This document shows, in pieces, positions 1-64,000 of a stretch of DNA of 64,000 nt. Numbering within the stretch: position 1 is the first letter of the stretch; each line of letters begins with the position of its first letter. The notes beneath the pieces are model-generated. The model had not been told where the DNA came from. It made no database searches and saw only the letters and a list, made by a program, of their open reading frames with translations. The position numbers were made by a program, and so were the translations under genes. The DNA is taken from the NCBI RefSeq assembly GCF_947581915.1, contig NZ_CANPWG010000013.1, positions 1 through 64,000 on the forward strand. The letters are read 5' to 3'. Origin of the DNA: Candidatus Palauibacter scopulicola (GTDB lineage: Bacteria; Gemmatimonadota; Gemmatimonadetes; Palauibacterales; Palauibacteraceae).

Positions 1-73
<73 letters not shown>

Positions 74-84
74 GCGCGACCCGC

Positions 85-113
85 AGGATACAAACGCATG
101 CGGGAGGTGTCAA
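85..113 (-). promoter_or_regulatory. Sigma-70-type promoter of the initiator tRNA
   Basis: On the minus strand TTGACA (113-108) is followed after exactly 17 bases by TATCCT (90-85). This places the transcription start around 78-79, about 5 bases before the tRNA. The -35 is a perfect consensus, the strongest seen in the window, as expected for a stable RNA gene. Confidence 0.8.
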
Positions 114-170
114 CCTCGAAACCACTTCGGCAGGGCTCCGGCCCGCGGCTTCAAGCCGGGGGCGCGGGGG

Positions 171-1964
171 CTATGCCGTAGCCGAGCCGCCGCCCCAGCC
201 GCGCGGGTCCGGTCCCCCCGACAGTCGCCCGGTGTCCGGGTCGATTCCGACGGCGTGGAGTTGCGCGACGAAGGCGTCGTTCGCGACCTCCAGGCCGCGT
301 CCCTCCAACTCCTCCTTCAGGTGATGAAACAGCTGCGGCTCCAATTCGAGCAGGTGGTCCTCCCAGTGCCAGCGCGGGACGGAGACGGCTTCGAGCGCCG
401 ACATGCCGAAGTCGACCGTGTTGCTGATCGTGTGCTGGACGGCGCCCAGGATCCGGGTGCCGCCCGCCGCGCCCGTGACGAGGATGGGCTGCCCGTCCCG
501 CAGCACGATGGCCGGCGAGATCCCGGTGATCCGCGCCTTGCCGGGTGCGATGCTGTTGGGACGTCCGGCCACCGGGTTGAACTGGAACATGCAGTTGTTC
601 CAGGTGAAGCCGAGCCCTTCGGTCACGACCCCCGAAGCGGAGCCCAGCGTGTGCGTGAGCGCCACGCAGTTCCCGGCCCGGTCGGCGGTCGAGAGGTGCG
701 TCGTGTCGGGTCCCTCCGGCGGCTCCTCGACGACGTCGGGCGGGAGTTCGCGCCGGTCGATGAAGCCCCTCAGTTCGGCGGCGCGGTCCTTCGACACGAG
801 GATGTCCGTCGGGTCGTCGATGAACTTCGGGTCGCCGTGGTACCGGCGCCGGTCGATGAAGGAGAGGATCTGGGCGCGGCCCAGGAGTTCGACGTGCTCC
901 GCCTTCCCGTGTTCGAGACCCGGCACGTCGTAGCCCTCGAGGAGGTTCAGGATCTCGATCACCTGGGCGCCGCTGCCGGGCAGGGCGTTCGAGAACACGT
1001 CGTGGCCGCGGTACGTGCCGTGCACCGGTTCGTAGACGTCGGGGGTGTACGCCTCGAGGTCGGCCATCGCGAGCAGGCCCCCGTTGCGCTCGAAGTCCGC
1101 CGCGATGCGTTCGGCGATCTCGCCGCGGTAGACGACATCGGCGCCGCCCTCGGCGATGAGTTCGAGCGTGCGGCCGTAGTCCCGCTGCACGAGCCGTTCC
1201 CCCGCCCGCCACGGCACGCCGTCGTTGAGGAAGATGCGCGCGGAGGCCTCGGTCGTGCGGACCTTGGTAAAGAACGGGACGACGCCCGAGGATGACTCAG
1301 TCCGCGTCGTGAAGCCGCGCGCCAGGGCGCCGGGGATCTCGAAGCCATCGTACGCGAGCCGGATCGCCGGCTCGACCAGTTCGGCCCACGGCCGGGTCCC
1401 GAACCGGCTCCACGCCTCCCACAGACCGGCGATCGTGCCCGGCGTGACGACCGACTTGTAGCCGATCTGGTTGATGTCGTCGCGCACCTTCCAGCGGTCG
1501 GCGTGGCCGTAGATCCGCCCCTCGAGGGCGCTGCGGTAGATGTCGGGCGTCGCCCGGCTCCCCGCGCGCCCGTGGAAGTCGATGGAGGTGGCGCGCCGCG
1601 TGTTCGCGTCGTACACGACCATGCAGCCGAAGCCGCCCACGCCGGCGGAGAACGGCGTCGTGATGAACTGGGCGAACGCCGTCGCGATGGCCGCATCGAT
1701 CGCGTTGCCCCCGAGCCTGAGGGCCCCGACCCCGGCCTCGACCGCGATCGGCCCGCGCGCCACGACGATCCCGCCCCCGGCGTCTCGCGCCCCGTCGTGC
1801 GGCGCTCCGTCGTCCGATGCGCTCGCGGCGGTCCCCTCGCCACCCGGACCGCACGCGCCGAGCGAGCCCGAGGCGACGGCCCCCACTCCGGCCGCCGCCG
1901 TCGCGATGAAAGCTCTTCGTGACTGAACATCCGCGGGCCGGACATCGCTTCGGTCGGTCTTCAC
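171..1964 (-). CDS. ggt: Gamma-glutamyltransferase, Tat-exported lipoprotein
   Basis: A 597-residue Ntn hydrolase that transfers or hydrolyses the gamma-glutamyl group of glutathione and related compounds outside the cytoplasm. The motif DTTHLS around residues 420-425 marks the autocleavage site; T421 would be the new N-terminal nucleophile of the small subunit. The later GTGF-like loop and a glycine-rich oxyanion region (TGAAGGTRI) are present. The GTG start at 1964 is chosen because AGGGAG lies 7 bases upstream and it opens directly onto a twin-arginine signal (R16-R17) ending in a lipobox (LGAC, Cys38). Upstream in-frame sequence overlaps the divergent adenosyltransferase gene and is not used. 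Confidence 0.93.
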   Translation of the reverse strand: MKTDRSDVRPADVQSRRAFIATAAAGVGAVASGSLGACGPGGEGTAASASDDGAPHDGARDAGGGIVVARGPIAVEAGVGALRLGGNAIDAAIATAFAQFITTPFSAGVGGFGCMVVYDANTRRATSIDFHGRAGSRATPDIYRSALEGRIYGHADRWKVRDDINQIGYKSVVTPGTIAGLWEAWSRFGTRPWAELVEPAIRLAYDGFEIPGALARGFTTRTESSSGVVPFFTKVRTTEASARIFLNDGVPWRAGERLVQRDYGRTLELIAEGGADVVYRGEIAERIAADFERNGGLLAMADLEAYTPDVYEPVHGTYRGHDVFSNALPGSGAQVIEILNLLEGYDVPGLEHGKAEHVELLGRAQILSFIDRRRYHGDPKFIDDPTDILVSKDRAAELRGFIDRRELPPDVVEEPPEGPDTTHLSTADRAGNCVALTHTLGSASGVVTEGLGFTWNNCMFQFNPVAGRPNSIAPGKARITGISPAIVLRDGQPILVTGAAGGTRILGAVQHTISNTVDFGMSALEAVSVPRWHWEDHLLELEPQLFHHLKEELEGRGLEVANDAFVAQLHAVGIDPDTGRLSGGPDPRGWGGGSATA

Positions 1965-1979
1965 GTGACGGCTCCCTGT

Positions 1980-2031
1980 TGGCGGCGCCCCGTGGCGACC
2001 CCCGGTGGCGGCGCCCGGTGGCGGCGTTTCG
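1980..2031. repeat. Four tandem 13-bp repeats in a divergent promoter region
   Basis: Four head-to-tail 13-base units begin TGGCG: 1980-1992, 1993-2005, 2006-2018 and 2019-2031. Units 1 and 3 are almost identical (TGGCGGCGCCC plus two bases), and units 2 and 4 diverge in the second half. They fill most of the 96-bp gap between the divergent ggt and adenosyltransferase genes, so they could be either a local slippage product or an array of regulator sites. Confidence 0.7.
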
Positions 2032-2060
2032 CCGCGGGCTGTTAAGGTTCGGCCATCAGC

Positions 2061-2702
2061 GTGGCGCACGACGCGCGGCACGCGGCCAAACCCGATGATG
2101 GCCGATCCCGATTGAAGATATACACGAAAGGCGGGGATGGAGGGGAGACCGGTCTCCTCGGGGGCGCACGGGTCCCGAAGGACGACGCGCGGGTCGCGGC
2201 GTACGGCACCGTCGACGAACTCAACGCCGCGATCGGGGTGGCGCTCGCCCTCGACCCGGCCGCCGCGACGCTCCGCGATTCCCGGCCGGCACTCAGGGCT
2301 GTTCAGGAGGACCTGTTCACGATCGGGGCCCGCCTCGCCGCCGCCAATCCCGGCCGGTTGCTGCGGAAGGGAACGATTTCCGCGCTCTCCGCCGACCGGA
2401 TCGACGCGCTGGAGGCCTGGATCGACGCGCTGGACGCCGAGCTTCCCGCGCTCGAGGCCTTCGTTCTGCCTGGCGGGTCGCCCCTCGCCGCGCAGTTGCA
2501 CGTCGCGCGCACGGTCTGCCGGCGGGCGGAGCGGGGCGTCACCGCCCTCCTCGACGAGCAGCCGGACCTCGCCGAAGTCGTCGTCCCCTACATCAACCGG
2601 CTCTCCGACCTGCTGTTCACCCTCGCCCGGGCCACGAACCGGCGCGCCGGCCGCGACGATGCGATGTGGCTGCCCCAGCGCCAGCGGGATGAAGCGGGAT
2701 GA
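2061..2702 (+). CDS. pduO: Cob(I)alamin adenosyltransferase, PduO/MMAB type
   Basis: Transfers the adenosyl group of ATP to cob(I)alamin to make coenzyme B12. The family's N-terminal phosphate-binding motif YTKGGDGGETGL and the following VDELNAAIG helix are intact. The C-terminal RxxxRRAER and YINRLSDLLF motifs complete the four-helix-bundle active site. The GTG at 2061 gives 213 residues. A TTG at 2113 would start the protein just before LKIYTKGG, as in most homologues, and cannot be excluded. The gene begins a tight plus-strand run: its stop overlaps the next start by ATGA. No cobalamin riboswitch is visible upstream. Confidence 0.93.
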   Translation: MAHDARHAAKPDDGRSRLKIYTKGGDGGETGLLGGARVPKDDARVAAYGTVDELNAAIGVALALDPAAATLRDSRPALRAVQEDLFTIGARLAAANPGRLLRKGTISALSADRIDALEAWIDALDAELPALEAFVLPGGSPLAAQLHVARTVCRRAERGVTALLDEQPDLAEVVVPYINRLSDLLFTLARATNRRAGRDDAMWLPQRQRDEAG

Positions 2703-3607
2703 AGGCTGGCGCTGAAGACGCGATGGAGACCGTGAGGCGCACCCCGTTTCGACTTGCGCCGCCGGGCGCGGACCTGCGCGGCGACTACTGGTCGACCGCT
2801 CGGCCCGCCGGCGGCGCTTCCCCCGCGTACGGCACTTCCCTCGCAGATGACGCGGCGATCGTCGTCTGCCACGGCTTCAAGGGGTTCAAGGACTGGGGCT
2901 TCTTCCCCCATCTCTGCGAACGACTCGCGGAGCGGACCGGGATCCCCGTCGTCTCCTTCAACTTCGACGGCTCCGGCGTGCGCGACTCGGACTTCGATGA
3001 CCTGGAGGCCTTCAGCCACAACACCTTCTCACGCGAACTGTGGGACCTGGAGGCCATCCTCGATGGACTCGCGAGCGGTCGGCTCGGAGACGTCAGGGTT
3101 GTCCCGGCCACGCGCTTCGGCCTGCTCGGACACAGCCGGGGCGGCGCGACCTGCATCCTGAAGGCGGGCCTCCGGTCGCAGGTCCGGGCACTCGTCACGT
3201 GGGCCTCGATCTCGTCGGTCACCCGCTACGAGAGCTTCGCCGACCGGTGGGACGCCGGGGAAACCGTGATCATCCCCAACGCGCGCACGAAGCAGGACAT
3301 GCCGCTCGAGCGAAATGTGCTCGACGACATGCGCGCGAACCGGGAGCGCCTCGACGTGCTCGCCAGCGCCGCGAGCCTGCGGATTCCGGTCACCGTGGTG
3401 CACGGGACAGCCGACGAGTCCGTGCCCTTCAGCGACGCCTGGCGGATCGCCGACGCGGTGGGTGACCTCGCGCGGCTCGTCGGGGTAGAAGGGGGTACGC
3501 ACACGTTCCAGGCGGGACACCCGTTCGCGGGGACGACACCGCAACTCGACGAGGCGATCGACGCCTCGGTCGAACTGTTCACGCGCGCGCTGAAACGAGA
3601 CGAATGA
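2699..3607 (+). CDS. Alpha/beta hydrolase (dienelactone hydrolase/peptidase-like)
   Basis: A 302-residue cytoplasmic alpha/beta hydrolase with a complete apparent triad: S146 in GHSRGG, D239 in GTADESVPF and H268 in GGTHTFQ. The N-terminal HGFKGFKDWGFFP segment forms the usual oxyanion-hole strand. The ATG overlaps the adenosyltransferase stop (ATGA), and its own stop overlaps the next gene the same way, so translation is probably coupled. The substrate cannot be told from sequence; homologues with this opening are usually annotated only as alpha/beta hydrolase. Confidence 0.85.
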   Translation: MKAGAEDAMETVRRTPFRLAPPGADLRGDYWSTARPAGGASPAYGTSLADDAAIVVCHGFKGFKDWGFFPHLCERLAERTGIPVVSFNFDGSGVRDSDFDDLEAFSHNTFSRELWDLEAILDGLASGRLGDVRVVPATRFGLLGHSRGGATCILKAGLRSQVRALVTWASISSVTRYESFADRWDAGETVIIPNARTKQDMPLERNVLDDMRANRERLDVLASAASLRIPVTVVHGTADESVPFSDAWRIADAVGDLARLVGVEGGTHTFQAGHPFAGTTPQLDEAIDASVELFTRALKRDE

Positions 3608-4128
3608 CTCAAGGTCTGTGGATCGAGGGGCGAAGATCGGGACTCGCGGCGGCGATGGCGGCCGTCCTGGCGGCCGGACTCGCGACGGGGGGCTGCCGCA
3701 TCGTGCGGCTGGACGGCAACGGCGCTCCGGTGGCGGACGAGGGGCCCGATCTCGCCGAGCAGGTCGCCTCCCTGCTCGACCGGCAGGCGGCGGCGTGGAA
3801 CGGGGGCGACCTTGAGGGCTTCATGAGTGCCTACTCTCCATCTCCCACGACGACCTACATCGGATCGACGGGACTCATCGAAGGCTACGACGGGATTCGG
3901 GAGCGATACGCTCCGGGATTCGCGCCGAGCGCGGCGCGTGACAGTCTCCGCTTCGAGGACCTGCGGGTCCGGGAGGTGGATGAGCGGGTCGGTGTCGCGA
4001 CGGCGCGCTACGTCCTCGAACGCGAGGGGACGGTCACCTCGACCGGGCCGTTCACGCTCGTCCTGCTGAACCTGGAAGGGGCGTGGCTCATCGTCCATGA
4101 CCAGTCGGCCGAAGACGGCGGGAGCTGA
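3604..4128 (+). CDS. NTF2-like (DUF4440/SnoaL type) lipoprotein
   Basis: 174 residues. An N-terminal hydrophobic signal (ALAAAMAAVLAAGLATGGC) ends in a lipobox cysteine, so the protein should be a membrane-anchored periplasmic lipoprotein. The rest matches the alpha+beta cone fold of DUF4440: a first helix with WNGGDLEGFMSAY, then strands ending in the typical GAWLIVHDQSA. Such domains bind small ligands or are enzymes, but no catalytic signature allows a choice. Its start overlaps the upstream hydrolase stop. Confidence 0.8.
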   Translation: MTQGLWIEGRRSGLAAAMAAVLAAGLATGGCRIVRLDGNGAPVADEGPDLAEQVASLLDRQAAAWNGGDLEGFMSAYSPSPTTTYIGSTGLIEGYDGIRERYAPGFAPSAARDSLRFEDLRVREVDERVGVATARYVLEREGTVTSTGPFTLVLLNLEGAWLIVHDQSAEDGGS

Positions 4129-4134
4129 CGACCG

Positions 4135-5370
4135 ATGCGAACCTTCGACTACATCATCGTGGGGGGCGGCCTCGCGGCGGTCTCGGCGGTGGACGGGATC
4201 CGGGAGATCGACCGAGAGGGCTCGATCGCCATGTTCGCCGAGGAGGCGGACCCACCCTATCACCGGCCTCCCCTGTCGAAGGAGTTCCTGCAGGCCGAGG
4301 GGGCGCCGCGGACCCTGCTGCACGTGAAGCCGGTGCGCTGGTTCGAGGAGCGGGCGGACGGGCTCAAACTGTTCACGGACGCGCCGGTGACGCGCCTGGA
4401 TGCTCGCTCCATGACGGTCCACACGGCTGGCGGCGACGCGATTCGAGGCGGCCGCATTCTGATCGCCACGGGCGGGCGGGCGAAGCGGCTCGAGGTGCCG
4501 GGAAGCCACCTCGCGGGCGTGTCGACGCTGCGCACCGCCGCCGACTCCGAGCAGCTGCGCGAGATGGCCCGCGGGGCGTCGCGCGTCGTGCTCGTCGGCG
4601 CCGGCTTCATCGGGATGGAACTGGCCGCATCGCTGTCGAGGTTCGACGTCGATGCGATCGTCGTTGAGGTGGAGCCGCGGGTCTGGGCTCGGGTCTTCCC
4701 CGAGGCGATCGCGGGGTTCCTCCGCCGCTACTTCGAGGAGCGCGGCGTGGGCTTCATGATGGGCTCGAGCGTGGCCGCCTTCGATGGCGAGGGACGCCTT
4801 GCGCGGGTCGTGCTCGACAGCGGCGAGGAGATTTCGACCGACCTCGCGATCGTGGGCGTCGGGATGTCGCCGAACGATGAACTCGGCGCCGAAGCGGGCC
4901 TCGCGGTCCAGGACGGGATCGTGGTGGACGGGTTCGCGGAGACGACGGCCGCCCACATCTACGCGGCGGGCGACGTGGCCCGCTTCCCGGATCCCGTGGG
5001 AGGCGAACTCTCGCGCCTCGAGCACTGGGACCACGCCCGCGCCCACGGGCGTCACGCGGGCCGCAACATGGCCGGCGCCAGGGAGGCCTTCGACCACCTC
5101 TCCTATTTCTTCACGCACGTGTTCGATCTCAGTATCAACGTGTTCGGAGAGACCGCCGAAGTGGACCGCACGATCGTCTCCGGCGAACTCGGCTCCGGCC
5201 GCTCGATCGTGTACTGCGTGACGGACAACCGGCTCACCGGCACGATCCTCATCAACGCGACCGGCGCCATGGAGGACTGCCGGGCGCTGGTGCGCGCGCG
5301 CCCCACAGTCGAGGATCTGTTGAAGGAATTCGAGAAGCCGGGCGTGCGCCCCGGCGAACTCGTCGGATAG
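4135..5370 (+). CDS. FAD/NAD(P)H oxidoreductase of the AIF/rubredoxin-reductase family
   Basis: A 411-residue two-dinucleotide-fold reductase. The FAD-binding motif IIVGGGLAAVSAV is at residues 6-18, the NAD(P)H-binding motif VVLVGAGFIGMELAASL is mid-protein, and the second FAD motif IYAAGDVARF precedes the dimerisation domain. The RPPLSKEFL segment after the first domain is characteristic of ferredoxin/rubredoxin and monodehydroascorbate reductase relatives. It has no signal peptide and starts 6 bases after the lipoprotein gene. The electron acceptor is unknown, and no ferredoxin gene lies next to it. Confidence 0.87.
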   Translation: MRTFDYIIVGGGLAAVSAVDGIREIDREGSIAMFAEEADPPYHRPPLSKEFLQAEGAPRTLLHVKPVRWFEERADGLKLFTDAPVTRLDARSMTVHTAGGDAIRGGRILIATGGRAKRLEVPGSHLAGVSTLRTAADSEQLREMARGASRVVLVGAGFIGMELAASLSRFDVDAIVVEVEPRVWARVFPEAIAGFLRRYFEERGVGFMMGSSVAAFDGEGRLARVVLDSGEEISTDLAIVGVGMSPNDELGAEAGLAVQDGIVVDGFAETTAAHIYAAGDVARFPDPVGGELSRLEHWDHARAHGRHAGRNMAGAREAFDHLSYFFTHVFDLSINVFGETAEVDRTIVSGELGSGRSIVYCVTDNRLTGTILINATGAMEDCRALVRARPTVEDLLKEFEKPGVRPGELVG

Positions 5371-5431
5371 GCAGGGTGGTCGGAAGGCGGGGCGGTCGGA
5401 CCGTGGCTCGGGTGAGAAAAACCGTCGAAAG

Positions 5432-5818
5432 GTGACGAAACAGATGGAAACGAAGGATACGGGGGATACGAGGGATCCGATGGACGGCATGGGCTCGGCG
5501 GACGAGGCGTCGGGGGTGGCGCCCGAGATCGAGGAGCAGGTGCGGACGGCGCTTCGCACCGTGACGGATCCCGAACTCGGAATCAACATCGTGGACCTCG
5601 GGCTCGTGTACGATGTCGAGGTCGAGGAGGGCGAGGCGAAGGTCACGATGACGCTGACGAGCCCCGGCTGCCCCGCGGGCGGACAGATTCTCGGGGGCGC
5701 GAAGGACGCGGCGGAGACGGTGGACGGGGTGGAGGAGGCGGTCGTGAGCCTCGTGTGGAAGCCGTTCTGGACGCCCGAGAGGATCGATCCGGCCGTGCGG
5801 GCGATGATGGGCTTCTGA
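5432..5818 (+). CDS. MIP18/SufT-like iron-sulfur assembly factor
   Basis: A 128-residue DUF59 (MIP18) protein. The fold signature VTDPELGINIVDLGLVYDVEV and the later TSPGCPAGGQI, carrying the conserved cysteine, are both present. Family members (SufT, PaaD-like) help deliver Fe-S clusters. The GTG at 5432 is the longest start, but an in-frame ATG at 5444 has GAAAGG about 10 bases upstream and may be the real one, shortening the acidic N-terminus by four residues. No other suf genes are in the window. Confidence 0.85.
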   Translation: MTKQMETKDTGDTRDPMDGMGSADEASGVAPEIEEQVRTALRTVTDPELGINIVDLGLVYDVEVEEGEAKVTMTLTSPGCPAGGQILGGAKDAAETVDGVEEAVVSLVWKPFWTPERIDPAVRAMMGF

Positions 5819-5854
5819 CGGTGTCCGGATTCTGACGGCCCCGCGGGTCTGACG

Positions 5855-6379
5855 ATGCTCCTGCGGCTCTTCCTGCTGTTTACGATCGTCCCCGTCGTGG
5901 AGCTTGCGCTCCTCATTCGAATCGGCGGCCTGCTCGGGCTCGGGCCGACGCTCCTGCTCGTCATGGGGACGGGGTTCGCCGGCGCGTGGCTGGCGCGGCG
6001 CGAAGGTCTTAGGGGCTGGCTGGCCGTCCGTGACGAGCTCCAGGGCGGCGCGCTTCCGGGCGAATCGCTCGTCCATGCGCTCCTGATCCTCGTCGCGGGC
6101 ATCGTGCTCATCACCCCGGGTGTTATTACGGACATCGCCGGGATCCTGCTGCTCATCCCGCCGGTGAGGCGGCGCCTCATCGCCCGGGTCCGGGATCGGC
6201 TCAGCGCCCAGATCGAGCGCGGCACGATCCAGGTGATGAGCGGATCGGGCGGCGGGTTCAGCGGCCTGTACGGCAACTTCGGCGCGCGCCCCGGGACCGG
6301 CGGAGCGGGTCGCGGCCGCGGGCCGCGGTCTTCGCGGCGGGAGATCATCATCGAGGAGAGCGAGCCGGACGGCGACTGA
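5855..6379 (+). CDS. fxsA: FxsA family membrane protein
   Basis: 174 residues. The first about 130 match FxsA: an N-terminal helix with VPVVELALLIRIGGLLG, a second GLGPTLLLVMGTGFAGAWLARREG, and the highly conserved ITPGVITDIAGILLLIPPVR segment. The C-terminal tail is glycine- and arginine-rich and then acidic (IIIEESEPDGD), likely cytoplasmic. In E. coli, overproduced FxsA interferes with F-plasmid exclusion of phage T7; its normal role is unknown. Confidence 0.9.
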   Translation: MLLRLFLLFTIVPVVELALLIRIGGLLGLGPTLLLVMGTGFAGAWLARREGLRGWLAVRDELQGGALPGESLVHALLILVAGIVLITPGVITDIAGILLLIPPVRRRLIARVRDRLSAQIERGTIQVMSGSGGGFSGLYGNFGARPGTGGAGRGRGPRSSRREIIIEESEPDGD

Positions 6380-6417
6380 CGCCCGGGACGGGGCCCAAAG
6401 ACTATGGAGGTGCGGCA

Positions 6418-7248
6418 ATGGAGCACGAGGACATCGAACGGGGTCGGGTACTGACGCGGCGCGAGGTTCTCGCCGCGCTCGGCGTCGGCGGGGGGGCGCT
6501 GGCCGCCGGTCGGTGGGTTCTGGGAACGGGCACCCCTCTCGCCGCCCAGGCGGACGGGATCGCCCGCGCGCTGCCCGCCTGCGTGGCGAAGCCCGAGCAG
6601 ACCGAAGGGCCGTTTTTCGTCGACGCGCGGCTCGGGCGTTCGGACATCCGGTCCGATCCGTCGACCGGCACGGTGAGCGAGGGCATCCCGCTGACGCTCC
6701 GGTTCAACGTCTCACAGATTTCCCAGGGCGACTGTGCGGCGCTGCCCGGCGCGCTGGTCGACGTGTGGCAGTGCGACGCCGACGGCGTGTACTCGGGCGT
6801 GGAGGACGACGGCGCCCCCGAATCGGCGAGGGACCGGCATTTCCTCCGGGGCTATCGGCACACGGACGAGGACGGCGTGGCCCGGTTCACGACGATCTAT
6901 CCGGGCTGGTACCGCGGGCGCGCGGTCCACGTACACTTCAAGGTGCGCACCGACGTTTCCGGGCAGCCGTACGAGTTCACCTCGCAGCTCTACTTCGACG
7001 AGGCGCTCACGGACCGCGTGCACGCGCAGGCGCCGTACGCGGCGCGCGGACAGCGCCCCGTGAACAACGCGGACGACGGCATCTTTCGCCGCGACGGTGG
7101 CGAGCGCCTGATGGCCCAGGTGAGCGAGACGGACCACGGATACGCCGCCACCTTCGACCTGGGCCTCGATCTCACGGACGCCGAGACCGGCCAGCCCGAC
7201 GGCCGCAGCGGCAGACGCGGGGGAGCCGGGCGGCCCGGGCTGGGCTGA
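6418..7248 (+). CDS. Exported intradiol ring-cleavage dioxygenase family protein
   Basis: A 276-residue protein with a twin-arginine signal (TRREVLAALG) and the intradiol dioxygenase fold. The substrate-entry motif QTEGPFFVD, VDVWQCDADGVYSGV and YPGWYRGRAVHVHF supply the expected non-haem Fe(III) ligands: Y125, Y165, H171 and H173. Cytoplasmic relatives cleave catechols or protocatechuate; exported ones are thought to act on aromatic or lignin-derived compounds, but the substrate here is not inferable. A good ribosome site (GGAGG, spacing 6) precedes the ATG. Confidence 0.88.
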   Translation: MEHEDIERGRVLTRREVLAALGVGGGALAAGRWVLGTGTPLAAQADGIARALPACVAKPEQTEGPFFVDARLGRSDIRSDPSTGTVSEGIPLTLRFNVSQISQGDCAALPGALVDVWQCDADGVYSGVEDDGAPESARDRHFLRGYRHTDEDGVARFTTIYPGWYRGRAVHVHFKVRTDVSGQPYEFTSQLYFDEALTDRVHAQAPYAARGQRPVNNADDGIFRRDGGERLMAQVSETDHGYAATFDLGLDLTDAETGQPDGRSGRRGGAGRPGLG

Positions 7249-7321
7249 GGGCCGCTCGCCCGGCGCACGCGCCCGGCCGCCGGCGCTTGCAAGGCGGGGC
7301 GCCGGAATCGACCTTTCGAGC

Positions 7322-7915
7322 ATGAAGAGCATGAAACAGTCCGCCGGCGTCATCGGCGCCGGCACCGTCTTCGCGATCTCCCTCGGATCGCTCGTGTCGG
7401 GCGAGGCGCGGGCCGCCGGGCCGAGCGACATCCCGGCTCCGATGGGGACGGCGCCCTGGGTCGACGCGTCCCCCCGGGTCGGCACCTGCCTCGTCACGCC
7501 CGAAGTGGTTCCGCTCTCGGGCACGCAGAGCGCGCCCGGGAGCCGCGGGTCGATGACGCTCACGCAGCCCGGCTCACCGTTCGAGATCACCGTGGACGAC
7601 GGCGGTTTCCAGACCTTCGACATCGAGATCCAGGTCGACCGGCTGCGCCGCCGCGGCGGGGCGGTCTACGTCGCGTGGGCCGCGAAGCCGGAACTCGACG
7701 AGTGGGTGCAGCTCGGCACGCTCGGCGAGGAGAACCGGCTCACGGCGCGGGTCGCATGGAACCAGTTCCTCGTGTTCGTGAGCGAGGAGGCGTCGGCCGC
7801 TGTCGAGCGCTGGCAGGGGCCGATCGTGCTCACCGGCCTCTCGCCCTCCGGCCGGCTGCACACGATGGCCGGGCACGGCCCGTTCGAGGCCATGAACTGC
7901 CAGCTCTACTTCTGA
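7322..7915 (+). CDS. Secreted protein of unknown function in the oxidase cluster
   Basis: 197 residues that I do not recognise. A Sec signal peptide ends near ARAAG (residues 30-36). The mature part is beta-rich. It ends in RLHTMAGHGPFEAMNCQLYF, which gathers two His, two Met and one Cys in 20 residues, a composition compatible with copper binding. It sits 27 bases before a multicopper oxidase gene, so a role as accessory or metal-handling partner is possible but unproven. A second ATG nine bases downstream is an alternative start. Confidence 0.7.
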   Translation: MKSMKQSAGVIGAGTVFAISLGSLVSGEARAAGPSDIPAPMGTAPWVDASPRVGTCLVTPEVVPLSGTQSAPGSRGSMTLTQPGSPFEITVDDGGFQTFDIEIQVDRLRRRGGAVYVAWAAKPELDEWVQLGTLGEENRLTARVAWNQFLVFVSEEASAAVERWQGPIVLTGLSPSGRLHTMAGHGPFEAMNCQLYF

Positions 7916-7942
7916 GCCAGCGATAGCGAGCCGGCCGGGACC

Positions 7943-9676
7943 GTGATGCCGCGCGGTACGATCAGCAGACCGGGCGGGCGGCTGGCCCGTCGCCTTGCCG
8001 CCGGCGCGGTCTTCCAGGCGGTCTTGTGGCTGGGCGGCGCACCGGCATCGGGGCAGCAGCACGCGGGCCACATGATGGCGACGGACAGCATGGGGGCCGT
8101 GTGGCGCATGCCGCCGCAGCCGATCCCGATGCCGATGATGCTTCCGGGTCTGATGGGCGCGGTCCCTGCGGTGACTCCGTATCTGCCCGACCCCGGCCAC
8201 GACCCCGCGATGCTCCCGGAGGCGGTCCTCCGCGAGGTCGTGGAGATGGCCGACGGCGACACGCTCCGCCTCGAGGCCGGGTTCGTCCGGCGCACGATCG
8301 GGATGCGAACCTTCACGATGTACGGCTTCAATGGACAGTACCCCGGGCCCCTCATCCGCGTCCCGCAGGGCGCGGAGATCATCGTCCTGTTCACGAATCA
8401 CATCGACCTGCCGACGGCGGTCCACTGGCACGGCCTGCGGCTCGAGAACGAGTTCGACGGCGTGCCCGGCCTCACCCAGGACCCGGTCGAGCCGGGCGAG
8501 TCGTTCATGTACCGGGTCTACTTCCCCGACGCCGGCCTCTACTGGTATCACCCGCACCACCGCGAGGACATCCAGCAGGACCTGGGCCTGTACGGGAACA
8601 TGGTCGTCGACGCGCCCGCGCCGGATTACTACGGCCCGGCGAACGGCGAGGACTTCCTCATGCTCGACGACCTGCTCGTCGATGAGGGGGGACTCTTTCC
8701 CTGGGGACGCGAAGCCGCCGTGCAAACGTTGATGGGCCGGTTCGGGAACCAGTTGCTCGTGAACGGCGAGCCGCGCTGGGAGGCCACGGTCCGCCGTGGC
8801 GAGGTCCGCCGGCTCTATCTCACGAACGTCGCGAACACGCGCACCTTCAACCTCGTCCTGGAGGGCGCGGAGATGAAGCTGGTGGGGGCGGACGTGAGCA
8901 AGTTCGAGCGCGAGAGCTTCGTCTCCAACGTCGTCCTCGCCCCCGCCCAGCGGTACATCGTCGACGCGCGTTTCGACGAGCCCGGCACGTACGCGCTCCT
9001 CAACCCGATCCAGGCCATCGACCACTTCAACGGCCGCTTCTATCCGCAGACGGACACGCTCGGGATCGTCACCGTCCTCGACGAGCCGGTCGCGGAGGAC
9101 CACGGGGACGCGTTCGCCACGCTGCGCGAACACGCGGACGTCATCGAGGACATCGACCGTTACCGCGCCGAGTTCAACCGCCCCGTCGACCATGAGATCG
9201 AACTCACGGCACGCGTGGGGGACCTGCCCAGCGACATCGTCGCCGTGATGGCGATCGACACGCTGTACTTCCCGCCCGTCGAATGGACGGACGCGATGCC
9301 GATGATGAACTACCTCTCCACGTCGGAGAACCTGACGTGGATCATGCGCGACACGCGCACAGGGAAGGAGAACGGGGACATCGACTGGCGCTTCACGGAA
9401 GGGGACATCCTCAAGATCCGGATCCACAACCTGCGCCGCTCGTTCCACCCCATGCAGCACCCGATCCACATCCACGGGCAGCGCTTCCTGATTCTCTCGA
9501 GGGACGGGGTGCCGTCGGACAATCTCGCCTGGAAGGACACGATGGTGATCCCGGTCGGGTCGACGTTCGACATCCTGCTCGAGGCCTCCAACTCTGGCCG
9601 CTGGATGGCGCACTGCCATATTGCGGAACATCTGGAGGCCGGCATGTCCATGGTGTTCACGGTGGACCCCGGCTAG
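7943..9676 (+). CDS. Multicopper oxidase (three-domain, exported)
   Basis: A 577-residue laccase/CueO-type enzyme. All four copper motifs are present: HWHGL, YWYHPH, HPMQHPIHIHG and the C-terminal HCHIAEHLEAGM, which supplies the type 1 site with an axial Met. After an N-terminal hydrophobic signal the mature protein begins with a Met/His-rich stretch (QQHAGHMMATDSM, then IPMPMMLPGLM), as in copper-resistance oxidases. This favours a cuprous or metal oxidase role over a classical laccase. GTG at 7943 and ATG at 7946 are adjacent possible starts. Confidence 0.9.
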   Translation: MMPRGTISRPGGRLARRLAAGAVFQAVLWLGGAPASGQQHAGHMMATDSMGAVWRMPPQPIPMPMMLPGLMGAVPAVTPYLPDPGHDPAMLPEAVLREVVEMADGDTLRLEAGFVRRTIGMRTFTMYGFNGQYPGPLIRVPQGAEIIVLFTNHIDLPTAVHWHGLRLENEFDGVPGLTQDPVEPGESFMYRVYFPDAGLYWYHPHHREDIQQDLGLYGNMVVDAPAPDYYGPANGEDFLMLDDLLVDEGGLFPWGREAAVQTLMGRFGNQLLVNGEPRWEATVRRGEVRRLYLTNVANTRTFNLVLEGAEMKLVGADVSKFERESFVSNVVLAPAQRYIVDARFDEPGTYALLNPIQAIDHFNGRFYPQTDTLGIVTVLDEPVAEDHGDAFATLREHADVIEDIDRYRAEFNRPVDHEIELTARVGDLPSDIVAVMAIDTLYFPPVEWTDAMPMMNYLSTSENLTWIMRDTRTGKENGDIDWRFTEGDILKIRIHNLRRSFHPMQHPIHIHGQRFLILSRDGVPSDNLAWKDTMVIPVGSTFDILLEASNSGRWMAHCHIAEHLEAGMSMVFTVDPG

Positions 9677-9713
9677 CAGTCCGCGGGCTGCCCGCTCGAA
9701 AACGGAGGAAAGC

Positions 9714-11090
9714 ATGAAGGTTGGAAATCGGACCCTGACACTCTTCGCGGTCGCCGTTCTCGGCGCAGCGTTCGTCGCCCCGGCGGCGCTCGGCGCCCAG
9801 GCGATCGACGTCGTGGAGCGCGGCAGCCGGAACATGGAAGTGCTCGGACACGTCCCGCTCGGCCCGCGGCTCAGCATCGCGGACATGGACATCGAGCAGG
9901 AGATGCACCGGCCGTACGCGTACGTGGCGCGCATGCAGTACGGGCCGGTCGGTCCGAAGGGGCTGGACATCGTCTCGATCGAGGACCCGGAGAACCCCGA
10001 GGTGCTCTACGAGTGGCGGATCGAAGACCAGGATCTCCACCAGCGCACGGGCGGGATGGACGTGAAGCACTTCAAGTGGGGCGACCGCTACTACGTCGTG
10101 CAGTCGCTCCAGTTCGGGCAGGGCGGCCCGGACTCCGACATGGGGGCCGTCGTCCTCGACGTCACGGGACTGCCGGACGCCTCCACCGTGCGTGAGGTGG
10201 CCCGCATCCGGGAGCCCGAGCTTCCGGGCGGCTTCCACAACATCTTCGTCTACAAGCACTCGAACATGAACGTCTACCTCGTGGCCACGGTCTCCGGACC
10301 GTACGCGGCCGTCTACGACCTCGGGGCCCTCGTCGAGGGGCGGGGCGATCAGATGGTGGCGCAGATCCCGGTCCCGGATCAGGGGATGACGGGGAACCGG
10401 CGGCGGGGCTACCACGATTTCTATCTCGGCTATCACCCGGAAACGGGGACGGACCGCTTCTACGGCGGCGGCACCGGCGGCTACTACATCTACGACGTGA
10501 CGGACCTCGGGAGTCCCGAGCTTCTGACGCAGATCGTCGGCGTCTCCGGCATCCGCAGCGGCCACACGTTCACACCCACGCCGGACGGCAACTTCGCGAT
10601 CGCGGAAACGGAGTATCAGTACGCGCCGCTCCGGATCTTCGACCTCCGGCCGGGGCTGAACGGCGAGGTGTCCGCCATCAACCGCCCGATCGCGGCGTGG
10701 ACGGCGAACTGGAAGAACCTCGTCCACAACCACGAGGTGCGTTGGCCGCTCGTGTTCGTGTCCGGGTACCTGGATGGGCTCGTCGTGTTCAACATGATGG
10801 ACCCGGAGAATCCGATCACGGTGGGCCACTACGACACCTACCTGGGGCCGCCGAACGTCGACCGGACGCCCGTCTTCAACGGCACGTTCGGGGTCGATGT
10901 CCGGAACGAGGACGGACTCATCGTGGTGAGCGACATGACGACGGGTCTGTGGACCTTCCGGATGGAGGGCTTCCAGGGGTGGAACGGCGACGACTGGGGC
11001 ATGCCGAACATCTCGAGCGCCCAGGACTGGGACAACGGGCCCGCCGGCGCGGCCGGGCGCATCACGACGGATCAGCAGCAGGGCGACTGA
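9714..11090 (+). CDS. Secreted LVIVD-repeat beta-propeller protein
   Basis: 458 residues with a Sec signal peptide cleaved near ALGAQA. The mature chain consists of repeated segments of the LVIVD type (GLDIVSIEDPENPEVL, GYYIYDVTDLGSPELL, GLVVFNMMDPENPITV), which form a beta-propeller. Propellers of this kind are predicted to mediate binding; no catalytic residues are evident. The ATG at 9714 is chosen for a strong GGAGGA 5 bases upstream; further in-frame sequence would overlap the oxidase gene. A position 37 bases after the oxidase suggests one operon. Confidence 0.85.
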   Translation: MKVGNRTLTLFAVAVLGAAFVAPAALGAQAIDVVERGSRNMEVLGHVPLGPRLSIADMDIEQEMHRPYAYVARMQYGPVGPKGLDIVSIEDPENPEVLYEWRIEDQDLHQRTGGMDVKHFKWGDRYYVVQSLQFGQGGPDSDMGAVVLDVTGLPDASTVREVARIREPELPGGFHNIFVYKHSNMNVYLVATVSGPYAAVYDLGALVEGRGDQMVAQIPVPDQGMTGNRRRGYHDFYLGYHPETGTDRFYGGGTGGYYIYDVTDLGSPELLTQIVGVSGIRSGHTFTPTPDGNFAIAETEYQYAPLRIFDLRPGLNGEVSAINRPIAAWTANWKNLVHNHEVRWPLVFVSGYLDGLVVFNMMDPENPITVGHYDTYLGPPNVDRTPVFNGTFGVDVRNEDGLIVVSDMTTGLWTFRMEGFQGWNGDDWGMPNISSAQDWDNGPAGAAGRITTDQQQGD

Positions 11091-11100
11091 CGCCGGCGGC

Positions 11101-12891
11101 ATGAGCGCCCGGCCACGGCTCCTCGTGGTCGGGAGCCCCTCACTGGACCTCCTGCACCTCGGCGGCCGCTCCGTGCGGTCCGCCGGGGGCGCGGGACTCT
11201 ACACGGCGCTCGCGGCGCAACGGGTCGGGGCCGACGTCACGGTCGTCGCGCCGCGGCCCGATCCCATGCCGGCGGAACTCGATCCGGCGGACCGCATCCT
11301 CGACTGGCGCGGGCCTCCCGTCCCGCCGTCGGCACTCCCCCACTTCGAGATCGAGTACTTCCCCGACGGCCGGACCGTCTATCGCCGGGCGGTGCGCGGT
11401 TCCGAGGGGGACATCCGTTACGGCGACATCCCCGACGCGGGGCCGGGCGCCTTCGCCTACGTCGTCCCCCTTCTCGACCCGGAGCTGCAGCTGGGGTTTG
11501 CTCGGCGGCTGGCCGAGGCGGGCGTGCGCGTGGGGTGCGGGACGTACGCGCCGGGGATCCGCGCGCACCGGGAGGTCGTCTCGCGGGTGGTGGAGGCGTC
11601 CCACTACTTCTTCTGCAACGAGGAGGAGGCCGGTCTCCTCTTCGGGTCTCTCGACCAGGTGGCGGTCCCGCCGGGGCGCGTGGTTTTCGTTACCCGGGGA
11701 CCGCGGGGGGCTCGTGTCGTTCTGGGCGACCACTCGATCGATGTCCCCGCCCCCGAGGTCGAGGAGGTGGATCCCACGGGCGCCGGCGACACCTTCTGCG
11801 GGACGGCGCTGGCCCAGGTGGCGGCCGGAGACCATCCCGCCATCGCCGCGCGCGTCGCGGCGGCCTGCGCCGCGCAGACGGTGACGGGCATCGGTCCGGC
11901 GCCGCTCCTCGCGGACGGCCCGCCGCCGACGGTGCCGCGGGATGCTCGGGTCCGCCTCGACGGGGATCGTATCCGGCGGGTGGCCGCGGTCATCGCGACG
12001 GCCCCCGAGGCGGCGGCGTTCGCCTTCACCGGACCCGACTTCCCCGAACCCGGCGATCCGGCGGCGCTCGATTTCTTCTTCGCCGGGACCGTGCAGCAGT
12101 TCGGTTTCTGGCACGAGCGCGAGGGTCGCTACCGGGAACCCATGATCGCCTCTCTGGGGGGCCGGGCCCTCAAGGGGAGCGACTACCTGTGGGCAACCTA
12201 CCTGCGCTGGGCCCGCGAGGCGCCGGACGCACTCACGCCCGCCGGCCAGGCCATCCTCGACGACGCGGCGTTCGACCGCCACCTCCGGGACGACGGAGGA
12301 GGCAACCCGCTCCCCGCCGGCGCCCTCCATCCGGGGTGCGCGCGGGCCTACGGCCGCGACATGCTGGGTCTCGGCCTGACGCCGGCGTCGCTCCTGGCCG
12401 AAGCCAACGTCACGGAGCGGCCCCTCGCCCGCTTTCTCGCGCGCCTCGACGCGGTCGGCGGCTACAAGGAGGACCCGTGGCGGAAGAAGTCCGCCCTCCT
12501 CGCGGCGATCCTCAGCCAGCGCCCGGAACGCTTCCTGCGGCTGGGGGAGGCGGAGGACGTGCCGCCGATCGTCGACTACCACTGCCAGCGCAGCTGCCTC
12601 CGGCTCGGCGTCGTGTCCGTGGACGACGAGCTGCTGGCCGCGAAGCTCGCGAAGCGGGAGGTTGTGAGCGCGGAAGAGGAGGAGGCCGTGCGCGCCGCCT
12701 GCTACGAGGCGGTCGGAGAGATCCGGCGCCTGAGCGGGCGCTCCATGGGGGCGGTGGACTGGTTCTTCTTTCAGAACCGGACCCGCTGCCCGGAGATGAC
12801 GGAACCGGACTGCGCGGCGTGCCCCGCGGATCCCGTCTGCGGGCACCGCACCCGACTCTTCCAGCCGGTGTTTCGCACGACCGCGTATTGA
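11101..12891 (+). CDS. PfkB-family kinase fused to a queuosine-salvage-like (DUF2419/Qng1) domain
   Basis: 596 residues in two parts. Residues 1-280 are a PfkB sugar/nucleoside kinase with GGAGLYTALAAQRVGA near the N-terminus and the anion-hole motif DPTGAGDTF (224-232; D230 the catalytic base). Residues about 290-596 resemble the queuosine salvage N-glycosylase family: FGFWH (334-338), a lysine-rich WRKKSALLAAIL helix, VDYH (D492) and SVDDELLAAKLAKREVVS. They end with four cysteines (C563, C571, C574, C580) spaced like the endonuclease III cluster loop. Qng1 is known to act on queuosine 5'-monophosphate, so a fused nucleoside kinase could supply its substrate; this coupling is inference. The LVIVD gene ends 10 bases upstream. 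Confidence 0.8.
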   Translation: MSARPRLLVVGSPSLDLLHLGGRSVRSAGGAGLYTALAAQRVGADVTVVAPRPDPMPAELDPADRILDWRGPPVPPSALPHFEIEYFPDGRTVYRRAVRGSEGDIRYGDIPDAGPGAFAYVVPLLDPELQLGFARRLAEAGVRVGCGTYAPGIRAHREVVSRVVEASHYFFCNEEEAGLLFGSLDQVAVPPGRVVFVTRGPRGARVVLGDHSIDVPAPEVEEVDPTGAGDTFCGTALAQVAAGDHPAIAARVAAACAAQTVTGIGPAPLLADGPPPTVPRDARVRLDGDRIRRVAAVIATAPEAAAFAFTGPDFPEPGDPAALDFFFAGTVQQFGFWHEREGRYREPMIASLGGRALKGSDYLWATYLRWAREAPDALTPAGQAILDDAAFDRHLRDDGGGNPLPAGALHPGCARAYGRDMLGLGLTPASLLAEANVTERPLARFLARLDAVGGYKEDPWRKKSALLAAILSQRPERFLRLGEAEDVPPIVDYHCQRSCLRLGVVSVDDELLAAKLAKREVVSAEEEEAVRAACYEAVGEIRRLSGRSMGAVDWFFFQNRTRCPEMTEPDCAACPADPVCGHRTRLFQPVFRTTAY

Positions 12892-12959
12892 GTGTCCGGA
12901 CGCGCCATGCACGACCAACCGGACGAAGGACGACCCACCACAGGAATCGGGAGAATCTC

Positions 12960-13448
12960 ATGAGAAAGCTCGGAGTGACGTCGCTTCTCGCCGCGGCGAT
13001 GCTCGTCGCGCCCGCGTACGCCGCCGCACAGGATGACGCCGAAGCGGGGGCGGTCGCGGCGGTGCAGGCGTTGTTCGACGCCATGGCGGCCCGCGACGGC
13101 GATGCGATCCGCGGCCTGCTGACCGCGGGCGCCACCTTCGTGGCAACGGCAGAGACCCCGGACGGGGTACAGGTCCGGGAGAGCACCGGCGCCGAGTTCG
13201 CGGCCTCCATCGGTCAGCCCGGCCCCGCCCTGCTCGAACGGATGTGGGATCCGCACGTGATGATCGAGGGTCCGATCGCCGTCGTGTGGACGCCGTACGA
13301 CTTCCACGTGGACGGCGAGTTCAGCCACTGCGGCATCGACGCGGTCAGCCTCGTGCACTCGAGCGACGGCTGGAGGATCTCGAGCATCGCCTACACGCGC
13401 GAAACGGAGAACTGCGAGCCGAGCCCGCTCGGCCCCCCGGGCGGTTGA
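12960..13448 (+). CDS. Secreted NTF2-like (DUF4440) protein
   Basis: 162 residues with a Sec signal peptide (cleavage near YAAAQ). The mature part is a single NTF2-like domain: VQALFDAMAARDGDAIRGLL starting helix, then strands ending with HSSDGWRISSIAYTRE. It differs from the lipoprotein at 3604 in lacking a lipobox. The ATG is preceded by GGGAGA with 6-base spacing. Ligand or activity cannot be inferred. The reading frame continues upstream through the kinase-fusion gene, but those residues are non-coding shadow. Confidence 0.82.
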   Translation: MRKLGVTSLLAAAMLVAPAYAAAQDDAEAGAVAAVQALFDAMAARDGDAIRGLLTAGATFVATAETPDGVQVRESTGAEFAASIGQPGPALLERMWDPHVMIEGPIAVVWTPYDFHVDGEFSHCGIDAVSLVHSSDGWRISSIAYTRETENCEPSPLGPPGG

Positions 13449-13470
13449 CGCCGACGCCCAGCCCGTTGGA

Positions 13471-13490
13471 GGCGTTCCCGCGGGAACGTC
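13471..13490. terminator. Gene-end palindrome, copy 1 (T-less hairpin)
   Basis: The sequence GGCGTTCCCGCGGGAACGTC can fold into a 10-pair stem with one G-U pair. It lies between two convergent genes and abuts the DoxX stop codon. It differs by one base from the copies at 30571 and 61805. There is no T-run, so it is not a classical intrinsic terminator, but its position suggests a bidirectional 3'-end signal. Confidence 0.6.
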
Positions 13491-13922
13491 TCAGTCGATG
13501 ACGACCTCTACGTCGCTCGTGAAGAGGCTCCTGGCCGTCGCGATCCCGGATCCGGCCAGCACGAGGGTCAGCAGGGCGGCGATCAGGAGCAGGTTGAACT
13601 CGTAGCCTCCCTGGCCCGGGCCCACGACGTAGAAGCCGTTGGCCAGGTGTACCAGAAAGATCCCCGCCACCATGTGCGCGGCGAGGAGCAGTGAGAAGGG
13701 CGTCACGAACAGGCCCGCGATCAGGCACGCGCCGCCCAGGGTCTCGGCGAGCGCGATCCCCCACGCGGCGACCCCGGAGAGCGGGATTCCGATCGATCCG
13801 AGGAAGACCGCGGTGCCCTCGATGCCGCCGGCCAGCTTGGGCGCGCCGTGCATCACGAAGATCAGACCGATCACCACGCGGAGGATGGCCAGACCGAGAC
13901 CGGGGTTTCTGCCACCGAGCAT
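13491..13922 (-). CDS. DoxX family membrane protein
   Basis: 143 residues with four predicted membrane helices; LRVVIGLIFVMHGAPKLAGG and the later LLLAAHMVAGIFLVHLANGFY are typical of DoxX. Some relatives are quinone-reactive subunits of thiosulfate oxidase, while most bacterial ones are of unknown role. The ATG at 13922 is preferred over an upstream in-frame start because AAAGGAGG lies 5 bases before it. It follows the ZIP gene by 50 bases on the same strand and may belong to that operon. Confidence 0.88.
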   Translation of the reverse strand: MLGGRNPGLGLAILRVVIGLIFVMHGAPKLAGGIEGTAVFLGSIGIPLSGVAAWGIALAETLGGACLIAGLFVTPFSLLLAAHMVAGIFLVHLANGFYVVGPGQGGYEFNLLLIAALLTLVLAGSGIATARSLFTSDVEVVID

Positions 13923-13972
13923 CGTGCCTCCTTTGGTGTGACACCACACGGCTTACGCCGTCAGGCCAGCAG

Positions 13973-15196
13973 CTATGCGGTCACCATGAGTGCGGTGCCG
14001 TACATGACGAGCAGGCCGAGGAGGAGGCCCGTGGCGTTGAGGGGAGTGAACAGGCCCTGCGGCCAGCTCTTCCGGATCAGCCGCGTGACCTCGACGATGA
14101 CCTGCAGGATGGCTCCGGCCCCGAGCGCGAGGAAGAAGGTCGCCAGCGTCGGCGAATAGGAGAAGCCGCCGGCCCACGCCCCCAGGACGGTCGGGACGCC
14201 GGCGATGCCGCCCATGAAGGCGAAGTGCCGCAGCGCGGGCCGTCGGTCCGCCACGGGCGCGACAATCGCGAGCCCCTCCGTCGTGTTGTGGAGCGCGAAT
14301 CCGATGACGAGGAAGCTCCCGAGCGCGATCTCGCCCAGGGAGAAGGCCGCCCCGATCGCGAGCCCCTCGCCAAGGTTGTGCAGCCCGATGCTGATGGCGA
14401 TCAGGTACGCCACCGTGAGCCCGGGGCTCGCCCCGCCGCCCGCGCCCGTGGAGCCTCCGCCGCTCCTGCCGCGTCCGAGGTTCCCCAAGGCTCTGAGCCC
14501 GACGATGGCGCCGATCACCCCGACGGCGATGAGCCCGGCGGCCTGGAATCCCTCCGGCACGAGCGCCGATGCCTCGAGCGTGTCCTCGAACGCATCGACG
14601 ACGAGGAACGCCAGCAGGCCCACGGTGAGGCTGAGGTAGAAGTGGATCCACTTCCGGTCGATCCGGCGCAGGAAGGGATACCACAGCAGGCCCACGAGGA
14701 CCGGGATCACGCCCGCGTAGAGGCCGAGGAGGCCGAAAGTCGTCAGGTAGAGGGCGTTGGGGCGCGGCGAGAGCGTCGCCACCGCCACCTCGCGGTCGAA
14801 GGTGAGCCCGGTAGAGGTCACCAGCCGGATGACGTGGAGTTCGCCCTCCACCCAGGGATAGTCCAGTTCGAGCGTGGCCCGGGCGAGGCGCGGCAGGGTC
14901 GGATCGCCATCGATTTCGAACTGCCAGAACGCATCGTCGACGATCACCTGCGCGATGGTGGCCGCCTCGGGGCCGCCGTTCACGACGTGCAGGCGCATGA
15001 CGCCGGTCTCCGGGAAGCTCACGCGCTCGATCGTGAGGTCCTCGACGGGCGGGAACGCGTCCCGGAAGGGAGCCGTGGGATCGGCGCCGAAGAAGAACGC
15101 GATGAGCCCCGCCAGCAGCGCGAGCGGGAGGAGGCCCAGGACCCAGCGCGCCGGACCGCTGCGGCGAGGAGCGGCGTCGGGCCGCTCGTCAGACAT
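13973..15196 (-). CDS. ZIP-type metal transporter with an extracytoplasmic N-terminal domain
   Basis: 407 residues. The C-terminal 250 carry ZIP features: histidine-rich helix motifs HNLGEGLAIG and HNTTEGLAIV form the metal path, with a variable glycine-rich loop (GRGRSGGGSTGAGGG) before them. Unusually, the first helix is followed by about 100 residues of soluble beta-rich sequence, likely periplasmic, before the transporter core. The start overlaps the multicopper oxidase stop by 8 bases, implying coupled synthesis. ZIP proteins import Zn, Fe or Mn; which one is not determinable here. Confidence 0.85.
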   Translation of the reverse strand: MSDERPDAAPRRSGPARWVLGLLPLALLAGLIAFFFGADPTAPFRDAFPPVEDLTIERVSFPETGVMRLHVVNGGPEAATIAQVIVDDAFWQFEIDGDPTLPRLARATLELDYPWVEGELHVIRLVTSTGLTFDREVAVATLSPRPNALYLTTFGLLGLYAGVIPVLVGLLWYPFLRRIDRKWIHFYLSLTVGLLAFLVVDAFEDTLEASALVPEGFQAAGLIAVGVIGAIVGLRALGNLGRGRSGGGSTGAGGGASPGLTVAYLIAISIGLHNLGEGLAIGAAFSLGEIALGSFLVIGFALHNTTEGLAIVAPVADRRPALRHFAFMGGIAGVPTVLGAWAGGFSYSPTLATFFLALGAGAILQVIVEVTRLIRKSWPQGLFTPLNATGLLLGLLVMYGTALMVTA

Positions 15197-16295
15197 CGCG
15201 CGGCGCGGGGCCTACAGGCACGCCCTCTCCGGCGGCGAGCCGCTCGACCGCCTCGAAGAAGCCCATCCACCCCAGTTCCGCGAACTCGCTCTGGTGGGCG
15301 TGGAACATGTGCATGCCGGGGTGCTCGAGCCGGAACTCGAGGACGTGCCGCTCCCCCTGGCACAGCATGATCGTGTCCGTGAGTTCGTACTGGTCCGGCC
15401 GGGTGCCGGTCCGGAACACCTTGAACATGCCCGCGTGCAGGTGGAACGAGTTGATGAGGTCGAACTCGGTCGTGTTCACGAGATAGATGCGGCACAGGTC
15501 ATCCACGCCCACGCGCACGGGATGGTGGTGGTAGTAGAACGCCGATGTGTTGACCGCGTACACCTCGTTGTCGCCGTCCAGGTTGCTGTCGAACGCGTTC
15601 ATCACCATGACCATCTCCCGCGCCGGCTCCCGGCCTTCGGGCGGATCGACGATGAACGTCCCGTACAGACCCTTATGGATGTGCCGCTTGAGCGGCATCG
15701 TGTGGCAGTGGTACAGGTGGAGGCCGAATGGCTTCGCCTCGAACTCGTAGGTGAAACGCTGCCCCGGCTCCACGATCGGCTCGAAACCGTCCATCTCCGG
15801 CGGGTGCGTGCCGTGGAAGTGGATGGTGTGGGGGTGCGAGCCCGCGTTCGTGAACTCGACCTGGAGGATGTCCCCCTCGGTGCAACGCAGCGTCGGGCCG
15901 GGCACCTGCCCGTTGTAGGTCCACGCCGGGAAGAAGACGCCGGGCGCGATCTCGATCTCCCGGTCGAGCGCCACCATCTGCCAGCGGCGCACGACGCGCC
16001 CATCGGCCCGGGTCGTGACCTCTCCGTAATCGAAGTCGGTCAGGAAGGCCGCCGGATCGAACGGCCCATCGGGCCCGGGCATGCCGACGATCCCCATCGC
16101 CTCCTGGTGCGCCGCGTGCGAGCCCGCCGCGGCGTCAGCCGTTCCCGGCTCGCGCGGCAAGGCGCCGCTGGCCGCCAGCGCCGCAGCCGCGCCGCCCCGG
16201 GAGGCAAGATCCAGCACCGTCGCGCCCGATACGCCGGCAACCCCCGCCGCACCAAGCTTCAGCCAGTCGCGCCGACTCAACCTCTCCGGCTTCAC
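15189..16295 (-). CDS. Tat-exported two-domain multicopper oxidase
   Basis: 368 residues. A twin-arginine signal (LSRRDWLKLG) leads to two cupredoxin domains. Trinuclear-centre histidine pairs are in HTIHFHG, LYHCH, SFHLHAG and MFHAHQSEF. A type 1 copper site can be formed in the first domain by the Cys and His of LYHCHTMPLKRH. The size and layout match two-domain laccases and nitrite-reductase-like oxidases. Overlap with the ZIP gene suggests it oxidises a metal ion handled by the transporter. The operon is preceded by a 26-bp perfect palindrome. Confidence 0.88.
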   Translation of the reverse strand: MKPERLSRRDWLKLGAAGVAGVSGATVLDLASRGGAAAALAASGALPREPGTADAAAGSHAAHQEAMGIVGMPGPDGPFDPAAFLTDFDYGEVTTRADGRVVRRWQMVALDREIEIAPGVFFPAWTYNGQVPGPTLRCTEGDILQVEFTNAGSHPHTIHFHGTHPPEMDGFEPIVEPGQRFTYEFEAKPFGLHLYHCHTMPLKRHIHKGLYGTFIVDPPEGREPAREMVMVMNAFDSNLDGDNEVYAVNTSAFYYHHHPVRVGVDDLCRIYLVNTTEFDLINSFHLHAGMFKVFRTGTRPDQYELTDTIMLCQGERHVLEFRLEHPGMHMFHAHQSEFAELGWMGFFEAVERLAAGEGVPVGPAPRDV

Positions 16296-16344
16296 TCGTC
16301 CTCCGAATTTCCCGCGAACACCCGTCCGGACCGCGGCCCGGGAC

Positions 16345-16370
16345 CGATTTTTAGCCTAGGCTAAAAATCG
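16345..16370. promoter_or_regulatory. 26-bp perfect palindrome, candidate metalloregulator operator
   Basis: A perfect inverted repeat centred on CCTAGG with core TTTTTAGCCTAGGCTAAAAA, flanked by CGA/TCG. It stands 50 bases before the multicopper oxidase start and between two genes of the same strand, so it can only serve the oxidase-ZIP operon. A possible minus-strand promoter, TTGACG (16407-16402) and CATCTT (16384-16379) with 17-base spacing, would place the transcript start at about 16372, right at the palindrome. The AT-rich arms and length resemble DtxR/IdeR/MntR-type operators, but the match to any one consensus is partial. Confidence 0.65.
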
Positions 16371-16440
16371 TTTTTCGGAAGATGCACGGATCGTGGAGCG
16401 GCGTCAACAAAGCGCCCGGGTCCGGCCGTGGCAGGCGGGG

Positions 16441-17523
16441 TCAGTCGGTGGCGGGCTGGCTCTCGAGGGTCATCGCTTCCACGGCGCGGAGGATGCGGGC
16501 GCGAGCGGTCTCGCGAGCCCGATCGAGTTCCGTGCGGGCTTCCGCCTTGGCCCTGGCCACGCGCGCGAATTTCCCGGGCCGGACCCGATCCAGACGGGCC
16601 CGCGCCCGGGAAGCGGCGCGGTCGAGACGCTTGAGGGATTGTTCCTCGCGGGCGCGTTCGATGCGCAGGAGTCCGGCCTCCCGGGTCCGCTGGATGCGCG
16701 ACAGAGCCCTGTCCAGACGCCGGTTCATGCGGTCGGCCGAGTCGCGGTAGAACTTCGCCGCGAACTCCCGCGGGGTCGCCGTGCGCGCGTAGAGCACGTT
16801 GGCGAGCCGCAGCACGCTCAGAATCCGGATGTAGAACCAGCCGATGTCGAATTCCCACCAGTGCGCCTTGAACTTGGCCGAGCGGGGGTCCGCATGGTGG
16901 TTGTTGTGGAGTTCCTCGCCGAGAATCCAGATCCCCCACGGATAGAGATTGCGGCTGTCGTCGCGCGTCCCGAAGGTCCGGTAGCCGAGCGCGTGTCCGA
17001 GGCCGTTGATGATGTTCCCCGTGATCGGCATCCAGAACACCATGCACGTCCAGACGATAAGCCCGGGGATGATCCCGAACAGGTACAGGCTGAGGACGAG
17101 CATGATCCTGAGCCCCAGGCCGCGGCGCCTCGTGTAGACGTTGCGCTCGACCCAGTCTTCCGGCGTCCCCTTCCCGTACTTCTCCAGCAAGGCCTCGTCC
17201 TTCGCGGCTTTCCGGTAGAAGAAGAGCCCGCCGAAGGCGATGTTCGCGAGACCCTCGAGCGTGGGCGAGTGGGGATCGCCCTCACGGTCCGCGTAGGCGT
17301 GGTGCTTCCTGTGGATCGCGACCCACTCCTTCGTCACGATCCCGGTCGTGAGCCAGCACCAGAAACGCATCGCGTGCTCGACGACGGGATGGAACACGAC
17401 GCCGCCGTGCGTCGCGGAGCGGTGCAGGTAGAGCGTGTTGACCATGTTTGTGAGGTGGCCGGCGACAAGGATCCACACGAGGGCGATCCACCACGGCTCT
17501 CCCAGGACCGCATAACCTGGCAT
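16441..17523 (-). CDS. Acyl-CoA desaturase-type fatty acid desaturase with basic C-terminal tail
   Basis: 360 residues. Histidine boxes HRSATH (34-39), HRKHH (71-75) and HNNHH (206-210) bind the di-iron centre of membrane fatty-acyl desaturases, which introduce a double bond into acyl chains. Hydrophobic segments flank them. From about residue 251 to 352 the protein continues as an Arg/Ala-rich helix with repeated LDRA/R elements, absent from standard family members. The ATG at 17523 is 47 bases after queG, the last gene of the long minus-strand operon. Confidence 0.9.
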   Translation of the reverse strand: MPGYAVLGEPWWIALVWILVAGHLTNMVNTLYLHRSATHGGVVFHPVVEHAMRFWCWLTTGIVTKEWVAIHRKHHAYADREGDPHSPTLEGLANIAFGGLFFYRKAAKDEALLEKYGKGTPEDWVERNVYTRRRGLGLRIMLVLSLYLFGIIPGLIVWTCMVFWMPITGNIINGLGHALGYRTFGTRDDSRNLYPWGIWILGEELHNNHHADPRSAKFKAHWWEFDIGWFYIRILSVLRLANVLYARTATPREFAAKFYRDSADRMNRRLDRALSRIQRTREAGLLRIERAREEQSLKRLDRAASRARARLDRVRPGKFARVARAKAEARTELDRARETARARILRAVEAMTLESQPATD

Positions 17524-17570
17524 GCGCTGTTCTCCGGATTTCAGGGTCCGCATCCACGACGGCCTTGAAC

Positions 17571-18680
17571 CTAACCCGGGAGCCGGTCGAGCGCCCACCG
17601 GGCATGCTCGCGGACGAGCGGGGAAGCGTCCGCGCGCAGCCGCTCGAGGACGGGGCGGGCGGCGGCCCCGCCCGCGTTGCCGAGGCCGACGGCCAGGTTG
17701 CGGAGGAGCCCGTCGCGGCCGGGACGGCTGAACGCCGTCCCGCGGTAGCGGGCCCGGAACTCGTCGGCGTCGAGGGGGGCGAGTTCCTCGGCCCACGCGA
17801 TCATGTCGTCCGGCGGCATCGGCTGGCCGGGGCGGGGCGCGAACGGCGGGTCCGCGGGCACGGGCGCCTCGGCGTTCCAGGGACACACTTCCTGGCAGAT
17901 GTCGCAGCCGAACACCCGGTTCCCGATCGCGGGGCGCAGCGCCTCGGGGATGGGACCGCGGAGTTCGATCGTGAGATAGGAGATGCAGAGGCGCGCATCG
18001 AGGACCCGGCCATCGAGAATCGCGTCCGTCGGGCAGGCGTCGATACAGCGGCGGCAGGTGCCGCAGCGGTCGTGGACGAAGGGGGGATCGGGTTCGATCT
18101 CGACGTCCGTGAGCAGCTCTCCCAGCATGAAGTAGGAACCGAGGTCAGGGTGGAGGAGCATCGTGTTCCTGCCGATCCAGCCCAGGCCGGCGCGCTGCGC
18201 GTGGTCCCGCTCGAGCACGGGGCCGTAGTCGACGTAGCGCTTCGTGCGGGCGCCGGGAGCGAGGTCCTCGATGGCGGCTGCGAGCGCGTCGAGCCGCTCC
18301 TCGAACACGTCGTGGTAGTCGCGGCCCAGCGCGTAGCGGGCGACGACCGGCAGCCGCCGGCGCCGAGCGGGGTATCCGCGGCCGCCGGGCCGGCGGGGCG
18401 GTGTCGTGGTGCCGGCCGGCTTCGATCCGTACAGGAGGCTCACGACGATGACCGTCCGGCAGCCGGGAAGGGCCTCTCGCGGGTCGAGGCGGCGGCGCAC
18501 CGCGTCCTCGCGCGCCATGTAGCCCATCTCGCCGTGGTAGCCGTTCGCGAGCCAGGCTTCGTATGCGTCCCCGTGCGCCGGGGGCGCCGCCGGCGCGAAT
18601 CCCACCTGGTCGAACCCGGCGGCCCGCGCGGCGGCGCGGACCTCCCGCTTCAGCGCGGCGGCATCGCGGGCGACGGTCAC
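17571..18680 (-). CDS. queG: Epoxyqueuosine reductase
   Basis: 369 residues. The cobalamin- and Fe-S-dependent enzyme that makes the last step of queuosine in tRNA. Two [4Fe-4S] motifs are complete: CGTCRRCIDACP (C206, C209, C212, C216) and CDICQEVCPWN (C259, C262, C266). The N-terminal reductase domain and a short HEAT-like C-terminus (HARWALDRLPG) match the family. It starts one base after nth stops. Its B12 need fits the adenosyltransferase gene in the window, and a queuosine-salvage-like fusion is encoded at 11101. Confidence 0.95.
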   Translation of the reverse strand: MTVARDAAALKREVRAAARAAGFDQVGFAPAAPPAHGDAYEAWLANGYHGEMGYMAREDAVRRRLDPREALPGCRTVIVVSLLYGSKPAGTTTPPRRPGGRGYPARRRRLPVVARYALGRDYHDVFEERLDALAAAIEDLAPGARTKRYVDYGPVLERDHAQRAGLGWIGRNTMLLHPDLGSYFMLGELLTDVEIEPDPPFVHDRCGTCRRCIDACPTDAILDGRVLDARLCISYLTIELRGPIPEALRPAIGNRVFGCDICQEVCPWNAEAPVPADPPFAPRPGQPMPPDDMIAWAEELAPLDADEFRARYRGTAFSRPGRDGLLRNLAVGLGNAGGAAARPVLERLRADASPLVREHARWALDRLPG

Positions 18681-18681
18681 A

Positions 18682-19341
18682 TCACCCGAACTTCCCGGCG
18701 CTCGGGCACAGGTCGGCCACCGGACACTCGGCGCAACGCGGCTTCCGGGCGTAGCACACGGTGCGCCCGTGCAGGATCGAGCGCCACGCGAAGGGGTGCC
18801 ATTCCTCCCGCGGCAGCACCCTCATCAGATCCTTCTCCACCCTCGGCGGATCGACCTCGTTGGTCAGGCCGAAGCGGTGCGTGACCCGCTTCACGTGCGT
18901 GTCCACAACCACGCCCTCGTGAAGCCCGAACGCGTTGGAGAGCACGACGTTCGCGGTCTTCCGGGCGACGCCGGGGAGCGTGAGCAGATCCTCCATCGTC
19001 CGCGGAACCTCCCCGTCGTACACATCCACGAGACGGCGGCCCAGCCCTTTCAGGTGGCGCGCCTTGTTGTTGAAGAACCCCGTGGGGCGCACGGCCTCCC
19101 GCAACGCCTCCAGCGGCGCGTCGGCGTACGCGCGGGCGTCGGGATAGGCCGGGAAGAGGGTGCGGGTGACCCGGTTCACGCGTTCGTCCGTGCACTGGGC
19201 CGAGAGCACTGTCGCGACGATCAACTGGAGCGGCGTCTCCCAGTCCAGCGAGACCGTGAGGTCCGGATAGAGGACGGCAAGACGCGGGGACAACGCCGCG
19301 GCCAACTCGGAACGGGCCTTCCAGGTGCGAGGCCGGGGCAT
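18682..19341 (-). CDS. nth: Endonuclease III
   Basis: 219 residues. A DNA glycosylase/AP lyase for oxidised pyrimidines. The helix-hairpin-helix LLTLPGVARKTANVVL with the catalytic Lys, the catalytic Asp in VDTHVKRV, and the C-terminal cluster CYARKPRCAECPVADLC (C-x6-C-x2-C-x5-C) are all intact. It lies 4 bases after the M50 protease gene and is followed at once by queG. Confidence 0.96.
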   Translation of the reverse strand: MPRPRTWKARSELAAALSPRLAVLYPDLTVSLDWETPLQLIVATVLSAQCTDERVNRVTRTLFPAYPDARAYADAPLEALREAVRPTGFFNNKARHLKGLGRRLVDVYDGEVPRTMEDLLTLPGVARKTANVVLSNAFGLHEGVVVDTHVKRVTHRFGLTNEVDPPRVEKDLMRVLPREEWHPFAWRSILHGRTVCYARKPRCAECPVADLCPSAGKFG

Positions 19342-19345
19342 GGCG

Positions 19346-20554
19346 TCAGGCGCTCCTGGCGGGCGGTGGCCCGAGGTCCTCTCCGGAGGCAGCCCCCCGG
19401 ACAGCGGCCGGCTTCTCGTCCAGCGACACGAGCCCCATCAGGTGCAGTCGTTGCACTCTCGCGCTGACCTCCCGCGGGTCGAGCGCGCCCACGACGAACC
19501 CGTTCTCGATCACGAGCAGATACGGCACCTGGATTCGAATCCGGAACAGGGCTTCGGCCAGAGATTCATCGGGACGGGCCGAAGGGAACTCCTCAACGGG
19601 TCGCGTGATCGCCGATACGGGTGTTGTCGCGCGTGCGTTCTCCGGCACCGCGGAGGCGGCGCGCGCCTCGACGACTCCGATCAGGCTGCCGTCGCGCGCG
19701 ACCGGATACGCCTCCTCCCGTCCGCGCAGGAAGTTGTCGGATATGGCCCTCTCCACAGGCATCTCCGCCTCGATCATGCGGGGGCGCGGGTTCATGACCG
19801 TCGCGACCGGAATCCGGCGCAGGAGCGTACGGAGTTCGAAGTGCCGCAGGCTCGACGAGGCCGCGTTGACCACGAACCAGCCGATGAAGGCCGCCCACAC
19901 GCCGGAGATGAACTGCCCGCGGCTGAGGTTGTAGAGCCCGAGCACGATGAGCGCGCCGCCGAACAGCCGTCCCCCCTGTGTCGCCCACCGCGTGGCTTTG
20001 ACGAGATCCCCGGTGACCGCCCACACGATGGAGCGGAAGATCCGGCCCCCGTCGAGCGGAAAGCCGGGGATCATGTTGAAGACGGCGAGCACGAAGTTGA
20101 GCAGCGCCAGGAACCCGAGCACCGTGACCACCGGCGCCGGGGCGGCCCAGGCCTCCGCCGCCAGGCGCCCTCCGTGGAACGCTGCGGCCAGCGCCACGCT
20201 CGCGAGGGGACCCGCCGCGGTGAGCAGGAACTCGTCCAGCGGACGCCGCGCCTCGTCGCGCGCCTGCGCGATGCCGCCGAAGATGAAGAGCGTGATGTGC
20301 TCGACCTCCACGCCCCGCGCCCGGCCCGCCAGGGCGTGACCCAGTTCGTGCAGGAGCACGGAGAGGAAGAAGAGGAGCGCCGCCGCCGTCCCCATCGCGA
20401 GGTAGGTGGATGAGGGATAGAAGGGCAGCGCGCGCGGGAATTCGCGCGTGGTGAAGGTCCAGATCACGAGCGCCGCGATCGGGAACCACGAATAGTCGAT
20501 CCGGATGGGGAAGCCGAACCAGCGTCCGATCCGGAAGCTGCCGAACAGCGGCAC
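19346..20554 (-). CDS. Site-2-type intramembrane protease (M50) with CBS domains
   Basis: 402 residues. Zinc motif HELGH (H69, E70, H73) lies in a membrane helix, with the partner motif NMIPGFPLDGGRIF. Two CBS repeats follow: one around IPVATVMNPRPRMIEA, the other around PVSAITRPVEEFPSARPDESL; such repeats bind adenine nucleotides and may gate the protease. The GTG at 20554 is 4 bases after the upstream stop with AGAAGGA in range. In-frame sequence further upstream overlaps the zincin gene and is rejected. Confidence 0.88.
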   Translation of the reverse strand: MPLFGSFRIGRWFGFPIRIDYSWFPIAALVIWTFTTREFPRALPFYPSSTYLAMGTAAALLFFLSVLLHELGHALAGRARGVEVEHITLFIFGGIAQARDEARRPLDEFLLTAAGPLASVALAAAFHGGRLAAEAWAAPAPVVTVLGFLALLNFVLAVFNMIPGFPLDGGRIFRSIVWAVTGDLVKATRWATQGGRLFGGALIVLGLYNLSRGQFISGVWAAFIGWFVVNAASSSLRHFELRTLLRRIPVATVMNPRPRMIEAEMPVERAISDNFLRGREEAYPVARDGSLIGVVEARAASAVPENARATTPVSAITRPVEEFPSARPDESLAEALFRIRIQVPYLLVIENGFVVGALDPREVSARVQRLHLMGLVSLDEKPAAVRGAASGEDLGPPPARSA

Positions 20555-20558
20555 GGCC

Positions 20559-21263
20559 CTAGCCGTCCTTCTCGGGCAAGAGGTGGGCCGGGACGGAGAC
20601 TTCCGCGGGCCTGTAGTTCCTCCCGCGCCCGAACCGCCACCATGGGAGGCGGCGGCGGATGATGACGCACAGACGGCCCCCGGCCAGGTTCGGCACTTCC
20701 ACGAATGCGCGGTCCGCATACACCGGAGCCTCCACGGCGTAGCGGCGCCCACGCCATTCGAAGACGGCTTCATGCGCGCGTTCCGCGATCACCGACTCTA
20801 TGAACAGCTCCGATTCCAGCTTCACAACTCCGTCGGGGCCGGACGGCACCGCCCGGCAGAAGTCCGGGTCGAAGGGCTCTCCCGCGAGCCGGCGCAGATT
20901 CTGTTCGTTCGCCCAGTCCACCTCATCCAGGCCCGCCTCCCCGGCGGCGGACTCCCGGTGGTGCAGCAGTTCGTGCAGGATCGTCTCCCACAGCTCGCCC
21001 TCCCAGTCGAAGTCGGGGTCCTCCTCGGCGAGGGCCCGGAAGGAGCCGTGATAGAGGACGAGTTCGGAACGCACGTCGCCGTCCCCGCCAGCCCCGCTCG
21101 GCCAAGCTTCCGTGAGGCACTCCCCCATCGTGTACACCCAGCCGAAGTCGGGGTGGCTTGCGGCCTTCGGCTCGATCGTCAGCCCGTCGACCCCCTCCCG
21201 CGCCTCGGCGGGGATCTCGTGCCACATGCGGCGAGCCGCCGTCTCGAATCGGTTGAAGTTCAC
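20559..21263 (-). CDS. Putative zincin-like metallopeptidase
   Basis: 234 residues without a signal peptide. ILHELLHHRES provides an HExxH zinc motif. The protein resembles small minimal-metalloprotease families of unknown substrate. The C-terminus contains a basic hydrophobic stretch (CVIIRRRLPWWRFGRG). The start is a GTG 27 bases after the transporter stop, without a strong ribosome site, so the exact start is uncertain. It is the sixth gene of the glyQS operon. Confidence 0.7.
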   Translation of the reverse strand: MNFNRFETAARRMWHEIPAEAREGVDGLTIEPKAASHPDFGWVYTMGECLTEAWPSGAGGDGDVRSELVLYHGSFRALAEEDPDFDWEGELWETILHELLHHRESAAGEAGLDEVDWANEQNLRRLAGEPFDPDFCRAVPSGPDGVVKLESELFIESVIAERAHEAVFEWRGRRYAVEAPVYADRAFVEVPNLAGGRLCVIIRRRLPWWRFGRGRNYRPAEVSVPAHLLPEKDG

Positions 21264-21290
21264 CGTGCGATCGAACGGCAGCCGCCCCCG

Positions 21291-22778
21291 TCAGGCGTCT
21301 TCGGCCGAAGCCGCCGCGCCCGCGGCGTTCGCGGCCAGCCAGCGGTTGAGCCCCAGGAAGGCGGCGATGGCGATCGCCCACTGGATGAGTACCGTCCCGA
21401 CGTTGAACTCCGAGAACAGCGTGAACGACCCGGCGAGGTCGTTCAGGTCGACGGACCGCCACAGCCACCACACCGTGATCACGACCGCCTGCAGAGCCAC
21501 GAGTCGAATCACGACGTTCCACCACCTTCCGACCACGAGATCGCTGCCCTCGCTGTTCACGAGGCGCCTGCGGAAGCGGTCCACGCCGTGGCGCATGATC
21601 ATGATCGAGAAGAAGAGGCCGCTCATCATCAACCCGACGCCCCACACCCAGTCCTGATTGCGGAAGACCTCGATCCAGATCGCCGACGGCAGTCCGAGGA
21701 TGAACCCGAGGCCGCCGATCGTCAGCACGGCCTTCCTGCGGGCGATCCCCGCATCCGCGAGTACGCGCGTGGGCATCTCGATCATCGCGATCAGGCTGCT
21801 CCAGGCCGCGAACACGAGCGCGAGAAAGAAGAGGACCATGAACACGGAGCCGCCCGGCATGAGTCCGAAGAGCTGCGGCACCCAGATGAAGGTCAGCCCC
21901 TCGTTCCCGGCCCCGACGATCTGGTCCGCCGCGTTGGGCAGGATCGCGAACACCGTGCACAGCACCATGATCCCGGCCAGCAGCGACACGGAGTTGTTCC
22001 CGAACCCGAGCATGAAGGCGTTCAGCGTCGTGTCCTCGCGCTTCTTCATGTAGACGGCGTAGGCGGTGATCAGCCCCCAGCCCGCGCCCGTGTCCCAGGC
22101 GTTCTGCGTCAGCGCCTCGAGCCAGATCGTGGGGTTGCCCAGCTCCGCCCAGTTGGGCGTGAAGAGGAACGCGAGGCCCGCGCTCGCCCCCGGGAGCGTG
22201 ACCGCCCGCACCGTGAGCGCCAGGACGAGCAGCAGCAGGCTCGGGATGAGGAAGCGCGCGGCACGCTCAATCCCCTTCACGCCGCGCAGGACCACCAGCA
22301 CCGCGAGCCCGATCGCGATCGCGTGCGTGAGGATGGGCCATGGAGAGCCGATGAAGCTGTCCCAGTACTCCTGCGGCCCGACGCACGCCGCGGCCCCGGC
22401 CTCGCAGGGAGCGGTGGGCACGGTTCCGGTGACGGCCCCGACGAGATACCGGATCGTCCAGCCCATCACGACCGTGTAGTAGAACATGATCGCGGTCGAG
22501 ATGAAGGCGATCCAGGCGCCCATCCAGGCGGTTTTCTTCCCTCCCAGCTTCGTGAACGCCCCGATCGGACCCGAGCGGGTCGCCTTGCCGGCGGCGAACT
22601 CCGCCAGGATCAGGGGCACGGACCACAGGAAGAGGAACACGACCCACGCGACGAGGAAGGAGCCGCCCCCGTTGGAGGCCGCGATGCGTGGGAAGCGCCA
22701 GATGTTGCCGGTTCCGACGGCCATCCCGAGCATGGCCAGCATCATCGCGGCCCGGGAACTGAAGACGGGATTCGTCAT
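21291..22778 (-). CDS. Sodium-dependent transporter of the NSS/SNF family
   Basis: 495 residues with 11-12 predicted membrane helices. The first helix motif GMAVGTGNIWRFPRIAASNGGG holds the Na+ and substrate contacts typical of NSS (LeuT-like) carriers, here probably for an amino acid. The ATG at 22778 overlaps the hydrolase stop (ATGA). NSS carriers such as MetP need a tiny MetS subunit; a gene for such a protein is found at 57614 in this window. Confidence 0.9.
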   Translation of the reverse strand: MTNPVFSSRAAMMLAMLGMAVGTGNIWRFPRIAASNGGGSFLVAWVVFLFLWSVPLILAEFAAGKATRSGPIGAFTKLGGKKTAWMGAWIAFISTAIMFYYTVVMGWTIRYLVGAVTGTVPTAPCEAGAAACVGPQEYWDSFIGSPWPILTHAIAIGLAVLVVLRGVKGIERAARFLIPSLLLLVLALTVRAVTLPGASAGLAFLFTPNWAELGNPTIWLEALTQNAWDTGAGWGLITAYAVYMKKREDTTLNAFMLGFGNNSVSLLAGIMVLCTVFAILPNAADQIVGAGNEGLTFIWVPQLFGLMPGGSVFMVLFFLALVFAAWSSLIAMIEMPTRVLADAGIARRKAVLTIGGLGFILGLPSAIWIEVFRNQDWVWGVGLMMSGLFFSIMIMRHGVDRFRRRLVNSEGSDLVVGRWWNVVIRLVALQAVVITVWWLWRSVDLNDLAGSFTLFSEFNVGTVLIQWAIAIAAFLGLNRWLAANAAGAAASAEDA

Positions 22779-23767
22779 GCGTCGCCTCTCTCGGCTGACT
22801 CTTCTTCCTCTTCGCGCGCCCGGAGCCGCTGGAGCCAATCGTCCAGCGTCTCATTGAAGGCGCCGGGGCGCGAGATGTGCGAGCAGTGTCCGGTGCCGGG
22901 AATGGGGACGTACTCGGCGTCGGGGAGCAGTTCGGTGATTTCGCGCGCCCAGTCCACCGGACAATACTCGTCGCGTGGGCCCTTCACCACGAGCGCGGGC
23001 ACCGCGATGTCGGCCAGATCCGCTCGCAGATCGACCCGCCGCAGGCCTGAGACGCGCCGATCGGAGACCGTGGGGGGGACGGTCCGCGGCCCGGTGAAGA
23101 GCGCGTACTCGATCAGGGCATCCCGACCGGGTGAGTCGTCGAAGATCCACACGCCGAGACGGCTCCAGGCTCGGGCCAGGCCGCGCGAGAGTTCCGTCGG
23201 AAGATATCGGGTCGTCAGCATGGCGAGGGGGATGAGCGCGGCGCGGTTGAAGCCGACGTGGCGGTAGGACACACGCGCGAGCGGGTTGCACAGGACGATC
23301 CCCCGCAGGCGCTCCGGAAAGCGGTTCGCGAAGCGCATCGTGATCGCGCTCCCGAGGCTCGTCCCGATGAGCACGAAGCGGTCGACGGCGCGCGCATCGA
23401 CGAGTTCGGCCACGTCGTCGACGAGGCGGTCGAAGTCATCCGTCTCCGCAAACTCACGCCGCAGATCCGCGCACACGACGCGATGGCGCCGGGCGAAGCT
23501 CGGCAGCTGATAGCGGAACGTCTCCTTCGGGCCGTCCGCGCCAGGGATCCAGACGAGCGCATCCCCCGACCCCGCGTCGACGTATTCGACCCTCTCGCCG
23601 TCGGAATACTCGATGACGCCGCCGGGGAGCGTCTCGCCGGAGCCGTCCCGGACGGGCGGCCGCACGAGCGCCTCGTTGCGACGCGTCATGGCCAGCCACC
23701 ACGCGGCGCCCGCAACTCCGGCCGCCGCCCCCAGCGCGAACCTGCCCGGCCAGCGCAGCCCGCTCAC
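22775..23767 (-). CDS. Membrane-anchored alpha/beta hydrolase
   Basis: 330 residues. An N-terminal hydrophobic segment (FALGAAAGVAGAAWWLAM) probably anchors the enzyme. The hydrolase core has VWIPGADGPKETF, nucleophile elbow GTSLGS, a late Asp in VKGPRDEYCPV, and a late His in GTGHCSHISRP. It starts from GTG 10 bases after the M3-like peptidase stop. Substrate unknown; the fold also covers esterases and lipases. Confidence 0.83.
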   Translation of the reverse strand: MSGLRWPGRFALGAAAGVAGAAWWLAMTRRNEALVRPPVRDGSGETLPGGVIEYSDGERVEYVDAGSGDALVWIPGADGPKETFRYQLPSFARRHRVVCADLRREFAETDDFDRLVDDVAELVDARAVDRFVLIGTSLGSAITMRFANRFPERLRGIVLCNPLARVSYRHVGFNRAALIPLAMLTTRYLPTELSRGLARAWSRLGVWIFDDSPGRDALIEYALFTGPRTVPPTVSDRRVSGLRRVDLRADLADIAVPALVVKGPRDEYCPVDWAREITELLPDAEYVPIPGTGHCSHISRPGAFNETLDDWLQRLRAREEEEESAERGDA

Positions 23768-23777
23768 CTCGGTCCGC

Positions 23778-25268
23778 TCACTGCCAGCGCTCGACCCGCC
23801 CGAGCAGCGTCTCGGGCGTGAGCCCCTCTACTCCGAACTGCGGAGCGACCTGCGCGGCATCCTCGCGGCGGCCGGTCGAAAGGACCTCGAGCAGGAACTT
23901 TCCCGCCGCGGCGCTGCGGTGCCATTCGGCCCCGAAGCGCTTGTTCAGGCGATCGATGATGATGGAGCTGAGCATCCAGCCCCTCAGGCGCCGCGCGGCC
24001 TGGAAGCCCCGACGATGATCCGTCAGGTAGGTGCCCGGATGGTGCGCGAACCCGGTCGCTTCGCTCAGCAGTTCGGCGTATCGGCCGGCCTGCTCGCCCG
24101 GCCGCACCGCCCGTGCCAACTCCACCTCCCAAAGGAGCCGCGCCGCATCCCGGCGCAGACGGTAGAGCCGCAGGAAAGCCGCGAGTTGCCGATAGTCCTC
24201 CAGCGCGGCGCCCCCGAGCCCCGTCGCGGACTCGACCCATCCTCGATCCAGCGTCAGCGAGTCGAAGACCAGCCCGAAGGACTCGCCGATCGAATCGTCG
24301 CCCAGCACCCGCTCCTCCCACGAGAGCGCGGCCGATGCGTGTGTGTAGTGGAGAGCGTGTCCCGTTTCGTGGAGCAGGCGGCGCGCGTCGATCCAGCCGC
24401 CGAGCGGACACACGACGAGCCGCACGTCCCCGGGCACGTCGATGACCGCCGTGAACGACCGCTCGTCCTTGAGCGATCGCCGGTCGATGTCGACGCGCAC
24501 GGAGCGATCGAACACCCGGCCCAGTCCCATCCCCTGCATGGCGCGCCGAAGATGCGCGGCGAACGGCTCGATCTCGAAGTGACGCCCGAGCCAGCGCATC
24601 CCCATCAGCCACCGCGCGTCGGCCCGCGAGGGCGGCCCCTGGCGCGCATCGAGGCGAGCTTCCGCCTCGGCCGCGAACATCCGCCGGTAGCGCGTTTCCG
24701 TACCCTCCAGGATCGCCGCCGCATCGCGCTCCACGCGCTGCAGGTCCAGGCCGGCCAGCCGCTCCCGCGCCTCGACGAATCCCCCGAGACCCAGTTGAAC
24801 CACCGCCTCGCGTCCCCGGTGCACGACATCGAGCCGGAGCGCCGCGGCCTCTTCGATCCGTCGGTGGCGCGCCGCTTCCCACCCCAGCCGCTCGCCCCGG
24901 TCCTCCGCGCGCACGATCCAGTCCGGGACCCGTCTCAGCGGAATCTCCCGTTCGGTGAGTGTGACCGTCGCCTCCGTCTCCCACGACCGCAGTTCGTCGT
25001 CCAGCGGGGCGAGTTCCGCCTCGATCTGCTGGCCCGCGACCCAGTTGAAGAGCGTCTTCAGGCGCCGGCGCTCATCGCCCTGCGCCTCGGAGAGGTCGCG
25101 CTGGATGGCCTGGAGCACCCCGGGGCTGAGGAGAAGCCGATGCTGCCGGTACAGCGACGCGAGCGCCGACCGCTCGTCCAGGCCGCTGCGAAGCCGATAC
25201 CAGGCGCGCGCCAGGGCGCTCTGCAGGCGCTGGGCCCGGTCGCGAATCTCCGCGACGCGAAACGGCAC
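23778..25268 (-). CDS. M3-like (oligoendopeptidase-type) metallopeptidase
   Basis: 496 residues, no signal peptide. The zinc site HETGH within LLHETGHALHYTHAS is followed about 25 residues later by the third-ligand helix SIGESFGLVFDSL, the arrangement of thimet/oligoendopeptidases. The N-terminal half is helical and charged. It is shorter than most M3 enzymes (about 600-700 residues) and probably represents a divergent branch. It starts with GTG 15 bases after glyQS. Confidence 0.78.
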   Translation of the reverse strand: MPFRVAEIRDRAQRLQSALARAWYRLRSGLDERSALASLYRQHRLLLSPGVLQAIQRDLSEAQGDERRRLKTLFNWVAGQQIEAELAPLDDELRSWETEATVTLTEREIPLRRVPDWIVRAEDRGERLGWEAARHRRIEEAAALRLDVVHRGREAVVQLGLGGFVEARERLAGLDLQRVERDAAAILEGTETRYRRMFAAEAEARLDARQGPPSRADARWLMGMRWLGRHFEIEPFAAHLRRAMQGMGLGRVFDRSVRVDIDRRSLKDERSFTAVIDVPGDVRLVVCPLGGWIDARRLLHETGHALHYTHASAALSWEERVLGDDSIGESFGLVFDSLTLDRGWVESATGLGGAALEDYRQLAAFLRLYRLRRDAARLLWEVELARAVRPGEQAGRYAELLSEATGFAHHPGTYLTDHRRGFQAARRLRGWMLSSIIIDRLNKRFGAEWHRSAAAGKFLLEVLSTGRREDAAQVAPQFGVEGLTPETLLGRVERWQ

Positions 25269-25283
25269 GCGCGGCCCGTCCGG

Positions 25284-26660
25284 TCAGGTGCCGGCGATCG
25301 CGGCGCCGAGCCACGCCGCGACCCCCGACAGCGGTACGCGCGTCTGCTCGAGCGAATCCCGATCGCGCACCGTGCACGTTTCGTCCTCGAGCGTCTGCCC
25401 ATCGATCGTCAGACAGAACGGCGTCCCCGCCTCGTCCTGCCTCCGGTAACGCTTTCCGATCGATCCCGCGATGTCGTGCAGCACGTTGAAGGGCCCACGC
25501 AGTTCATCGGCCAACTTCTCCGAGATCTCCGGCATCCCGTCCTTCTTCACGAGCGGGAAGACCGCCGCCTGGAAGGGCGCAAGCGCGGGCTTGAGCCGCA
25601 GCACGACGCGCTTCTGGCCGTCGACTTCCTCTTCGTCGTAGGCATCGGCCAGCACGACCAGGAGCGTCCGGCTGAGTCCCGCGGAGGTCTCGATCACGTA
25701 CGGCACGTACTTCCGGTTCGCCGGCTGGTCGAAGTACTCCAGCTTCTTCCCCGAGTGCTCCTGGTGCCGCCCGAGGTCGTAGTCCGTCCGGTTGTGGATG
25801 CCCTCGAACTCCTGCCACCCGAACGGGAACCGGTACTGGATGTCCGACGCGTCCTTGCAGTAGTGCGCGAGTTCGTCCGGCCCGTGCCGGTGGAAGCGCA
25901 GCCGCTCCGGCCGGATGCCCAGCGTCTCGACCCACACCATGCGCCGTTCCTTCCACGCCTCGAACCACTCGTCCTCCGTCCCCGGCGCGACGAAGAACTG
26001 CATCTCCATCTGCTCGAACTCGCGCGTGCGGAAGATGAAGTTCCCCGGCGTGATCTCGTTCCGGAACGCCTTCCCCACCTGCGCGATCCCGAACGGAACC
26101 TTCTGGCGCACGGATTCCTGCACGTTCCGGAAGTTGACGAAGATCCCCTGCGCCGTCTCCGGGCGCAGGTAGACGGTCGAGGCCTCGTCCTCCACCACCC
26201 CCATGAACGTCTTGAACATGAGGTTGAACTGGCGCGGGTCCGTCCACTCGCCGGTGGATCCGCACACCCCGCACTGCTGGGCTTCGGGCTCGCCCGCCTC
26301 CAGCTTCGGCAGGTCGTCGGCGCGGAAGCGGCGGTGGCAACTCCGGCACTCGACGAGCGGGTCCGTGAAGGCGCCCACGTGTCCGCTCGCGACCCACACC
26401 TCGGGGTTCATGAGGATCCCCGCGTCGAGCCCCACGATGTTCGGGTGGCGGTACACCATCTCGCGCCACCACAGATCCTGGATGCGGTTCTTGAGTTCGA
26501 TGCCGAGCGGGCCGTAGTCGTACACCGACCCGACGCCTCCGTAGATCTCGGAGGACTGGAAAATGAACCCGCGCCGCTTGGCGAGGGACACGAGCTTGTC
26601 CATCAGGCCGGCCGGATGGCCCGAGTCGGCGGCGGAATCCGTGTTCGTTTTGTCTACCAT
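25284..26660 (-). CDS. glyQS: Glycine--tRNA ligase, single-chain type
   Basis: 458 residues. Class II synthetase of the homodimeric, eukaryote/archaeal-like kind: opening FIFQSSEIYGGVGSVYDYGPLG, motif 2 region FRNEITPGNFIFRTREFEQMEMQ (split here by description), and motif 3 with PYVIETSAGLSRTL. A CxxC...CxxC zinc-like insert (CRSCHRRF, CGVCG) is present. Start ATG at 26660 fits homologues. It heads a nine-gene minus-strand run ending with the desaturase, and diverges from ferritin. Confidence 0.96.
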   Translation of the reverse strand: MVDKTNTDSAADSGHPAGLMDKLVSLAKRRGFIFQSSEIYGGVGSVYDYGPLGIELKNRIQDLWWREMVYRHPNIVGLDAGILMNPEVWVASGHVGAFTDPLVECRSCHRRFRADDLPKLEAGEPEAQQCGVCGSTGEWTDPRQFNLMFKTFMGVVEDEASTVYLRPETAQGIFVNFRNVQESVRQKVPFGIAQVGKAFRNEITPGNFIFRTREFEQMEMQFFVAPGTEDEWFEAWKERRMVWVETLGIRPERLRFHRHGPDELAHYCKDASDIQYRFPFGWQEFEGIHNRTDYDLGRHQEHSGKKLEYFDQPANRKYVPYVIETSAGLSRTLLVVLADAYDEEEVDGQKRVVLRLKPALAPFQAAVFPLVKKDGMPEISEKLADELRGPFNVLHDIAGSIGKRYRRQDEAGTPFCLTIDGQTLEDETCTVRDRDSLEQTRVPLSGVAAWLGAAIAGT

Positions 26661-26908
26661 GGAGTTCTTCGGCAGCCGCTCGCGCTGGGCGCGGCGGCGA
26701 AATCGGCTGGACTTGCCGGAGCCTTGGGAATCGCGAACGACGCGGCTTCGGATGCGAGCCGCAACCATAGCCGCCGCCGGCAAAGAGGAGCAACCATTTG
26801 TCGCTGGCGATTCGGTACGGGGGAGACGAGATTCGGACCCGCGCGGTTGTGGCGGAGATTCCGCCGCCGGCGCGGATTCCCGACGAGACGAGAGGAGCGG
26901 CGGACGAG
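26661..26908. other. Divergent intergenic region glyQS/ferritin
   Basis: This 248-bp gap must hold both divergent promoters. I see a small hairpin (GGCGGA-GAT-TCCGCC, 26851-26865) but no convincing -35/-10 pair, no Fur-type box and no palindrome like that at 16345. Confidence 0.5.
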
Positions 26909-27424
26909 ATGATCGGCACCAGGATGCAGGCGGCGCTCAACGAGCAGATCACGCAGGAGCTGTACGCGAGCCAGGTCTACCTGTCCATGTGCGCGCACTT
27001 CGAAGGCGAGGGGCTACCGGGCTTCGCGCACTGGATGCGCGCGCAGGCCGAGGAGGAGCGGGCGCACGCGCTTCGCATCTTCGACTTCATGCACGACCGC
27101 GAAGGACAGGTTTCACTCGAGGCGATCGATGCCCCGCCCGCGGAGTTCGGTTCGCCCCTGGAGGTGTTCCAGGCGGCGCTCGGGCACGAGCGGAAGGTCT
27201 CCGGGATGATCGGCGACCTCTATCGCCTCGCGATGGACGAAGCCGACTACCCGGCCCAGGTCATGCTGCAGTGGTTCGTCAACGAGCAGGTTGAGGAGGA
27301 GAAGACGATCTCCGACATCGTGGACCGGTTGCGGCTCGCGGGCGACGACAAGTCGGCCCTCCTCATGCTCGAGACGGAGCTGGGCCAGAGGACGGGCGAC
27401 CCGGAAGCCGACCCCGCCGGCTAG
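26909..27424 (+). CDS. ftnA: Non-haem ferritin
   Basis: 171 residues forming the four-helix iron-storage protein. With the ATG at 26909 the ferroxidase residues fall at E17, E50, H53, E94, Q127 and E130, the same numbers as in E. coli FtnA, which strongly supports this start. AGGAG is about 12 bases upstream. Longer in-frame sequence from 26798 has no ferritin similarity. The stop shares a CTAG with the stop of the convergent amidohydrolase. Confidence 0.94.
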   Translation: MIGTRMQAALNEQITQELYASQVYLSMCAHFEGEGLPGFAHWMRAQAEEERAHALRIFDFMHDREGQVSLEAIDAPPAEFGSPLEVFQAALGHERKVSGMIGDLYRLAMDEADYPAQVMLQWFVNEQVEEEKTISDIVDRLRLAGDDKSALLMLETELGQRTGDPEADPAG

Positions 27425-29073
27425 CCACGGGCTTCGGTGAGGTGGCGGGCGGGGCCCTTCAGCACGTGGCCCGGCTTCGCGCCCGTGACGGAGCCGTCGA
27501 GGATGACGGGGACGCCGTTCACGATCACGTGGTGGATGCCGACCGAGTAGCGGTGCGGGTCCACGTAGTCGGCGCGGTCGATGATGCGGTCGGCGTCGAA
27601 GACGGTGATGTCCGCCCACATGCCCGGCGCGATCCGGCCGCGCTCCGACTGGCCGATCTGGTCCGTCGACATCGAGGTCATCTTGCGGATCGCTTCCTCC
27701 AGCGTGAGCACGCCCATCTCGCGCACGTAGCGCCCGAGGATGCGCGGGAAGGTGCCGTAGCTCCGCGGATGCGGGAAGCCGAGGCCGTAGCCGACCGGGT
27801 CGCCGTCCGTCTCGAACATCGCGTGCGGGTGCCGCATGATGCGGATGACGTCCGCCTCGTCCATGAAGTGGTAGATGGCGCTGAACCCGCCCGCCAACTG
27901 GAGTTCGATCGCGAGCTGCACGCCCGTGGCGTCGTTGTTCGGGAGTCCGCGGTCCGCGGCGAGGTCGGACATCCGCCTCCCGTTGTATTCGGGGAAGGCG
28001 CGGAGCGTGCGGAACTGGATGCGTGACAGGTCGCCGCCCGTCCAGTCGCGGCGCATCCACTCCTCGATTTCCCGGTGCACGCGCCCCCGGGTCTCGGGGT
28101 CGGTGACGCGGACCCGGAACGAATCGATGCCGCCCGCCAGCACCCACTGCGGGAAGAGCACGCCGGAGCCCGTACTGCCCGCCGTGTACGGGTAGACGTC
28201 GACCTTCACATCGATGCCTTCGGCGCGCGCGGAGTCCACGAGCGCGAGCGACTCGATGGTCTTCCCCCAGCTATCGACTCCCATCGCCTTGAAGTGGTTG
28301 ATGTGGACGGGAAGTCCGCCCTCGGCGCCGATGCGGATCGCCTCGCGCACGGCCGGCAGGAGGCCGCGCGCCTCGTCCCGCATGTGCGTGTAGTAGATGC
28401 CTCCGTATTCGGCCGCGACCTTCGCCAGTTCGATGACCTCCTCCGTCTCGGCGTAGTTCGCCGGGACGTAGAGGAGCCCGCTCGCGAGCCCGAGCGCGCC
28501 GTCCTCCATCGTCTCGCGCACGAGGTCCCGCATCTCGTCGAGTTCCTCCGGCGTCGCCGCGCGGTCCTCCATTCCGAGCACCTGCCGGCGGGTCCAGGTG
28601 TGGCCCGCGAAGAAGCCGATGTTGGGCGCGACCTCGAGGTCCTCCATGTAGTCGCGCAGCGGGTACGGCTGGTCGCCGCTGTGCAGCGAGGGAAGGATCG
28701 TCGTGATCCCCTGGCGGATGAAGTTCTCGACCAGCGGTCGCCGGTGGACCTGGTTCTGGACGTGGTTGTGGTGGTCGACGAACCCCGGCGAGACGATGAG
28801 CCCGCCGGCGTCGATCTCCTCGGCCCCCCGACCGGAGAGCCCGCCGCCGCGCGCAATCTCGACCACGCGCCCGTCACGGATGCCCACATCGGCGGTGAAG
28901 CGGTCGGCCCCCGTCCCGTCGACGACCGTTCCGCCGACGATCACGAGGTCGTACGGAGCGTCGCCCGCGCGGGATGTGGGGGCGTCGTCGGCCGACTCCG
29001 GCGCGGCGCCGCACGCGGCGATGACGAAGGCGGCCGCAAGTGCCGGGGCCGACCGCGGAAGGGCGCCGCGCAT
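27421..29073 (-). CDS. N-acyl-D-amino-acid deacylase-type amidohydrolase, lipoprotein
   Basis: 550 residues. A signal with lipobox (FVIAAC) predicts a lipoprotein. The D-aminoacylase family metal motif VDHHNHVQNQ, the composite-barrel opening (DLVIVGGTVVDGTGADRF) and the C-terminal PGMWADITVFDADRI, followed by a beta-sandwich, are all present. It would release D-amino acids from N-acyl derivatives or act on related imides. Its ATG overlaps the upstream amidohydrolase stop (TGATG), so the two are coupled. Confidence 0.88.
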   Translation of the reverse strand: MRGALPRSAPALAAAFVIAACGAAPESADDAPTSRAGDAPYDLVIVGGTVVDGTGADRFTADVGIRDGRVVEIARGGGLSGRGAEEIDAGGLIVSPGFVDHHNHVQNQVHRRPLVENFIRQGITTILPSLHSGDQPYPLRDYMEDLEVAPNIGFFAGHTWTRRQVLGMEDRAATPEELDEMRDLVRETMEDGALGLASGLLYVPANYAETEEVIELAKVAAEYGGIYYTHMRDEARGLLPAVREAIRIGAEGGLPVHINHFKAMGVDSWGKTIESLALVDSARAEGIDVKVDVYPYTAGSTGSGVLFPQWVLAGGIDSFRVRVTDPETRGRVHREIEEWMRRDWTGGDLSRIQFRTLRAFPEYNGRRMSDLAADRGLPNNDATGVQLAIELQLAGGFSAIYHFMDEADVIRIMRHPHAMFETDGDPVGYGLGFPHPRSYGTFPRILGRYVREMGVLTLEEAIRKMTSMSTDQIGQSERGRIAPGMWADITVFDADRIIDRADYVDPHRYSVGIHHVIVNGVPVILDGSVTGAKPGHVLKGPARHLTEARG

Positions 29074-30473
29074 CAGCGCCCGCTCGTGCTCGTCCGCGCC
29101 TGCTCCATCTCCCAGACCGGGACGCCGTCGCGCTTGTAGATGATCCCGTCCTTGATCACGTCGGTCACGTACCCGAGCACGTTGATATCGAACAGCGGGT
29201 TGCCGTCGACGACGATGATGTCGGCGAGCTTGCCCGGCTCGATCGTCCCCGTCTCGCGGAGCCCGAGGACCTCCGCCGAGACCTTCGTGGCCGCCGAGAT
29301 CGCCTCGATTTCCGTCATCCCCATGTCGACGAACGCCGATACTTCACGCCACGCCGACTCCGCGTGGAAGTTCAGGGGCGACCCGGTATCCGTGCCCATC
29401 GCCATGACGGCGTCCGCATCGATGAACTGGCGCCCCGCCCGCTCGCTGTTTCGGATCTGGCGCGGCGTGCTGCCGAAGTAGGGTTTCCGCCAGAAGTCGT
29501 TTTTCGTGTAGGAATTCAGCACCTGCTCCCGGATCGGCTCGGGGAAGGTGTCGATGATGTCCGGGTCCCAGAGGCGCTCCGGGAACTCGACCGTGGCGGG
29601 GTAGATCCAGATCCGGTGCGAAATCGTCTGTACGACCGGGATCCCCTCCATCGCGATGTGGTCGACGAGTTCCTGCGAGTAGGGGGGGACGCTGCCGCCC
29701 GAGCCCGCGTGCTGGAGCACGTCGCAGCCGCCTCTGATCGCCCCCCACACGACCTCCTCCGCGTACACGTGGCAGTGGATGGGGACGCCAGCCGGACCCG
29801 CCACCGCCTTGATCGCCCGCATGTCCTCTTCGGTCGTGCCGATCCACGTCTTGATGACGTCGACTCCGGCGTCGATCAGCATCCGCGCCCGCTCCGCCGC
29901 TTCTTCGGGCGTGCGGTGCAGGACGCGGAGTTCGTCGGGCAGGAAGCCCCAGGCGTAGCGGGTGACCCAGGGGCCGCTCGCGAGAAGCCTGGGACCGGGG
30001 ACTTCGTTGCGGTTCACCCGATCCCGGAAGGCGAGGCTGGACATCGGTGCGGCGAGGTCGACCCCCGCGGTCACGCCCGCCGCCAGCAACTGCTTGGCGG
30101 ATGTTTCGTATACGAGATCGTCGTTCCCCTCGAACCACGGGAACCACTGGCTGTAGTCGCCGTGTCCGAGAATCATGATGTGGACGTGCGCGTCGACCAT
30201 CCCGGGCATCATCGTCTTGCCCCGGGTGTCGATGATCTCCGCGTCCGGCGGGATCTCGATCTCGGCCGCGGGCCCCACGGCGACGATGCGGTTCCCCTCG
30301 ATGACGACGGCCGCATGGTGGATCGGGGGCACCTCGTATCCGTCCAGCAGCTGGCCTCCGACCAGCGCGATCGTCCCTTCCTGGGCGGTGGCGGGCAGCC
30401 CTCCGAGGAGCGCGGCGAACGCCGCGAGTGCTGGAAGGCCGGCGAGTCGGGGTGAGCGGCGGGCGGAATCCAT
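29073..30473 (-). CDS. Secreted metal-dependent amidohydrolase
   Basis: 466 residues with a Sec signal peptide cleaved near ATAQEG. Metal ligands: HVH in VDAHVHIMI, a mid-barrel His in HCHVYAEE, and a late Asp in MGTDTGSP. The closing PGKLADIIVVDGNPL is typical of imidazolonepropionase-like amidohydrolases. Two ATGs occur side by side (30476 and 30473); AGGAGG is 5 bases before the second, which I chose. Substrate unknown. Confidence 0.87.
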   Translation of the reverse strand: MDSARRSPRLAGLPALAAFAALLGGLPATAQEGTIALVGGQLLDGYEVPPIHHAAVVIEGNRIVAVGPAAEIEIPPDAEIIDTRGKTMMPGMVDAHVHIMILGHGDYSQWFPWFEGNDDLVYETSAKQLLAAGVTAGVDLAAPMSSLAFRDRVNRNEVPGPRLLASGPWVTRYAWGFLPDELRVLHRTPEEAAERARMLIDAGVDVIKTWIGTTEEDMRAIKAVAGPAGVPIHCHVYAEEVVWGAIRGGCDVLQHAGSGGSVPPYSQELVDHIAMEGIPVVQTISHRIWIYPATVEFPERLWDPDIIDTFPEPIREQVLNSYTKNDFWRKPYFGSTPRQIRNSERAGRQFIDADAVMAMGTDTGSPLNFHAESAWREVSAFVDMGMTEIEAISAATKVSAEVLGLRETGTIEPGKLADIIVVDGNPLFDINVLGYVTDVIKDGIIYKRDGVPVWEMEQARTSTSGR

Positions 30474-30568
30474 CATATCCTCCTCTGCCTTGGCTGCTCT
30501 GGATCGATTCGGCTCTATCAACGTGCGGCGCAAATCCGTCGACGGGCAATGGCGGGCGGGCGGACCTC

Positions 30569-30592
30569 CGGACGTTCCCGCGGGAACGTCCG
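30569..30592. terminator. Gene-end palindrome, copy 2 (24-bp perfect)
   Basis: The element GACGTTCCCGCGGGAACGTC (30571-30590) is extended by two more paired bases on each side here. It begins 6 bases after the VapC stop codon, in the direction of transcription of the toxin gene, and has no T-run. Identical to copy 3 at 61805, one base different from copy 1 at 13471. Confidence 0.6.
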
Positions 30593-30597
30593 ACCGG

Positions 30598-30996
30598 TCA
30601 GGTCGCGAGCTTGAACAGGCTGTCCCGCGCCGCCCGACGATCGAACGTGTACGTGGGAGCAAAGCCACGTGCGTGGTTACAGCGCCCGATGAGGTAGTCG
30701 GCGAAATCGGCCGTACCCGACTCATAGTCACGCAGGGCAAGTCGAACCGTTTCGCTGTCCTCCACGATGAGTTCGGCCGCGCCCAGGAGCTTGCCGACCA
30801 CCTTTACGACGGCGGTCTTCTCATAGCGATAGCCGCGCCGCAGCACCCACACCAGTTCGACGAGGACGGGTACGCACACGTAGCCGGGCGTCTCGGCGGT
30901 ACAACGGCTCTCGATCAGCCGCGTGGCGGCGGTCGCGAGTTCCCGGTCGTCCCGCGTGACAAAACGCACCAGGATGTTGGTGTCCAGCCCGATCAA
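30598..30996 (-). CDS. vapC: VapC-type PIN-domain toxin
   Basis: 132 residues. A PIN-domain ribonuclease with its acidic metal ligands in place: D5 (LDTNILVR), a Glu in PVLVELVWVL, a Asp in GTADFADYLIG, and a C-terminal Asp in YTFDRRA. VapC toxins cut specific RNAs such as initiator tRNA when freed from antitoxin. The start overlaps the antitoxin stop by 4 bases, the standard arrangement. Confidence 0.92.
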   Translation of the reverse strand: MIGLDTNILVRFVTRDDRELATAATRLIESRCTAETPGYVCVPVLVELVWVLRRGYRYEKTAVVKVVGKLLGAAELIVEDSETVRLALRDYESGTADFADYLIGRCNHARGFAPTYTFDRRAARDSLFKLAT

Positions 30997-31241
30997 TCGC
31001 GTAGCGCCCGGCGAACGGCCTCTTGAGCGACCACTTCGTCCATCTCTTCCTGACTGAGCGGAACGGGGGGTCTCGGGAGCATGCCCGCGAGATCCATGAC
31101 GGACCCCGTGACAGGCGTCACAAGGAGCCTGCCATCATCCTCCATCGAGAATGCGATCCGGTCGCCCGCCTTGAGATCGAGCCGATCCCGGATGGGCTTC
31201 GGGAGCGTGACCTGCCCCTTGCTGGTGATCGTCGCTTCCAC
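30993..31241 (-). CDS. vapB: AbrB/SpoVT-type antitoxin (VapB)
   Basis: 82 residues. The N-terminal swapped-hairpin DNA-binding domain is clear (ATITSKGQVTLPKPIRDRLDLKAGDRI). The acidic C-terminus (SQEEMDEVVAQEA) would bind and inhibit the toxin. It starts from GTG with AGGAGG about 8 bases upstream. Such antitoxins repress their own operon, and an inverted repeat suitable for this lies just upstream at 31261. Confidence 0.9.
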   Translation of the reverse strand: MEATITSKGQVTLPKPIRDRLDLKAGDRIAFSMEDDGRLLVTPVTGSVMDLAGMLPRPPVPLSQEEMDEVVAQEAVRRALRD

Positions 31242-31260
31242 CGAGATCCCTCCTCTGGTT

Positions 31261-31277
31261 CCTTACCTGAAGTAAGG
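31261..31277. promoter_or_regulatory. Inverted repeat, candidate VapB operator
   Basis: CCTTAC-CTGAA-GTAAGG lies 20 bases before the antitoxin start, in an AT-richer stretch. Six-base arms with a five-base spacer suit an AbrB-fold dimer. No other candidate operator is seen in the gap. Confidence 0.5.
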
Positions 31278-31416
31278 TAGGCACATCTGTACTCGATGTC
31301 CACTTTCCGGGGCGTCTTGCGTGCGCCCTGGGCGGTTCGGACTTTTCCGGGACACGACACCAAGTGGTCCTGATCACCGGTTCAGGGGACCGCGGTCATC
31401 AGCTGGAGCTCTTGCA

Positions 31417-33885
31417 ATGCGACACGATCACAGCCCTCGAATCCTTCGATTCTCCCTCTCCTTCGCGTTCCTCCTCGCCGCGGCCACGACGGATGTCGCC
31501 GCGCAGGAGGGGGCGGACGGATACCAGACGCCGGCCGCCGAACTCGCCGCGCTCGTCGACGCCCCCACGACCCCGGGCATCAGCCTGAGCCCCGACGAGT
31601 CGTTGATGCTGCTCACGATGCGGCCCAGCCTGCCGTCGATCGGTGAGGTGGCGGCGCCGGAGCTGCGGATCGCCGGACTGCGCATCAACCCGCGCACCAA
31701 CGGCCCCAGCCGCGCGCGGCCCTCGAACGGGCTCGCGCTACGCACGTTCGAGGGCGAAGAGCGCGCCGTGACCGGGCTGCCGGAGAACCCGCGCATCCGC
31801 AACGCGCGCTGGTCGCCCAACGGAAGCACGGTGGCGTTCACGCACGACACCGACTCGGCCGTGCAGCTCTGGATCCTGGATGTCGCGTCCGCGGCGGCGC
31901 GACGGCTGTCGGACCTCGACCTCGTGAACGTGGGCTTCGGAGCCCCGTTCAACTGGTCGCCCGAAGGCGACTTCCTCTACGCCATGGCGGCGCCGGCCGG
32001 CCGCGGCCCGGCTCCCGCGGAGCCGATGGTGCCGACGGCGCCAATGATCGAGGAGACGTCGGGGGAGGCGGCCCCCGCCCGCACGTACCAGGATCTGCTG
32101 CAGGACCAGCACGATGAGGCGCTCTACGAGTATTACTCCACGGCGCAGCTGACCCGCGTCGGCCTCGACGGATCGGTGGCCATGGTCGGCGATCCGTCGA
32201 TCTTCTCGGGCGCCTCGCCGTCGCCGGATGGCGAGCACCTGCTCGTGCAGACGACGCACCGGCCGTACTCGTACCAGGTGCCGGCCTCCCGCTTCCCGCG
32301 CACGATCGAGGTGTGGGACACGCAGGGGAACGTGGTCCACCAGGTCACGGAACTCCCGCTCCAGGATGGCGTCCCCACGTCGTTCGGGTCGGTGCCGACG
32401 GGCGTGCGGTCGATCTCGTGGCGCGCCGACGCGGACGCGACGCTGTACTGGACGGAGGCGCAGGACGGCGGCGACGCGCTCGCCGAGGCGGACATCCGCG
32501 ACCGGGTGTTCATGCACGCGGCGCCCTTCTCCGGGGAGCCTGTCGCGATCGCCGACCTCGCGCTCCGCTACGGCGGCGTGATGTGGGCGGATGAGGGATT
32601 CGCCTTCGTGAACGAGAACTGGTTCTCCACCCGCCAGCAGCGCACCTACCGGATCGATCCGGACGCGCCGGGGGAGGTGGAGCTGATCTTCGACCTGCAG
32701 ACGGAGGACCGGTACAACGACCCCGGCTTCCCGATGTTCACGACGAACGCGCGCGGACAGGGCGTCCTCATGACCGCCGACGGGGGGTCCTCGATCTACC
32801 TCGCGGGACAGGGCGCTTCGCCCGAAGGCAACCGTCCCTTCCTAAGGAAGCGGAACCTCGAAACGGGAGAGGAAGAGGAGTTGTTCCGTTCCGAGGCGCC
32901 GTACTACGAGGGCGTGGTCACGCTCCTCGAGGACGGGCGACTGATGACGCGGCGGGAGTCGGTGGACGAGCCCCCGAACTACTTCCTGCGCGACCTCGAG
33001 CGGGGGACGATCAGCGCCGTGACCGAATTCCCGCACCCGTATCCGCAGTTCGCCGGCGTTCGCAAGGAGGCGATCCAGTACGAGCGCGAGGACGGCATCC
33101 CGCTCTCGGCCACGCTCTACCTGCCGGCGGACTATGACCAGGAGCGCGATGGTCCGCTCCCGACCTTCGTGTGGGCGTATCCGACCGAGTTCAAGAGCGC
33201 GGCGGCGGCCGGCCAGCGGCGCGACTCGCCCTACCAGTTCACGCGGATCCCCTATGGCGGCGCCGTACCGTACGTGACCCGGGGCTACGCCGTGCTCGAC
33301 AACGCGTCGATGCCGGTCATCGGCGAGGGCGATGCGGAGCCCAACGACACCTTCCGCCAGCAGCTTGTGGCGAACGCACAGGCGGCGGTCGACGAGGGCG
33401 TGCGGCGCGGCGTCGTGGATCCGGACCGGGTCGGCGTCGGCGGACACTCCTACGGCGCCTTCATGACCGGCAACCTGCTCGCGCACTCCGACATCTTCCG
33501 GGCCGGCGTGGCGCGCAGCGGCGCGTACAACCGGACGCTGACGCCGTTCGGCTTCCAGCGCGAGCAGCGGCTCTTCTGGGAGGACCCGGACCTCTACCTG
33601 TACATGTCGCCCTTCATGCACGCGGACAAGGTGAACGAGCCCATCCTCATCATCCACGGCGAGGACGACAACAACTCGGGCACCTTCCCCATCCAGTCGC
33701 GGCGCTTCTACGCGGCGCTCAAGGGGCTGGGCGCGACGGCGCGGCTCGTCTTCCTGCCGGCCGAGAGCCACGGCTACGCGGCGCGCGAGTCGGTTCTGCA
33801 CGTCCTGTGGGAGACCGACCGCTGGCTCGAGATGCACGTGAAGCCGGCGAAGCCCGTCACGACGACGGACGACGCGGGAAGCTGA
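31417..33885 (+). CDS. Secreted S9-family serine peptidase (prolyl oligopeptidase type)
   Basis: 822 residues with a Sec signal peptide (cleaved near VAAQEG). An N-terminal beta-propeller with WSPNGST-like blades precedes an alpha/beta hydrolase domain with S678 in GGHSYGAF, an Asp in HGEDDNNSG (D750/751) and H785 in ESHGYAA. The ATG at 31417 has GGAG upstream and opens directly onto the signal peptide. It likely trims peptides in the periplasm. The next gene overlaps its last bases. Confidence 0.9.
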   Translation: MRHDHSPRILRFSLSFAFLLAAATTDVAAQEGADGYQTPAAELAALVDAPTTPGISLSPDESLMLLTMRPSLPSIGEVAAPELRIAGLRINPRTNGPSRARPSNGLALRTFEGEERAVTGLPENPRIRNARWSPNGSTVAFTHDTDSAVQLWILDVASAAARRLSDLDLVNVGFGAPFNWSPEGDFLYAMAAPAGRGPAPAEPMVPTAPMIEETSGEAAPARTYQDLLQDQHDEALYEYYSTAQLTRVGLDGSVAMVGDPSIFSGASPSPDGEHLLVQTTHRPYSYQVPASRFPRTIEVWDTQGNVVHQVTELPLQDGVPTSFGSVPTGVRSISWRADADATLYWTEAQDGGDALAEADIRDRVFMHAAPFSGEPVAIADLALRYGGVMWADEGFAFVNENWFSTRQQRTYRIDPDAPGEVELIFDLQTEDRYNDPGFPMFTTNARGQGVLMTADGGSSIYLAGQGASPEGNRPFLRKRNLETGEEEELFRSEAPYYEGVVTLLEDGRLMTRRESVDEPPNYFLRDLERGTISAVTEFPHPYPQFAGVRKEAIQYEREDGIPLSATLYLPADYDQERDGPLPTFVWAYPTEFKSAAAAGQRRDSPYQFTRIPYGGAVPYVTRGYAVLDNASMPVIGEGDAEPNDTFRQQLVANAQAAVDEGVRRGVVDPDRVGVGGHSYGAFMTGNLLAHSDIFRAGVARSGAYNRTLTPFGFQREQRLFWEDPDLYLYMSPFMHADKVNEPILIIHGEDDNNSGTFPIQSRRFYAALKGLGATARLVFLPAESHGYAARESVLHVLWETDRWLEMHVKPAKPVTTTDDAGS

Positions 33886-34676
33886 ACGCCGCCGCAGAGG
33901 TCCCGCTCCTGGTCGAGGCGGAGGGTCCCGTCCGGATCCTCCGCCTCAACCGTCCCCGCCGTCTCAACGCCGTCAGCCTCCCCATGTACGAGGCGCTGGA
34001 AGCCGAACTCGCGCGCATCGGAGCGGACTTCGAGACGCGCGTCGTCATCGTGACGGGGACGGGGCGGGGGTTCTGCTCCGGGGCCGACCTCAAGGCGCAC
34101 CGCGACCGCGAGGCGTCGCAGGCGGAGCGCCGCGCCTATATCGAGACGAGCCAGCGCGTGTTCCGCACGCTCCAGACGCTGCCGCAGCCCGTCGTCGCGG
34201 CCGTTAACGGACACGCGATCGGGGCGGGCTGCGAACTCGCCCTCTCGTGCGATTTCGTCATCGTGGCGGAGGAGGCGAAGCTGCGCATGCCGGAGGTCGC
34301 GCTGGGAACGTTCATCGGGGGCGGCACGGCCTATACGCTGCGCCGACGCGTGGGCCACGCGCGCGCGGCCGAACTCATCCTCCTGGGGCGCTACTTCACC
34401 CCCGAGGAGGCGGGCGCATGGGGGCTGGCCAACGAGGTGCTCCCCGCGGAGGAGGTCCTCCCCGCCGCCCTCGATCTCGCCGGCCGGCTGGCCCGCAACG
34501 CCCCGATCTCCATGCGCCTCGCCAAGCGCCTGCTCGACCGGGCGGAATCCGTCAACGCCGAAGAGGCGCTGCGCCTCGAGGCCGAAGCGCTCTTCACCTG
34601 CATGGCCTCCGAGGACTGGCGCGAAGGCCTCGAAGCCTTCGCCGAGAAGCGCACCCCCGCCTATCGCGGCCGGTAG
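33882..34676 (+). CDS. Enoyl-CoA hydratase/isomerase family protein
   Basis: 264 residues of crotonase fold: LNRPRRLNAVSLPMYEALE, the oxyanion-hole motif GFCSGADLKAH, AAVNGHAIGAGCELALSCDF and a typical C-terminus. The first oxyanion and catalytic-region residues are present (GAGCEL, RMPEVALG). The start is unclear: family alignment wants it near 33882, where only a CTG is available, overlapping the peptidase stop as CTGA. The nearest upstream standard start is GTG at 33807, which would add 25 residues and overlap the peptidase gene by 79 bases. Confidence 0.85.
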   Translation: MNAAAEVPLLVEAEGPVRILRLNRPRRLNAVSLPMYEALEAELARIGADFETRVVIVTGTGRGFCSGADLKAHRDREASQAERRAYIETSQRVFRTLQTLPQPVVAAVNGHAIGAGCELALSCDFVIVAEEAKLRMPEVALGTFIGGGTAYTLRRRVGHARAAELILLGRYFTPEEAGAWGLANEVLPAEEVLPAALDLAGRLARNAPISMRLAKRLLDRAESVNAEEALRLEAEALFTCMASEDWREGLEAFAEKRTPAYRGR

Positions 34677-34788
34677 CCTGCTTGGCGGCCGCCGCTGTCG
34701 CGCGGCCCCCCGGTGCGATAGCGTTGCCGGGCCGGCGGACGGCGGCGGCGTTCGCGGGCGCACACAAAAGGAAAAGGGAGACACGGAG

Positions 34789-35484
34789 ATGCGGATAATG
34801 GACGCGCGTCACGCCCGGTTGTGGGCGGCGGGAGTCGCGCTGGCGGTGGGAGCGGCCGGCTGCGCACCCGGGGGAGACACCGGAGATGCCGACGCCTCCG
34901 CGGCGGCGGGGGCCGACGAGGCCGCGGCGCAAGAGGCGGCCCAGGTGGCGCTCGGCCCCGTGGACGGGCACGACCTGCCCCCGGTGGACCTCGAGCGCGT
35001 GCTCGCCGGCGGCCCGGCGCCCGACTTCACGGCCCTTTCAAGCGCGGGCGAGCCGATCACGCTTTCGGACTACCGCGGAGAGAGGAACGTCATCCTCTTC
35101 TTCTACCGCGGCCACTGGTGACCGTACTGCGCAAAGCAGCTCGGAGAGCTGCGAGACTTCATGACGCCCGAACAGCGCGAACGGACCCAACTCCTGGCGA
35201 TCGCCCCCGACAGCCCCGAGGACATCGGGCTCATGATCGACCGCGTCCTCGAGGACTACGACTACGCGCTCGACTTCCCGCTCCTGTCCGATGACGGCTC
35301 CGCGATCACGAACCGCTACGGCCTCCTGAACGAGAACTCCGGGCGCGGACGCCAGCTCCCGCACCCCACGACCTACGTCATCGACATGGACGGCACGGTG
35401 CGCTGGAGCTTCACGGAGGTGGACTACACCGTCCGCCCGGAGCACGCCGACATCCTCGCCGCGCTCGAAGCCCTGGAGCGCTAG
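34789..35484 (+). CDS. Peroxiredoxin-like selenoprotein, lipoprotein (Sec111)
   Basis: One 231-residue protein read through an in-frame TGA at 35119-35121. A lipobox signal (AVGAAGC) anchors it outside the cytoplasm. Before the TGA lies VILFFYRGHW, after it PYCAKQLGEL; related peroxiredoxin-like proteins have YRGxWCPYC here, so the TGA stands exactly where the first redox cysteine is expected, giving a U111-x-x-C114 pair. Similarity continues without a gap to the end (GLLNENSGRGRQLPHPTTYVI, broken here only for length). A hairpin right after the TGA fits a bacterial SECIS. It probably reduces peroxides or thiols in the periplasm. Confidence 0.9.
35119..35152 (+). promoter_or_regulatory. UGA codon plus SECIS-like hairpin
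   Basis: Downstream of the TGA, GCAGCTC (35136-35142) and GAGCTGC (35146-35152) form a perfect 7-pair stem with loop GGA. The loop centre lies 23 bases after the TGA, within the range required for bacterial SelB-dependent SECIS elements, whose apical loop normally contains GG or GU. The hairpin is inside the coding sequence, as in known bacterial cases. Confidence 0.75.
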
Positions 35485-35491
35485 CGCTTCT

Positions 35492-35521
35492 GGCGGAGCG
35501 GCTCTGGGGGAGCCGCCCGCC
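35492..35521. terminator. Bidirectional terminator-like hairpin with one bulged A
   Basis: GGCGG-A-GCGGCTC pairs with GAGCCGC-CCGCC across the loop TGGGG, giving a 12-pair GC stem with a single bulge. It sits between the convergent selenoprotein and SDR genes and ends 2 bases before the SDR stop. No T-run follows on either strand. Confidence 0.55.
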
Positions 35522-35523
35522 GG

Positions 35524-36474
35524 TCAGCGATCCAGCCGGCAGCGGCCCATGTTGCAGGTGAGGCCGGTCAGTTCCTGACTCAACTCCCGGAGGCGGGCGC
35601 GCGCCTCGGCGTCGTAGGCCTGGTCGTTCGCGCGGGTCGGACGGAGGCCGCTGAAGTACTGCCCGCTCTCGAAGTCGTCCGAGTCCACCACCTGCATCAC
35701 GGCGTCCGCCCCCTCGTCGATGGTGGCGCGCGGCGTCGCGCCCAAGCGCCGCACCATCTCGGTCGGCATGTAGGTCGCCGGATGGAGGGAGCCGACCACG
35801 ATGCCCGTTCCGGCCAGGTCATCGGCCAGATCGTGCGTGAACATGATCTGGGCGAGCTTGCTCTGGGCGTAGGCGCGGCGCCCGCTGAAGTCCTTCTCGA
35901 TCATCACGTCATCGAAGTCGATCGGCGTCTGCGCGCCCGAAGACACGTTCACGATGCGCGACGGCGTGCTGTCGAGCAGGCGCGGCATCAGCATGTGCGT
36001 GAGCAGGAAGGTGGAGAGGTAGTTCACCTGGAAGCGGTACTCGTGGCCGTCCTCCGTGACCCACCGCTCGTCCGGCGCGGACCCGAACCCCGCGTTGTTG
36101 ATCAGGATGTCCAGGCGGTCGTAGTCGGCCCGCAGCGTCTCGGCGAAGGCCCGGACCTCCGCCAGCGACGCGAAATCGGCGCGGTAGAAGCGCGCGCTCC
36201 CGGGCCCCGCCGCGTTGATCGCATCCACCACCTCGGCGCCGCGTTCCTCGTTGCGCCCGTGGACGATGACGTGATCGCCCCGCGCGCCCAGCCGCAGGGC
36301 GAGTTCGCGGCCGAGGCCGGAGGTGGCTCCGGTGACCAGGGTCACATTCTGCCCGGGGGTCGGCGCAGGGGCCTCCTGGGCCATCGCCTCGGCGACGGAA
36401 GCCGGCCAGAGGGAGATGAGGACGGCGGCGGCCGTCACGGCAGCGCGATGCATGGTGCTCTCTTTCGTTCTCAT
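35524..36474 (-). CDS. SDR-family oxidoreductase with a Sec signal peptide
   Basis: 316 residues. Classical/retinol-dehydrogenase-like SDR: TGATSGLG nucleotide-binding motif, NNAG, and the catalytic YAQSK with upstream Ser in NVSSG. Before the Rossmann fold is a hydrophobic leader (AAVTAAAVLISLWPASVAEA) ending in AMAQ, which looks like a Sec export signal; NAD(P)-dependent enzymes are rarely exported this way. The ATG overlaps the upstream LVIVD gene stop (ATGA) and has GAGGAGG inside that gene. Two cysteines sit near the C-terminus. Confidence 0.87.
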   Translation of the reverse strand: MRTKESTMHRAAVTAAAVLISLWPASVAEAMAQEAPAPTPGQNVTLVTGATSGLGRELALRLGARGDHVIVHGRNEERGAEVVDAINAAGPGSARFYRADFASLAEVRAFAETLRADYDRLDILINNAGFGSAPDERWVTEDGHEYRFQVNYLSTFLLTHMLMPRLLDSTPSRIVNVSSGAQTPIDFDDVMIEKDFSGRRAYAQSKLAQIMFTHDLADDLAGTGIVVGSLHPATYMPTEMVRRLGATPRATIDEGADAVMQVVDSDDFESGQYFSGLRPTRANDQAYDAEARARLRELSQELTGLTCNMGRCRLDR

Positions 36475-38408
36475 GGGACGAGTTCCTCCTCGACGAGGCG
36501 GGCGATCCACAGGCCGGAGTGGAGGTCGGAGGTGAAGATCCGCCCCTTGAACAACTGGGCGCCCCACGTCATCGACCAGTTCGGCACCGCGGCGTCCGGC
36601 GATGACGTCTTGATCGCGCCGATCTCGCGGCCCTGGCGGTAAAGGTCGCCGCGCAGTTCGCCCGAGATGTCCAGCACCCGCAGCCCCGCCTGGTAGTAGC
36701 CGACGTAGAGCCGGTCGCGGTCGTCGCTCCACAGGTTGTGGGCTCCCGCTTCCGGCACGGTGTAGTGGGCGACCTTCACCGGGTCTTCCATGTCCGTCAT
36801 GTCGAGCACTTCCACGTAGCCCCGCGCCTCGATGGGGCCGAGCACGTTCGGATCCCAGTCGGACGGGTATATCTCGGCCGCCACGAACAGGTACTTGCCG
36901 TGACGCCAGGCGACGTGCGTGTTCCCCTGCCCCGACACCCACCGCGAGACGAGCTTCGGGTCGCGGGCCGTGCCTCCGTGCGTGCCCGCCCCGGCGTCGA
37001 GGATATAGATGCCCTCGTTCCAGAACGACGCGTACGCGTACCCGTCCTGGACGATCACGTCGTGCAGGCTGCGGATCGGTTCGTCATGAGCCCAGCGGTT
37101 GATCTCGCGCGGGTTCGCCGGATCGGAGATGTCGATGATGACGATCTCGCTCGTCCCGTTGTGGCAGGCGTAGACGAGATCCTCATCCCCCAGGATCCAG
37201 ACGTTGTGCACGCCCCCCGTCACCGTGTCCGTGTACTCCGAGAGGATTTCCGGATGGGCGGGATTCGAGAGGTCGAGGAGGACGATCCCGTTCCTGCGGC
37301 TGGAGGCCCCCTCGCGGGTGACGATTCCCAGGCGGTTGTTCGGGTGGATCTTCACATCGTTGATGCGGCGGGCATCGAGCTGGATCGAATCGGTAAGGAC
37401 GGGCTGCGCGGGGTCCGTCACGTCCCACACCTTCATCCAGTCGTGGTAGAAGGTGCCGAGGTAGGCGTAGTCGCGTCCGTCCACGCCCTCGAACACCCAG
37501 GTGTCGCCGGCCCGGTGCGTGGAGGTGATCCCGCTTCCCACGAGTTCGAGCCGTGCGGTGTGGCGGCGGGGACCGACCTGCACGGAAACCGTGCGTGCGA
37601 TGGCCGGGCCCGCGATCGCGGTCACGTGGTAGGTACCCGGCTCCTCCGCCACGAAGAGCCCGCGTCCGTCGACGGGTTCGACGCTCGCCCCGCTCGGCGT
37701 CACGCTCCAGAGCGGCGCGAGGGGGAACTCGCCGCCCCCGGCGGCGCGGCCCGCCAGCCGGAAGGCCGCGACATCCCCCGTCGAGAGCGAGCTGACGTCC
37801 CCGGAAGCCACCAGTTCGTATTCTTCGGCGGTGTTCGGCTCGACGGTCACCGCGACCCGGGTCGAGACACCGCCAGTGGAAACGGTGAGGACCGTCCGTC
37901 CCGGCCCGTGGCCGAGCACGCGTCCGGCGCCATCCACCGTCGCGACAGCCGGGTCGGCGGAGGCGAAGGCGAACTCGGCATCGTCCACCACGGTGCCGGG
38001 TTCCGTATAGGCCGCGAGACTCAGGGCCGCGGTCGCACCCGCGTAGACGGGCCCGGCGACGCGGGCCTCGATGCGGGCGGGCTCGAGCCGGGGCACGCGG
38101 ATCGCCACCCAACTCGGCTGGCCGCGGAACATTGCCGCCACGCGCGACTCGCCCGGCCGCACCGCCGTCACCACGCCGTCGTCCGTCACCGTCACGCCGT
38201 CGTCCGCCGCGAACCAGCGCACCTCCGAGGCGGCGCCTTCCTCCGCGGTTCCCTGGATCTCCGCGGTGAGCTGGAAGGACGCCCCGACCTCCAACTCCAA
38301 CTCGGGGGGCGAGGCCACGGCGTACACCCGCTCCTGCGCGTGGACGGCCGGCGTGCCCGCGACACCCAGGACGAGGGTGGAGGCGATGAGCCCAAAGCGG
38401 AGCGACAT
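36471..38408 (-). CDS. Secreted Ig-like/LVIVD-repeat protein
   Basis: 645 residues with a Sec signal (cleaved near AVHAQE). The first about 290 residues are bacterial Ig-like (BIG2-type) repeats, e.g. FASADPAVATVDGAGRVLG and VRWFAADDGVTVTDDGVV. The rest is an LVIVD beta-propeller (KVWDVTDPAQPVL, IVLLDLSNPAHPEIL, IVIIDISDPANPREI, YVEVLDMTDMEDPVKV). GGAGGAGA lies 3 bases before the ATG. A likely cell-surface binding protein; coupled to the exported SDR gene. Confidence 0.87.
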   Translation of the reverse strand: MSLRFGLIASTLVLGVAGTPAVHAQERVYAVASPPELELEVGASFQLTAEIQGTAEEGAASEVRWFAADDGVTVTDDGVVTAVRPGESRVAAMFRGQPSWVAIRVPRLEPARIEARVAGPVYAGATAALSLAAYTEPGTVVDDAEFAFASADPAVATVDGAGRVLGHGPGRTVLTVSTGGVSTRVAVTVEPNTAEEYELVASGDVSSLSTGDVAAFRLAGRAAGGGEFPLAPLWSVTPSGASVEPVDGRGLFVAEEPGTYHVTAIAGPAIARTVSVQVGPRRHTARLELVGSGITSTHRAGDTWVFEGVDGRDYAYLGTFYHDWMKVWDVTDPAQPVLTDSIQLDARRINDVKIHPNNRLGIVTREGASSRRNGIVLLDLSNPAHPEILSEYTDTVTGGVHNVWILGDEDLVYACHNGTSEIVIIDISDPANPREINRWAHDEPIRSLHDVIVQDGYAYASFWNEGIYILDAGAGTHGGTARDPKLVSRWVSGQGNTHVAWRHGKYLFVAAEIYPSDWDPNVLGPIEARGYVEVLDMTDMEDPVKVAHYTVPEAGAHNLWSDDRDRLYVGYYQAGLRVLDISGELRGDLYRQGREIGAIKTSSPDAAVPNWSMTWGAQLFKGRIFTSDLHSGLWIARLVEEELVP

Positions 38409-38496
38409 GATTCTCCTCCATGTGGCAAAGCGACATGCGACCAGGCGATCGAACCGGGATCGAAAGCTCGTTTCGACCGGCGCGGGCGGCAATAAG

Positions 38497-38508
38497 CGGC
38501 AATTGCCG
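38497..38508. promoter_or_regulatory. 12-bp palindrome in a divergent promoter region
   Basis: CGGCAATTGCCG is a perfect palindrome, and its left arm is repeated directly a few bases upstream (GCGGCAATAAGCGGCAATT). It lies between the divergent LVIVD and fusion genes. It may be an operator; no -10 element is clear. Confidence 0.35.
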
Positions 38509-38551
38509 GCGTGGTTGACCGAACCTTTGCCGGGTGGGAGCTTCGCCCATC

Positions 38552-41500
38552 ATGGAAACACTCGACGCCGGATATGCGGCCGGGAGACCTTCGCTCTCGG
38601 AGGGAGAAGCGGCCGGACTCGTCCGGGACTTCTGGGGCGTGCACGGGCGGGCCCGCGAGTGCGCGAGCGAGCGCGACCGGGTGTTCGAGATTTCGGACGC
38701 GACCGCTCGGGAGACTTCCGGCGGGTCGCGGGTCCGCGGGTACCTGAAGGTCTCGAACCTGCTCGAAGGCCGCGCCGTCCTCGAGGAGGAAGCGGCCCTG
38801 CTGGCGGCGCTCTCGGAGTCCCAGGCCTGCTTCGCGCTTCCGCACTGGCGCCCCGCCGTGAAGAGCGGGCGTCTCGTCGAAGACGCGATCGGCGGGCACA
38901 CCCACTTCGCGCGGTTCCTGGAACCGGTCCCGGGCATTCCGCTGGACGGTTTCCGGCCGCACGGACCCGAACTGCGCCGGCAGATCGGCCGCCTCGCCGG
39001 AATCCTCGATCATTCTTCGTCTCAGCTCGCGGGCGCGGACCGTCCGATGATCTGGGACCTCCGCGGCGCCGCCTCGCTCATCGCGGAGCACCTGGACGCG
39101 ATCCCGGAGCCGGGCCGGCGCGAACTCGTCGCGCGGATTCTCGAGCGGCACGCGGCCGTCGTGCGGCCCCGCGCGGGCGAGTTGCGCGAGAGTCTGATCT
39201 ACAACGACGCGAACCCGGCCAACATCCACATCGATCCGGGCCGGATGAAGGGCGGAGCGCCCCACCTCGTGGGCATCGTGGACTTCGGCGACACGGTCCG
39301 CTCGTGGACGGTGGCGAACCTCGCCGTGGCCTGCGCCTACGCCGGGTTCGGGACGCGCGATCCGGTGGCCGCCTTCTGCGACGTGGCGCGGGGTTACGTC
39401 GCGGAGCACGAACTCGCGGAGGTCGAAGCTGATGTCGTGTACGAACTGGCGCGGCTGCGCCTCGCGCTGAGCGTGACCATCTCGTCGGTGCGCGGTGCGC
39501 AGGAGCCGGACAACGAGTACCTGCTCGTGAGCCAGGCACCGGCCTGGGAGGTGATCGAGCGGCTGGACGCGACGCCGCCGAACCTGGGACGCTACCGGCT
39601 GCGGGAGGCCTGCGGGCACGCGCCGTGTCCCTCGACGGCCCGGGTCATCGCGGCGCTCGAACGCGCCGCCCCGGACGCGGCGCCCGTGCTCGATCCGGAC
39701 CCCCGCACCGCGCCCACCGTCACGCTCGACCTGAGCGTCGAGTCGGGGGACGACGGCGGAACCTTCGATCCGACGGACCACTCGAGCTTTTCGCAGAGGC
39801 TGTTCGACCGGATGCGGGATGCGGGCGCGGCGATCGGCATTGGCCGCTACGACGAGGTGCGCTGGTGGTACACGGGCGAGGCCTTCCGCGCGCCGGGGAA
39901 CGAGATGGACGAGTGGCGGACCGTTCACCTCGGCGTGGACCTGTTCGCGGAGCCGGGGACACCCGTGCTCGCGCCGCTCGGGGGCCGCGTGGTGTCCGTG
40001 CGCGACAACGCCGACCGACTGGACTACGGCCCCACGATCATCCTCGAGCACGAGGTGGAGGACCCGGCCGGCGAGGCGGATGGGCCCGTCCGATTTCGGA
40101 CGCTGTTCGGGCACCTGTCGCCCGAATCCCTGCCGAACGTCGCGCCCGGCGAGGTCGTGGAGGCGGGCCGGACCATCGGCTGGATCGGCGCCCCGCCGGG
40201 CAACGGCGACTGGGCCCCGCACCTTCACTTCCAGATCCTCCTCGATTCCCTGGGCTACGAGGGGACCTTCCCGGGCGTCGCCGCCCCGGGCGCCCGCGGC
40301 GCGTGGACCGCGGTGAGCCCCGACCCGAACTACCTGCTTCGGCTCCCGGGCGAGGCGACGGCGCCGCGACCCCGCAGCCACGCCGCCCTCGTCGAGGACC
40401 GCAACCGGCGGCTCGGCCCCTCGCTGAGCCTCTCCTACCGGCGGCCGCTCCACATCGTGCGGGGCCGGGGCGCCTGGCTCTACGACATCGACGGCCAGCC
40501 CTTCCTCGACTGCGTAAACAACGTCGCCCACGTCGGACACTCGCACCCGCGCGTGAACGAAGCGGCGCGCCGCCAGATGGCCGCCCTCAACACGAACACG
40601 CGCTACCTGCACGAGACGATCCTCGAATACACGGAACGGCTGACGGCCCTCTTCCCGGCCCCGCTCGACGTGTGCTTCCTCGTGTGCTCCGGCACCGAGG
40701 CCAACGAACTCGCCCTGCGCATGGCGCGCACGCACACCGGCAAGGTGGGCGCGGTCGTCCTCGACGGGGCGTACCACGGGAACTCGAGTTCGGTCGTCAA
40801 CCTGAGCCCCTACAAGTTCAACGGCCCCGGCGGGAAAGGACTCCGGCCGTGGGTCCGCATGGCGCCGATGCCGGATCGGTTCCGGGGGCGCCACCGCGGG
40901 CCCGATGACGAGATCGCACCGCTCTACGCGGCCCATGTCGGCGAGGCGGCGGCGGCGCTCGAGACCGAGCCCACCTGGTTCGGGGACCGCCCGACCGGCG
41001 CGGCCGCCTTCTTCCACGAGTCGATCCTCAGTTGCGGCGGACAGATCCCACTCCCGGCCGGATACCTCGCGGCTTCCTACGCGGCGGCCCGCGAACACGG
41101 CGCGGTCTGCGTGGCCGACGAGGTGCAGGTCGGCTTCGGCCGCGTGGGATCGCACTTCTGGGCCTTCGAGGAGCACGGCGTCGTCCCCGACATCGTCACC
41201 CTGGGCAAGCCGATCGGGAACGGCCACCCCCTCGCCGCGGTCATCACCACGCGCGAGATCGCCGAGTCCTTCGCCAACGGGATGGAGTACTTCAACACCT
41301 ACGGCGGGAACCCCGTCTCCTGCGCCATCGGCCTCGCCGTCCTCGACGTGATCGAGGAAGAGGGCCTGCGGGAGAACGCCGCCATCGTCGGCCGGCGCCT
41401 GTTGGCCGGCCTGGAACGCCTCCGGGACCGTCACGCCCCGGTGGGGGACGCCCGCGGCCGCGGCCTGTTCACCGGTATCGAGTTCGTGCGTGAGGGCGAC

Positions 41501-41695
41501 GACCTCGAACCGGCCGCCGACTGGGCCGACGCCGCCGTCCAACGCATGCGCGACAAGGGGATCCTCCTCAGCACGGACGGCCCCGACCACAACGTGATCA
41601 AGATGAAGCCCCCACTCGTCTTCTCCGAAGCCGACGCCGACCTTCTCGTCTCCAACCTCGACGAGATCCTCTCCGAGACCCTCTTCCAGCCTTGA
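38552..41695 (+). CDS. Kinase - M23 - class III aminotransferase-fold trifunctional protein
   Basis: 1047 residues in three parts. Residues 1-370: aminoglycoside-phosphotransferase/hydroxylysine-kinase fold with YNDANPANI (D219) and VDFGD (D244). Residues 440-590: M23 LysM-type zinc peptidase fold with HLGVD (H459, D463) and HLH (H557, H559). Residues 610-1047: PLP enzyme with K886 in LGKPIGNG, closest to ethanolamine-phosphate and phosphohydroxylysine phospho-lyases. In humans the kinase and lyase are separate consecutive enzymes, so the fusion probably phosphorylates an amino alcohol and then eliminates phosphate and ammonia. No signal peptide. ATG 38552 has GGGAG upstream; GTG 38534 is an alternative. 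Confidence 0.88.
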
Positions 41696-41706
41696 TGGCT
41701 GCTGGC

Positions 41707-42873
41707 TCAGGTCGGGAGTTGTCGGAGAAAATCCTCGAGCGGGAGGACCTCGACGCCGTCGAGACGCTGAGGACGCTCACCGAGGAACACGACGATCCGA
41801 CGTGCGAGGCGGTCGCATCGGCTGGCAAGGGATGAGAGGCCGCTCAGCATGCGCCGGCCCACTCTGCGGCTCGCCTTGACCTCGATCCCCCACACCTCGC
41901 GCCCAACCTCCAGCACGAGATCCACTTCGGCGCCGTGCCGGGTCCGGTAGTGGTAGAGCGCGGCCTCCGGCCAAAGCGTCCCCAGCCTTCGGTGCAACTC
42001 GCAGGCGATCAGATGTTCCAGCAGCATGCCGCGTTCGTCGGCGAGCGGTGCATCCAGCGGTCGCCGAAGCAACGCATTGCGCACCCCCAGATCGAAGAAG
42101 AAGAGTTTCGAATGCCGGACGAAACTCGCGCGGCTCGACCCGCGCAGCCCGCTCCATGCCGGCACCCGGAACATCACGAGCGTGTCCTCAAGGACATCGA
42201 CGTACCGCCGCGTCGTCTCGTACCCGAGACCCGCGTCCCGGCACAGCGCCTGGACGTTCAGGATGCGACCCGACGCGGCGGCCATCAGGTCCAGCAACCG
42301 TGCGAAACCGCCGATGTTCCGCACCAGCGCCTCCGCCTGGATTTCCTCCCGCAGATAGGTGTCCGTGTAGCTGCGCAGGTCGGCTGCGCGGGTGACGGGA
42401 TCGCCTTCCGAGTAGATGCCCGGCAGCGTCCCGTGCGCGAGGACGCGGTCGAGGTCGAAGTCCCGTCCGAGTTCCGCGGCGAGAAGCGGATACAGATGAT
42501 GCACATGGACGCGTCCCGGCAGGAGGTTCGCCTGCCCGCGACGGAGTTTGCGCGCGCTCGATCCCGAGAGCAGAAACCGGAAGCGGCCGGGCTTGTCGTC
42601 GAGACAGACCTGCACGGCATCGAGAAGAGCGGGTATCCGCTGTACTTCATCGAGGAAGACCGTCTTCACGGCCGGGGGCGCCGCATCGAGTTCCCGCTGA
42701 AGCCGCTCGGGGTGGGCCGCGTAGTCTCGGAAGGTTCGCGGGTTCGCGAGATTCAGCGAAAGGTCAGGCTCGAGCGAGGACAGAAGGGTGGACTTCCCCA
42801 CCTGTCTCGGCCCCAGCACGAGGGCGCTTCGACGCGTGGATCGCAGATGTAGAGACAACAATCTTGCGTACAT
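41707..42873 (-). CDS. AAA ATPase with DUF4143 domain
   Basis: 388 residues. Walker A GPRQVGKST (near residue 21), Walker B TVFLDEVQRIP, then a winged-helix region and the C-terminal DUF4143 nuclease-like domain with GAEVDLVLEVGREVWGIEVKAS. Common in bacteria and archaea; function not established. There is no ribosome-binding site, and the promoter places the transcript start at or next to the ATG. Confidence 0.9.
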   Translation of the reverse strand: MYARLLSLHLRSTRRSALVLGPRQVGKSTLLSSLEPDLSLNLANPRTFRDYAAHPERLQRELDAAPPAVKTVFLDEVQRIPALLDAVQVCLDDKPGRFRFLLSGSSARKLRRGQANLLPGRVHVHHLYPLLAAELGRDFDLDRVLAHGTLPGIYSEGDPVTRAADLRSYTDTYLREEIQAEALVRNIGGFARLLDLMAAASGRILNVQALCRDAGLGYETTRRYVDVLEDTLVMFRVPAWSGLRGSSRASFVRHSKLFFFDLGVRNALLRRPLDAPLADERGMLLEHLIACELHRRLGTLWPEAALYHYRTRHGAEVDLVLEVGREVWGIEVKASRRVGRRMLSGLSSLASRCDRLARRIVVFLGERPQRLDGVEVLPLEDFLRQLPT

Positions 42874-42879
42874 ATGGGT

Positions 42880-42908
42880 ATTATAGCCGCATTTTTACCC
42901 ACGTACAA
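42880..42908 (-). promoter_or_regulatory. Sigma-70-type promoter, apparently leaderless
   Basis: On the minus strand TTGTAC (42908-42903) and a perfect TATAAT (42885-42880) are 17 bases apart. The expected transcript start, about 42873, coincides with the A of the DUF4143 ATPase start codon. Flanking inverted repeats (GTAC...GGGTA / TACCC...GTAC, 42868-42906) bracket the promoter and may bind a regulator. Confidence 0.7.
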
Positions 42909-42982
42909 GCGATGACAGCCGGTGCTGTCACCCCCGTGGCCGATTGCGGCTCCGAACGGGCGCCACCTGGTCCCAGGGTGCG

Positions 42983-45094
42983 TTACGAGCCGGTCTGGGT
43001 GGTGGCGGTGCGGTCGTCGTCGTGGGTGCCCCAGCGCTCGAACCACTTCCTGAGGATGAGTTGCGTGCGCAGGAAGTTGGACGGCAGGCGCGACGTTCCG
43101 TGCCACTCGCCCTGGAACTGAACCATCGCCGTCGGCTTGTTCTGCGCCTTGAGCGCCTGGTAGAACTGCTCCGTCTGCGACATCGGCGTGCGCAGGTCGA
43201 GGACACCCGTCATCAGCATCGTCGGCGTGGTGACGTTGCCCACGTAGGTGATCGGCGAGCGTCGGATGTGCTCGCTCGGATCCACCCACGGGAACTCCTG
43301 GAAGTCCGCGTACCAGCGCAGGTAGTTGCCGTCGACCTCGTTCGGGAAGTTGAACCAGTTCACAACCGGACAGTTCGCCGAGGCGGCCCGGAAGCGGTCG
43401 GTGTGTCCCACGACCCACGATGTGAGGACGCCGCCGCCCGAGCACCCGTAGACGAACAGGTTGCTGTCGTCCACGTAGCCGCGCGCGATGACCTCGTCCA
43501 CGCTCGACATGAGGTCGTCGAAGTCGTGGTTCGGGTAGTCGTACTGGATCGCGTTCCCGAACTCCGTCCCGTAGCCGGAGCTTCCGCGCGGGTTCGTATA
43601 GAGGACGACGTAGCCGTTCGCGGCGTGCTCCTGCCACGAGAAGTTGAACCCGCCGTTGTACATGCCGTGCGGCCCGCCGTGAATCACGAGAATGAGCGGA
43701 TACTGGCCCGCCGGATCGAAGTCCGGCGGCTTGATGACCCAGCCGTGAATCGGGAGTCCGTCGTGGGACGATTCGCTCCAGACCTGTTCGACTTCGCCCA
43801 GCGCCACGCCCGCGAGCACGTCGGCGTTCACATCGGTCAGCCTCGTGCGACGGTCGGGCTGGTCCACGGGGAAGACGTAGATGTCGCCGGGTTCATGCGC
43901 ATCGCCCCACATCCCGACGGCCAGGCCGCCGCCGCTCACGTCGTTGAGGCCGAACATCTGCGGGCCCTCGGTCATCGCCCGTACGTCGCCGTCCACCGAG
44001 GCGTAGTGGAGGTTGCGATAGCCGTCCGCCGCCGCGTCGAAGTAGACGCCGCCGCCGTCCGGGGCCCAGTGCAGCGCCCCGGGACTGCGGTCCATCTCGG
44101 CCGTGAGGGCGCGCGGGTTCGATCCGTCCGCGTCCATCACGTACACGGCGGACTCGATGTAGTCGAACGTCGTCGTGTCGTGCCCCACATAGGCGATCAT
44201 GCGCCCGTCCGGCGATGGCACCGGCCGGTTGTCCGGGCCCTTGCGCGTCGTGACCTGGCTCAGCTCGCCGGACTCCGCGTCGAGCCGGTAGACCTCGGTC
44301 TCCTGCCACCGGTACACCGCGTCGTCCGCGATGAGACCGCTGAACAGGAGCGACTGTCCGTCAGGTTCCCAGACGGGGACTCCGTAGTTGAAGTCGCCCT
44401 CACTGAGCCGGCGCGCCGTACCCCCCTCGGCGGGGACGACGAAGATGTGCTGGTACTTGTCGCCCAGGAAACCGACGCGGTCCTGCCGATAGACGAGACG
44501 CTCGATGATCCGGGGGCCCGGCGTCCACGTCGCCCCTTCCGGCTTGGGGAGCGCGATCGACCAGTGGCGCGCCGTGGGCTCCTCCGCCCCCACGCGCATC
44601 GTGAACGAGAAGCGCGTCCCGTCGGGAGACCAGGCGATGTTCGATGGACTGTCCGTGAGCCGCGTGACCTGGGAGACGGCGCCCTCGGCGTCCATCCAGC
44701 GCACGAAGATCTGCGCGTTCCCCTCGTCGTCGGGCGCGAGGAACGCGAGCCGGCTGCCGTCGGGAGACCAGCGCGGCGAGGATCCGTCGACGAGGTGGCG
44801 CGGGCGGCTCCCGTCGGGATTCACGATCCAGATCGACGACTCCCACGCGTCGTTCATCTTGTCGACCCACAGACGCTCGTACACCACGGCGCCTCCATCC
44901 GGCGAGATCCTCGGATCCTGGACCCGCTCCCAGTCGAGCCACGACTCGAGCGCGAGCGCGCCGTTCGCTTCCTGGGCGACCAGCGCCGAGCCGGGGATCG
45001 CGGGGCTGCAGAGCAGGCCGAGCGCACAGAGCGCTACGAGGGTGAAGGGATTCCGGAAGTGGGCGCGGCGGGAAAGGGGGGCGCGCGTGTCCAT
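42983..45094 (-). CDS. Secreted S9-family peptidase (DPP/acylaminoacyl type)
   Basis: 703 residues with a signal peptide (cleaved near ALVAQE). A propeller of TolB/WD-like blades (DPRISPDGGAVVYE, PRWSPDGSRLAFL, IAWSPDGTRFSF) precedes the hydrolase domain with S552 in YGCSGGG, an Asp in GVLDLRTPM and the His of GEWHGTS. The ATG at 45094 has AGGAGGT 5 bases upstream. A second exported S9 peptidase besides that at 31417; the two differ in nucleophile motif (GCSGG against GHSYG). Confidence 0.9.
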   Translation of the reverse strand: MDTRAPLSRRAHFRNPFTLVALCALGLLCSPAIPGSALVAQEANGALALESWLDWERVQDPRISPDGGAVVYERLWVDKMNDAWESSIWIVNPDGSRPRHLVDGSSPRWSPDGSRLAFLAPDDEGNAQIFVRWMDAEGAVSQVTRLTDSPSNIAWSPDGTRFSFTMRVGAEEPTARHWSIALPKPEGATWTPGPRIIERLVYRQDRVGFLGDKYQHIFVVPAEGGTARRLSEGDFNYGVPVWEPDGQSLLFSGLIADDAVYRWQETEVYRLDAESGELSQVTTRKGPDNRPVPSPDGRMIAYVGHDTTTFDYIESAVYVMDADGSNPRALTAEMDRSPGALHWAPDGGGVYFDAAADGYRNLHYASVDGDVRAMTEGPQMFGLNDVSGGGLAVGMWGDAHEPGDIYVFPVDQPDRRTRLTDVNADVLAGVALGEVEQVWSESSHDGLPIHGWVIKPPDFDPAGQYPLILVIHGGPHGMYNGGFNFSWQEHAANGYVVLYTNPRGSSGYGTEFGNAIQYDYPNHDFDDLMSSVDEVIARGYVDDSNLFVYGCSGGGVLTSWVVGHTDRFRAASANCPVVNWFNFPNEVDGNYLRWYADFQEFPWVDPSEHIRRSPITYVGNVTTPTMLMTGVLDLRTPMSQTEQFYQALKAQNKPTAMVQFQGEWHGTSRLPSNFLRTQLILRKWFERWGTHDDDRTATTQTGS

Positions 45095-45300
45095 GGGTAC
45101 CTCCTGGTGTGGTGGGCGCGGGGCCTTTCGGAACATGGGACACGCCTCGCCGCATGCATAGACCGCGTCCGCCGCGCGCGCCCCCATGCCGCCTGAAGTT
45201 CCGCGTCTTATGTTGGATGGCAGTCCGTTTTGCCGCGGGCTGCCTGAACGACCGCGGCTGCCGCTCCGGGATGCGGCAACCCATAACACGGGAGGTTTCC

Positions 45301-46623
45301 GTGACGACCCGCTCGCCCACCGACGCGACCCGCCTGCCCGACCGCCGCCGATTCCTCAAGCACGCCGCGGCGGGGGCCGCCCTCGCGGCGACTCCGGCCT
45401 GGACGCGGGCGCCGTCGAGGTCCGGCCTCAGCCTGGAGGAACTGTCGGCGCGGCGGGACTTCCTCGGGTCGGAGGACGAGTCCTTCTGGGAGATGGTGAA
45501 GTCCCAGTTTCCGCTTCGCCCCGGACTCATCCTGGTGAACGCGGCGAATCTCTGCCCCTCGCCCTGGCCGGTGCAGGAAGCCGTGTTCGGGTACACGCGC
45601 GACATCGACCGCGACGCCTCCTTCCACAACCGGGCAAAGTTCAACGCGCTGGCCGAGAAGTCCGTGGCGGCGCTCGCGCGGCTGCTCGGCGCCTCGCCCG
45701 AGGAGATCGTGATCACCCGCAACACCTCCGAGAGCAACAACACCGTCATCAACGGGCTCACGCTGGGCGCGGGAGACGAGGTCGTGCTGTGGGACCAGAA
45801 CCATCCCACGAACAACGTGGCGTGGGAAGTCCGCGCCGACCGCTGGGGCTACAAGGTGCTCCGCGTGGCGACGCCGCCTGTGCCCGAGACGGAGGACGAA
45901 CTCATCGACGCCTTCGTGAGCGCCTTCACCGACCGGACGCGCGTGCTCGCCGTCACGCAGATCTCGAACATCTCCGGGGTCGAGTTGCCGGCGCGGCGTC
46001 TGTGCAGCATCGCGCGCGATCGGGGCATTTACGTACACATGGACGGGGCCCAGAGCTTCGGCGCGGTGGAAGTCGACCTCCACGCCATGGGCTGCGACTC
46101 GTACACCGGGAGCGCCCACAAGTGGTTCTGCGGACCGAAGGAAGCCGGGGTCCTCTACGTCCGGGCCGAACGCGTCGGGGAGTTGTGGCCGAGCGACGTC
46201 GGCGTGGGCTGGGAGGGCGCGGTCGCGGGAGGCGGGGCCGACAAGTTCGGCACGTACGGCCAGCGGGACGACGCGGCGGTGGCGGGCGTGGGAACGACGG
46301 TGGAGTTCCACGAGGCGATCGGGGCGGCGGAGATCGAGGCCCGCATGCGCGCCCTGGCGACCGGGCTCAAGTCGGCGATCCGCGAGCGCATACCCGAGGT
46401 GAAGTTCCACACGTCCGACGTTCCCGGCCTCGGCGGGGGCGTCGTCATCGCGGAACTGCCGGTCGACGACCACACGGACATCTACAACCGGATCTACGAG
46501 GAACACGGCGTCGCGGGAGCGCTCCGCCGGGGCGTATTCCCGGGCATCCGCCTCTGCCCCCACATGTACAACACGATGGCCGAGATGGAGCAGATCGCCG
46601 ATGCCCTCGCCGCTTCCGCCTGA
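45301..46623 (+). CDS. Tat-exported class V aminotransferase-fold PLP enzyme
   Basis: 440 residues. A twin-arginine leader (RRRFLKHAAAGAALAATPAW) precedes an isopenicillin-N-epimerase/cysteine-desulfurase-like domain with TRNTSESNN, DGAQSFG and the PLP lysine in GSAHKWF. Export by Tat fits a protein that binds its cofactor before secretion. The GTG at 45301 has GGGAGGT 4 bases upstream. Reaction unknown: racemase, lyase and desulfurase activities occur in this family. Confidence 0.87.
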   Translation: MTTRSPTDATRLPDRRRFLKHAAAGAALAATPAWTRAPSRSGLSLEELSARRDFLGSEDESFWEMVKSQFPLRPGLILVNAANLCPSPWPVQEAVFGYTRDIDRDASFHNRAKFNALAEKSVAALARLLGASPEEIVITRNTSESNNTVINGLTLGAGDEVVLWDQNHPTNNVAWEVRADRWGYKVLRVATPPVPETEDELIDAFVSAFTDRTRVLAVTQISNISGVELPARRLCSIARDRGIYVHMDGAQSFGAVEVDLHAMGCDSYTGSAHKWFCGPKEAGVLYVRAERVGELWPSDVGVGWEGAVAGGGADKFGTYGQRDDAAVAGVGTTVEFHEAIGAAEIEARMRALATGLKSAIRERIPEVKFHTSDVPGLGGGVVIAELPVDDHTDIYNRIYEEHGVAGALRRGVFPGIRLCPHMYNTMAEMEQIADALAASA

Positions 46624-46966
46624 ATCGCGACGCGCGGTCGAGTCGAATCGGGGCGCCGACACGTTGCGCCGTTTCCTGGCCGCCTTGCGTCCCCTTCTGC
46701 GCGAGCACTCCGCCCGCTCGGCCTGGATCGTCGGATCCCACGCCCGCGGGACGGCCGGTCCCGAGAGCGACATCGACGTGATCGTGGTCGCGCCGACTCC
46801 CCGTCCTTCGGTGGAGCGGTTCCGGGACTACCTGCCTGCCATTGTCGCCGCGGGCGTCGGGGTCGACCTCGTCGTATACACGCCGACCGAGTTCGAGCAG
46901 CTGAGGCGCGAAGGGCGCCCCTTTCTCCGGCACGCCATGCAGTCAGCCGTAGCCATCGAGGTCTGA
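46601..46966 (+). CDS. MNT-type nucleotidyltransferase, HEPN/MNT module
   Basis: 121 residues. The minimal nucleotidyltransferase motif GSHARGTAGPESDIDVIVV gives the GS and DxD metal site. Paired with the HEPN gene 5 bases downstream. In characterised pairs (e.g. MntA-HepT) the nucleotidyltransferase AMPylates the HEPN toxin and so neutralises it. Its start lies inside the last 23 bases of the aminotransferase gene. Confidence 0.88.
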   Translation: MPSPLPPESRRAVESNRGADTLRRFLAALRPLLREHSARSAWIVGSHARGTAGPESDIDVIVVAPTPRPSVERFRDYLPAIVAAGVGVDLVVYTPTEFEQLRREGRPFLRHAMQSAVAIEV

Positions 46967-46971
46967 CCGCC

Positions 46972-47394
46972 GTGTGGGATGGCGCCGAGGAGGCGCGCAG
47001 GTGGTTTGCCCAGGCCGAGAACGATCTCGATTTCGCGCGCCTGGCCCTGCGCGAGAAGTTCTTCCATCAGGCGTGCTTCATCGCGCAGCAGAGCGCGGAG
47101 AAGTCCGTCACGGCCATCGGCTACGGACTCGGCGACCGGACGATCATCGGCCACTCCGTAGTCGCGCTCGTGGAGCGCTATGCGGGAAGGATCACGGGCC
47201 TGGACCGTCTGCTGGAGGACGCCGGAGTCCTGGATCAGCTCTACATTCCGACCCGCTACCCGAACGGCCTCCCGGGAGGGGTTCCCTTCGCCGCGTTCCA
47301 CGAGCCTCAGGCGCGCGTCGCGATCGAGGCCGCCGGACGCTTCCTGGCCCTCGCACGCGAGCGGATCGAACGGCAGTCGTCCGGCGAAGGTTAG
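46972..47394 (+). CDS. HEPN-domain protein, HEPN/MNT module
   Basis: 140 residues, all-helical, with the HEPN core FAQAENDLDFARLAL and HQACFIAQQSAEKSVTA. RTIIGH is an R-x4-H element as found in HEPN ribonuclease sites. It starts from GTG right after the MNT gene. Could be a toxin or a nucleotide-binding helper. Confidence 0.86.
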   Translation: MWDGAEEARRWFAQAENDLDFARLALREKFFHQACFIAQQSAEKSVTAIGYGLGDRTIIGHSVVALVERYAGRITGLDRLLEDAGVLDQLYIPTRYPNGLPGGVPFAAFHEPQARVAIEAAGRFLALARERIERQSSGEG

Positions 47395-47397
47395 CAG

Positions 47398-48289
<892 letters not shown>

Positions 48290-48297
<8 letters not shown>

Positions 48298-49168
48298 CGA
48301 GCGCGTCGAGGTGCTCGAAGCTCGCGCGTACGGACCCCATCGGGTCGGCGGGCGCGTCGTGTTCGACGAAGTAGTGGACGAGCCCTGCCTCCTCCGAGTG
48401 CTCGAAGATCGCCGCGAAGTCGATGACGCCCGCGCCCACGTCCGCCATCTCGCCGTCCGGCGTGCGGTCCTTCACGTGGCAGAGTTCGAAGCGGCCGGGG
48501 TATCGGCTGAAGTAGTCGAAGGGATCGGCGCCGGCGTGCACGAGCCAGTAGAAGTCGACCTCGTAGGTGACGAGTTCGGGGTCCGTGTTCTCGATCATGA
48601 CGTCGAAGAGACGAACGCCGTCCACCTCCTCGAGTTCGAAGTCGTGGTTGTGGTAGCCGAAGACGAGGCCGGCCTCGCGGCAGCGCGCCCCGAGCCCGTT
48701 GAACTCGTCCGCGAGCCGGCGGTATCCGTCGACGAGGGCCGATCCCGTGGCGCCGTCGTTGCCCGGCCGCTCGGAACCCCCGAGGTAGGGGACGACGAGG
48801 TACCGGTGTCCGATCTCGGCGGCCGCGGCGGCGGCCTCGTCGAAGCTCGACCGGAGTTCGTCGAGCGACAGGTGGGCCGCGGGAGCCGCGAGGCCTTCCG
48901 CTTCCAGCGCGGTCCGGATCTCGGCCGGAGAGCGGCCGAAGTAGCCGGCGAACTCCACCTCGCCGTAGCCGATGCGGGCGACGGACGCCAGCGTCCGCTC
49001 GACATCGCGCGCCATCAGCGAGCGCACCGTGTAGAGTTGGAGCCCCCGCGCCTCGGGGAGGGTCGGGGCCGCGGGTAGCGTCCGGGCCGCGGCGGGCGCC
49101 GCGCGTCCGGCGCCGGCGAGGAGGAGGCCGGCGCCGAGCGAGTTCTGCACGAATCTTCGTCTGTCCAT
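48290..49168 (-). CDS. Exported sugar phosphate isomerase/epimerase-like TIM-barrel protein
   Basis: 292 residues. Leader MDRRRFVQNSLGAGLLLAGA is Tat-like. The barrel has GLQLYTVRSLM, FGYHNHDFELEE, YEVDFYWLVHAGADP and LCHVKDRTPDGE, typical of AP-endonuclease-2-fold epimerases. There is no Shine-Dalgarno sequence; CATATT (49180-49175) with TCGACG 17 bases further upstream would put the transcript start at the ATG, so it may be leaderless. Confidence 0.86.
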
Positions 49169-49215
49169 GCGCGCAATATGTCGCGCGTCCCGGTCGGCGT
49201 CGAACGCGGCGGGGC

Positions 49216-49243
49216 TTTTGCCGCGGGCCGCCGGGCCTATTAT
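49216..49243 (+). promoter_or_regulatory. Candidate promoter of the GMC/small-subunit operon
   Basis: TTTTGC (49216-49221) and TATTAT (49238-49243) with 16-base spacing stand in the 135-bp divergent gap. The transcript would start around 49250, giving a leader of about 54 bases before the GTG. Confidence 0.5.
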
Positions 49244-49303
49244 GCGGGGCGCGGCGGCGCCTCCGCCGTCCGCGCATGTCGATGCCGGCCGGGAGGACCG
49301 ACT

Positions 49304-49945
49304 GTGAGACGGCGCAGGGCTCTCGAGATCCTCGGTGTGGCCGCGGGCGCGCCGCTGCTGGCGCCGGGGAGCGCGGTGGCGGAGGCCCTGGCGCTCGGGC
49401 AGCGCATCCGGTCGGTGGCGGGCCCGGTCGGCGGCGCGGCGCCCGCGACGCTCACGCCCGCGCAGGCCCGGACGGTGACGGCGCTCGCCGAGGTCATCAT
49501 CCCCCGGACGGACACGCCCGGGGCGAGCGAAGCGGGCGTTACCGCATTCGTCGATGCCCTCCTGACCGGTTGGCTGGACGCGCCGGACCGCGACCGTTTC
49601 CTCGCCGGCCTGGACGAAGTGGACTCCATCGCCCGGGCGGCCCACGGCGCCGGCTTCGCCGACTGCACCCCGGCCCAGCAGACGGAACTCGTAGCGCGGC
49701 TGGACGAGGACCTCGACCGCCGCCGCCGGGATCCCGGGATCGACGAGACGCAGACCTTCTTCTACGACATGAAGCGCTTCACGCTCGCCGGCTACTTCAC
49801 CTCGCGGCCCGGCCTGCGCTCGCTGGGATACCGGATCATCCCCGGCGCCTTCGAGGGGTGCGTCATCCTTGACCAGTACGGCGCCGGCGAGGGCCGTCCC
49901 GGCGGACAGCGCGGCCGGCAGAGCTGTTCCGGAGAGCAGCAGTGA
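49304..49945 (+). CDS. Gluconate 2-dehydrogenase subunit 3-like protein
   Basis: 213 residues with an N-terminal twin-arginine-like leader (RRRRALEILGVAAGAPLLAPG). The domain matches the small subunit of FAD-linked sugar dehydrogenases: LTALAEVIIPRTDTPGASEAGV and FYDMKRFTLAGYFTS are characteristic. In known enzymes this subunit carries the signal that exports the GMC partner bound to it. The GTG has GGGAGG 7 bases upstream and the stop overlaps the GMC gene. Confidence 0.88.
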   Translation: MRRRRALEILGVAAGAPLLAPGSAVAEALALGQRIRSVAGPVGGAAPATLTPAQARTVTALAEVIIPRTDTPGASEAGVTAFVDALLTGWLDAPDRDRFLAGLDEVDSIARAAHGAGFADCTPAQQTELVARLDEDLDRRRRDPGIDETQTFFYDMKRFTLAGYFTSRPGLRSLGYRIIPGAFEGCVILDQYGAGEGRPGGQRGRQSCSGEQQ

Positions 49946-51630
49946 GCCGCCAGGAGGTCTGGGACGCGATCGTCGTCGGCTCCGGGATCACCGGCGGCTG
50001 GGCCGCCAAGGAGCTCACCGAACTCGGCCTCCGCACGCTCGTGCTCGAGGCGGGGCCCATGATCGTCCCCGAGCGCGACTACACCGAGCACGTGCCCCCG
50101 TACCGCATGCCGTACCGCGGCTGGAACGACCGCAAGGCGCTCGCCGCCGAGCAGCCCGTGCAGCGCGAGTGCTACGCCTGCGACGAGATGGGCCGGAAGT
50201 TCTTCGTCAACGACATCGAGAACCCCTACACGACACCCGACGAGAAGCCCTTCCTCTGGATCCGGGGCCGCCAGGTCGGCGGCCGCTCGATCATGTGGGC
50301 GCGCCAGTCCTACCGTCTCAGCGATCTCGATTTCGAGGCCAACGCGCGCGACGGGATCGGGGTCGACTGGCCGATCCGCTATGCGGACCTCGCGCCGTGG
50401 TACAGCCACGTCGAAGCCTTCGCCGGCATCAGCGGCCGCCCCGAAGGCCTGCCCCAGCTGCCGGACGGCGTCTTCCTGCCGCCCATGCAGATGACGTGCG
50501 TCGAGAACGCGGTGAAGGAGGCGATCGCGCGCGACTTCGGCGACACGCGGATGATGACGATCGGGCGCACGGCCGTCCTCACACGCGACCACAAGGGACG
50601 GAGCGCCTGCCACTACTGCGGTCCCTGCCACCGCGGCTGCCGCACCCGGAGCTACTTCAGCTCGCTCAGCGCCACCCTGCCCGCCGCCGAAGCCACGGGG
50701 CGCATGACGCTGCGGCCGGACAGCGTCGTGCACAGCGTGATCTGGGACCCCGCCCGCGGCCGGGTCACGGGCGTGCGCGTCATCGACCGGCAGACGGGAG
50801 AGGACCTGGAGTTCCACGGGGAGATCGTCATGCTCGGCGCCTCGGCGCTGGAGTCGACCCGCATCCTCCTCCACTCGACCTCCGCCGACTTCCCGGACGG
50901 GCTCGCGAACTCAAGCGGCGCCCTCGGCCGCTATCTCATGGACCACACGATGAGCACCGGGGCGAAGGCGAAGTTCCCCGGCTGGGAGAACCACGGCTAC
51001 ACCGGCCAGCGTCCGAACGGGATCTACATCGCCCGCTTCCGGAACGTGACGGAACCCTCGCCCGACTTCATCCGAGGCTACGGCTACCAGGGGTGGTCCA
51101 CCCGGCAGGGCTGGAGCCGCGGCCTCGACATGCCGGGCTTCGGCACCGACTACAAGCGCCGGCTAACCGAACCCGGCGTGTGGGAGTTCGAACTCGGCGC
51201 CTTCGGCGAGTGCCTCCCGCGCGAGGAGAACTACATCGAACTCGATCCGGAACGGGTCGATGCGTGGGGAATCCCCGCCCTCCGCATCCACTGCGAGTGG
51301 AGCGACAACGAGCGCCGGATGATGCGCGACAGCGCGGACCGCGCCGCGGAAATGCTGGAGGCCGGTGGCGGAACGGACGTCGAGTTGCTCACGGACCTCA
51401 CGGCGCCGGGCCTCACGATCCACGAGATGGGGACGGCCCGCATGGGACGGGATCCGGCGACCTCCGTCCTCAACGGCTACAACCAGGCCTGGGACGCGCC
51501 GAACCTGTTCGTGATCGACGGCGCGGCCATGGCTTCATCCGCCTGTCAGAACCCGTCCCTCACCTACATGGCCCTCACCGCCCGCGCCTGCCACTACGCC
51601 GTCTGGGCAAGAAACCGCGCCGAACTCTAG
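49942..51630 (+). CDS. GMC-family FAD oxidoreductase (sugar dehydrogenase large subunit)
   Basis: 562 residues. FAD motif VVGSGITGGWAAKEL, later SSACQNPSLTYMALTARA, and HEMGTARMG in the C-terminal domain. A CHYCGPCHRGC cluster (C-x2-C-x2-C-x3-C) could hold an Fe-S centre, as in the catalytic subunit of FAD-dependent glucose dehydrogenase. It has no signal peptide, so it should be exported with the small subunit. No cytochrome c subunit gene follows. The GTG overlaps the small-subunit stop. Confidence 0.9.
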   Translation: MSRQEVWDAIVVGSGITGGWAAKELTELGLRTLVLEAGPMIVPERDYTEHVPPYRMPYRGWNDRKALAAEQPVQRECYACDEMGRKFFVNDIENPYTTPDEKPFLWIRGRQVGGRSIMWARQSYRLSDLDFEANARDGIGVDWPIRYADLAPWYSHVEAFAGISGRPEGLPQLPDGVFLPPMQMTCVENAVKEAIARDFGDTRMMTIGRTAVLTRDHKGRSACHYCGPCHRGCRTRSYFSSLSATLPAAEATGRMTLRPDSVVHSVIWDPARGRVTGVRVIDRQTGEDLEFHGEIVMLGASALESTRILLHSTSADFPDGLANSSGALGRYLMDHTMSTGAKAKFPGWENHGYTGQRPNGIYIARFRNVTEPSPDFIRGYGYQGWSTRQGWSRGLDMPGFGTDYKRRLTEPGVWEFELGAFGECLPREENYIELDPERVDAWGIPALRIHCEWSDNERRMMRDSADRAAEMLEAGGGTDVELLTDLTAPGLTIHEMGTARMGRDPATSVLNGYNQAWDAPNLFVIDGAAMASSACQNPSLTYMALTARACHYAVWARNRAEL

Positions 51631-52949
51631 CGCTCCGCAGCAAGACCTCGCTGCTGCCTTCCCAGCCACAGCGCGATCAGCAGCCACAGTCCGGCGAGCG
51701 GGACCATGGTCAGAGCCAGCGCGGAGCTTCCCAGCCCCAGCGCGCGCAGACCGGCGAACGACCACACCCCGATCTGGTCGCCCGCACGGTAGACGAACAG
51801 GTCGTTGAAGTTCTTCGCCTTGTACTTGTCGCGGCGCGGAAGGACGGTGTAGAGCACCTCCCGGGTCGGCACCGCGAGCGCGAAGTTCCCCGCCCTCCGC
51901 AGCACCTGGAACACGACGAACACCGCGAACACCGGCGCCGCTCCCAGCGCCAGGAAGCCGAGGACGCTGAGCACGGGCAGGATCCCGAGCGCCAGGCGCA
52001 CGCCGAGCCACTTCAGGATGCGGCCCGTCAGGAAGAGCTGGGTGAAGAGCGTGAGGATGTTCACCGAGAGGTCGATGCGCGCGAAGACCGAGGTCCGCTC
52101 CGCTCCGGTCGCGAAGGTGCGCGAGACGATGTCCGCCTGGATGTTGTAGAGGAAGGTGGAACCGATCGTGAACAGCAGCATGAACGCGCCGATCCCGAGC
52201 AGGTAGGGCGACGCCAGCACCCGCCGGATCCCCTCCAGCGCCGACCCCCCGATCACTTCGTCCGCTTCTACTCCGTCACGCGCACCGGCCGCTGAACCCT
52301 CGACCGCTACCGGGGAGGCCGCGCAGCGCGAATCGAGCGCCTTGAGGCAGACGACCGCGCCCTCCAGCAGCAGCACCGAGAACAGGAGGAGCGTCGCGGG
52401 CGAAAGGAACCCGACCAGAAAGGCCGTGATCGCGGACCCCACGATGCCCCCCACGGTGCCGCCGACGCCGATGAGGCCGAACAGGCGGCGGCTCTGGCGC
52501 TCCCGGAAGATGTCGGTCATGAACGACCAGAAGACGGAGACCACGAACAGGTTGAAGACGCTGATCCAGACGAAGAAGGTCCGGCCGATCCACACCGAAG
52601 CGGCGCCGTCGGCCACAACCCTCAGCAGCACGAAGTAGACGAGCAGGTTCAGCATGAAGAAGCGGTACGTGAGCGTCACGAACCGCCGGCGGGTCCACCG
52701 TGACACGACCGCGGCGAAGATCGGGTGCACGAGGAGCATGGCCGTCAGCGTCCCCGTGAAGAGCCAGGGGATGTTCTCGACTCCGCCCGCGACCGCCATC
52801 TCTTCGCGGATGGGCCGGATCACGTAGTACGCCGACAGGATGAAGAAGAAATAGAGGGCCGACAGCAACACGAGCCCGGCCTCTCCAGGGCGGGCGCCCG
52901 TCAGCCGGGCGGCGAACGTGCGCGGCTCGCTCTCCGGCGGCGGCGTCAT
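51627..52949 (-). CDS. TLC-family nucleotide (NTP/NDP exchange) transporter-like protein
   Basis: 440 residues, 11-12 membrane helices. The opening LYFFFILSAYYVIRPIREEM is typical of ADP/ATP-translocase-like (TLC) carriers. The centre has a long polar loop (CAASPVAVEGSAAGARDG) before the second half. Head-to-head with a related gene at 53000, 50 bases apart. The stop shares a CTAG with the GMC gene stop. Whether it moves nucleotides is unproven for this subfamily. Confidence 0.78.
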   Translation of the reverse strand: MTPPPESEPRTFAARLTGARPGEAGLVLLSALYFFFILSAYYVIRPIREEMAVAGGVENIPWLFTGTLTAMLLVHPIFAAVVSRWTRRRFVTLTYRFFMLNLLVYFVLLRVVADGAASVWIGRTFFVWISVFNLFVVSVFWSFMTDIFRERQSRRLFGLIGVGGTVGGIVGSAITAFLVGFLSPATLLLFSVLLLEGAVVCLKALDSRCAASPVAVEGSAAGARDGVEADEVIGGSALEGIRRVLASPYLLGIGAFMLLFTIGSTFLYNIQADIVSRTFATGAERTSVFARIDLSVNILTLFTQLFLTGRILKWLGVRLALGILPVLSVLGFLALGAAPVFAVFVVFQVLRRAGNFALAVPTREVLYTVLPRRDKYKAKNFNDLFVYRAGDQIGVWSFAGLRALGLGSSALALTMVPLAGLWLLIALWLGRQQRGLAAER

Positions 52950-52999
52950 CCGGGGGAAGCTCCGGGTTGGCGCTTCATCGTGGCTCTGCTTGCCGGTAG

Positions 53000-54472
53000 A
53001 TGGAAAAAGGGATTCTCTTCAGAGGATCCTGGAACCTAACGGTGAGAGCGAACGTGGCCAGCTTCCTGCAATCTGTCGCCGGCGCCGCCCGGCGGATCCT
53101 CAACATGCGACGGGGCGAGTTCAGGCTCGCCGTACTGTCCGCGCTTTTCTTCTTCCTCGTCCTCTGCGGCTACTTCTTCCTCCGTCCCGTGCGGGAGGCG
53201 ATGGGGGTCGCCCGCGGGATGGACGACCTGCGCTGGCTCTTCGCCGTCACTTCGGTGGGCTCCCTGTTCGTGGTTCTCGTCTTCGGGGGCGTCGTGGCGC
53301 GGACGAACCGGCGGCGCTTCATCCCGATCGCGTACCTGTTCGTCATCGCCTGTCTGATCGGCTTCGCGACGCTGCTGATCCAGGACGTGCGGGCGGGCGG
53401 CGGCCTCATCGGCACCGACGCGGAGACCGGCCTCGCGCGCGGCGTCGGCTACACCTTCTACGTGTGGCTGAGCGTCATCAACCTGTTCTCGACCAGCGTA
53501 TTCTGGGCCTTCATGGTCGACGTGTTCGATGTCGACCAGGGGAAGAGGATGTTCCCCTTCATCGGGATCGGGGGCACGCTGGGGGCGCTGGCCGGGGGGC
53601 GCGGCGCGAGCTTCGTCAGCGGGCTGACCGAGAGTCCGTACCTGCCCGCCGGCCTCATGCTGGTCGGGGCCGGCTGCTTCGCGCTCGCGATCGCCGTCAT
53701 GCTGATCCTCGACCGCAGGGCCGGGGCGTCGGACCTCTCCCGGCTCGGAGCGGACCCGGCCGGCGGACCGGTAGCGTCGGACGGCGGGGCGTCGGACGGC
53801 CGGGCGTCGGAAACCGGACCCCGGCGACGAGGCGATGGGGGCACGCGGATCGGGGGCGGGGCGCTGGAGGGTCTGCGGGCCGTGTTCACCTCGCCCTACC
53901 TGCTCGGCGTCGGCCTCTGGGTCGTGTTCATGGCGATCTCGAACACGCTGATCTACTTCACGCAGGCGAACGTCATCCTCGGGGCCACGGACACGTTCAG
54001 CCAGCGCGTCGGGAGCTTCGCCGACTTCGACTCGCTGGCGCAGTTCGGCACCCTGCTGACGCAGATCTTCATCACGACCCACTTGATCCGGAAGCTCGGG
54101 GTCGGCTGGACGCTCGCCATCCTGCCGCTCGTCACCGTGCTCGGGTTCGTCGTGCTGGCCGTGTGGCCGATCTACGGGGTGATGATGATCTTCCAGGCCG
54201 TCCACCGCGCGACGCGCTACGCGATTTCGCGGCCGTCGCGCGAGACGCTGTTCTCGGTCGTGCCGCCCGCGGAGAAGTACAAGGGGAAGCCGATCGTCGA
54301 CGTCTTCCTGTACCGGGGCGGAGACCTCGCGGGCGCCGGCATCGACAGCCTGTTCGCGATGCTCGGGCTGACGCTGGCGTGGGTCGCGATGTCCACGGCG
54401 CCGCTGGCCGGGATGTGGATCGTCCTCTCCATCGCGCTCGGGCGGGCCCAGGCACGGCGCATGGACTCCTGA
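53000..54472 (+). CDS. TLC-family nucleotide transporter-like protein, paralogue
   Basis: 490 residues. FFFLVLCGYFFLRPVREAMG opens the first helix in the same way as the neighbour; the second half begins with GGGALEGLRAVFTSPYLLG, matching GGSALEGIRRVLASPYLLG there. The loop before it is about 20 residues longer. The ATG at 53000 has only a weak ribosome site; GTG 53042 and an ATG near 53105 are alternatives, and the latter would still keep all membrane helices. Confidence 0.77.
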   Translation: MEKGILFRGSWNLTVRANVASFLQSVAGAARRILNMRRGEFRLAVLSALFFFLVLCGYFFLRPVREAMGVARGMDDLRWLFAVTSVGSLFVVLVFGGVVARTNRRRFIPIAYLFVIACLIGFATLLIQDVRAGGGLIGTDAETGLARGVGYTFYVWLSVINLFSTSVFWAFMVDVFDVDQGKRMFPFIGIGGTLGALAGGRGASFVSGLTESPYLPAGLMLVGAGCFALAIAVMLILDRRAGASDLSRLGADPAGGPVASDGGASDGRASETGPRRRGDGGTRIGGGALEGLRAVFTSPYLLGVGLWVVFMAISNTLIYFTQANVILGATDTFSQRVGSFADFDSLAQFGTLLTQIFITTHLIRKLGVGWTLAILPLVTVLGFVVLAVWPIYGVMMIFQAVHRATRYAISRPSRETLFSVVPPAEKYKGKPIVDVFLYRGGDLAGAGIDSLFAMLGLTLAWVAMSTAPLAGMWIVLSIALGRAQARRMDS

Positions 54473-54479
54473 GCCGCCG

Positions 54480-55316
54480 GTGCTGCCCGACGATCTGTTC
54501 GGTCCCGGCTCCCCGCTGCGGGTCATCGGCCACCGGGGGGCCGCGGCGTTCGCGCCGGAGAACACGCTCCCGTCCTTCGAGCACGCGGTGCGCGTGGGGG
54601 CCGACGCGGTGGAGCTCGACCTGCACCGGAGCGCGGACGGCCGCCTCATGGTCATCCACGATCCGACTCTCCCCCGCACCACCGACGGGTCGGGGGACGT
54701 CGAGGCGCTGACGCGAGACGAACTGCGCGCCTTCGACGCCGGATACCGCTTCACGACGGACCACGGGAAGACGTTTCCCTTCCGGGGAATGGGGGCTGGC
54801 GTGCCCACGCTCGAGGAGGTGCTGGAGGCGGTGGGAGACCTGCCCGTGATCGCGGAGATCAAGTCGGCGGCGGCGGGGCACGAACTGGGCGCGTGGCTGC
54901 AGCGGAGCGGGAATCGCGCGGACCGGGAGCGGATCCTGGTCGGCGGCTTCGAGCGCGCGGAGGTGGAGCTTGCGAGCCGGCACGCGCGCTGGCACTGCGC
55001 CTACCAGGACGAACTCCGCGCGTACGTCCTGCTCGGCAAGGTCGGCCTCGGCCGCCGCTTCGCCCCCGCGGGTTGCGCCGCCGCCATGCTGCCCGAACGG
55101 CAGGGTGCGCTGCGCATCGTCACGCCACGCTTCGTCCGGCGCGCCCACGCCGACGGCATGGGCGTCTTCGTGTGGACCGTGAACCATCCCGATGACATGC
55201 GGCGCCTCCTCGACTGGGGCGTTGACGGCCTCGTGAGCGACGCGCCGGGGCGGGCCCGGCGGATCCTGGACGAGCGGGACGTGCAGGGAGGCGCGGGACG
55301 ACATGCCGCAGCCTGA
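54480..55316 (+). CDS. Glycerophosphodiester phosphodiesterase
   Basis: 278 residues, no signal peptide. Motifs VIGHRGAAAFAPENTLPSF, AVELDLHRSADGRLMVIHDPTL (described in two parts: ExD and HD residues) and a closing VDGLVSDAPGRA define the TIM-barrel GDPD family, which cleaves glycerophosphodiesters to glycerol 3-phosphate and an alcohol. It starts from GTG 7 bases after the transporter and overlaps dinB by 14 bases. Confidence 0.92.
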   Translation: MLPDDLFGPGSPLRVIGHRGAAAFAPENTLPSFEHAVRVGADAVELDLHRSADGRLMVIHDPTLPRTTDGSGDVEALTRDELRAFDAGYRFTTDHGKTFPFRGMGAGVPTLEEVLEAVGDLPVIAEIKSAAAGHELGAWLQRSGNRADRERILVGGFERAEVELASRHARWHCAYQDELRAYVLLGKVGLGRRFAPAGCAAAMLPERQGALRIVTPRFVRRAHADGMGVFVWTVNHPDDMRRLLDWGVDGLVSDAPGRARRILDERDVQGGAGRHAAA

Positions 55317-56526
55317 GCCGCGGCCCCGGACGATCCTCCACGTGGACATGGACGCCTTCTATGCCGCCGTCGAGGTGCGCGAGGACCCGTCGCTGCGCGG
55401 CAAGCCCGTCATCATCGGATCCGCCCCGCGCAAGGGCCGCGGCCGTGGCGTCGTCTCGACGGCCAACTACGAGGCCCGGCGCTACGGGATCCACTCCGCG
55501 ATGCCGATCTCGCAGGCGTGGCGCCGCTGCCCCGACGGCGCCTACGTGCGCCCCCGCATCGCCTTCTATGCGGAGATCTCGGGGCGCATCTTCGACATCT
55601 TCCGCTCCTTCACCGACCAGGTGGAGACGCTCTCGCTGGACGAGGCCTTCCTCGACGTGACGGCGAGCCGGCGGCTGTTCGGCACGGGACCGGAGATCGC
55701 GGCCCGCATCCGGCGGCGGATCGCCGAGGAGGAGCGGCTCACGGCCTCCGTCGGCGTCGCCTCCAACAAGTACGTGGCGAAGGTGGCGAGCGACCTCAGG
55801 AAGCCGGACGCGCTCGTCGTCGTGCCGCCGGGGACCGAACGCGAGTTCCTGGCGCCGCTCTCCGTCTCCCGGCTGTGGGGGGCGGGGCCGAAGGTGCAGG
55901 CCCGGCTCGCCCGGCTCGGCTTCAGGACGATCGGGGACGTGGCGCGCAACAAGCCCGAGTTCCTCGAGGCCTCCCTGGGCCGCAAGCTGGGGCGGCGGCT
56001 GCACGAACTCGCGAACGGCCTCGACGTGCGGCGGGTCGACCCCAGGCCGGGGCGAAAGTCGCTCGGCAAGGAGGTGACCTTCCCGCGGGACGTCGAGGAC
56101 CGCGCCCGCGTCGAGCGCACCCTGCTCGCCCTCTGCGAGGGGGTCGGGCGGTCGCTGCGCCGGAAGGGGATCGCGGGGCGCACGGTGCAGTTGAAGCTGC
56201 GCTGGGACGGCTTCGAGACGCATACGCGCCAGCGGACGCTCGAGCGGCCGGCGGACATGACCGAAGCCATCTGGCCCGTCGCGCGGGAGCTGTTCCGGGA
56301 GGCCGACGATCCCCGCCGCCTCGTCCGCCTCATCGGGGTCAGCCTCTCCGGCTTCGATCATCCGCAAGACGAGCAACTCGGGCTCCTCGGCGACGACGAC
56401 CCGGCCACCGCCGGCGGGGAGAGCCGGCGCGAACTGGCGAAGACGATGGATGTCGTGGCGGACCGCTTCGGCCGCGATGCGCTGAAGCGGGCCGCCCTTC
56501 TCGATTCCAACGTGCGAGGCACGTAG
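55303..56526 (+). CDS. dinB: DNA polymerase IV
   Basis: 407 residues. Y-family translesion polymerase. Catalytic metal ligands D15 (HVDMDAFYAAVE) and D113/E114 (TLSLDEAFLD), then the finger and little-finger domains. Near the C-terminus EQLGLLG resembles a beta-clamp-binding motif. The ATG lies within the end of the GDPD gene. Confidence 0.95.
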   Translation: MPQPEPRPRTILHVDMDAFYAAVEVREDPSLRGKPVIIGSAPRKGRGRGVVSTANYEARRYGIHSAMPISQAWRRCPDGAYVRPRIAFYAEISGRIFDIFRSFTDQVETLSLDEAFLDVTASRRLFGTGPEIAARIRRRIAEEERLTASVGVASNKYVAKVASDLRKPDALVVVPPGTEREFLAPLSVSRLWGAGPKVQARLARLGFRTIGDVARNKPEFLEASLGRKLGRRLHELANGLDVRRVDPRPGRKSLGKEVTFPRDVEDRARVERTLLALCEGVGRSLRRKGIAGRTVQLKLRWDGFETHTRQRTLERPADMTEAIWPVARELFREADDPRRLVRLIGVSLSGFDHPQDEQLGLLGDDDPATAGGESRRELAKTMDVVADRFGRDALKRAALLDSNVRGT

Positions 56527-56552
56527 CGCGACGCACAGCGAGGCACACGACC

Positions 56553-57023
56553 ATGCAGGCATTTCCGATTCCACCGGCCTCCGGGCGCGGCATCCTCTGG
56601 TTCTTCATCATCATCATCGTCGTCCTCAGCGGCGTGACGCTCATGCTGGGCTGGGCGGCCTGGTCCACGCGGAACAGCCGGGCCGAGGTGTCGCCGGCCG
56701 GCCTGAAGCTGGTGGGAGACCTCTGGGGGCGGACGATCCCCCTCGACCGGCTCGAACTGGACGACGCCCGGATCGTGGACCTGCGCGGCGAGCCCGATCT
56801 CGTCCCCCGCCGGCGCACCATGGGGACGGCGCTCGGAGGCTACTCGGCGGGATGGTTCCGGCTCCGCGGCGGGGAGAAGGCGCTCCTCTACCTCACGGAC
56901 CGCCGGAGGGTGGTGTACATTCCCACGCTCGACGGATACTCGCTCCTCGTCAGCCAGGACGACCCCCGGCGCTTTCTGGACGCGCTCCACGAGACGGCCG
57001 GCAACACCACCGAAGGAGAGTGA
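56553..57023 (+). CDS. Single-pass membrane protein with PH-like domain
   Basis: 156 residues. One N-terminal membrane helix (GILWFFIIIIVVLSGVTLML) followed by a soluble beta-rich part that resembles bacterial PH domains (SPAGLKLVGDLWGRTIPLDRL, then YIPTLDGYSLLVSQDDP). No function can be assigned. It sits 26 bases after dinB and 6 before the HD gene. Confidence 0.7.
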   Translation: MQAFPIPPASGRGILWFFIIIIVVLSGVTLMLGWAAWSTRNSRAEVSPAGLKLVGDLWGRTIPLDRLELDDARIVDLRGEPDLVPRRRTMGTALGGYSAGWFRLRGGEKALLYLTDRRRVVYIPTLDGYSLLVSQDDPRRFLDALHETAGNTTEGE

Positions 57024-57029
57024 CCACGG

Positions 57030-57617
57030 ATGCTCCCGACACGGGCTGAGGCGCTCGCGATCGTCCACGAATACACCGAGAGTCCCGGACTCCGGCGCCA
57101 CATGCTGGCGGTCGAGGCCGCCATGCGCGCCTACGCGCGGAAGTACGGCGAGGACGAGGACCGGTGGGGCGTGGCGGGGCTGCTGCACGATTTCGACTAC
57201 GAGCGCTGGCCCAACCACGACCACGCGCCCGATGCGGAGCACCCCTCGACCGGGGTCGCCATCCTCCGAGAGAAGGGGGTGGATGAGGACATCCTCGAGA
57301 CGATCATGGCCCACGCGGACTACACGGAGGTCGAGGCAACGACACGGATGTCGAAGACGCTCCGGGCCGTGGACGAACTCACCGGCTTCATCACCGCCTG
57401 CGCGCTCGTGCGGCCCACGCGGCTCGCCGGCATGAAGACGCGGTCGGTGAGAAAGAAGATGAAGGACAAGGCGTTCGCCGCCGCGATCAGCCGCGACGAG
57501 ATGCTGGAGAATTGCGCGGAACTGGGCGAAGACATGGGCGAGCACATCGCCTTCGTCATCGCCGCCATGCAGCTTGCGGCGGAAGATCTCGGTCTGAACG
57601 GTCCGGGGGGAGCATGA
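57030..57617 (+). CDS. HD-domain (HDIG-type) hydrolase
   Basis: 195 residues. Metal-binding residues: His in LRRHMLAVEA, HD in GLLHDFDYE, and later His/Asp in IMAHADYTE. Small HDIG proteins of this kind hydrolyse phosphate esters of nucleotides, but the substrate is not known. The stop overlaps the next start (ATGA). Confidence 0.85.
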   Translation: MLPTRAEALAIVHEYTESPGLRRHMLAVEAAMRAYARKYGEDEDRWGVAGLLHDFDYERWPNHDHAPDAEHPSTGVAILREKGVDEDILETIMAHADYTEVEATTRMSKTLRAVDELTGFITACALVRPTRLAGMKTRSVRKKMKDKAFAAAISRDEMLENCAELGEDMGEHIAFVIAAMQLAAEDLGLNGPGGA

Positions 57618-57733
57618 CCACGACAACGATCATCATGATGATCCTCATCCTCGGATTCGTCTGGGGAGGACTCGCCGTCCTCGCGTCGATCGCCTGGCGC
57701 AAGGAAGGCGCCAAGCGGGGCGGAGAGAGCTAG
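57614..57733 (+). CDS. metS: MetS-like small subunit of an NSS transporter
   Basis: 39 residues: one membrane helix with IIMMILILGFVWGGLAVL followed by a short basic tail (RKEGAKRG). The MM...WGG pattern and length match the MetS small subunits that activate NSS carriers such as MetP. GGGGAG precedes the ATG, which overlaps the HD stop. The likely partner transporter is encoded at 21291-22778, about 35 kb away. Confidence 0.75.
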   Translation: MTTTTIIMMILILGFVWGGLAVLASIAWRKEGAKRGGES

Positions 57734-57741
57734 CCGCCCGA

Positions 57742-58533
57742 GTGAGCCCGCAAATGAGGGGAAGGCGCCGCGGGGGACGGACCCTCCTGCTGACGCTGGC
57801 CGCGCTGGCGGCCGGGTCGTGCTTCCTCCCCATCCCCCGCGCGATGCGCCCGCCCGAGCCGGTCGGCGCCGATTCGGCGGCCCTGGATCCCGCCCAACGG
57901 GATTCGATCGCACAGGCCGAGCGTGAGACCGCGCGACAGGATTCGATCGTGAGGGCCGAGCTCGAGGCCGCCCGGCGGGATTCGATCGCACGGGCCGAGC
58001 GGGAGGCGGCGCGCCGGGATTCGATCGCACGAGCCGAGCGGGCCGCGGCCGCGCGCCGCGACTCGATCCTCCAGGCCGAGCGAGCCGCCGCGGTCCGGGA
58101 CTCGCTGGAGGCGGCCCGGCGCGACTCGCTGACCGCCGCCGCCCGCCGCGACTCGCTGGCCGCCATCGAGACGGCCCGGGCCGCGGTCGAAGCCGAACTG
58201 GCGGAACTCCGCGAATCGGGCCCCGCGTACGTCGCCGTCGACGAGGCGCCGCGCCTCGTGTGGGACACCGATGCCGAAGCCGCGCTCGCGACGACCCTGC
58301 TTCCCGTGATCCGCGCCGAGGGACTCGACGCCGACATCGCGGCTTCCATCTGGCTTCTCGTGCGGACCGATGGGCGAGTCGAGGCGACCGCGATCCAGGT
58401 CTCATCCGGCGACCAGGCCTTCGACGCGGCGGCCGTGCGCGCGGCCCGCGCGCTGCTCTTCGCCCCCGCCCTCCGCGACGGTCGCCCCGCCCCCGTCTGG
58501 GTCCTGCGCGAGATCTCGCTTCTCATGCGGTAG
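57742..58533 (+). CDS. Lipoprotein with RDS-repeat stalk and TonB-like C-terminal domain
   Basis: 263 residues. A signal with lipobox (LAALAAGSC) predicts outer- or inner-membrane anchoring. Residues about 50-145 are a charged helical stalk of repeated (A)RRDSIARAERE units. The C-terminal 85 residues resemble a TonB C-terminal domain (LVRTDGRVEATAIQVSSGDQAFDAAAVRAAR, described as the strand-helix core). GTG 57742 or ATG 57754 may be the start. Confidence 0.75.
   Translation: MSPQMRGRRRGGRTLLLTLAALAAGSCFLPIPRAMRPPEPVGADSAALDPAQRDSIAQAERETARQDSIVRAELEAARRDSIARAEREAARRDSIARAERAAAARRDSILQAERAAAVRDSLEAARRDSLTAAARRDSLAAIETARAAVEAELAELRESGPAYVAVDEAPRLVWDTDAEAALATTLLPVIRAEGLDADIAASIWLLVRTDGRVEATAIQVSSGDQAFDAAAVRAARALLFAPALRDGRPAPVWVLREISLLMR
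57890..58170 (+). repeat. Imperfect tandem repeat encoding RRDSI units
   Basis: Seven or more variants of a unit built around CGGGATTCGATCGCAC (later CGCGACTCGCTG) recur at about 48-60 base or shorter spacing. They encode the R-D-S-I/L heptad-like stalk of the lipoprotein at 57742. Confidence 0.7.
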
Positions 58534-58578
58534 CCGGGGGCTGCGATCCGTCGTCCAACCGAATAGCTTGCGCGCCCG

Positions 58579-61500
58579 ATGCCACGCCGCGACGACATCT
58601 CCTCGATTCTTCTCATAGGTTCCGGCCCGATCGTGATCGGCCAGGCCTGCGAGTTCGACTACTCCGGGACCCAGGCCTGCCGGGCGCTCCGCGAGGAGGG
58701 ATATCGAGTCATCCTCGTGAACTCGAATCCCGCCACGATCATGACGGACCCGGACATCGCCGACGCGACCTACATCGAGCCGCTGACGGCCGACTGGGTC
58801 GCGCGGGTCATCGAGGCGGAGAAGCCCGACGCCCTCATTCCGACGATGGGCGGCCAGACGGCGCTCAACGTCGCGCTCGAACTCGCCGAACGCGGGGTGC
58901 TCGACGAGCACGGCGTGGAGCTGATCGGCGCCGACGTCCGGGCGATCCAGCTCGCCGAGGACCGGGAGCAGTTCGCCGAGGCGATGCAGCGTATCGGGCT
59001 CGAACTGCCGGCGGGGGGCTTCGCCCGCTCGCTCGACGAGGCGCTCACGCTGGTCGCGGACACGGGATTCCCCGCCATCATCCGGCCGTCCTTCACCCTC
59101 GGCGGCACCGGCGGCAGCACCGCCTACAACCGCGAGGAGTTCGAGGACCTCGTCCGCTCCGGCATCCGCTCGTCACCGATCGGAGAGGTGCTCATCGACC
59201 GCAGCATCATCGGCTGGAAAGAGTTCGAACTCGAGGTGATGCGGGACCAGGCGGACAACGTCGTCATCGTCTGCTCGATCGAGAACTTCGACGCCATGGG
59301 CGTGCACACGGGCGATTCGATCACCGTCGCGCCGGCGCTCACCCTCTCGGACCGCGAGTACCAGGCCATGCGGGATGCGGCCATCGCCTGCATCCGAGAG
59401 ATCGGCGTGGACGCGGGCGGCTGCAACATCCAGTTCGCCGTGCACCCCACGACGGGCCAGATGCTCGTCATCGAGATGAACCCGCGCGTGTCCCGGAGTT
59501 CGGCCCTCGCCTCGAAGGCGACCGGGTTCCCGATCGCACGCATCGGCGCCAAGCTCGCGGTCGGCTACCGCCTCGACGAGATCCCGAACGCGATCACTCA
59601 GGTGACGCCCTCCTGCTTCGAGCCCGTGCTCGACTACATGGTCGTCAAGATCCCGCGCTTCGCGTTCGAGAAGTTCCCCAAGGCGGACGCCACGCTGGGC
59701 GTGCAGATGAAGGCCGTGGGCGAGGTGATGGCGATCGGCCGCACGTTCCAGCAGGCGTGGCTGAAAGGCTTCCGCGCGCTCGAGAACGGTCGGTCGGGGT
59801 GGCTCCCCTCCCCGGACCCGGACGCGGATCGCCTCGAGGACGACGCCGTCGACACGGTGCGGGCCGCGATCCGCACCGCGACGCCGGAGCGCCCCTTCCA
59901 GCTCTACCGCGCCTTCCAGGCGGGCCTCTCCGTGGACGAGATCAACCGAATCACCGGCATCGACCCCTGGTTCCTCTCCCAGCTCGAGGAACTCGTGCGC
60001 GAGGGCCAGGCCTTCGCGGCCGCCGCCGAGGTCACGCCGGAGGACGTCGCACGGTTGAAGCGGATCGGCTTCGGCGACGCGGAGATGGGACAGTTGCGCG
60101 GAATCCCGGAGGCCGAGGTGCGCGACGTCCGCCACGCCCAGGGGCTCCGGCCCGTCTACAAGACGGTCGACACCTGCGCGGGCGAGTTCCCCGCCGCTAC
60201 GCCCTACCTCTACTCGACCTACGAGGACGAGAACGAATCCGAGCGCTCGGACCGGCGGAAGATCATCATCCTCGGCAGCGGCCCGAACCGCATCGGACAG
60301 GGCATCGAGTTCGACTACTGCTGCGTCTCCGCCTCGCTCGCGCTGCGCGACGAAGGGTTCGAGACGATCATGATCAACTCGAATCCCGAGACGGTCTCCA
60401 CCGACTTCGACATCTCGAACAAGCTCTACTTCGAGCCGCTCACGGTGGAGGACGTGCTCGCGGTCGTCGAGCAGGAGAAGCCGGAGGGCGTCATCGTCCA
60501 GTTCGGGGGACAGACGCCGCTGACGATCGCGCGCAAGCTCGAGCAACTCGGCGTCCCCATCCTCGGGACGAGCGTCGAGTCGATCGACCGCACCGAGGAC
60601 CGCCGCCGCTTCGACGAACTCTGCCGCGAACTCGGGGTGCCGATGCCGCCGGGCGGGACCGCGACCGGCATCGACGAGGCGCTGGAGATCGCGGAGGACA
60701 TCGGGTATCCCGTCCTCGTTCGGCCCAGCTACGTGCTCGGCGGCCGCGCCATGGAAATCGTCTACGATCCGGTCTCGCTGCGGGAGTACTTCGCGCGCGC
60801 CGTGCAGGCCTCTCCGGAACATCCCGTGCTCCTGGACCGCTTCCTCGAGGACGCCTTCGAGGCGGATGTCGACGCGGTGTGCGACGGGGAGACCGTCCTC
60901 ATCGGCGGCATCATGCAGCACATCGAGGATGCCGGCGTCCACTCCGGCGACTCCGCCTGCGTCCTGCCGCCCTACCTCCTGCGCGACGTCGACATGGAGG
61001 CCATGCGCCGCTTCACGCGGGACTTCGCCCTCGCGCTCGACGTCCGGGGCCTCATCAACGTGCAGTTCGCCGTGCACGAAAAGACCGTCTACGTGCTCGA
61101 GGTGAACCCGCGCGCGAGCCGCACGGTGCCGTTCGTCAGCAAGGCGACGGGGGTGCCCCTCGCGCGGGTGGCCGCGCGCGTGCTGGCGGGCGTGAAGCTC
61201 GCCGACCTCGGACTCGGGGACGAACTCGTCCCGCACCAGGTCTCCGTGAAGGAAGCGGTGCTCCCCTTCGACAAGATCCCGGATGCGGACACCGTGCTCG
61301 GGCCCGAGATGCGGTCCACGGGCGAGGTCATGGGATATGCGGACAGCTTCGGGCTCGCGTTCGCGAAGTCCCAGATCTCCGTCTGCCAGGGGCTGCCGAC
61401 GGAGGGGGCCGTCGCGATCACCGTGCACGACCAGGACAAGCCGAACATGGTCCCGATCGCGCGCCGCTTCCACGAACTGGGCTTCACGGTCTTCGCCACG

Positions 61501-61791
61501 GAGGGGACGGCCCGGTACCTGCGCGGCCGCGGCGTGCCCTGCGAACGCATTCTGAAGGTGCACGAGGGACGCCCGAACCTCCTCGACCGCATCGTCTCGG
61601 GCGACGTCCAACTGCTCCTGAACACCCCGCTCGGCAAGCACGCCCAATACGACGACTACATGATCCGCCGCGCCGCCGTCTCCCGCCGCGTGCCCTACAC
61701 GACGACGCTCTCCGCGGCATCCGCGGCCGCCGACGCGATCATCGCCCTTCGCCACCGCCGGCACACGGTCCACAGCCTCCAGGCACGCTAA
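58579..61791 (+). CDS. carB: Carbamoyl-phosphate synthase large subunit
   Basis: 1070 residues, full length. Two homologous ATP-grasp halves: the first opens with [17 protein letters not shown] and has [11 protein letters not shown], the second with [16 protein letters not shown] and [13 protein letters not shown]-terminal MGS-like allosteric domain follows ([15 protein letters not shown]). It makes carbamoyl phosphate for pyrimidine and arginine synthesis with CarA, which is not in the window. It is followed by the conserved gene-end palindrome. Confidence 0.97.
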
Positions 61792-61804
61792 CCCCGCTCC
61801 GTCT

Positions 61805-61824
61805 GACGTTCCCGCGGGAACGTC
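61805..61824. terminator. Gene-end palindrome, copy 3
   Basis: GACGTTCCCGCGGGAACGTC, a perfect 20-bp palindrome, begins 13 bases after the carB stop. No T-run. Same sequence as the core of the copy at 30571. Confidence 0.6.
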
Positions 61825-61867
61825 TCGCCGCGCACGGTAACGCCGCTTCCGGCGGGCGGCGGCCCAC

Positions 61868-61897
61868 TTTCCGACGCGGGCCGTCCGCGCGTATGCT
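61868..61897 (+). promoter_or_regulatory. Candidate promoter of the M20 hydrolase gene
   Basis: TTTCCG (61868-61873) and TATGCT (61892-61897) are 18 bases apart. The transcript would begin about 61904, leaving a leader of some 38 bases. The elements are only moderate matches. Confidence 0.4.
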
Positions 61898-61941
61898 ACG
61901 GGGTGATTTTGCCTCTCGGTCCCTTTTCCCCGGGTGCCTCA

Positions 61942-63576
61942 ATGGGTAAAACGAGCTACCGAACACTGGCATTGGCGCTGGTCGCCCTCCTCGCCGCGCC
62001 CTCGGCGCCGGCGGCCGCGCAGGGCCTCTCCGACGAAGAACTGGCGTCCCTCGTGGCCCGGGCGGAAGCGGGCGTGCTCGAGCGCGCCAAGCTCGCCCAG
62101 GTCATGGTCGACAAGATCTTCTCCTTCTCCGAACTGGGGCAGCAGGAGATCGAGACCTCGGCCTACATCACCGGGATCCTCGAGGAGAACGGCTTCACGG
62201 TCGAGTACGCGCCCGTGGGCATCCCGACCGCCTGGTTCGCACGCTGGGGCAGCGGGTCGCCGGTCATCTCCTTCGGGTCCGACATCGACGGCATCCCGAA
62301 GGCCAACCAGAAGCCCGGCGTCGCCTATCACGATCCCCTGATTCCGGGCGCGCCCGGCCACGGCGAAGGCCACAACTCCGGACAGGCCGTGAACGTGGTG
62401 GCCGCGCTCGCGCTGAAGGACGTCATGGAGGCCGAGGGCATCGAGGGCACGCTCGTGCTCTGGCCCGGGGTCGCCGAGGAGCAGTTGGGCTCCAAGGCCT
62501 GGTACGTGCGGGACGGCTATCTCGAGGACATCGACGTCACCCTCTTCACGCACGTGGGCAGCAACCTGGCGGTGAACTGGGGCCAGGGGAGCGGCACCGG
62601 GCTCGTCTCCGTGGAGTTCACCTTCGAGGGCGAGGCCGCCCACGGCGCGGGCGCTCCCTGGCGGGGCCGCAGCGCGCTCGACGCGGTCGAGTTGATGAAC
62701 GTGGCCTGGAACTTCCGGCGCGAGCACCTCCGACCCGACCAGCGCTCTCACTACGTGATCAGCGACGGCGGTGACCAGCCGAACGTCGTGCCGCCGAGCG
62801 CTTCGGTCTGGTACTTCATCCGCGAGATGGACTACGAGGACATCAAGCGCAACTTCGACACCGCCATCCGCATCGCGGAAGGCGCGGCGTTGATGACCGA
62901 CACCGAGATGTCGTACCGGATCATCGGCGCCGCCTGGCCCCGCCACTTCAACAGGGTGGTGGCCGAAACGATGTACGAACACATCGAGGAGGTCGGGCTT
63001 CCGGAGTGGACCGAGGACGACCACGACTTCGCGAGCGCCGTGCAGAAATCGGTGGGAAGCGTCCCGTCGGGGATGCCGATCGCCCTCTCGCCCCTGGGCG
63101 AGCCGGGGCCGCGCCGGAGCGGCGGATCCGACGACATCGGCGACATCTCGTGGAACGTGCCCACGGTGACATTGCGTTTCCCGTCGAACGTGCCGGGGCT
63201 GCCGGGCCACCACTGGTCGAGCGCCATGGCGATGGCCACCCCGATCGCGCACAAGGGCGCGGTCGCCGGCGCGCGCGTCATGGCCCGGACCGCGCTCCAG
63301 CTCTTCGCCCAGCCGGAACTCGTCGACGAGGCCTGGACCTACTTCCGGGAAGAACAGACCTCGAGCGTGGAGTACGTGCCCTTCATCGGCCCGGACGACC
63401 CGCCCCCGATCGACCTCAACCGGGAGATCATGGACACGTTCCGTCCGCTCCTGGAGCCGTACTACTATGACGAGACGCGCTTCGACACTTATCTTGATCA
63501 ACTGGGGATCAAGTACCCCACGCTGACGCGGCCGGCTTCCGCGGAAGACCGGCAGGTTTCCCGCGAACCGAACTGA
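61942..63576 (+). CDS. Exported M20-family amidohydrolase (AbgB-like)
   Basis: 544 residues with a Sec signal peptide (cleaved near AAAQG). M20 features: SFGSDIDGIPKANQKPG, GHGEGHNSGQAV and WPGVAEEQLGSKAW hold the metal ligands, and a dimerisation domain begins at VEFTFEGEAAHGAGAPW. Closest in style to aminobenzoyl-glutamate hydrolase AbgB and related amidohydrolases. The ATG 61942 opens onto the signal; no strong ribosome site is seen. Confidence 0.88.
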   Translation: MGKTSYRTLALALVALLAAPSAPAAAQGLSDEELASLVARAEAGVLERAKLAQVMVDKIFSFSELGQQEIETSAYITGILEENGFTVEYAPVGIPTAWFARWGSGSPVISFGSDIDGIPKANQKPGVAYHDPLIPGAPGHGEGHNSGQAVNVVAALALKDVMEAEGIEGTLVLWPGVAEEQLGSKAWYVRDGYLEDIDVTLFTHVGSNLAVNWGQGSGTGLVSVEFTFEGEAAHGAGAPWRGRSALDAVELMNVAWNFRREHLRPDQRSHYVISDGGDQPNVVPPSASVWYFIREMDYEDIKRNFDTAIRIAEGAALMTDTEMSYRIIGAAWPRHFNRVVAETMYEHIEEVGLPEWTEDDHDFASAVQKSVGSVPSGMPIALSPLGEPGPRRSGGSDDIGDISWNVPTVTLRFPSNVPGLPGHHWSSAMAMATPIAHKGAVAGARVMARTALQLFAQPELVDEAWTYFREEQTSSVEYVPFIGPDDPPPIDLNREIMDTFRPLLEPYYYDETRFDTYLDQLGIKYPTLTRPASAEDRQVSREPN

Positions 63577-63610
63577 GCTGACCGAGGACTTTCACAGCCG
63601 GAGTTTTCCG

Positions 63611-64000
63611 ATGATCGACGCGAGCCGCAGACTCCTCGCCACAGCCGCCGCCATGCTGCTCGTGGTGACCCTGGTTGGCGCGGGCGGCCCTCCGGTGGCC
63701 GTCACGGAGCCGGTCGACGCACCGATGGGCGCAGCGGCCGAGGACGAGCCCACCGAGGTAGGCTGGCGCCTCCTGGCCAGTCTCAACTACCGCACCGGCG
63801 AGCCGAGCGAGGAGCTGGCGGCGCTCGCGGGCAAGCTCGTCAAGATCCCCGGCTTCACGGTGCCGCTCGAAGACTGGGCGTCTTCGGCGACGGAGTTCCT
63901 CCTCGTGCCCTACGTCGGCGCCTGCATCCACACGCCGCCGCCGCCGCCCAACCAGCTCGTCTACATCGAGATGGAAGAGGGCAAGCGGGCGACGTTGGAC
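63611..64000 (+). CDS. DUF3299 protein, truncated by the window end
   Basis: 130 residues visible. A Sec signal (LLATAAAMLLVVTLVGAGG) is followed by the DUF3299 core: LVKIPGFTVPLE, then TEFLLVPYVGACIHTPPPPPNQ, whose C and H could bind metal. Such genes often sit beside metal-ABC-transporter genes; what follows here is beyond the window. GGAG is 9 bases before the ATG. Confidence 0.85.
   Translation, partial: MIDASRRLLATAAAMLLVVTLVGAGGPPVAVTEPVDAPMGAAAEDEPTEVGWRLLASLNYRTGEPSEELAALAGKLVKIPGFTVPLEDWASSATEFLLVPYVGACIHTPPPPPNQLVYIEMEEGKRATLD

Follow-up and report, generated by a model that had tools for sequence, protein, structure and literature searches.

A predicted lipid-anchored, peroxiredoxin-like UxxC selenoprotein of Candidatus Palauibacter with a UGA conserved across Gemmatimonadota

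The window, a 64,000-nucleotide stretch of DNA from Candidatus Palauibacter scopulicola, carries a peroxiredoxin-like (Prx-like) gene whose reading frame is interrupted once (Table 1). Between its ATG and its terminal TAG (35482-35484), the sole in-frame interruption is a TGA at codon 111. Under translation table 11 the frame ends there; with the TGA translated as selenocysteine (Sec, U), it stays open over 231 residues and reads ...FFYRGHW-U-PYCAKQL.... The Pfam domain AhpC-TSA (PF00578) bridges the TGA, spanning residues 74-206 (E=1.1e-29, 103.3 bits against a cut-off of 26), which agrees with the preliminary description of two halves in one frame, parted only by the TGA at 35119, with homology running up to a normal stop. 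Within the genus, dN/dS was 0.05 on the 5' side of the TGA, and the two blocks on its 3' side gave 0.02 and 0.17. A scan for promoters and terminators found nothing.

Table 1. Features of the window and selenocysteine genes located elsewhere in the same genome.
Feature	Position	Strand	Basis or score
Prx-like (AhpC/TSA fold) UxxC selenoprotein gene, predicted, exported	34789..35484	+	231 residues, ATG to TAG
AGGGAG, likely ribosome-binding site, 8 nt 5' of ATG	34775..34780	+	sequence reading, inference
Lipoprotein signal peptide, lipobox Cys25 (VGAAGC/AP)	34789..34863	+	sequence inference
TGA, very probable selenocysteine codon, U111 in W-U-P-Y-C	35119..35121	+	TGA in all distinct orthologues checked, except 3 TGC
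Cys114, partner of U111, aligned to the AhpE/BCP peroxidatic Cys	35128..35130	+	
Bacterial SECIS hairpin, predicted, GCAGCUC-GGA-GAGCUGC	35136..35152	+	fold, conserved stem, covariation, synonymous conservation
tRNA truncated by the window edge	1-73	-	Rfam RF00005
selA	C65:152808-154136		484.7 bits
selB	C65:195004-196866		370.5 bits, cut-off 242
selC (tRNA-Sec)	C65:202226		79.7 bits, cut-off 47; ARAGORN agrees, anticodon tca
selD (locus L030)	C30:54584-55510		366 bits; own in-frame TGA, SHGAG-U-ACK

We surveyed orthologues across 395 Gemmatimonadota genomes. A long or full-length orthologue was present in 85, with one in-frame TGA in 82 and none in three. The 82 TGA genomes showed no further internal stop, and an extra TAG in four orthologue matches proved to be the ordinary terminal stop. 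Inspection of the codon itself showed TGA at 67 loci (63 distinct) and TGC at three, and four further loci with a variant motif also have the stop at that position. All 15 Palauibacter genomes that have the gene have the TGA. Cysteine homologues also occur in other phyla, on plasmids of Paraburkholderia, Rhizobium and Variovorax, where the motif reads FYRGGWCPYC or FYRGAWCPYC with TGT or TGC at the position of U111. Aligning homologues at position 111, the check proposed at the outset, thus found cysteine both in the three TGC orthologues and in the plasmid homologues, and bore out the proposal that the TGA takes the place of the first cysteine in YRGxWCPYC. The locus therefore shows a mark of bacterial selenoproteins, a conserved in-frame UGA aligned with Cys elsewhere.

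The three TGC genomes belong to a single genus (g25) and form one clade (support 100/98), which amounts to one state change on the tree; the first tree had two very long branches (L018 and L044) and was rebuilt without both. Because the TGC forms nest among UGA forms, the TGC versions likely arose from UGA, by a change from Sec to Cys, on a tree rooted with a distant outgroup and with moderate support for the nesting branches. Of the 82 UGA genomes, 78 yielded a tRNA-Sec (UGA genomes against the rest, Fisher p=1.7e-9, with genomes treated as independent though related); the three TGC genomes yielded none. The other four UGA genomes are all drafts, and each has selB above the cut-off. No selB reached the cut-off in the three TGC genomes; their best matches, frames of about 413 aa scoring 162-168 bits, look like EF-Tu, judging by length and score.

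On the same tree, the Palauibacter copies (L042, L043, L059, L060 and L064-L075) sit within the sequences of another family (f6), and the gene is missing from the other sampled genera of Palauibacter's own family, a pattern that could reflect either acquisition of the gene by Palauibacter through transfer or its loss on several occasions. In one genome a second copy (L114, G256) has lost the second Cys of UxxC: its TGA at 556 is followed by CCC-TTT-TCC, which would give U-P-F-S.

Downstream of the UGA lies a hairpin whose 7-bp stem closes a GGA loop that starts 21 nt past the codon. The published bacterial SECIS model asks for a loop of 3-9 nt, a stem of 4-16 bp and a distance of 16-37 nt from the UGA, together with a G among the first two loop nucleotides (PMC13188914), and the hairpin has all of these. 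Each UGA orthologue retains six or seven of the seven stem pairs, and the loops are GGN or GUG, with G at position 1 and G or U at position 2. The TGC versions are down to 4-6 pairs and have lost the loop G in two of three cases. The outer stem pair is G-C in 32 orthologues and U-A in 32, with about three exchanges between the two on the tree, and the compensatory swap is seen in 12 of 28 distinct rows. The covariation score was reached by none of 500 shuffles and lay above every slid control; since five of the seven stem pairs are invariant, the covariation signal comes from a single pair. From codon -10 to codon +13 relative to the TGA, the sequences of the genus are almost devoid of synonymous change (2/22 columns variable, compared with some 40% outside this region). 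Among the 1,201 TGA triplets in the window, the one at 35119 alone is followed, at this spacing, by a stem of 7 bp or more whose triloop starts with G, by a descriptor that was derived from this hairpin itself and that the selD gene and a second Prx-like gene of the genome (below) satisfy independently. Folding energy gave no extra stability over shuffled sequence (z about -0.1 to -0.4), so the case for a SECIS element rests on conservation.

Selenocysteine incorporation would further call for selA, selB, selD and a tRNA-Sec in the organism, as the preliminary description predicted. All four are present in the Palauibacter genome, a draft metagenome-assembled sequence of 3.6 Mb in 79 contigs that is 96% complete; the genus occurs in sponge and coral metagenomes. 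The selD gene has an in-frame TGA of its own, followed by a 9-pair hairpin with a GGA loop, and SelD with Sec is already listed among known selenoproteins (PMC13188914 Table 1). More widely, tRNA-Sec exceeded the Rfam cut-off in 279/395 sampled Gemmatimonadota genomes, which shows that many members of the phylum use selenocysteine.

Because the UGA is conserved, is followed by the SECIS hairpin and coexists with the sel machinery, we conclude from these sequence comparisons that the UGA at 35119 is read as selenocysteine, with a probability of about 0.95. UGA read-through does occur in bacteria, and a suppressor, or leakage without SelB, might instead insert Trp or Cys. We regard this as very improbable: UGA is a normal stop here, ending the adjoining peptidase gene (31321-33885) and many orthologues, and the UGA and hairpin track selB and tRNA-Sec, giving way to TGC versions where both are missing. 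A decaying pseudogene, in which the TGA would be a nonsense mutation, is less credible still. The frame does end at codon 111 under table 11, but conservation of the TGA across the phylum refutes decay: the identical codon stands in 82 genomes as the sole internal stop, dN/dS lies far below 1 past the TGA, and the hairpin is conserved and compensated. A sequencing or assembly error for TGC, conceivable in a draft metagenome-assembled genome and named beforehand as grounds for abandoning the selenocysteine reading, can be dismissed because many independent assemblies from different studies carry the same TGA, as do 82 genomes. Reassignment of UGA in the genetic code was likewise rejected, as neighbouring genes terminate in UGA.

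The N-terminus points to the cell envelope. Cys25 of the lipobox is invariant in six aligned orthologues, and a simple lipobox pattern matched in 26 of the 66 loci checked; by eye, the remaining loci mostly have variant lipoboxes or N-termini resembling signal peptides or membrane anchors. The window protein is therefore predicted to be exported and lipid-anchored.

An AlphaFold model with Sec built as Cys (pLDDT 89.9, pTM 0.88) adopts a peroxiredoxin fold, and its best match in the PDB is Mycobacterium tuberculosis AhpE (1xvw; TM 0.75/0.83). In a profile alignment to AhpE and BCP, C114 falls on the peroxidatic Cys and U111 on the Thr of TxxC, while R107 stands at the conserved Pro and Pro193 at the conserved Arg. 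The window protein thus lacks the PxxxTxxC motif and conserved Arg of classical peroxiredoxins, having R107, U111 and P193 instead, and the placement of U111 at the TxxC Thr argues that it is not a classical peroxiredoxin. The earlier proposal took the replaced residue to be exactly the redox Cys; on this alignment the peroxidatic position is that of C114. Hence, the predicted active site is a thioredoxin-like UxxC carried by a peroxiredoxin fold, not the TxxU of a Sec-peroxidatic peroxiredoxin.

What the UxxC centre does is a separate question from how the UGA is decoded. We infer an envelope thiol:disulfide oxidoreductase or peroxidase, and the sequence somewhat favours an oxidoreductase over a classical peroxidase role. 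The alternative to an envelope oxidoreductase, a classical peroxidase that uses Sec as its peroxidatic residue, would suit the PF00578 domain and the peroxiredoxin fold with AhpE as its best match. It nonetheless appears unlikely, given a thioredoxin-like UxxC, the residues found at the Thr, peroxidatic Cys, Pro and Arg positions, and scores below the cut-off of all peroxiredoxin models.

With the UGA read as selenocysteine, the pathway would run as follows. The hairpin (35136-35152) would be bound by SelB with its Sec-tRNA-Sec; the ribosome would insert selenocysteine at UGA 35119 and go on translating until the TAG (35482). The resulting protein would be exported and lipid-anchored, with U111 and C114 forming a UxxC redox centre on the peroxiredoxin fold. 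Sec U111 may then attack a disulfide or peroxide, with C114 resolving the selenenyl intermediate, so that the protein's most likely role would be to reduce disulfides or peroxides in the envelope.

Other Prx-like loci came to light alongside the window gene. A paralogue on contig C46 of the same genome (L018/L121; codon at 1714 of oriented L018) appears to be a second UxxC Prx-like selenoprotein, with the motif FFRGRW-U-PYCREEQ and an 8-bp hairpin with a GGC loop; its TGA is present in 13/13 genus genomes examined, with one stem pair broken in two of them (L129 and L133). A Prx-like frame on contig C31 (G000:C31:58-708; L023/L027) has an in-frame TGA in TRG-U-TVQ, of the TxxU type, with a hairpin loop of 8 nt, and adjoins genes resembling CcdA and a TlpA-like thioredoxin. 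A paralogue on contig C21 (L019) was rejected as a selenoprotein because its TGA lies in upstream sequence, outside the protein.

We consider it an even chance that the window gene and its orthologues make up a separate clade, so far undescribed, of Prx-like selenoproteins anchored in the envelope, with Sec as the ancestral and nearly fixed state across a bacterial class and one change to Cys, in a genus that lost the Sec machinery. If so, the clade may define a Sec-dependent redox pathway of the envelope. Near-fixation of Sec, together with a single conversion to Cys in a genus that lacks both selB and tRNA-Sec, makes the family a clean natural experiment on Sec retention. Standard annotation cuts the gene in two at the UGA, and no NCBIfam model matches the window protein at its cut-off; the family is therefore probably mis-annotated across the phylum.

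Compared with known families, the window protein most resembles the Prx-like UxxC/UxxU selenoproteins, in line with the preliminary description, which noted Sec-containing peroxiredoxin-like proteins in metagenomic surveys. A Sargasso Sea survey described a Prx-like selenoprotein family that combines a peroxiredoxin fold with a thioredoxin-like UxxC (PMC1088965), the Global Ocean Sampling survey counted 225 Sec and 2,740 Cys sequences of 'Prx-like 1' (PMC2398784), and 'Prx-like thiol:disulfide oxidoreductase, UxxC' is listed among the selenoprotein kinds predicted with high confidence (PMC13188914 Table 1). The window protein shares with this kind the PF00578 domain, UxxC in place of CxxC (W-U111-P-Y-C114, not TxxU), a bacterial SECIS element and distant Cys homologues in other phyla. 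It differs from the kind, to which we liken it by domain and motif (reference WP_010940744.1), in belonging to a lipoprotein or exported Gemmatimonadota clade with Sec nearly fixed. PrxU (TxxU; NCBIfam NF040737) has the same fold and domain, but the Sec of the window protein lies three residues earlier, in UxxC, and its score of 35.6 bits is far below the cut-off of 270. SelL-related redox proteins (NF040769) show weak similarity over residues 76-153, at 40 bits against a cut-off of 120. AhpE, a 1-Cys peroxiredoxin, is nearest in fold but has TxxC with one catalytic Cys, whereas the window protein has UxxC and a Pro at the Arg position. The literature searched held no report of a Prx-like UxxC selenoprotein in Gemmatimonadota. 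The kind is thus already known, and what appears new is its occurrence in Gemmatimonadota, with an unusual phylum-level predominance of Sec.
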